A DNA stretch of 23,275 nucleotides from a virus: the IMG/VR virus record IMGVR_UViG_3300008050_000332, positions 1-23,275 of that record; one strand, written 5' to 3'. Position numbers and translations under genes: made by a program. This document shows positions 1 through 23,275 of this stretch, in pieces. Position 1 is the stretch's first letter. The number at the start of each line of letters is the position of its first letter. The notes beneath the pieces were generated by a model. It saw only the letters and a list, made by a program, of their open reading frames with translations. It was not told where the DNA came from and searched no databases.

Positions 1-3000
1 CCCTATCTGTCGGATTCTAAAGGGAGAGGAGTCGGCGGGGTCGGGCTCGGTTGGTTGAGGCTTGCGCCTCGCCATCGCATCGCGGGCTTCGCGGAATTGA
101 TGGTTCAGTTCCTCGGCTTCATTGACTGCCTCACCTTGAAGGTTGCCATGATTGGATATGATTTCTTCTCCGGCTATGGGGGCTACCTCACTAATTGCCC
201 ACGCTCCCGGCGGTCGGACTTGATGCACTTCCCACCCCCTACGGTCCATCGCCACATGACGTGCAATGTAAATTTCATCAGGGTTGTTATGATACCTACT
301 GATAGGCCAAGCCCCCGGCAACGAGTTGTCCAAGTCACCCGTGGACTTCTTTGAATATTTCAGGTCCTGCTCATGGCGAACTATCTCGGCCTCAAGCCGC
401 TGGATCATTTGCTGACGCTCCTCCTCGGCTTCCTCCGTTGGAGCCGGGGCCGCTCTCGCAATGGCCACACCCTCGCGTAGCTGGTCAACGTAGGCGGTAT
501 CGGCTTTCTCGGTCTTCTTTCGCCGGGCTGACATCGCGGACTTGTGCTCCACCAGACGGCGGCCCAGGTTGATCACCCTCAAGATTTCATTGTCGCTAAA
601 CTTTTCGACGGCCTCGGAAGTCATCCCCTTGTCCTTGCCGAATTGCTTGGTGAACCGGGCGAACCGCTCCACGATTGAGCGGTCATAGTTCTCGGGGTTC
701 TCCGATACCTTGGCCACGAACTCCTTGGATATTGTCAACAGGTCCCCGGCGTAGTTTGGATTCTCCCGTAGAATCTCCTGCCATATCTCATGGCCTTCCG
801 GGTTTGCCTCGCTCGGTCCAAAGCGATCTATCACGCGGAGGAAGAACTTGTTCGCCTGGCCCCCCACGGCAAACTCGGCCCCGTGATGCCCGAACGTCTC
901 GTGAAGGAAAGTTTTTACCGCGTGGTCCGAGTTGTAAATATCGTTGGCGTGAAGATAGATTGTTTTCGTGTTAGGGGCATATGCCCCGGCGAGCTCGGCC
1001 CCTCTGTTGAATTGGTGGGCGAGGTCATCCCTGACCTGCATATCCTCAACCTGATTCTCGTCCAAGTGGTTGTCGAAGATCACCACTTTTGGAGCATCGC
1101 TCCCCATCTTATCCAATTGCGGGGCTATTGCCTCGCGTACCTGCTCCCTGGTCAATGACTTGGGCTTCCCCGTCAGCCCGTACTGAGGAGCCAATCGACC
1201 CGTGGCCGAAGTGATGCGGCCATCGCTGACTTCCTTCATCGACTTGGACAGGTCCCGGTTGTCGCTCGCTTGCTTCTGATCCAGCCCCGCCTTGATCTGC
1301 ATGATGGCTTCGCGGACCACCGGGTTCTTGGTGTTGATGGCTTCCTTATCCAAGTCCTCGATCAAGTCGGCTTGGTCATGCGCCGCGTAGCTGTTCGACA
1401 AGTTGCTGAAGTCAACGTTCTTGTAGGTGGCAACCGTACCCATCCCGCCGCCAACCACCGCGCCGAGAGCAAAACTCTTCAAGACGTCTTCGCTCACCTC
1501 ACGCTCGGGGTCGTACCCCATAAAGTAGCTGGCCACCGTGTTGGTCAATGCGGTTTGAGCCGCTTCGGTCATGCCTTCGCCTAGCGGCATCAATGCTAAA
1601 TTCTCAACAAGGTCCTTGACCTTCCTACTCCTGAACTTGCCTCGTGAACCGCTCGGGCCTTTCAGTTTGCCGAACATGAACTTGTCCATTGCGAACTCAA
1701 GCAAGGCGTTGGGCATGTTTGCGGCTCCCACCCACATACTGGCCCGGCGAAGCTCGAACTCGTTCAGCTCGCCGTCACCATCCTCGTCCCACTTCTCCAC
1801 GAACTCAGGGGCCAGCGTCCCGGCCTCGGCCATGCTCAATACGTCTTGCACCCCTTCGCTGTAGATTCGAGCCGGGGCAATTAGGTAAATACCTAAACCA
1901 CCAGTTGCCGCAGCGGCTGCCATGTCGATGCCAACGTTGGTAAACGTCCTAGATACCTGCCCCATGAAACCCTCGGGGTCCAAGGGAGCATTGTACTCCG
2001 CTTGCACTTTGGCAGACTTCCTTAAGTTTTTGGCTGCTCGATGCGTGGTGTTCCCACCAACCGTAAGCTCCCATTCCGGCGGGATGAGGTCGATTATGTC
2101 TGCCGCCACATTCAAAGTGTCGGTGGTTATTGCGCTGGCTCCACCAGCCACAAAGTCTTCCGGCCAAGTTGATCCCGCCAATTCACTTAGCGCTCGGGCC
2201 GCCGTGTGCCCAAAATCCTTTCTACCCTGTTTCTTCCCGGTGACCGACACGGCCTCACCAATCTCGGGCAAGCGTTGCAGTTCGTATCTCTTGCTGTCAC
2301 CGAAATCATGAACCTTCACAACCTTCAAGTGTTGATCCTCCCAACCGCGAGGGACCCGCCCAAGGTCATCGCTATCGACAAGGTTACCCTCGTCCAAGTC
2401 TTCTTCAGGTAGGTCCAGCGTTATGGTATTGGTTTTGTTCGCAACCCCGCCGCTTTCCTTGAACCATACCTTGTCCCGGCCAGGATGTTGCTCGACGTCG
2501 ATGACTTCAACTGTCTTGCCGTCCAACCTGGGCGGGTTCATGCCAGCACCTAGATGAAGATCGCCGCCAATGATATGCTTGTTTCGATCCTGCCAAATCC
2601 ACCCAGCATCAGGGGGCCTCGTTCTCTCCGATTTGGACGGGGGGGGTTGGATCAGCTCCCGGTTCTGATTCAAGAGGTCACGTAACTCGTCACCGCTGAG
2701 AAACTGCTTGTGATAGGTAGGGTGATCCTGGTCCTTGCCTACGCTACCCCAATGAAACTTGTTATCTTCCTCAAGCAGATGGGGTTCGTCACCAGCAAGC
2801 CACGCTTTCCGATAGTCAAATTTATCAAGAGGATTATCGGGGTTTTTTTCACCCGGACCACCAAGCAGGTCACGCTTCCACGCCTGAACGGATGGATTCG
2901 ACCGCCACCATTGCTGAAAACTTTCCTCTTGAGCAGGTGATAAAGCTACTCTTTCCCTTACGGGCTTGAATGTTGATGGTAGCGATGGATCGTCTTCATC

Positions 3001-3033
3001 GTCCCCACTTAAAAAAAGATTTAGGTTGGCCAT
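1..3033 (-). CDS. Very large virion/ejection-type protein with EF-hand loop and HExxGHxG motif (partial, C-terminus beyond window)
   Basis: The frame is open for 1011 codons from the ATG at 3033 to base 1 with no stop, so the C-terminus is missing. Residue 416 starts a textbook EF-hand calcium loop (DEDGDGELNEFE, 416-427). Residues 486-493 (EGMTEAAQ) followed by the Gly-rich hydrophobic stretch SFALGAVVGGGMG (520-532) resemble a pattern common in large internal proteins of podoviruses. Residues 711-718 read HETFGHHG, an HExxGHxG motif like that of metallopeptidase-like domains in phage polyvalent proteins; the second His is at +5, so this is not canonical HExxH. Residues about 880-905 look like a charged coiled coil. 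The start lies 6 nt after the upstream stop and has no clear Shine-Dalgarno, suggesting coupling. The likely role is an internal protein ejected with the DNA; this is inference from motifs, size and position after two ejection-type genes. Confidence 0.8.
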   Translation of the reverse strand, partial: MANLNLFLSGDDEDDPSLPSTFKPVRERVALSPAQEESFQQWWRSNPSVQAWKRDLLGGPGEKNPDNPLDKFDYRKAWLAGDEPHLLEEDNKFHWGSVGKDQDHPTYHKQFLSGDELRDLLNQNRELIQPPPSKSERTRPPDAGWIWQDRNKHIIGGDLHLGAGMNPPRLDGKTVEVIDVEQHPGRDKVWFKESGGVANKTNTITLDLPEEDLDEGNLVDSDDLGRVPRGWEDQHLKVVKVHDFGDSKRYELQRLPEIGEAVSVTGKKQGRKDFGHTAARALSELAGSTWPEDFVAGGASAITTDTLNVAADIIDLIPPEWELTVGGNTTHRAAKNLRKSAKVQAEYNAPLDPEGFMGQVSRTFTNVGIDMAAAAATGGLGIYLIAPARIYSEGVQDVLSMAEAGTLAPEFVEKWDEDGDGELNEFELRRASMWVGAANMPNALLEFAMDKFMFGKLKGPSGSRGKFRSRKVKDLVENLALMPLGEGMTEAAQTALTNTVASYFMGYDPEREVSEDVLKSFALGAVVGGGMGTVATYKNVDFSNLSNSYAAHDQADLIEDLDKEAINTKNPVVREAIMQIKAGLDQKQASDNRDLSKSMKEVSDGRITSATGRLAPQYGLTGKPKSLTREQVREAIAPQLDKMGSDAPKVVIFDNHLDENQVEDMQVRDDLAHQFNRGAELAGAYAPNTKTIYLHANDIYNSDHAVKTFLHETFGHHGAEFAVGGQANKFFLRVIDRFGPSEANPEGHEIWQEILRENPNYAGDLLTISKEFVAKVSENPENYDRSIVERFARFTKQFGKDKGMTSEAVEKFSDNEILRVINLGRRLVEHKSAMSARRKKTEKADTAYVDQLREGVAIARAAPAPTEEAEEERQQMIQRLEAEIVRHEQDLKYSKKSTGDLDNSLPGAWPISRYHNNPDEIYIARHVAMDRRGWEVHQVRPPGAWAISEVAPIAGEEIISNHGNLQGEAVNEAEELNHQFREARDAMARRKPQPTEPDPADSSPFRIRQIG

Positions 3034-3039
3034 AAGTCA

Positions 3040-4200
3040 TCAAAAAAGAGGGTCCTGCACGCCCATGCTTTGAAACCATTCTTTGCGCTGTTGGTTGTTA
3101 GCTTGGGGAGTGAATAACGTATCCCCAATCGCCTGCAAATCGGAGTAGGCTTTGTCTCTATCCATGCCGTCCACTTCCTGCCCGTATGCAATGACCGCAA
3201 AAGCCGATATGAATTGTTTCTGTAAAGCAGGGTTTGGTAGTAAATTCTTCGTGCGGTCCGCAAGCTGTAACCTTTCTTGCTGCCTTACCAAAGTAGGATT
3301 CGTTTCCATAAGCTGGTCCCGATCCTCTCCACCCAATTGTAAACCGGGTTGCAGATACTGGCCCATTTGATTTGCCGCCCCGAGAAAATTGCCAGATTTT
3401 ACTTGTGCTATGACATCATCTTGATGCTGGACCGAACTGGTTTTGACGGGTACTGGGGTAGGTTCTACAACTCTCATTTGATTACCGAACGTAAATACCG
3501 TTGCTCCTGTGTCAGGATCGCGAACGGTATTTAGTTCAACCCCCGTGTCCATGAGATCCATTTTTTCCATTTGGTCAAACGTCAACTCCGTTCCACGAAA
3601 GGCCAATTGACCAACGGGAGAATTGAAGAACTTTACCGCAGCCTTTTCCTCATCCGTTGCTTGCTTGTCCCAGTCACCCTTTTTCTTACCCTTTTGGCTC
3701 AAGAAGTAGTTCTTGTTCTTCACCACGTCATGGGCATCAGCTATTTGTGCTTGCAGGGCTTGAGTGAATGTACCTTGCCGTTTCGCATCGGCCTTAAATG
3801 CCTCCGATTGAGCTCCCCTTAATGCCGCTATCGCATCTGTTTGCTGTTGTGATATATCAAGCTGCCTGTCTCTATAATCGGCTGTGTCCTGCTCGGCCCA
3901 CCGCTTGTACATCATGGGCACCTGCGCCAGCACCCCCTCGGCCTCCGCTCTGCTATAGGCGTCTATGTCCGAGTCATCCAGCTCAAGGTCATCCTTGAAC
4001 AGCTTGAGTGCCTTGCGGGCCTTGTCCCCGAGGTTCTTCTGAACCGCCTTGGTCTTCATCACCTCGCCGCCTTGGGCCCCCATTTGCGCCAACGCCCCGC
4101 CTATGCTTTGACCCGCCTGAGCCCCTAGCCGCCAATCGATTGGTTGAACGATGCCCGAGCCGGAGCCGGGCTTTCCGAAGAATGTGTTTTGTCTACTCAT
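3040..4200 (-). CDS. Putative internal virion / DNA ejection protein (386 aa)
   Basis: I chose the ATG at 4200 because GAAGGA lies 6 nt upstream (4207-4212); the earlier in-frame start at 4221 has no such site and overlaps the preceding gene. The protein begins MSRQNTFFGKPGSGSG and has a Gly/Ala/Gln-rich N-terminal third (LGAQAGQSIGGALAQMGAQG), then a long charged helical region rich in Gln and Lys (about 80-180), then a mixed C-terminal half. No signal peptide, membrane segment or enzyme motif is visible. Low-complexity Gly/Ala start plus long helices, placed between another such protein and the giant left-end gene, is typical of podovirus internal core or ejection proteins. The family itself is not recognised by a specific motif. 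Confidence 0.8.
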   Translation of the reverse strand: MSRQNTFFGKPGSGSGIVQPIDWRLGAQAGQSIGGALAQMGAQGGEVMKTKAVQKNLGDKARKALKLFKDDLELDDSDIDAYSRAEAEGVLAQVPMMYKRWAEQDTADYRDRQLDISQQQTDAIAALRGAQSEAFKADAKRQGTFTQALQAQIADAHDVVKNKNYFLSQKGKKKGDWDKQATDEEKAAVKFFNSPVGQLAFRGTELTFDQMEKMDLMDTGVELNTVRDPDTGATVFTFGNQMRVVEPTPVPVKTSSVQHQDDVIAQVKSGNFLGAANQMGQYLQPGLQLGGEDRDQLMETNPTLVRQQERLQLADRTKNLLPNPALQKQFISAFAVIAYGQEVDGMDRDKAYSDLQAIGDTLFTPQANNQQRKEWFQSMGVQDPLF

Positions 4201-4210
4201 GATATTTCCT

Positions 4211-5221
4211 TCAACCACCACCCATTGCCTTGCCCGTGGCCCAACCGCTGCCTAGCGATCCAAGCCCACTCATTAACCCGCCCGTTATTGCTGCCTTGTT
4301 TGCGGCTGAAGCCATGCGGGCATTCATTAAGTTCGATTGATTGCTACCCGCCAACGCTCCGGCGTATGCGCTTTCGGGATTAAATAATTGCGGCCCGCTT
4401 TGCAAAGCGAAGCCAGCCGATCCCATTTGTTGCGCAACTTGACCCGGTACGCGGGCGCTTCGCCCCGTGAGGGCCAAGAACGGATCGACCGAGCTGGTCT
4501 GCCCCAAAATTTGCGAAGCTCGCTGTATTCGTTGCTCCTCGGCCTGTCTGCCCGCTCCCATACGCGCCATCGTTTCTTCTATCATGGCGGGTTGACTGCG
4601 TTGGTACGCCGTGCCCCGAGCGGATTGCCCGGCTCTCACGCTCTCGCTGATTCCAGCCAGCTCTTCCTGCGTAAGTCCTTGCCCCGCATCCAGTCCTTCC
4701 TGAGCCTTGCGTTGCAACCCGAGCCGTAAGTTTTCGCTACCCGGATCAGCCGCTCGTTGGGCCTCCACGAATTGCGGGCCAAGTTCGCGAAGCATGTCGA
4801 TCTCCCCGGTGGTTGCCTCTTTTTGTTGCCGGGAAAGGGAAGGAGCAATGTATTTTTCGTAAAGCGAAAGCAGACCCTGATCACCTACGCCTCTCTCTCC
4901 AGTCAACGCATGAGACAGCATCTCTTGTTCAGCTCGGGCATACGCTGGTCGGCCATACACTTGCGACGTTTCGCTGCGATACAAATCCGGGGCAAGTTTT
5001 AGTTGTGCCTCAAGTGTCTCCTTAGTCTCCTTGGCATAGTCGCGTGGTGGAGGAGCTTCCACGTCCCCCTTCTTGTAGCTCGGCACGCCACCACTTGACG
5101 GCTTACCCGATCCACCTACTGCCTTAAGCAGTCGCTCCTCGTTTGGGTTGACGTACGCCAACCGCTCGCCCGGAGGCGCTGCCTTGTTTAAATTATCAGC
5201 GGCTTTTCTTAAATTATTCAT
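4211..5221 (-). CDS. Putative internal virion / DNA ejection protein, Ala/Gly/Gln-rich (336 aa)
   Basis: It begins MNNLRKAADNLNKAAPPGER. It is helical, rich in Ala, Gln, Glu and Arg, with many short amphipathic stretches (for example residues about 95-235). It ends in a Gly-rich tail (GGLMSGLGSLGSGWATGKAMGGG region) that could insert in or cross a membrane. This composition is common in podovirus ejection proteins that leave the capsid with the DNA, but no catalytic motif is visible. The start codon overlaps the end of the upstream gene by 8 nt. The downstream gene starts 10 nt after its stop, with a Shine-Dalgarno overlapping this gene's end. Function is inferred from composition and position only. 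Confidence 0.78.
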   Translation of the reverse strand: MNNLRKAADNLNKAAPPGERLAYVNPNEERLLKAVGGSGKPSSGGVPSYKKGDVEAPPPRDYAKETKETLEAQLKLAPDLYRSETSQVYGRPAYARAEQEMLSHALTGERGVGDQGLLSLYEKYIAPSLSRQQKEATTGEIDMLRELGPQFVEAQRAADPGSENLRLGLQRKAQEGLDAGQGLTQEELAGISESVRAGQSARGTAYQRSQPAMIEETMARMGAGRQAEEQRIQRASQILGQTSSVDPFLALTGRSARVPGQVAQQMGSAGFALQSGPQLFNPESAYAGALAGSNQSNLMNARMASAANKAAITGGLMSGLGSLGSGWATGKAMGGG

Positions 5222-5597
5222 GACACACTTTCTTAAACATCCGTTCCCAACTTAAAGTTTTGAGCTCCGATTCTCCACCGGGCTTGATTCTACGGAACAT
5301 TACGCGAGGTAATGGTTCCAAACTATTGAACATCGCCATTAAACCGCCATCCCCGGCAACCCATCGGGCATACCAGCAGTCGGGGTTCTTCGGCCACCAT
5401 TGGCCGCTCGGGTCCTTGTTCGACTCAATCGGTTTCACCATCATGAAAAACTTGGAACAACTAATGACCAGTCCCCCGATCAGGTAGTTGTTCATCTCAT
5501 CATAAAACTTCTTCGGGTCCTCGTAGACAGCGGCAATACGCTCAATCGGGGCTTGCCCAATCAGCTTGTCGCTTATCGCTGAAGTGATTCCACCCAT
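5214..5597 (-). CDS. Uncharacterised phage protein (127 aa)
   Basis: The start ATG overlaps the spike gene stop by one base (TAATG) and the end overlaps the next gene by 8 nt. The N-terminus (MGGITSAISDKLIG) could be an amphipathic helix. The core (SCSKFFMMVKPIESNKDP, then WYARWVAGDGG and PLPRVMFRRIKPGG) has alternating beta-strand-like stretches rich in aromatics, followed by a basic tail. Similar-looking short proteins occur beside tail and ejection genes in environmental podoviruses, and some internal proteins there have a GNAT-like fold, but I see no diagnostic acetyl-CoA motif. Function unknown; a minor virion protein is the best guess from its position. Confidence 0.75.
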   Translation of the reverse strand: MGGITSAISDKLIGQAPIERIAAVYEDPKKFYDEMNNYLIGGLVISCSKFFMMVKPIESNKDPSGQWWPKNPDCWYARWVAGDGGLMAMFNSLEPLPRVMFRRIKPGGESELKTLSWERMFKKVCHE

Positions 5598-6916
5598 TAC
5601 CCCGCAGCCTCCAATGCCGTCACCTTGGCCGAGAGCTCTTGAATCGCCTTCACCAATGGTACTATCAACGCTCCGTAGGCAATGTTCTGCTTGCCGTTTG
5701 GATCAATCTTCCAGCCACGCCATTCCTTGATGCCGTGTTCATCCATCACCGCCTTCACCTCTTGGGCTATCATTCCATGATGGGTTTCTTTATCGTCTGC
5801 TGGTTTTTTATCGGGCTTCTCTTTGGTGAAACGATAATCTTTTATTTCGTCGGGCCAGTTGAAAGGGTTGATCTTTTTATAGGTCACCGTCCTGAGTGCG
5901 TTCAGGAAGTCCAAGCCGAGCTGATTGTTTTTAACGCTTTTCTTTATTCGCGCATCCGATGATACCGTGGAAATCGACGTATCTTCGCATCGCAAATCCG
6001 TTACCGAAGTGTTGCCAAGCATTACTTGGTTTGATGCCGTGGTAACCACGCCATACCCTACAGCCGTGGTGTTCTGATACGCAGCTTCACCGCCCGATGA
6101 CATGGCCTGAGAGCCTAATGCCGTGTTGTTGCTGCCTAAGAGGTGGTATCCGGCATTGTCACCACAGTATACGTTGTCTGCCCCTGTTATATTAGTGTAT
6201 CCAGCCTGTGACCCGACGTAGGTATTGTCATCGCCGGAGGTGGTGGCTTGTCCAGCGTTATACCCCACGCCCGTGTTGAGGTCGGCTGTGTTCTTGGTAA
6301 GAGCCGATTGCCCCACGGCCACTACGCCGTCAACAGCCGCCGCCGATGCTCCCAAGGCAAGGTCACCAACAGCGACGTTGTAAGATGAATTGGTTGTGAG
6401 TAGCTTGCCCGCCAATGCCCCCAGAAAAGTATTCATTTTTCCCGTGGTTAAAGCCCCACCCGTAGAATGCCCCACCGCTGTGTTGGAAAAGGCTTCGGTG
6501 CTTGCTCCAGTCCCCGAACAAACTCCCAAAGAGCCTGTACCAACCGCCACGTTTTGAAGTGGTGAGCCCGTGGATAACCCCATTGCCCCCTCCCCAATTG
6601 CCACGTTCATTTGCCCGGTGGTGTTTGTCTTGAAGACATCCTTGCCTACCGCCACGTTGCTATCTCCATCCACGTGAGCCATCCCGGCGTTCTGCCCGAG
6701 GAACACGTTGTCGCTCCCGGTGGTCACAGCCGTACCCGCATTATCCCCCAGGGCAACGTTGTCCGTACCGCTGGTCAGACTATCCAAGGCTGAATCACCT
6801 AGAGCCACTTCACTTAAATCACCCGATCCAATCGTGGCGTTTGTTAAGAAGTTGTTTAATTTAGTATGGCTTACGGTGTCCCCGCTCGCCCAAGTTACTC
6901 CCGGTGTGATCTTCAT
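5597..6916 (-). CDS. Tail spike/fibre with YadA-head-like repeats and C-terminal S74 self-cleaving chaperone (439 aa)
   Basis: Residues about 35-300 carry repeated short strands of the type NVAVG/NTALG followed by A-G, spaced irregularly, as in YadA-head-like trimeric left-handed beta-rolls. Residue 320 begins SDARIKKSV, followed by LGLDFLNALRTVTYKK and HHGMIAQEV: the peptidase S74 intramolecular chaperone family. The Ser-Lys pair expected for autocleavage is present at S320 and K325 (spacing +5, as in K1F endosialidase). The C-terminal about 120 residues should therefore trimerise and fold the shaft and then be cut off before S320. The N-terminus (MKITPGVTWASGDTVSHTKLN) resembles virion-attachment segments of fibres. 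No glycosidase motif is seen, so it probably binds rather than degrades its receptor. The start overlaps the nozzle gene stop by 1 nt. Confidence 0.92.
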   Translation of the reverse strand: MKITPGVTWASGDTVSHTKLNNFLTNATIGSGDLSEVALGDSALDSLTSGTDNVALGDNAGTAVTTGSDNVFLGQNAGMAHVDGDSNVAVGKDVFKTNTTGQMNVAIGEGAMGLSTGSPLQNVAVGTGSLGVCSGTGASTEAFSNTAVGHSTGGALTTGKMNTFLGALAGKLLTTNSSYNVAVGDLALGASAAAVDGVVAVGQSALTKNTADLNTGVGYNAGQATTSGDDNTYVGSQAGYTNITGADNVYCGDNAGYHLLGSNNTALGSQAMSSGGEAAYQNTTAVGYGVVTTASNQVMLGNTSVTDLRCEDTSISTVSSDARIKKSVKNNQLGLDFLNALRTVTYKKINPFNWPDEIKDYRFTKEKPDKKPADDKETHHGMIAQEVKAVMDEHGIKEWRGWKIDPNGKQNIAYGALIVPLVKAIQELSAKVTALEAAG

Positions 6917-8790
6917 TACTCGAAGGTGGTTAATAGTTTATCGGATTGAATGGCTTCCAGCTTGGTCCTTCGCAGATCGGGCTGGCCTCCGTTGCAAATA
7001 AAAGTCAAGTCGATGGCATAGGCCCGCTTCTTCAGCCCGAAACGGATCAGCTTGTCCTCGGTCCCCGTTATTGCCGCGCTGTAATGAGAAGCCGCTGTTG
7101 TGTCCGGGTCCTGCGTGGTGACGTCTATGTTGTAAGTGGTGGTCACACCCGAAGCGTTCAAGGCAATGCCCGCGCTTCCGTAAAGCCATCGCTTCTCGCC
7201 TAGATCATTAAGCGTGTAGGCCCTTGTCCGGGCTTTCCAACTGACGTTCGCGGTCGTAACGCTACCGCCGTTGCCGTACTCGTCAATTCCCGTGGCGTTC
7301 TCTTCCATGACCAACAGCTTGCCGCTTTCGCAAACCACGAAGAGCCGTTGTTCATTGCCGTACACGCCCACCACGAAATCATCCACGTAATCAGGAAGCG
7401 AATCGACGCTTTCCCATGCCTTGAGCGATACGTTGTAAACCAGTATCTTCGATGCCTTGGCTTCGCCCGTCCCTTGAATAGGGACCGCCAACCAATAACG
7501 ATTCGACCAAAATATTGCCGAGCTTTCTTTCTTGGCGGCGGTGAAATCTATCGTTTGAATGACGTCATCTATCGGCTGACTCAACGGATTGTCCGATATC
7601 CGCATGGCCGTGACTGGTGTTCCCACCCGGTCCTGCCCCCTGATCCCGAAGTCTATGCTGTACACTCCCGAGTCGGACAGGAAGAACACGGCCCCGCCCA
7701 CCGATATTGCCGACTTGCGTGAGGCGCACCCCATTTGCCTGGATACTTCCGTGAGCGTGGTGTTCGTCAAGTTGCCGATGCTCGTCTGCAACATGATGCT
7801 GTGACGCTTGAGGACCAGCATCCCGTCATCCATCACGGGCAACATCGACACGATACCGTCCGACGTCCCCGTATTGAACTTAAAGTAATTGGTGGCCGCA
7901 AAACTGTAATCGCTGAACACGTCGCTGTACTGGACCTCGTCGCGATTGGTTGGCACGCACAATCGATTACGAGAATACACCGCGAAATCAGCCGGGGGCA
8001 ATTCACTCGACTCGGTCACGGCCAGCCCGCCGGACGTGTACCCGCTGTTTCCGCTGGACCCGTCCAAGCTGAAAGTGTTGGTGGTGATTGTGGTGATGTA
8101 CCAAGTGTTGTTCGCGTTGGTATTTCCTCCCACGTCCGTAATGGTTATCAAGTCACCTGTTGAGTATCCGTGATTTGTTGCCGTTATCACGATGGGTGAG
8201 GCATTTGTGGCAGCCGTTATCGTCCGGCTCTCGGGCCGTTTGAAAGTTCCCGGCGTTGCGATGTCTCCATCAAATACGAGAGGGTACTTGCCGAGTTCCA
8301 CTACCGTGGACCCCGTGTCCAAATCAAATGGCAAGCGTAACCCCGCCCCCCTGAATAAGTACATGTTGTCATATGCCTGTACTAATTGGCTGCTCGCTCC
8401 GGCTGTCTCGACCACACCGCCCCTAGTTTGATAAGCGACTTCCGTTGTTTGGATGGACCCCGTGTTTGAAGCATCCACGAAATAAGCTTTCTGATCAGCC
8501 GCCATGCATACGTAATCCACGTCATCGGGATGTTGGAACCGAGTGGTTGTGAATATCTCGGCTTCGGCCAAAAGGTTACTGTTGCTTGAAACCCGCTTGA
8601 TCCCTTTGCGCCCTCGGGCAATTCCAATTGACTCGCTTAACCTGCAATTCTCCGAGGCTTGCAGGAACCCCGGTTTCAACAGCGTGGGGTTGGTGTGACT
8701 ATCCATGCCTAGAAACCCGTTGTCACCAGCCACGGCCATAGGCGTGTTGAGCGGCTTTGTTGTAGTGGCTGGCTCGTAGCGAGTGCTCAT
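6916..8790 (-). CDS. Putative tail nozzle / tail tubular protein with FCCH-like insertion (624 aa)
   Basis: A long beta-rich protein without signal peptide or membrane segment. It contains repeated blade-like strands (for example ADFAVYSRNRLCVPTN, MLVLKRHSIMLQTS, AVFFLSDSGVYSIDFG, AIFWSNRYWLAVPIQG), as expected for the beta-propeller-like nozzle proteins that close short tails. Residues about 189-257 form a separate module (RTITAATNASPIVITATNHG, then GDLITI and FSLDGSSG) of the type often annotated in phages as a ubiquitin-activating-E1 FCCH-like domain; here it is a small beta-barrel, not an enzyme. ATG overlaps the previous stop as ATGA. Gene order (lysis-like genes, nozzle, spike, ejection proteins) fits a podovirus tail module. 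Assignment is from family features read by eye. Confidence 0.8.
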   Translation of the reverse strand: MSTRYEPATTTKPLNTPMAVAGDNGFLGMDSHTNPTLLKPGFLQASENCRLSESIGIARGRKGIKRVSSNSNLLAEAEIFTTTRFQHPDDVDYVCMAADQKAYFVDASNTGSIQTTEVAYQTRGGVVETAGASSQLVQAYDNMYLFRGAGLRLPFDLDTGSTVVELGKYPLVFDGDIATPGTFKRPESRTITAATNASPIVITATNHGYSTGDLITITDVGGNTNANNTWYITTITTNTFSLDGSSGNSGYTSGGLAVTESSELPPADFAVYSRNRLCVPTNRDEVQYSDVFSDYSFAATNYFKFNTGTSDGIVSMLPVMDDGMLVLKRHSIMLQTSIGNLTNTTLTEVSRQMGCASRKSAISVGGAVFFLSDSGVYSIDFGIRGQDRVGTPVTAMRISDNPLSQPIDDVIQTIDFTAAKKESSAIFWSNRYWLAVPIQGTGEAKASKILVYNVSLKAWESVDSLPDYVDDFVVGVYGNEQRLFVVCESGKLLVMEENATGIDEYGNGGSVTTANVSWKARTRAYTLNDLGEKRWLYGSAGIALNASGVTTTYNIDVTTQDPDTTAASHYSAAITGTEDKLIRFGLKKRAYAIDLTFICNGGQPDLRRTKLEAIQSDKLLTTFE

Positions 8791-9128
8791 GACTTCCCTG
8801 CCACCTTCTCGGCAAGCCGTTGGATTTCTTTGTGAGTTTGATTTTCCAGCTTACTGATCTTGTCGTAAATTTTACGGGCATCCCCGCGCCGATCCTCGTC
8901 AGCCTTCAAAAGCGACGAGTGGTTTTCTTCCACCCGCTTACGATACTCTCGGTCCGCAACTTCGTTCCGGGCAATTTCATTGATGGACTTGGAAAGGCGC
9001 TCATTCAGACTCACATGGTCTTTTTCAAGATTCTCCAAACGGGCGTGCTCTTTGCGTAATACCCACGAAATTGCTCCGACAACTAGAGCAATGCCGATCA
9101 ATATCAGTTCATGAGCGAAGTCCATCAT
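8787..9128 (-). CDS. Membrane-anchored coiled-coil protein, spanin/holin-like (113 aa)
   Basis: An N-terminal transmembrane segment (residues about 6-24, HELILIGIALVVGAISWVL) is followed by a basic stop-transfer patch (RKEHAR) and a long charged coiled coil to the C-terminus. This is the architecture of an inner-membrane spanin (Rz-like) or a tail-membrane effector. The gene starts with two Met codons (9128 and 9125); either may be used. It lies 1 nt after the preceding membrane protein gene, which has the same layout, and its stop overlaps the nozzle start (ATGA). Tight grouping with three other membrane proteins suggests a lysis cassette, but no endolysin is recognised nearby. Confidence 0.75.
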   Translation of the reverse strand: MMDFAHELILIGIALVVGAISWVLRKEHARLENLEKDHVSLNERLSKSINEIARNEVADREYRKRVEENHSSLLKADEDRRGDARKIYDKISKLENQTHKEIQRLAEKVAGKS

Positions 9129-9129
9129 G

Positions 9130-9372
9130 TCACTTTTTTAACAATAAGTTTTCCACACGGTTAATTGCCTCCTTCATTTCCTCGATGTGACCGAACAAAG
9201 TTTTGTTGGTCGCTTCACTTGACCCCTTGGCTTCCGCGAACTTGATCGCCAACTTGTTTAAATCGATTGCCGCTCGCCTAATGTCGGCGGCTTGGGTCTT
9301 CCATAACCAGCCGAGCAAGCCCATCACCCCGAAGATGATCAGCTCGGCTGTTTCAACTCCCAATGATTCCAT
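9130..9372 (-). CDS. Membrane-anchored coiled-coil protein, holin-like (80 aa)
   Basis: I chose the ATG at 9372 over the GTG at 9375 because the ATG shares one base with the stop of the 38-residue gene upstream (TGATG), the junction type used repeatedly here. One transmembrane helix lies at about residues 9-25 (AELIIFGVMGLLGWLWK), followed by a helical, charged tail of about 50 residues ending IEEMKEAINRVENLLLKK, a probable coiled coil. The topology is nearly the same as in the next gene, so the two may be paralogous in architecture or work as a pair. Candidate roles are holin, holin regulator or spanin component; the sequence does not decide. Confidence 0.72.
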   Translation of the reverse strand: MESLGVETAELIIFGVMGLLGWLWKTQAADIRRAAIDLNKLAIKFAEAKGSSEATNKTLFGHIEEMKEAINRVENLLLKK

Positions 9373-9488
9373 CACTTGAGAAGCTCCAAGATTAAGAAGC
9401 CCGCAAATGCCAGGCCGATGATGACAAGCGACTTGTTTCGTTTGCTCAGTTTGTCGAACTCAGCCTTGAGCTTTTGTAATACCGCCAT
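9372..9488 (-). CDS. 38-residue single-span membrane protein
   Basis: This short frame starts with ATG at 9488 and ends with TGA at 9372-9374. It encodes a basic N-terminal helix (MAVLQKLKAEFDKLSKRNKS) followed by one hydrophobic span (residues about 21-37, LVIIGLAFAGFLILELL) and a final Lys. It overlaps the end of the lipoprotein-like gene by 29 nt and its stop shares a base with the next ATG, so it fills the gap between two membrane-protein genes in a unit with almost no untranslated space. No good Shine-Dalgarno is visible, so coupling is likely. A short amphipathic plus single-span protein fits a pinholin, antiholin or holin accessory. That it is a gene is inferred from hydrophobicity and perfect packing. 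Confidence 0.6.
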   Translation of the reverse strand: MAVLQKLKAEFDKLSKRNKSLVIIGLAFAGFLILELLK

Positions 9489-9870
9489 TTTTGTGCTTTT
9501 TGTGGATGATCCATGTGTAGGCCAAAGGTACGAAATTCCATAGGACGATGCCCACTAGGCATAGCTTGACGAAGGCGTAGACCGCATCAAGCGCCTCGTC
9601 CACGAATCCCTTTTGCTGGCCGATCCCGGCGGCTATCAAGCCCTCGACGTCACCCTTGGTGATTGCGGTGATAGTTGCCTTCGCTTCTTCCAGGTCGGCA
9701 TTGCCTTTGGCCATTTCGCCAACCATTACCCCGGCGCCAGCTCCTGCTCCAGCGGTCAATGGGCCGCCAATTGAGCCAGCGGCCCCACCCACTATGCCGC
9801 CAAAGGTCGGATAGAAACTACGAACGGAGCACCCGTTAAATAAAAAAAAAGCTAGAGCAAAGGTTCTCAT
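9460..9870 (-). CDS. Lipoprotein-like membrane protein (136 aa), possible lysis protein
   Basis: I prefer the ATG at 9870, which overlaps the upstream stop as ATGA, over the one 12 nt earlier. The N-terminus MRTFALAFFLFNGCS has a short hydrophobic signal and a loose lipobox (F-N-G-C, Cys 14). Then comes a Gly/Ala-rich segment (GGIVGGAAGSIGGPLTAGAGAGAGVMVGEMAKG), reminiscent of glycine-zipper segments in membrane-inserting proteins. A second transmembrane segment lies near the C-terminus (about 102-122, AFVKLCLVGIVLWNFVPLAYTW) followed by a basic tail (HKKHKNGG). A lipobox plus a second span is unusual for an outer-membrane spanin; it may be an inner-membrane lipoprotein or a unimolecular spanin-like protein. 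Function is inferred. Confidence 0.7.
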   Translation of the reverse strand: MRTFALAFFLFNGCSVRSFYPTFGGIVGGAAGSIGGPLTAGAGAGAGVMVGEMAKGNADLEEAKATITAITKGDVEGLIAAGIGQQKGFVDEALDAVYAFVKLCLVGIVLWNFVPLAYTWIIHKKHKNGGITKAQG

Positions 9871-10100
9871 TCGGGTGACCATTCCGAAGTTGAAAGTTCA
9901 TCTGAGATTTGACTCCAATTGTAAGCAGTTTTTCCATATAGGAATCGTGGTTTCGATCCTTCGTATTTCACTACTCCACGGGACTGATCTAAATTCCATA
10001 AAACGAATGCGCCTCCACCATTAAGGACTTGCTGGATGTTAGCTTCCGTCATTTCGGAAACTTCAGCTTTTGCTAGGATCACGTATTTTCTTTCGTTCAT
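9867..10100 (-). CDS. Uncharacterised small protein (77 aa)
   Basis: Its start overlaps the lectin gene stop (ATGA at 10097-10100), and its stop overlaps the next ATG in the same way. The sequence is soluble and mixed alpha/beta: MNERKYVILAKAEVSEM, then NGGGAFVLWNLDQSRGVVKYEGSKPRF, with several aromatic residues and no Cys. No motif is recognised. Because it is coupled to the LamG-lectin gene upstream, it could be an assembly partner of that virion protein. Confidence 0.65.
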   Translation of the reverse strand: MNERKYVILAKAEVSEMTEANIQQVLNGGGAFVLWNLDQSRGVVKYEGSKPRFLYGKTAYNWSQISDELSTSEWSPE

Positions 10101-10897
10101 ACGATGTCTCCATCTCCTCCGTTGTAAATATCCGCAATATCGTCCGCACTTAATTCGTCACCATAAAAGCGGACGTCATCGATTCGCCCTGCGGCGTTAT
10201 TGGCATATGAAGCCGAAAATGCCGTAAGTAGTCCTATCGAATCGTTTGACGTAGTGTTTTTTACAGATGTCGCACCAGTAGCGCTATACAGAATAGGGTC
10301 TGAATCAGTCCCTTTTCTTCCGACGTACAATTTTATAACATTACTGCCATCCCATGCGGTAGCTATAAAGTACCAGTTGTTGATGGTCAGCGCGTTGGTT
10401 GATGTCGCTGAAATCCACCCACTTGGGTGTTTAACTTGTGTGAATTTAAAATAGTTATCATCCGCATCCGTTACACCACTCCAACTTAGCATTGGCCCCG
10501 GACTTGAAAGGCCAATGCTCGTATCGATTGACCATGCGGTGCTATAGTAAGTTCCCTTATTGTTACGAGTGGGGTAAAACCACCCGGTCATAGTATAAGC
10601 GGCGTTGTTGAAATTGAATTCGTCGGCAACGCGCCATGAATCTAAATAACCATCACCTTGACCAGCATCCCCGAAAAGAGCGTTTGATGTTCCTGCCCAA
10701 TCCGCTCCACCATTTGCATCAAGATGTGCCGTTCCAACGCTATCGGTTGCTTCCGATCCACTACCATCATCAAATTTCCACCAATGGATAATATCTGATT
10801 CACGAGTGACTTGCGGAGCCGCTGGCGTACCACCCAATGCGGCGGCATGTGCCCCCCCCCGTCCGTACCGACTAGTGACCCAAGGTAGCTTGAACAT
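10097..10897 (-). CDS. LamG/concanavalin-A-like lectin virion protein (266 aa)
   Basis: Residues about 35-260 match the layout of LamG/pentraxin-like jelly-roll domains. An opening strand (IIHWWKFDDGSGSEATDSVG) is followed by YTMTGWFYPTRNN, NNWYFIATAWDGSNVIKLYVG and a closing IDDVRFYGDELSADDIADIYNG, the usual terminal strand and helix of these domains. Such domains bind sugars or proteins and often sit on phage heads or tails. The first 34 residues (MFKLPWVTSRYGRGGAHAAAL...) look like a virion-anchoring tail. They are partly encoded by a run of nine G (10852-10860 on the complement), a possible slippage site. AGTAGG lies just upstream of the ATG. Decoration or receptor binding is inferred from the fold. 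Confidence 0.85.
   Translation of the reverse strand: MFKLPWVTSRYGRGGAHAAALGGTPAAPQVTRESDIIHWWKFDDGSGSEATDSVGTAHLDANGGADWAGTSNALFGDAGQGDGYLDSWRVADEFNFNNAAYTMTGWFYPTRNNKGTYYSTAWSIDTSIGLSSPGPMLSWSGVTDADDNYFKFTQVKHPSGWISATSTNALTINNWYFIATAWDGSNVIKLYVGRKGTDSDPILYSATGATSVKNTTSNDSIGLLTAFSASYANNAAGRIDDVRFYGDELSADDIADIYNGGDGDIV
10852..10860 (-). repeat. G9 homopolymer near the 5' end of the lectin gene
   Basis: Nine C on the given strand (nine G in the coding sense) fall in codons 13-16 of the lectin gene (Arg-Gly-Gly-Ala). A loss or gain of one base would shift the frame about 40 nt after the start and silence the protein. Whether the run varies in length cannot be seen from one sequence. Confidence 0.9.
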
Positions 10898-10901
10898 CGA
10901 C

Positions 10902-11396
10902 CTACTCTATGGTTAAGCCAAGGCGAAGAGTTATTCCGGCGGCGGCTGTCCAAGTGGTGGACGCGCCCCTGTTGACCGCTCCGACGTACAGCTTGCCGTT
11001 GGCCGTGCTGAATGGGATTGGAGTGAAGGGGGCCGGGACTACCATTTTATTATTAATTAAATCAACGTACGTTGCTCCCGAATCAACCCGGCCAATTAGC
11101 GTATCAGCGTCACCGTCCGATATCGATACGGCGGCGTTGTTTGTCCCAAGAGTGGGTGCGGTTTGCTTGTCGCTGAACAACACGTCCAATTGTATGCCAT
11201 GATCATCCTTGTCGATGATGATAATGGAATTGATGGTCCCATTGATTGAGGACGCAGCCCCCACGTCCGAAACGACGTCTATGCTTTGAAAGTTTGACAA
11301 GACGTAATTCTGAGCGCACGCCGCCTCGGTGAGGGCAACGTCTACGTCCACCAATTTCGTTCTGAAGTTTGCTACGTTTGATGCTCCTAGTCCCAT
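10902..11396 (-). CDS. Putative virion structural protein, decoration-like (164 aa)
   Basis: A strong Shine-Dalgarno (AAGGGGA) sits 7 nt before the ATG at 11396, one of the best in this unit, suggesting high expression. The protein is rich in Ala, Thr, Ser, Val and Asp, almost entirely beta-strand in character, with no Trp apart from one near the C-terminus. It ends with GKLYVGAVNRGASTTWTAAAG and LRLGLTIE, a pattern I associate with small structural proteins of environmental phages. There is no enzyme motif, signal or membrane segment. Its place after the adaptor candidate and before the lectin suggests a head decoration or tail-tip protein. Family not named with certainty. Confidence 0.75.
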   Translation of the reverse strand: MGLGASNVANFRTKLVDVDVALTEAACAQNYVLSNFQSIDVVSDVGAASSINGTINSIIIIDKDDHGIQLDVLFSDKQTAPTLGTNNAAVSISDGDADTLIGRVDSGATYVDLINNKMVVPAPFTPIPFSTANGKLYVGAVNRGASTTWTAAAGITLRLGLTIE

Positions 11397-11408
11397 GATG
11401 TTGTCCCC

Positions 11409-12176
11409 TTATAATACAACTGCCCCTTCGGTCATTGCCGCCGGGTAAAGTTTGATCTGTGTGTTTTCGGTTTGATTCGATTGCCGCTCCAGCCTGTCCA
11501 TCGAATCCAGTAAAAACCTATCGGCAAAATTCATCATCTGCTCTGCCGTCGAATGCTGGCCGTCTGCCATTAGCCAATCCACGTAGCACCGGTATTCGGT
11601 GAACTTGGAAAGATCGTAAGCCACCTCTTGCTTGGTCCACTTGGCCGCGTGCGTGGTGGGTGATTGCCCCGCCGAGGTGGCGTCTATGCATTTGTACCAG
11701 TCCAGCGTGCCAAAGTAAATAACGTCACCAACGGCATAGGTCGCGCCTCCGCTGTAAACGACCCCCGTGAAGATCGGTTCCTGCTTGCGGTACTTCACCA
11801 CCGCCGTGGTCCCATCCCCGGCCAAGGTGGCTGCCGATGTGGCAGCACCCGTCGAACGCTTGTGCCTGATCACCGCCTTGGTCCCCTCGACCTTGAAACT
11901 ATATTCGGTTACCGACTTGGTCTTTTGCGGGTCATGCTTGTATATCCTAAGCACGTCCCCCAGGTCCGAGATCGAAGTCAAATCCAGTTGCCCGTACCCG
12001 TCATAGGCTAAATCGGTCGAACCAATCGAGAAAGGCCATAGGGCCGTATGCCAGCCATCTCTGTAGTGAGAAACAAAACTACGCTCGAAGTTTGTTGCCT
12101 CGGCTGTCAGAAGCGAATCAACCCCCACCAAGCTGGTGAAGGCATCTTTGACGCTTTGATAAGTGACTGCCCTCAC
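11409..12176 (-). CDS. Putative head-tail adaptor with inserted carbohydrate-binding-like module (255 aa)
   Basis: The start is GTG at 12176, one base after the upstream stop; no nearby ATG exists. The N-terminal part (VKDAFTSLVGVDSLLTAEATNFERSF) and the C-terminal part (KFTEYRCYVDWLMADGQHSTAEQMMNFADRFLLDSMDRLERQ) are helical, as in connector proteins that dock under the portal. Between them, residues about 136-186 hold GVVYSGGATYAVGDVIYFG, then LDWYKCIDATSAGQSP and AAKWTK. That Y-x-x-GD-x-V-x-Y...WYKC...P layout is that of carbohydrate-binding CBM5/12-like mini-domains often inserted in phage virion proteins. Adaptor role is inferred from gene order and helix-insert-helix layout. Confidence 0.78.
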   Translation of the reverse strand: MRAVTYQSVKDAFTSLVGVDSLLTAEATNFERSFVSHYRDGWHTALWPFSIGSTDLAYDGYGQLDLTSISDLGDVLRIYKHDPQKTKSVTEYSFKVEGTKAVIRHKRSTGAATSAATLAGDGTTAVVKYRKQEPIFTGVVYSGGATYAVGDVIYFGTLDWYKCIDATSAGQSPTTHAAKWTKQEVAYDLSKFTEYRCYVDWLMADGQHSTAEQMMNFADRFLLDSMDRLERQSNQTENTQIKLYPAAMTEGAVVL

Positions 12177-12177
12177 T

Positions 12178-12495
12178 TCATTCCAAATTACATTCGGGAT
12201 TGTCCTTTAGAAATTCTTTCTTGTATCCGGGGTCTGACCAGCAGCCCGGCCTGTTGGCCGCATGTCTCATGTATACTTCGGCGTCTATCGTACTGGTTGG
12301 CCTAAAGTCTCCCTTATGTTCCTTGCCCTCGAATTGCTTTCGATGTTGGGCTTGCCTATCCCTGTACCCGGCATTGGATTCCAGCGAACGCTGGTCATTG
12401 GCCTGGCACATTTGCTCGGCTGTTTCCTCTTGTGATACCTTGCGGCTGCCCTTGTAGCTCTTACCGCTTCCGTAGCTAATAATATTTACAGACAT
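12178..12495 (-). CDS. Uncharacterised protein (105 aa)
   Basis: A hydrophilic protein with a glycine/serine-rich start (MSVNIISYGSGKSYKGSRK), a Gln/Glu/Arg-rich middle (ETAEQMCQANDQRSLESN) and a C-terminal part with conserved-looking aromatic and Cys residues (YMRHAANRPGCWSDPGYKKEF, ending NPECNLE). Three Cys (positions about 30, 84 and 101) and two His give no clear zinc-binding spacing. It is the first gene after the hairpin-bearing gap behind the capsid gene and has only a weak Shine-Dalgarno. No family recognised. Confidence 0.65.
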   Translation of the reverse strand: MSVNIISYGSGKSYKGSRKVSQEETAEQMCQANDQRSLESNAGYRDRQAQHRKQFEGKEHKGDFRPTSTIDAEVYMRHAANRPGCWSDPGYKKEFLKDNPECNLE

Positions 12496-12511
12496 ATCTT
12501 TAAAGTAACAC

Positions 12512-12532
12512 GGGGGGGGCCTCCCCCCCCCC
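12512..12532 (-). terminator. Very strong G8-CCT-C10 hairpin after the capsid gene
   Basis: On the given strand, eight G (12512-12519) are followed by CCT and ten C (12523-12532). The transcript of the leftward unit would fold an 8-bp all-GC stem with a short loop in the gap behind the capsid gene. No U-tract follows (GUGUUACUUUAAAG), so this is not a classical intrinsic terminator. It may attenuate transcription or protect the 3' end of the capsid message. Confidence 0.6.
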
Positions 12533-12544
12533 GGTCACCTTTTA

Positions 12545-12566
12545 GGTTAGTTTGGAGGAACTGACC
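12545..12566 (-). promoter_or_regulatory. Second hairpin between capsid gene and downstream genes
   Basis: GGTTAGTT (12545-12552) and AACTGACC (12559-12566) are inverted copies with one mismatch, separated by six bases. The stem follows the capsid stop by a few bases and precedes the G/C hairpin, so the 74-nt gap consists largely of two stacked stem-loops. In the leftward RNA the mismatch is C-A; on the other strand it is a G-U pair. Confidence 0.45.
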
Positions 12567-12569
12567 AAA

Positions 12570-13586
12570 TTATATGACGCTGCCTAGGGCCCGTGGGTTC
12601 GCCACCGCTATGGTTAGCATGGCGTCCATCATGCCTCGGGCTCCACCACCACCGACGTCAGGGTAATCAAGCGCCTTGACCCCTTGCAGGATACGAAGCG
12701 TCACCGTGTCATCGGTTGGAATGAAGTATGCCCGGCGGCGGGTTCCAGCGTCAATCGCGGCCCCGTCACTTCTACCGAGGAAGAGATCAGGAATCACCGA
12801 CACTTCGCCATAATCGGAGATATAGCTGGTCACACTCAATCTGACAGAGGCTCCATCGCCCACCGGGTAACGGCGAGAATCGGCTGTGCTGCTGGTTTGA
12901 ACGAATGCGCTGATCGCGTTCATGGTGCTTGGCCCGGTGAACAAACGATAGCCTGACTTGGCTCCGCTGGCTTCGTAGATGGCTTGCAGAATAGTCTGCA
13001 TGTTCGCCTCGGTCAATGCCGCCGAAGAGGTGTCCGCTCGGCTGGCCGCCGTTGCGCGGTAAGCGCGTTTACCTGCATCCGTGAAAGGATGCGCGGTTGA
13101 AGTTGCTCCCGTCCATTGGCCCAAGCCCGTGAGCTTGCTGCCCGTGGTTCCACTTTGAGCGGCCCCACTTTGAGATGAACCGATTGCCGCCTCGATGTCG
13201 CGTTTGATTTCAAGAGCGGATCGGCTCTTGGCTTGGGCGATAAGGCTTGAGCCCGGTCCGGCCACGTCGATGAGCTCGGCCTGACGCGAAACTGCGTAAG
13301 GACGAACGAACTCCTCGAAGTAGTTGCCGAGACGTTCGCGACCGCTGAACTTGTCAACGTAATCGGCTGCGAACGAAAGGTCTGCGCCGTCCTCGAACTT
13401 GCCGCCGAACTGAACTTCGGTGAGATCGTCAACGAGCCATTCGGTGTTGGTTGCCTTGGGCGCTGGTCCTTGTGGGAACAGCGTGAACATTGGAGTTTCT
13501 TGCGGCTCCACGCGGCGCATCTGATTGCTCAAATCTTCGCGTGCCCCCCTAGCTGATACTATTTCGTCAATTGTTGCATTTGCCAT
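12570..13586 (-). CDS. Major capsid protein, SU10/DUF5309-like (338 aa)
   Basis: The N-terminal third (SARGAREDLSNQMRRVEPQE, then TPMFTLFPQG and the TNTEWLVDDL stretch, residues about 11-55) is the signature start of the DUF5309/SU10-type major capsid family: short helix, Pro-x-x-TP-hydrophobic, then an E/W-hydrophobic strand. The middle (IKRDIEAAIGSSQSG, then the ANMQTILQAIYEASGA spine helix) and C-terminal part (SYISDYGEVSVIPDLFLG, RAYFIPTDD) fit an HK97-fold A-domain. Position straight after the scaffold gene, a length typical for the family, and the hairpins behind it support the call. No protease gene is present and no cleavage site is evident. Confidence 0.9.
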   Translation of the reverse strand: MANATIDEIVSARGAREDLSNQMRRVEPQETPMFTLFPQGPAPKATNTEWLVDDLTEVQFGGKFEDGADLSFAADYVDKFSGRERLGNYFEEFVRPYAVSRQAELIDVAGPGSSLIAQAKSRSALEIKRDIEAAIGSSQSGAAQSGTTGSKLTGLGQWTGATSTAHPFTDAGKRAYRATAASRADTSSAALTEANMQTILQAIYEASGAKSGYRLFTGPSTMNAISAFVQTSSTADSRRYPVGDGASVRLSVTSYISDYGEVSVIPDLFLGRSDGAAIDAGTRRRAYFIPTDDTVTLRILQGVKALDYPDVGGGGARGMMDAMLTIAVANPRALGSVI

Positions 13587-13600
13587 TGTATTTCAAAATT

Positions 13601-14593
13601 TTAATCGGTGAAGAATTGAGTGAGTTGTTGGGCCGAAACGTTCTCGGTCCCCAATGCTTCGAGCTTCTTACGTCCTTTCTTATCACTACGCGCTTCAGGT
13701 TGAGGGGCTGCGCTCACCTCTTCGGTGGCTGGTGGTGGCTTCGCGGCCTTTTTCCTTACGGGCTCTTTGCCCGCTTCGGCTTGCCTCGCCTTCACCACCT
13801 GCATTCCCTCGTACATCAAGCCAATCAGGTACTTCTGATTGGGAAGCTGAGATAACGACTTGTCCATCAGGTCCTTGTTCCCAAGGATGGTCCCGATCAA
13901 CTGCTCGCCTTCGCTGTCCTCGCCACGCCACACCGGGAAATCGTCCCTTGCGTTCGTGTCGGCCACTTCCCGCTCCTGCAAGAAAGCTTGCCGGGCTGGA
14001 ATGTGCTCCATGAGGAAGTCCTCGCTTTTACGCAGTATTCCGCGAATCTCATCGCCTTCGTATTCCGTTCCCCCGTCTTCGACGTAGTCTTTGCCGATGT
14101 GGCTTAGGGCCCACCGCTTGGCGGTGATGGCCTGTTGCCGCATCTTTTCGAGCTCCTCGACCGACTGTATTTTGTCAATCTTCGGAATCCCCGTGTTGCC
14201 ACCTTCAACCGCTTTGTCTTCGGTAGGCGTGGCCTTCAGGGTTTCGATCTCCTGAGATTGATCTTCCAGCTTTTCCTCCGCTGTTTTCGCGCGGGCTGTA
14301 AGCTTGCTGATCTGTTTCAGGAGCTTCTGCGTCGATTTCGGGACCTCGGTTTCCTCAGTCGCGTCATCGCTATGTGAAAGAACGTCTTCTGTCTCGTCAG
14401 CCTCGACTACCTCTGAATCTTCGGACTCGGCTATTGGGTCCTCGGGTTCAGTAGCCTCGGTTTCGCTTGGGACATCCTCGACTTCCAGCGGCTCGGTTCC
14501 AAATAACTGAGCCAGTTGGTCACCGCTGATGTTACCTTGTTCGTCTGCTCCTGTTTCAGGGCCCGGTGCATCGGCCACTTGTGCTTCATCCAT
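13601..14593 (-). CDS. Scaffolding protein (330 aa) with similar motifs at both ends
   Basis: The first about 90 residues are strongly acidic (many E, D, S, T). A predicted coiled coil follows (about 86-125, STQKLLKQISKLTARAKTAE), then a mixed helical middle (EELEKMRQQAITAKRWALSH, FLMEHIPARQAFLQ), and a basic, Pro-rich C-terminal region (about 276-312). This composition, and its place between portal and capsid genes, is typical of phage scaffolds. Residues 21-34 (NISGDQLAQLFGTE) and 318-330 (NVSAQQLTQFFTD) are clearly alike, so each end may hold a capsid- or portal-binding helix. No protease motif is seen. There is no obvious Shine-Dalgarno before the ATG at 14593. Confidence 0.88.
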   Translation of the reverse strand: MDEAQVADAPGPETGADEQGNISGDQLAQLFGTEPLEVEDVPSETEATEPEDPIAESEDSEVVEADETEDVLSHSDDATEETEVPKSTQKLLKQISKLTARAKTAEEKLEDQSQEIETLKATPTEDKAVEGGNTGIPKIDKIQSVEELEKMRQQAITAKRWALSHIGKDYVEDGGTEYEGDEIRGILRKSEDFLMEHIPARQAFLQEREVADTNARDDFPVWRGEDSEGEQLIGTILGNKDLMDKSLSQLPNQKYLIGLMYEGMQVVKARQAEAGKEPVRKKAAKPPPATEEVSAAPQPEARSDKKGRKKLEALGTENVSAQQLTQFFTD

Positions 14594-14668
14594 GCTGCAT
14601 TTGGTTGGGGTTGCATTCCCACTACGCCACCTAGGCGCAAAGTCTTGGACGATTTTACGGGATTCTCC

Positions 14669-14896
14669 CTATCCGTTGCTCTCTTCAGCCTCGAATATCA
14701 CCCTGACGATACGATCCGTTTGCCCTATCATTCCGCTTAGGTTCGCAAGTAATTGCGGGTTTTGTATCGTTTCGTAATTCGTAAAATCCATAAGGCTTTG
14801 ATCTCTCTCGCCACCTAGGAAATTTTTAAAGACACGCCACGCATCAGGCTGTGTTTCCTTCAACAGCTTGATGGCTCTAACTAGTTCAGGGTCCAT
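14669..14896 (-). CDS. Uncharacterised small protein between portal and scaffold (75 aa)
   Basis: The ATG shares a base with the portal stop (TGATG), so it is translated with the portal. It is a short, mostly helical protein: MDPELVRAIKLLKETQPDAW, then FLGGERDQSLMDFTNYETIQ, then LANLSGMIGQTDRIVRVIFEAEE. No motif is recognised. Small genes at this position in other phages often encode minor assembly factors; nothing here proves that. Confidence 0.65.
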   Translation of the reverse strand: MDPELVRAIKLLKETQPDAWRVFKNFLGGERDQSLMDFTNYETIQNPQLLANLSGMIGQTDRIVRVIFEAEESNG

Positions 14897-16989
14897 CAGG
14901 TAAGCTGCGTCGAAGTGGCGGGAACGTTCCCCGGCGGCGTGCCCAACTTACCAGTCAAGGCGTTTTGAGCCTGTTGCTGCTGATGTTGAAGCTGGCCAAC
15001 GTAAGTCTCCATCCTGGCCCTGAAACTCTCATCCTCCTGCAAACGCTGCTGCGCATCCGCATTCGGTATCTCCTCCGTGCCTTGTATCCAGTTCTGTATG
15101 ACTTGAAGCCTTAGCTCGGGATTCGCGTTCTCAGGGGCATTCACCACCTGGCCGCTGTGTATCTTGGCAATGTCCACCGAAGTCTCCTCGATCTCCTTGT
15201 TGCTCGCCACTTCGGCTGGCATGACCAACCGCGTGGCCAAGTTAGGATCAAGAGCCTCTATGAAAGCTCGCATGTACTCCCCAAAATTCGCCTGACCATT
15301 TCGGTCGTACTGCCCCATGATCATCCCGATCTTCTCCATCTTCGCCAGCATCACGTCGTTATCGGCGTTCTGTACGTCCCAACTAAGGTCTATGTCGTAA
15401 ACCTCGGCGGTGCGGTCCATGATCAGTTGAGCTCCTTGCTCGTTGTTCGTTACCCGGAACCATGTCTCGGGATCACCGTACTGACGCTGTAACGCCCATA
15501 CGTGATTCAATATTTTCTTCCATCCTCCGAGCCAATCGTTCACCAAGCCTTGACGCACTTGATTGGCTTCCACCACGTCAAGATCGCTTGTCGGTCTACC
15601 TGCCACCTTCATGGCTTGGGTCCTGATCGAGTTCTCGATTTCCGCTGACGCCGTGGAGTACTTCGGAATTTCCAAGAAGCCAACTTCATCACGCCTTCTC
15701 ACGGGTATCTTCGCTCCCGGCCCGATTCGCGAGGGTTGGCGTCCTACCGTATAAACCATCGGAGGAACCGTGCTAAGGCTGGAGCGATCTCTTCGACTGT
15801 CTTGCTCGGTCTTCACCGCCAATTCAGCCGACCTCAACAGCTCGGGCAATCCACGCGAATCCAGTAATCGAGAACTAAGCTGTTCCCTGGTGATCACCAC
15901 GAAAGGATATCTCACCGGGTCATACCCCATCACCTCGTGACTGGCATGGCCTTCCACCCGCTGACTAAAAATTGTTCTAGAACAAACGGGAACGTTGTCC
16001 TCGTCCGTTTCCTTGCGATACGCCACCACCACCTTCAACAGGCCATCGTAGTTCGTGACCGCTTGCTGGTCGTAGCTGTGCGTCAAATCTCCCAAGCGGC
16101 TCGTGTCGGAGCTATCCGGGTACTGGCCTCCTCCTCGATCAATCAATTCATCGGCCCACTCTTCGTCCCATCCATCCGAAAGTACTTTGTTTCTCACTTC
16201 CTCCGGCGTGTACCAATGCGTGCAATAGATACTTCTAGCCGTCTGCAAGTCCGTGACGTTGCTATCGAACGCTATGTCCCTGCCTATCTCGTAGGTCCTC
16301 AACGCCGGGCGATTCGCCGTCACCACGATGGCCGGGTATTCAGTCGAACCTTCGTTTATCAACTCCTTCGCCATCCGCTTGATCCGGGCTTCTCGCTGAT
16401 CCGGGTACAACGCCGACAAGACGTTCCCCAAGGCATCGGGAAAGTTCACCACGTCCTCGATGTATTCCACCAACTCGGGGGCGTTCGCCAATATCTCTTC
16501 CAGCGTAAGCGTTCGATACACCCTCGTGACCTCGCGCTTCCAGTATATGCCCAACACCGTCAGGCCCTTTTCCAACAAATGATTCGCCGCGATACCCGCT
16601 TCGCGTTCCAATTCCTCCATCCGCGTGAACACCAGCCACCTCATGAACTGAGTGACCAACTGAGCCGACTTCACGTCACCGCTCTCAACCGGGCTCGCCA
16701 CCATGTTGCTCCTACGCAAACTTGATTTCAGCATGGCCACGTCGGCGTCTATTATGCTGTTCGTCAGGAAGGGCTCCAGGTCACTCGCGTTGTCCCACGG
16801 AAAGGCGTTCTCCCCATGCTTCCTCCCGTCCGTACTCTTGCCCTGCCAATGACAGAACCGCGTGTCGCGATTTTGCTCCGCTTGATCAACCCACCAATTC
16901 AGGTTCCCCAGCACGCGCAGATAATCTGTTTTGAGATCATCGACGTCGGGCTGCTTCAGGTCGAACTTCTGTTCCTCGGCCCCGTTCAT
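14896..16989 (-). CDS. Portal protein (697 aa)
   Basis: The N-terminus has the features of podovirus-type portals: helix NLNWWVDQAEQNRDTRFCHW (about 29-48), then ENAFPWDNASDLEPFLTNSI, the PW-x-x-AS-D strand/helix found near the start of many such portals. The middle shows the clip/stem pattern, including LLDSRGLPELLRSAELAVKTEQDSRRDRSS (about 375-405), a region conserved in large portals, then MVYTVGRQPSRIGPGAKIPV. The C-terminus is helical and Gln-rich (YVGQLQHQQQQAQNAL), like a crown or barrel. The length fits P22/SU10-like portals. It follows the terminase genes and precedes the scaffold; its ATG overlaps the previous stop (ATGA). Confidence 0.9.
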   Translation of the reverse strand: MNGAEEQKFDLKQPDVDDLKTDYLRVLGNLNWWVDQAEQNRDTRFCHWQGKSTDGRKHGENAFPWDNASDLEPFLTNSIIDADVAMLKSSLRRSNMVASPVESGDVKSAQLVTQFMRWLVFTRMEELEREAGIAANHLLEKGLTVLGIYWKREVTRVYRTLTLEEILANAPELVEYIEDVVNFPDALGNVLSALYPDQREARIKRMAKELINEGSTEYPAIVVTANRPALRTYEIGRDIAFDSNVTDLQTARSIYCTHWYTPEEVRNKVLSDGWDEEWADELIDRGGGQYPDSSDTSRLGDLTHSYDQQAVTNYDGLLKVVVAYRKETDEDNVPVCSRTIFSQRVEGHASHEVMGYDPVRYPFVVITREQLSSRLLDSRGLPELLRSAELAVKTEQDSRRDRSSLSTVPPMVYTVGRQPSRIGPGAKIPVRRRDEVGFLEIPKYSTASAEIENSIRTQAMKVAGRPTSDLDVVEANQVRQGLVNDWLGGWKKILNHVWALQRQYGDPETWFRVTNNEQGAQLIMDRTAEVYDIDLSWDVQNADNDVMLAKMEKIGMIMGQYDRNGQANFGEYMRAFIEALDPNLATRLVMPAEVASNKEIEETSVDIAKIHSGQVVNAPENANPELRLQVIQNWIQGTEEIPNADAQQRLQEDESFRARMETYVGQLQHQQQQAQNALTGKLGTPPGNVPATSTQLT

Positions 16990-17228
16990 GCAGGTTTGAA
17001 TTTTACGGTTTTCTCCCTAATCGTTGCCAACGCCGCTTGCTCGATCCGCATGATTACCGTGGGATCACACCCCACGTAGTCGGCTATCTCTCGCAAACTA
17101 TAGTAGCGAGCCGGGCGGTCCTGCTTTGATATGCCGTCCTCTTCCCGCGCCACCATGTGCCGCAAAGCCGCGTCGATCCGCTCGCTCTTCTCGGCCTTAG
17201 ACTCCGACCATTCGCCACAAATCGCCAT
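16986..17228 (-). CDS. Small helix-turn-helix protein resembling sigma-70 region 4 (80 aa)
   Basis: The C-terminal half reads YYSLREIADYVGCDPTVIMR followed by IEQAALATIREK, the same pattern as region 4 of sigma-70 factors (sLxEIAxxxGVSxxxVxxIExxALxkLR), at about residues 43-75. The N-terminal half is charged and helical (SESKAEKSERIDAALRHMVA). It has no other sigma regions, so it cannot be a complete sigma factor. It could be a DNA-binding regulator or anti-sigma-like factor for the late unit, or part of a small terminase. The gene overlaps the end of the preceding helix-turn-helix gene by 32 nt and the portal start by ATGA. Confidence 0.75.
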   Translation of the reverse strand: MAICGEWSESKAEKSERIDAALRHMVAREEDGISKQDRPARYYSLREIADYVGCDPTVIMRIEQAALATIREKTVKFKPA

Positions 17229-17538
17229 TTATCTTCTCCACCCTCCTTATCACCGTCCCCACGGTCAGTCGTTTTCTCATGTCGGGCTTCACTATCACCC
17301 GGCTTATGCCTTCTATTCCATCAACTCGGACCAAGACCAACCGAGGATTCAACGGCAACTTCACCACGCGAGCCGCGCGTTGTCCCTCCTCCTCGGGCTC
17401 CTCCTCGGGCTTTCGCTCCTTCCATATCTTCTTTACCGTCCAGTCCGATACTCCCGTCTTCCTCGCCGTTTCACGAATCGAACGACCAGCCAAACGCTGC
17501 CTTACCACTTCTTCCTCTATCTCAGACGTCACTTTCAT
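17197..17538 (-). CDS. Helix-turn-helix protein next to the large terminase (113 aa)
   Basis: Residues about 9-40 form a clear resolvase/Hin-type helix-turn-helix: EEVVRQRLAGRSIRETARKT then GVSDWTVKKIWKER. A Glu-rich linker (EEEPEEEG) follows, then a small beta-rich C-terminal domain (AARVVKLPLNPRLVLVRVDG, then RVIVKPDMRKRLTVGTVIRR). Its ATG shares a base with the large-terminase stop (TAATG). A DNA-binding N-terminus plus separate C-terminal part directly beside the large terminase makes it a candidate small terminase subunit, though its position after rather than before terL is less usual. A late-gene regulator is the alternative. Confidence 0.78.
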   Translation of the reverse strand: MKVTSEIEEEVVRQRLAGRSIRETARKTGVSDWTVKKIWKERKPEEEPEEEGQRAARVVKLPLNPRLVLVRVDGIEGISRVIVKPDMRKRLTVGTVIRRVEKINGDLWRMVGV

Positions 17539-19190
17539 TAATATCCTCCAGTCTCCACGGGAGTCATCGCCTCCGCGTCATACCATTGGTAGTTCCCCAC
17601 CGCTAAATACCTGATGCAATCACATGGGTCCTTAGCTGGATTTTTCATGTCACCATCCACAACCCACTCGTTCATGCTCACTATGACGTTCTGACACTCG
17701 TCCGAGATCATCAGCTTGGGCTGGTTTTCATAGCTCATCTCCTCCTTGCTGTCCCACGCCAGTAAATTGTTTATCGCCTGGACGCCCGCTTCGATGTCCA
17801 GGGCTACCGCCGGATACACGTCCAACTCCTCACCATAGGTCAAATCGTCCACGATGTTGCTCGCTCCTTCGGACTTTTGGTAACTCGCCGTGCCCAACCG
17901 GGGATCGATGATCCGTTCAACGTCGCGGCCTTTCTCCATGTTTCGTATCGCCTCGGCGTAATCCTTGATCCCGTAACCATTCGGAGATTGCGCGTCACCC
18001 GGCTTGCCCTTGTCCCCGCGAGTAAGGTCAATCCATTCGCCCATGTCGGCCCCCGGCCACTCTTCGACCACCCAATGCACCCCGTGCGCGTCGATCCCCA
18101 CCAAGATCATGAACCAAGGCTTCGATCCAGCCGGGTCGATCACCATGACCCACCTCGCCGGGTTGTTCGCCGGGTCAGCCAATATCGGTATGTCGCGTGG
18201 CCGCTTGTAGTTCTTGTCCGATAGCTGCGGGAAGGACGTCTTACTCGCTTTCGTGGGCACGCCGTACGCCCGGCATAATACTACCTCACGCCTCTCACCC
18301 TCAAGCTGAGTCTTCATCGCTTCCCAACCGCCGTATGGATTGTCAGCCGTATGGAAGAACACTATGCTCGAGGTTTTTTTCACGGGCTGCATGACAACCG
18401 GGACCTCCTCGCCCCCCAGCAATTCCGCTGGCTTGCTCTCCACCGTCTTCGCCCCCGTCATCAAACTGCGTACAACCGAGTTCCACCCATCGACCGCCGT
18501 GAAGGTCACTATCCCGCGAGCGGGCAATCCATCCGCGTCCGCTCTCGTCAAACAGCGGTAGCGCAACGTCTGCAACCAACTCAGGGGAATAAGCTCGTCG
18601 GCCCAAAATCCTATGTTGTGCGTGTCACCCTCGGGACGCTCGCCGGGGGATCCGATCTCGCCACCCTCAATCGTACTCAAATCTTGGGACCAGTTTCGGA
18701 AAATACATTCGCTTTTATTCGGCAAGGAAAACTTCCCCGCCGTGAAACCATTGCGTAACGAGTACACACAGTATCCAACCTTGCCTCGACCCAAGTGCTT
18801 GTAGTTGGTTGGCAGGTATTTATAAATAAACTTTTGTTGGAACTGGATGCTATTGGCAGATGTCTCGGTCAAGCACCATATGATCGTGCCCGGATTCTCC
18901 ACCAAACATTGCACCACTCGCTTCGCGGCCATCTCGCTCTTCGAGCTTCTGTTGCCTCCCATGATCAGTACCTCGCCGTGGTTCCGCAACTCGCGGTCAG
19001 CCGTTGCCCATTGGGCAAGCTCGTACCCGTAATTGTATGGATCATCGGCTTCCAACCTGATCGCTTCCTCTCGCTCCTCCCACGCCGCATGGATTATCCG
19101 GGCCGCCTCGGCCTCGCCGCGCTCGTCCAAGAGCATTCGCTGCTCGGACTCGGTCAGTATCGGCAACACCGGGTGCGGGGTCCACTTCAT
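17538..19190 (-). CDS. terL: Terminase large subunit (550 aa)
   Basis: This packaging motor has both expected domains. ATPase: Walker A GGNRSSKS (78-85; Ser in place of the usual Gly before Lys84), Walker B IGFWADE (193-199, Asp198-Glu199), and a likely coupling strand GIVTFTA (226-232). Nuclease (RNase H-like): Asp352 in VMVIDPAG, Asp429 in RIIDPRLG, and Asp521/Asp524 in KDPCDCIRYL, giving the usual acidic triad. The Cys-Asp-Cys around the last acid is unusual. Length is normal. The ATG overlaps the HNH gene stop as ATGA, and the stop overlaps the next start. Together with the portal it packages DNA into the prohead. Confidence 0.96.
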   Translation of the reverse strand: MKWTPHPVLPILTESEQRMLLDERGEAEAARIIHAAWEEREEAIRLEADDPYNYGYELAQWATADRELRNHGEVLIMGGNRSSKSEMAAKRVVQCLVENPGTIIWCLTETSANSIQFQQKFIYKYLPTNYKHLGRGKVGYCVYSLRNGFTAGKFSLPNKSECIFRNWSQDLSTIEGGEIGSPGERPEGDTHNIGFWADELIPLSWLQTLRYRCLTRADADGLPARGIVTFTAVDGWNSVVRSLMTGAKTVESKPAELLGGEEVPVVMQPVKKTSSIVFFHTADNPYGGWEAMKTQLEGERREVVLCRAYGVPTKASKTSFPQLSDKNYKRPRDIPILADPANNPARWVMVIDPAGSKPWFMILVGIDAHGVHWVVEEWPGADMGEWIDLTRGDKGKPGDAQSPNGYGIKDYAEAIRNMEKGRDVERIIDPRLGTASYQKSEGASNIVDDLTYGEELDVYPAVALDIEAGVQAINNLLAWDSKEEMSYENQPKLMISDECQNVIVSMNEWVVDGDMKNPAKDPCDCIRYLAVGNYQWYDAEAMTPVETGGY

Positions 19191-19525
19191 GCCGTTTGCT
19201 CCTCCCTCATGTGAGGATGCAACTCATTGTGGCAAATCACGCAGATCGATATCAAATCGAACAACGGTTCGTTGCATACCCTCTCATAGGTCAAATGATG
19301 CACCTGCTCCGCTGGCCTCTTGCAACACGCTTGGCACAAGTGATTGTCTCGCTCCATCACCCGCCTACGCTTCTCGGCCCATACCGGGCTCTTCAAGTAT
19401 TTGTTGTAACGAGCCCACCATTCCTCACGTTCCTTCTCAACTCGGGCTTCGCACTCCCCCCAATACGCCTCGCTCTCTTGCTCCCGAGCAACACGAGCCG
19501 CCCGCTTTTTGCTCATCGCGTGCAT
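19187..19525 (-). CDS. HNH endonuclease (112 aa)
   Basis: Residues 64-103 carry the full HNH zinc-binding and catalytic pattern: C64-x-x-C67, VHHL (H76, H77), then C95-x-x-C98-H99-N100 and H103. A basic helical N-terminus (MHAMSKKRAARVAREQ, then KEREEWWARYNKYLKSPVW) probably binds DNA. A start at the second Met (19516) is possible. HNH proteins beside terL occur in many phages and are needed for terminase cutting in HK97-like systems. The stop overlaps the terL start (ATGA), so it is made together with terminase rather than being a free-standing homing enzyme; that role is inferred from position. Confidence 0.93.
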   Translation of the reverse strand: MHAMSKKRAARVAREQESEAYWGECEARVEKEREEWWARYNKYLKSPVWAEKRRRVMERDNHLCQACCKRPAEQVHHLTYERVCNEPLFDLISICVICHNELHPHMREEQTA

Positions 19526-19538
19526 CGCAACTCAAGCC

Positions 19539-19826
19539 CTACTCATAGGGTAGTTCGCTCCATTTGGCCGCCCCCGTTCCCAACTTGTACTTGTCGGTCC
19601 CGTCCTCCCAACCAATCTCCTCGTCTTCAAGACATGGGTCTTGGTCAGCCCACTCCTGGGCGGTCCCCGCCCTCGCCTTGATGCGCAAGGGGAATGGCAA
19701 ATTCTTATAGTAACTCGGCTTCTCCAGCCCGGCAACGCCCCGGTCAGCCCATCTCTTTATCATGGCGCGCCACTCCTCGCCCGAATCCGAACTCGATACC
19801 ACCAAAGACAAATGTCGCAATTTCAT
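19539..19826 (-). CDS. Small tail-fibre-associated protein with Mtd-N-like motif (95 aa)
   Basis: I chose the ATG at 19826, which overlaps the tail-fibre stop as ATGA; the longer frame from 19904 lies inside the fibre gene. The second half (RIKARAGTAQEWADQDPCLE followed by EIGWEDGTDKYKLGTGAAKW and SELPY) matches the pattern found at the N-termini of many tail fibres and of the Bordetella phage major tropism determinant (RxGTAxxWxxxNPxLxxGEIGxExDTxxxKxGDGxTxWxxLPY). The first half (KLRHLSLVVSSSDSGEEWRA) resembles no motif I know. The motif normally attaches fibre modules to the virion, so this may be an adaptor for the fibre just upstream. It is odd as a separate small protein. Confidence 0.8.
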   Translation of the reverse strand: MKLRHLSLVVSSSDSGEEWRAMIKRWADRGVAGLEKPSYYKNLPFPLRIKARAGTAQEWADQDPCLEDEEIGWEDGTDKYKLGTGAAKWSELPYE

Positions 19827-20797
19827 ACCCAAACCAAAAAGCTCCACCAACCCTTGGCCGACGCCGTGTAGCCAGTTACGTTCAAAGTGTTCGAGCTCAA
19901 CCACGCCTTCACGTACGGCGTGCCGCCGTTATGCGTGCCGCCCATCCCCGCAGCGGCCGCCGGGTCACCCGTGCCGTACATCCAGTAGGCGCTCGTTTCC
20001 GTGCCCCATCTCACGGGGATGCTGCCTCCCAACTTCACCCAATTCCATACCTGAGTGCCGCCCGCGCCTCCCGCTTGCTGATATCCATGCACGCATAATC
20101 CTATCGAGCCCGAGTCGATGCCCGATATCGTGAAAGTCTGCACGTCCGGGTATCCTCCCGTTCCATCCAACTCTATGAAATACTGACCAACCGGAACACC
20201 CGCAGCAGCAGTCCCGTTCGCCGCCGAGGTCAACCTGCCATCCGCGTCCACCGTGATATTTGAATTAGTATAGCTCCCCGCCGTTACCGCCGTGGCCGCC
20301 AGTTCACTAGCCCCCACCGCCCCAGTAGCTATCTCGTCGGCCCCTACGGCCCCAGTAGCTATCTCAGCGGTTCCCACGGCTCCCGTGGCAATCTCGGCGG
20401 CTCCCACCGCGCCAGTTGCTATCTCGGCAGCTCCCACGGCCCCCGTGGCGATCTCGTCAGCTCCCACCGCTCCGGTGGCTATCTCGTCGGAACCTACCGC
20501 ACCATCAGCAATTTCGTCGGAGCCCACCGCTCCATCTTCGATCTCACTAGAACCCACAGCTCCAGCGGCTATCTCATCGGAGCCTACCGCTCCCTCCGCT
20601 ATCGCATCGGACCCTATGGCTCCAGCAGCTATCTTCGATGCCGTTATCGCTCCCTCGGTAATCTCATTGGAAACTTCGGGCTCTCCCAAAATCGTTTGTA
20701 TGCTCGTTTCCACTCCCACCACCCTGCCAAGGAGTTCCGCTCGCAGTTGCCGCAACGCCTCTTCAGTCGTAAGCCCGGTCGGATCGTATGCGCTCAT
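19823..20797 (-). CDS. Tail fibre with tandem decapeptide repeats (324 aa)
   Basis: The N-terminus (MSAYDPTGLTTEEALRQLRA...) is helical. Residues 45-174 form about 13 tandem ten-residue units of the type EIATGAVGAD, as in trimeric fibre shafts. YTNSNITVDADGRLTSAANG follows, a fibre motif (T-N-x-N-I-T-V-D-A-x-G-R) common before distal domains. The C-terminal about 125 residues contain many aromatic and Gly-rich stretches (YFIELDGTGGYPDVQTFTIS, NWVKLGGSIPVRWGTETSAY, GWWSFLVWV) and probably form the receptor-binding tip. Both ends overlap neighbours by ATGA. Placement upstream of terL, far from the other tail genes, is unusual. Confidence 0.88.
   Translation of the reverse strand: MSAYDPTGLTTEEALRQLRAELLGRVVGVETSIQTILGEPEVSNEITEGAITASKIAAGAIGSDAIAEGAVGSDEIAAGAVGSSEIEDGAVGSDEIADGAVGSDEIATGAVGADEIATGAVGAAEIATGAVGAAEIATGAVGTAEIATGAVGADEIATGAVGASELAATAVTAGSYTNSNITVDADGRLTSAANGTAAAGVPVGQYFIELDGTGGYPDVQTFTISGIDSGSIGLCVHGYQQAGGAGGTQVWNWVKLGGSIPVRWGTETSAYWMYGTGDPAAAAGMGGTHNGGTPYVKAWLSSNTLNVTGYTASAKGWWSFLVWV
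20276..20665 (-). repeat. About 13 tandem 30-bp units coding the fibre shaft
   Basis: The DNA repeats with a 30-bp period, each unit coding one decapeptide. Copies in the centre (EIATGAVG-type) are most alike; those at both ends have drifted. Such an array can expand or contract by recombination and change fibre length. Confidence 0.9.
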
Positions 20798-21075
20798 TTT
20801 AAAATTAACTCCAGTTGCCCCACGGGTAATCGCACCTTCGGGGTCTTGGGTTCACTCACCACGTACAATTTGTCGGCTGGTCGATCCGGGGCATTGATCG
20901 GTATCTCATTGCCCACTCGCTCGCCCAAATATGAAAAACTCCCACTCGACAACGGGTTGTCCACCGCCTTGCCGTTGATGCACCAGTAGCTCTCGCCAAG
21001 CGGGCTCCAGGCGTGGTCCACCCGATACGATATCTGCGACCAGTTGCCGCGTACTACTGACCCCACTTTAATCAT
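20794..21075 (-). CDS. Uncharacterised protein (93 aa)
   Basis: I chose the ATG at 21075, which overlaps the upstream stop in ATGATTAA; an earlier TTG at 21084 is less likely. The protein is beta-rich with several Trp and Tyr: MIKVGSVVRGNWSQISYRVD, then GESYWCINGKAVDNP, FSYLGERVGN, ending VRLPVGQLELILK. It could form a small SH3-like barrel, but no family is recognised. Its stop overlaps the fibre start (ATGA). Confidence 0.65.
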   Translation of the reverse strand: MIKVGSVVRGNWSQISYRVDHAWSPLGESYWCINGKAVDNPLSSGSFSYLGERVGNEIPINAPDRPADKLYVVSEPKTPKVRLPVGQLELILK

Positions 21076-21379
21076 CACACTCAAGAAGCATGTCGGTGGC
21101 TTTCTTGAAGAATTGGGTTTTATTCAGTTTGAGCCTCTGGCATACCTGCTCTACGCGATATGCTTTTTCAGCTTCCAGCCGAAATGATAAAGTCAAGGTT
21201 TTGCCTGTGATCAATCGCCGGGACATAGGGAGATTCGTTGGCGTGGAAAGCGGTTGCTTCAGTCCTTCCACCTCGCGGGAGATGTGATTTATCCTAGAAG
21301 ACATACGAGTACATTGCTCTGCAATGGCGCTTATGGCCGAAGTCAGGTGGGATAACACCGATGCGTTTTCTTCAATCAT
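21068..21379 (-). CDS. Ribbon-helix-helix-like small protein with coiled-coil start (103 aa)
   Basis: The N-terminal half is a heptad-like helix (NASVLSHLTSAISAIAEQCT then MSSRINHISREVEGLK). The C-terminal part (TLTLSFRLEAEKAYRVEQVC then QRLKLNKTQFFKKATDMLLE, about 60-100) has a beta-strand followed by two helices, like a ribbon-helix-helix DNA-binding domain (strand, helix, turn, helix). If so, the coiled coil may add oligomerisation. It starts 8 nt inside the end of the preceding gene. A regulatory role near the start of the late unit would fit, but the call is by layout only. Confidence 0.68.
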   Translation of the reverse strand: MIEENASVLSHLTSAISAIAEQCTRMSSRINHISREVEGLKQPLSTPTNLPMSRRLITGKTLTLSFRLEAEKAYRVEQVCQRLKLNKTQFFKKATDMLLECDD

Positions 21380-21611
21380 CGTACACGTACAAAGGCGTCA
21401 TCTCTCCCATGCCCGCTTGCTCCACGTTGAAGTGGAAATGCTCCACCGCCACCTCGCGGCTCATCCCGTCACGATTCATGAAGACGTCCAATATCTTGCA
21501 CACCAAGTACACCGCCCGGCCCTTCGTGTCATAACCAAACAACGCATCGTCCAACCCATCGGCCAACAACGCATCGGGGTTAGCTTCCTCTATTAGATCC
21601 CGTACCTTCAT
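21372..21611 (-). CDS. Small acidic phage/plasmid-type protein (NPDALLADG family, 79 aa)
   Basis: The frame extends to a TTG at 21629, but the ATG at 21611 (MKVRDLIEEANPDALLADGL) is the better start. The sequence IEEANPDALLADGLDDALFG, then GRAVYLVCKILDVFMNRDGM, SREVAVEHFHFNVEQAGMGE and TPLYV is typical of a very widespread small protein of phages and plasmids whose function is unknown. In that family a residue run of the type NPDALLADGFEEAL and a later RDGMSxEEAxExFxFN are the conserved blocks; both are here. It overlaps the preceding gene by 32 nt and the next one by 8. Confidence 0.82.
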   Translation of the reverse strand: MKVRDLIEEANPDALLADGLDDALFGYDTKGRAVYLVCKILDVFMNRDGMSREVAVEHFHFNVEQAGMGEMTPLYVYDD

Positions 21612-21807
21612 CACTAGCGAATATCTCAACCAAGGTCTTTGCCTTCTTGATCCCCTGATGCTTCTCGACTCTCCTCACTATCTCGGGGAATCCACGCGCC
21701 AACCTGCCACGGTTCACGCTGTCCGCATGTGAGATCAATCGCACCAACCGCGAATCGAAATCTTTGCCCACCCCTCCCAGGGCTTCGCCTATCTGCTTCC
21801 CCTCCAC
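21580..21807 (-). CDS. First gene of the leftward unit, uncharacterised (75 aa)
   Basis: It has a GTG start at 21807 with no convincing Shine-Dalgarno and no in-frame ATG. The product is a basic, helical small protein (DFDSRLVRLISHADSVNRGR, LARGFPEIVRRVEKHQGIKK). The block F-D-x-x-L-V-x-L-I-x-x-A-D-x-x-N-x-x-x-L-x-x-x-F-P occurs in small proteins of many phages and plasmids, usually next to the family encoded by the following gene. Function unknown. It opens the long leftward unit and faces the divergent gap. Confidence 0.62.
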   Translation of the reverse strand: MEGKQIGEALGGVGKDFDSRLVRLISHADSVNRGRLARGFPEIVRRVEKHQGIKKAKTLVEIFASDEGTGSNRGS

Positions 21808-21972
21808 GGGACCATTCTAACCAATTACGACTACAGCCGCACCCAATTTACCAACATTTTTTTACGCGGTCTAATCTATCTATAGCATTTCCCTCGTATC
21901 GCGGGCGCACCCCCCCCTCCCCCCCTCGGCCCTCTACGCGGGAGTGGATACTGCACGTAACGGGGGCGATCC

Positions 21973-22009
21973 GGGCCGACTTGAGCCACGCTTGAGCCAC
22001 GCTCGGCCC
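21973..22009. repeat. Tandem 11-bp repeat enclosed by inverted repeats
   Basis: TTGAGCCACGC occurs twice in direct succession (21981-21991 and 21992-22002). The pair is flanked by GGGCCGA (21973-21979) and TCGGCCC (22003-22009), perfect 7-bp inverted repeats. The arrangement could be a protein-binding site with two half-sites on one helix face (11-bp spacing), or an RNA hairpin. It sits in the divergent gap before the rightward regulators. Confidence 0.6.
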
Positions 22010-22083
22010 CTAATCGGCTTAGGTATCGAGGGGGGCATAAGCTTACCTAGCTTGCAAGGTGGGTTCGATTTCCGCTGGAGGCT
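22006..22083 (+). other. Degenerate tRNA-like sequence or possible attachment-site core
   Basis: GTGGG-TTCGATT-TCCGC (22059-22075) has the form of a tRNA T-arm with two wobble pairs. TGGAGGC (22076-22082) can pair, with one mismatch, with GCCCCTA (22006-22012), and a D-arm-like TCGG/TCGA pair lies at 22014-22029. The anticodon arm is poor, position 33 is not T, and the variable region would be too long. I do not call a functional tRNA; a phage attachment site derived from a tRNA 3' half is possible. Confidence 0.2.
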
Positions 22084-22117
22084 AGGTTGGTTGCGGGGAG
22101 GAGGAGAATCCCGTAAA

Positions 22118-22195
22118 ATGCTGGAAAGATTCTTTTCGTTACACCGATGCCCAAACCACGCTCCAAGAACTACAGCTCACGAGGCGAGAAGGTGA
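22118..22195 (+). CDS. Possible leader peptide overlapping the ribbon-helix-helix gene (25 aa)
   Basis: A purine-rich GGGGAGGAGGAG (about 22095-22107) lies before the ATG at 22118, the best ribosome site in this area, whereas the following gene at 22147 has none. The frame encodes MLERFFSLHRCPNHAPRTTA and a few more residues and ends 46 nt inside the next gene. It may couple or attenuate translation of the regulator. No family is seen, and the peptide sequence itself need not matter. Confidence 0.35.
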   Translation: MLERFFSLHRCPNHAPRTTAHEARR

Positions 22196-22470
22196 AGCGA
22201 TCGCCCGGCCTGAGCGTGAGCATGCCGGATAGTTTGAAGGCTGACCTGATCCTCCTTGCGGGTAACCGGGGGGAAAGCGTGAGCCGGGTGGTGAGGGACC
22301 TGATCGAGCGTGAGCTTTCAGGCTCCTTGATCACCTCGTGGATCGGGCATGACACGAAGATCGACTTGCTGGCCAAGGCCGAAGACTTCGGAACCACGCC
22401 GGGCGTGCTTGCCAAGTGTTTGATCCGGGGCGGGCTTCGAGGCATGAGAGGAAAACCCAATGCCCACTAA
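22147..22470 (+). CDS. Ribbon-helix-helix DNA-binding protein (107 aa)
   Basis: After a basic N-terminal tail (MPKPRSKNYSSRGEKVKRS), residues about 20-55 read PGLSVSMPDSLKADLILLAG then NRGESVSRVVRDLIERELSG. This is the strand, helix A, turn and helix B of a CopG/Arc-type ribbon-helix-helix domain (beta-strand LSVSMP, then a helix with LKADLILLA, Gly turn, SxSxVVRDLIEREL). The C-terminal half (WIGHDTKIDLLAKAEDFGTT, GVLAKCLIRGGLRG) may be a second small helical domain with the same character. It probably represses or autoregulates its own divergent control region. It overlaps the next gene by 11 nt. No Shine-Dalgarno precedes it. Confidence 0.82.
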   Translation: MPKPRSKNYSSRGEKVKRSPGLSVSMPDSLKADLILLAGNRGESVSRVVRDLIERELSGSLITSWIGHDTKIDLLAKAEDFGTTPGVLAKCLIRGGLRGMRGKPNAH

Positions 22471-23011
22471 AAGACCACGAGGGACTGGGATCATCCCGGA
22501 GGGCATGCAGAGCTTGTTGAGCGAGAAGGATGCTCAGGCCACCTGCCCGGCTGTCTACAATGGCCTGAAGATGAAAGCGAAGGACCCGGTGAAGTATTCG
22601 CAGATCGTTCAAGACTTGTCGATGGGTTTGGGCTTTAGCAAAATAGCAAAGGCCAGGAGGGTTGGGCTCGGTACGATTGCAATGGTCCGGGCCCGTGAAA
22701 AGGATTTGATCGAGGACGGCAAGGTGGTGGTGAAGAGCCTGACCAGCGTGGCCACGATAGCCGCCTTGGAATCGATCATCACGAAGATCGAAGAGGACAC
22801 GATTCCACCGGGTGTGTTGCCTATCTTGTTTGGCATACTTCGAGACAAGGAAGTCAGGGATCAGGGGGAGCCCACTCAGAAGGTTGAGATCACTCATCGG
22901 GTGAGCGTTGACGAGGTCCGTGCCAAGCTGGCCAAGATGAAGCGGGTGGACCCGGTCGAAGAGGTCGAAGAGGCCCACGGGTCCAGCGTTGGCGATGCGG
23001 GCAAGCCCTAG
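22460..23011 (+). CDS. Helix-turn-helix protein, candidate terminase small subunit (183 aa)
   Basis: GAGAGGA lies 8 nt before the ATG. Residues about 45-75 form a helix-turn-helix: QIVQDLSMGLGFSKIAKARR then VGLGTIAMVRAREKD. A helical region follows (LTSVATIAALESIITKIEED) with IPPGVLPILFGILRDKEVRD then QGEPTQKVE. Blocks of the type GILxDKxxLxxGxPTxxVE after a helix-turn-helix are familiar from phage DNA-binding proteins related to small terminase subunits. The C-terminus is a charged helix (SVDEVRAKLAKMKRVDP). Whether it recognises the packaging site or regulates early genes cannot be told; its distance from terL and opposite strand argue for caution. Confidence 0.75.
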   Translation: MPTKRPRGTGIIPEGMQSLLSEKDAQATCPAVYNGLKMKAKDPVKYSQIVQDLSMGLGFSKIAKARRVGLGTIAMVRAREKDLIEDGKVVVKSLTSVATIAALESIITKIEEDTIPPGVLPILFGILRDKEVRDQGEPTQKVEITHRVSVDEVRAKLAKMKRVDPVEEVEEAHGSSVGDAGKP

Positions 23012-23027
23012 CGTCAGCGTTTAGGGC
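23005..23027 (+). terminator. Weak hairpin at the end of the rightward gene pair
   Basis: GCCCTA (23005-23010) and TAGGGC (23022-23027) are perfect inverted repeats around the stop codon with an 11-nt loop, and GGCG/CGCC follows close by. No T-tract comes after, so termination is uncertain. Confidence 0.3.
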
Positions 23028-23099
23028 GCGGGCTCGCCAACTAGGGGGGTTTCCAAAGGGGGGAACAGCCCTTAATCAAATCAGGTTTTCCGTTATTCA

Positions 23100-23144
23100 A
23101 TTGGCAATACCTATATACCTTATTTATAAGGTTAAGTTGCCAAT
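23100..23144. repeat. Nested inverted repeats (operator-like)
   Basis: The outer pair ATTGGCAA (23100-23107) / TTGCCAAT (23137-23144) encloses the inner pair ACCTTA (23117-23122) / TAAGGT (23127-23132). Both pairs are perfect. The + strand also reads TTGGCA (23101-23106) and TATAAG (23125-23130) with an 18-bp spacer, so a promoter may lie inside the palindrome. Confidence 0.65.
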
Positions 23145-23152
23145 CGATTATT

Positions 23153-23184
23153 CCTGACAGAACACTTGATTAAACCTGACAGAA
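23153..23184 (+). repeat. Direct repeats CCTGACAGAA, 22 bp apart
   Basis: CCTGACAGAA starts at 23153 and again at 23175, a spacing of about two helical turns, so a protein could contact both on the same face. CTTGA occurs after each copy. The second copy ends just before the -35 box at 23192, a typical place for repressor or activator binding. Confidence 0.65.
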
Positions 23185-23191
23185 AATAAAC

Positions 23192-23219
23192 TTGACGCTA
23201 TTTAAGATTTCTGCATTAT
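23192..23219 (+). promoter_or_regulatory. Sigma-70-like promoter for the next rightward gene
   Basis: The -35 is TTGACG (23192-23197; 5 of 6 consensus bases) and the -10 is CATTAT (23214-23219; 4 of 6), 16 bp apart. Transcription would start near 23226, only a few bases before the ATG at 23232, which makes the ATG at 23271 with GGAGG at 23258-23262 the better-served start. Confidence 0.5.
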
Positions 23220-23231
23220 GGGGTTCAGATT

Positions 23232-23275
23232 ATGACCACGACAACAACAGCCCAACCGGAGGAACAGACCATGAA
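23232..23275 (+). CDS. Start of a rightward gene (partial)
   Basis: An ATG at 23232 opens a frame (MTTTTTAQPEEQTMK) to the window edge. A second in-frame ATG at 23271 has GGAGG 8 nt upstream and may be the true start; then only its first codon lies here. Too little is visible to name it. Confidence 0.45.
   Translation, partial: MTTTTTAQPEEQTM

Follow-up and report, generated by a model that had tools for sequence, protein, structure and literature searches.

A zincin-like metallopeptidase domain and a canonical EF-hand loop in a putative phage ejection protein

The left-end gene and its neighbours

The window, meaning the whole stretch of DNA analysed here, is a viral fragment of 23,275 bases that makes up an entire record. 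Its left end carries one very long open reading frame (ORF) that runs off the end of the record, so the C-terminus of its protein is absent. The genes follow the order capsid, head closure, S74 spike, a 127-residue protein, a 336-residue protein, a 393-residue protein and finally the giant. The genes and products used in this analysis are as follows.

1 to 3033, minus strand: left-end ORF of at least 1011 residues, stop-free, with an ATG start at 3033; putative ejection (internal virion) protein, at the visible end of the late block
3040 to 4221, minus strand: 393-residue neighbour without cysteine; second putative ejection protein, by gene order only
4211 to 5221, minus strand: 336-residue protein without cysteine; first putative ejection protein, at a position conserved in related phages
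5597 to 6916, minus strand: tail spike with an S74 chaperone (Pfam Peptidase_S74, E 1.8e-11)
6916 to 8790, minus strand: tail or head-closure (Hc3-like) protein (PHROGs 3287 and 578; homologue in contig L007, E 2e-41)
12570 to 13586, minus strand: SU10-type major capsid protein (Pfam SU10_MCP, E 1.6e-36)

For the genes upstream of the capsid (75 to 697 aa, 550 aa), many related contigs contain homologues. Homologues of the 336-residue protein occur in L053 (E 5e-13) and in L078 (E 1e-6); behind each comes a single gene and then a large one (2009 and 984 aa), and the window order is partly matched by L053/L094 and L078/L095. By synteny, the left-end protein fills the last slot of a putative ejection-protein block. 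Its location in the virion, and its ejection, which a sequence-only reading of this DNA had assumed, are suggested by gene order only, because neither a whole-protein homologue nor a relative of the giant in 38 capsid-relative records was found.

The 2009-residue protein in the same slot (L094:2317-8343) has an HEVAHSLHD motif after a Gly-rich hydrophobic stretch. Its placement in the same zincin clade was rejected as unsupported (profile comparison E 0.5, probability 0.1%), and it serves as a parallel only. Among 112 ORFs of at least 600 aa from related phages, four contain an HExxH or HExxxH string; three of these are antisense and the remaining one is L094. Judged from these sequences, zincin motifs are not general in the giant's gene slot.

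Cysteine is wholly absent from the 1740 residues of the putative ejection proteins, whose three genes lie in a row (window 1-5221; 336, 393 and at least 1011 aa). Several other large proteins of the window have cysteine, while the capsid and scaffold-position proteins have none. The absence of cysteine in the putative ejection proteins is possibly linked to passage through the periplasm. Between the capsid and tail genes, window 10097-10897 encodes a concanavalin-like/laminin G domain protein (Pfam E 1.6e-11), perhaps a decoration or adhesion protein. In phage C75C1 (L091), a gene that spans the record start encodes a giant of 2772 aa with a stretch weakly like the 336-residue protein (domain E 0.01), as if it were a fusion of ejection proteins. 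A contig from another metagenome record (L003) has a 100% identical capsid protein and ends short of the left-end gene; the same phage seems to recur there.

The left-end protein is acidic (16.2% Asp+Glu) and has no close whole-length homologue in the viral contigs or genome contigs queried with it. Close homologues of residues 364-555 are likewise absent from the viral contigs, and residues 341-555 match phage records only at E 0.9 and 3. No relative of the giant appears by tblastn in 38 records (of 80 capsid-relative loci), the head-closure protein used as bait gives no match, and sequence comparison with solved structures returns no match to the left-end protein. The collection scans depend on a few exact 8-residue peptides, and distant relatives could therefore escape them. 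The N-terminus bears a motif that we take to be frequent in phage proteins; it is absent from the ORFs collected, where nine pattern matches are antisense or unrelated strings, and from the phage records. Pfam matches to DDE_Tnp_2, CHASE2 and Tla3_N were rejected as chance-level. Matches of residues 472-554 to phrog_6958 (virion structural, E 0.007) and phrog_263 (holin, E 0.05) were set aside, as they probably reflect the hydrophobic stretch.

The zincin-like domain

Residues 592-832 correspond to the zincin-like metallopeptidase (MPTase) domain of phage polyvalent proteins. Its position and key residues are as follows.

538 to 1260, minus strand: zincin-like metallopeptidase domain of polyvalent proteins, residues 592-832, from profile, AlphaFold2 and Foldseek comparisons
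880 to 903, minus strand: HETFGHHG active-site motif, residues 711-718 (H711, E712, H716); H, E, H and G invariant in 9/9 rows
721 to 723, minus strand: E771, candidate third metal ligand, conserved in 9/9 rows of alignment A1 and 43/44 rows of alignment A2

Pfam and PHROGs give nothing convincing over this region. A tblastn comparison with phage records yields one match, in which residues 597-780 align at 28% identity (E 5e-3) with a giant protein from Pseudoalteromonas phage vB_Pun_Y3. The Y3 domain and a direct plasmid search lead to further relatives encoded by phages and plasmids, some of which carry the annotations DdrB-like, DarB-like, LPD23 or LPD38. Alignment A1 comprises nine rows collected without use of the motif: six of eight phage records (a duplicate and an unannotated record being dropped) were taken in, together with two plasmid matches at E 0.1 and 1. 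Both histidines, the motif glutamate, the next glycine and a glutamate about 55 residues further on are invariant in all nine rows, and these correspond to H711, H716, E712, G718 and E771.

A scan of 2.9 million viral contigs with the DNA pattern HE[TA]xGHHG yields 82 loci, and 76 of them encode the zincin domain by the A1 profile, in ORFs with a median length of 1894 aa. Alignment A2 consists of the window sequence and 43 non-redundant members of 75, giving 44 rows. Loci picked by pattern share the motif by construction, and the third ligand is therefore the independent test; the E771 position is glutamate in 43 of the 44 rows. The likely metal ligands are thus H711, H716 and E771. The sequence-only reading had offered H716 or H717 beside H711, with a third ligand to be found; H711 and H716 proved to be conserved, whereas H717 was rejected as a ligand, its position in A1 being occupied by H, G, Y, N, K or A.

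The domain assignment does not depend on the window sequence itself. Against a profile of 43 phage proteins built without it, residues 592-832 score 68 bits (E 6e-19), compared with 6 bits for the best of 1000 shuffles; a second profile, also rebuilt without the window sequence, gives 42 bits (E 1.4e-10) against a best of 4 bits in 1000 shuffles. No other window protein is among the five best. At the sequence level, the HExxGHxG string is far above chance, lying as it does within a domain of 240 residues that is recognised by a profile made without the left-end protein. The profile phrog_14770 matches 34 of the 44 domain members, and no Pfam model covers the domain.

AlphaFold2 run on A2 gives the domain a mean pLDDT of 76.7, with core blocks at 78-95. 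The model is ordered as a helix, a strand, helices, two strands, the HExxxH helix, further helices and the E771 helix (in model numbering, helix 65-82, strands 85-89, 119-122 and 127-131, and helices 138-150 and 201-214, with E771 on 201-214). The predicted layout shows HExxxH on one helix and the conserved glutamate on a later helix. The best solved structural neighbours are zincins of the lethal-factor and IrrE types at middling Z scores of 5-7. Foldseek against the PDB reaches a best E of 0.2, which is not significant, while against viral models large polyvalent proteins from phages are among its best matches, at E 1e-4 to 1e-3.

Membership of the left-end domain in the zincin-like MPTase HEXXXH set of polyvalent proteins is well supported: HExxxH (H711-E712-H716), the later-helix glutamate, the core fold and homology to members are all present. 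The likeness between HExxGH and this domain class, first noticed in the sequence-only reading, is borne out by profile, alignment and model alike. The zincin is the sole domain recognised in the visible 1011 residues; the polyvalent class means at least two distinct effector domains per chain, and the C-terminus lies beyond the contig.

The EF-hand loop and its surroundings

The loop lies upstream of the zincin domain, between two hydrophobic segments.

1855 to 1956, minus strand: Ala/Gly-rich hydrophobic segment ahead of the EF loop, residues 360-393 (Kyte-Doolittle 19-residue peak 1.53 at 367-385)
1753 to 1788, minus strand: EF-hand loop DEDGDGELNEFE, residues 416-427, from pattern, Pfam EF-hand_1 (12.8 bits) and a low-confidence helix-loop-helix model
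1426 to 1578, minus strand: EGMTEAAQ motif and Gly-rich hydrophobic segment past the EF loop, residues 486-536 (peak 1.43 at 517-535)

All ligand positions of a 12-residue EF loop are filled in DEDGDGELNEFE, and both this loop and the HETFGHHG string lie exactly where the sequence-only reading had placed them. A PROSITE-type EF-hand pattern is present one or more times in 0.65% of 20,000 shuffled versions of the left-end protein, and the strict form DxDxDGx[LIVM]xxx[DE] in 0.09% of 20,000. As a sequence, the loop is canonical and unlikely by chance. Pfam EF-hand models score it at 12-13 bits against cut-offs of about 25 (EF-hand_1, 12.8 against 25.4), and six other viral-contig proteins with EF matches likewise have single loops under the Pfam cut-off. 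EF-hands usually come in pairs; the one further match in this protein is a poorer PROSITE-type one at residue 212. Hydrophobic residues occupy the EF-helix positions that presumably require them (F411, V412, W415, L423, L428 and V435), while A431 and S432 fill two exit-helix positions that are usually hydrophobic.

AlphaFold2 of residues 281-600 with three sequences has a mean pLDDT of 37, with the EF region at about 50-60. This low-confidence model has a helix at 409-415, the loop and a helix at 425-438, with the loop in the longest stretch above 50. A helix-loop-helix around 405-435, which the sequence-only reading had named as a check, is thus predicted, at that low confidence.

The loop appears to be private to this protein. 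The PROSITE-type EF loop occurs in none of 76 zincin-bearing ORFs (142,632 aa); since 0.4 would be expected by chance, this absence carries little statistical weight alone. It is also missing from 624 ORFs of at least 300 aa, on both strands, from related phages. In a weak alignment, the nearest relative of the region (L181) has a shorter D/G-rich loop at the EF place. Among the relatives examined, comparison of sequences points to a lineage-specific insert in the left-end protein. The conservation expected of the zincin histidines in homologues is seen, H711 and H716 being invariant in all nine A1 rows. The same expectation for the EF Asp and Glu residues fared differently: no relative examined has the loop, and no close full-length homologue was found for a fair comparison.

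Residues 486-536 weakly match a segment upstream of the L181 zincin (E 0.014), and similar segments picked by motif occur in Y3 and L168. An expanded search with the L181 hydrophobic region retrieved itself alone. L173, L140 and others joined a Gly-rich profile at E of about 0.002 in an iterated search from motif-picked seeds. From these sequences, a Gly-rich hydrophobic segment as a shared domain is suggestive only.

EF loops in other phage proteins

A scan of viral contigs for the canonical EF loop gives at least 120 loci. The form DxDGDGxhxxxEF is found in at least 117 ORFs; among the matches listed, 95 are 100-199 aa long and 12 are at least 300 aa. Nine of the 12 large ORFs and one small ORF among the matches listed were classified. 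They include a DNA-ejection homologue (L246, phrog_598), one tape-measure-like and one virion structural protein, a weak tail-fibre match and one PHROG of unknown function, and the remainder are unmatched. EF loops are present in other virion-type proteins and are therefore not unique to the window. By the A1 and A2 profiles, none of the EF-loop loci among the matches listed has a zincin domain. Among the matches listed, the two occur in one protein only at the left end of the window, and this combination looks new.

The L246 protein (L246:5343-6515) gives another case of a calcium loop in a protein that is putatively ejected, here a single EF loop within a low-complexity linker. Several of the small EF-loop ORFs (100-199 aa) among the matches listed are alike (for example L249, L226 and L259), and the one small ORF tested (L249:9686-10153) has no PHROG match. 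No paper on an EF-hand in phage polyvalent or internal virion proteins was found in a literature whose subscription journals were mostly outside coverage. EF-hand-like phage lysins turn up in a broader search.

Relation to known systems

The main text of Iyer et al. 2017 (PMC5512222) describes the zincin fold in polyvalent proteins, including the HEXXXH set, and lists self-processing before packaging, processing after entry and attack on host proteins as roles. The left-end protein resembles the MPTases described there in its HExxxH helix, later-helix glutamate, three preceding strands and presence in a large late-region phage protein. It differs from that set, as described there, in having an EF loop and in that no further polyvalent domain was recognised within its 1011 visible residues; the terms EF-hand and calcium each occur 0 times in that main text.

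The Y3 giant (3421 aa, annotated as DdrB-like ParB) shares the zincin at 28% identity and an upstream Gly-rich EGTTE..Q segment. Unlike the left-end protein, it is three times the visible length and contains an LPD1 domain, HETIAHGG and no strict EF loop that was noted. The L246 DNA-ejection homologue resembles the left-end protein in being putatively ejected and in having just one canonical EF loop, and differs in its length (391 aa), its phrog_598 type, its lack of an HExxH string and its low-complexity setting.

Coliphage N4 virion RNA polymerase is an ejected giant with a zincin-type motif (PMC5512222, PMC12633501), a likeness in which the ejection of the window protein is putative. It has an HExxH rather than an HExxxH motif and carries an RNA polymerase, and the two proteins are compared by published description only. 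According to the main text of PMC5512222, the N4 protein contains an MPTase domain, enters the particle unprocessed and needs its MPTase-bearing region for encapsidation. The main text of PMC12633501, a preprint on the structure of the N4 polymerase, reports the HExxH motif and does not contain the word calcium. Sinorhizobium phage phiM5, whose gene order is broadly that of the window, also has three genes for internal virion proteins after its tail spike, and by annotation its proteins were detected in particles. They show no sequence match to the window proteins and no HExxxHxG or DxDxDG....[DE] string.

Proposed mechanism and alternatives

The favoured proposal, held with somewhat better than even confidence, is an ejected zincin protein of a short-tailed phage that acts on itself or on the host, with an EF loop that stiffens a hairpin. 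The phage would be short-tailed with a capsid of the SU10 type, and the left-end protein would be the largest of its ejection proteins and the last in the block; it would probably travel inside the head and leave with the DNA. H711, H716 and E771 would hold the metal, and E712 would act as the general base. The Ala/Gly-rich segments (about 367-385 and 517-535) would probably be placed in or near the envelope, where the EF loop between them would most likely bind one Ca2+ and stiffen the hairpin in calcium-rich surroundings. The zincin would cut either its own giant chain or a protein of the host, while entry is under way or once it is complete, and the EF loop would be a lineage-specific add-on outside it. 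Domain membership and ligand conservation are shown by the alignments and profiles; catalysis, substrate, membrane contact and calcium binding are inferred. Proteolysis by the left-end protein may not occur, because N4 virion RNA polymerase with its MPTase domain is described in the main text of PMC5512222 as packaged unprocessed.

This last point leads to a reading that is unlikely here, in which the zincin fold is a packaging or structural module that cleaves nothing, as may hold for the N4 HExxH region, and the EF hand is structural. Unprocessed packaging of the N4 protein and the need for its MPTase region in encapsidation, as given in that text, speak for it, whereas retention of the third ligand in all but one of 44 divergent rows, and of the motif in every one of the nine A1 rows, suggests selection for a metal site. 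A host-directed effector, which after entry would cleave a protein serving host defence or regulation and would not process itself, is a narrower form of the best explanation and has a similarly small chance of being right: such a role is among the options proposed for the domain class in the main text of PMC5512222, and the domain is frequent in large phage ORFs. It is extremely improbable that the metal serves another reaction, such as that of an alpha-ketoglutarate HExxH oxygenase. HExxH also occurs in radical-SAM-linked enzymes, according to the main text of PMC12633501, whereas the window protein has HExxxH plus a glutamate, and its nearest solved folds are proteases and IrrE.

The EF loop raises two further alternatives. 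It is doubtful that the match is a chance one in an acidic Gly-rich linker that binds nothing. The sub-cut-off Pfam scores, the acidic composition, A431 and S432 in the exit helix and the absence of the loop from the relatives examined are consistent with chance, but the rarity of the strict pattern in shuffles and the six residues that fit EF-helix positions argue against it. At the other extreme stands a calcium-gated protease, in which Ca2+ outside the cell or in the periplasm would load the EF hand and keep the zincin off until entry into the cytoplasm frees the Ca2+ and triggers self-cleavage. A canonical loop and a complete zincin site in one chain, with hydrophobic segments on both sides of the loop, are in its favour; about 285 residues between the loop and the zincin motif, the lack of the loop in all 76 zincin ORFs (with the small chance expectation given above) and the treatment of the EF region and the zincin as two separate models weigh against it, and such gating is quite improbable. 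Very improbable, too, is the broader idea that an EF hand, flanked by two segments that act on membranes, senses falling Ca2+ as the protein passes from the surroundings and periplasm to the cytoplasm and so times the cleavage of the protein itself or of a target. The favoured proposal of an ejected zincin protein with a stiffening EF loop amounts to a domain of known type, carried by a protein that is probably ejected, plus a lineage-specific EF insert.

Significance

The roles of ejected phage proteins in the envelope and cytoplasm, and the timing of their action, form a largely unexplained field. One such putative chain offers two point-testable sites here, a zincin site that is complete and a calcium loop of canonical form. 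Even if the EF loop is merely structural, the likely metal ligands are now fixed for a widespread unnamed phage domain.
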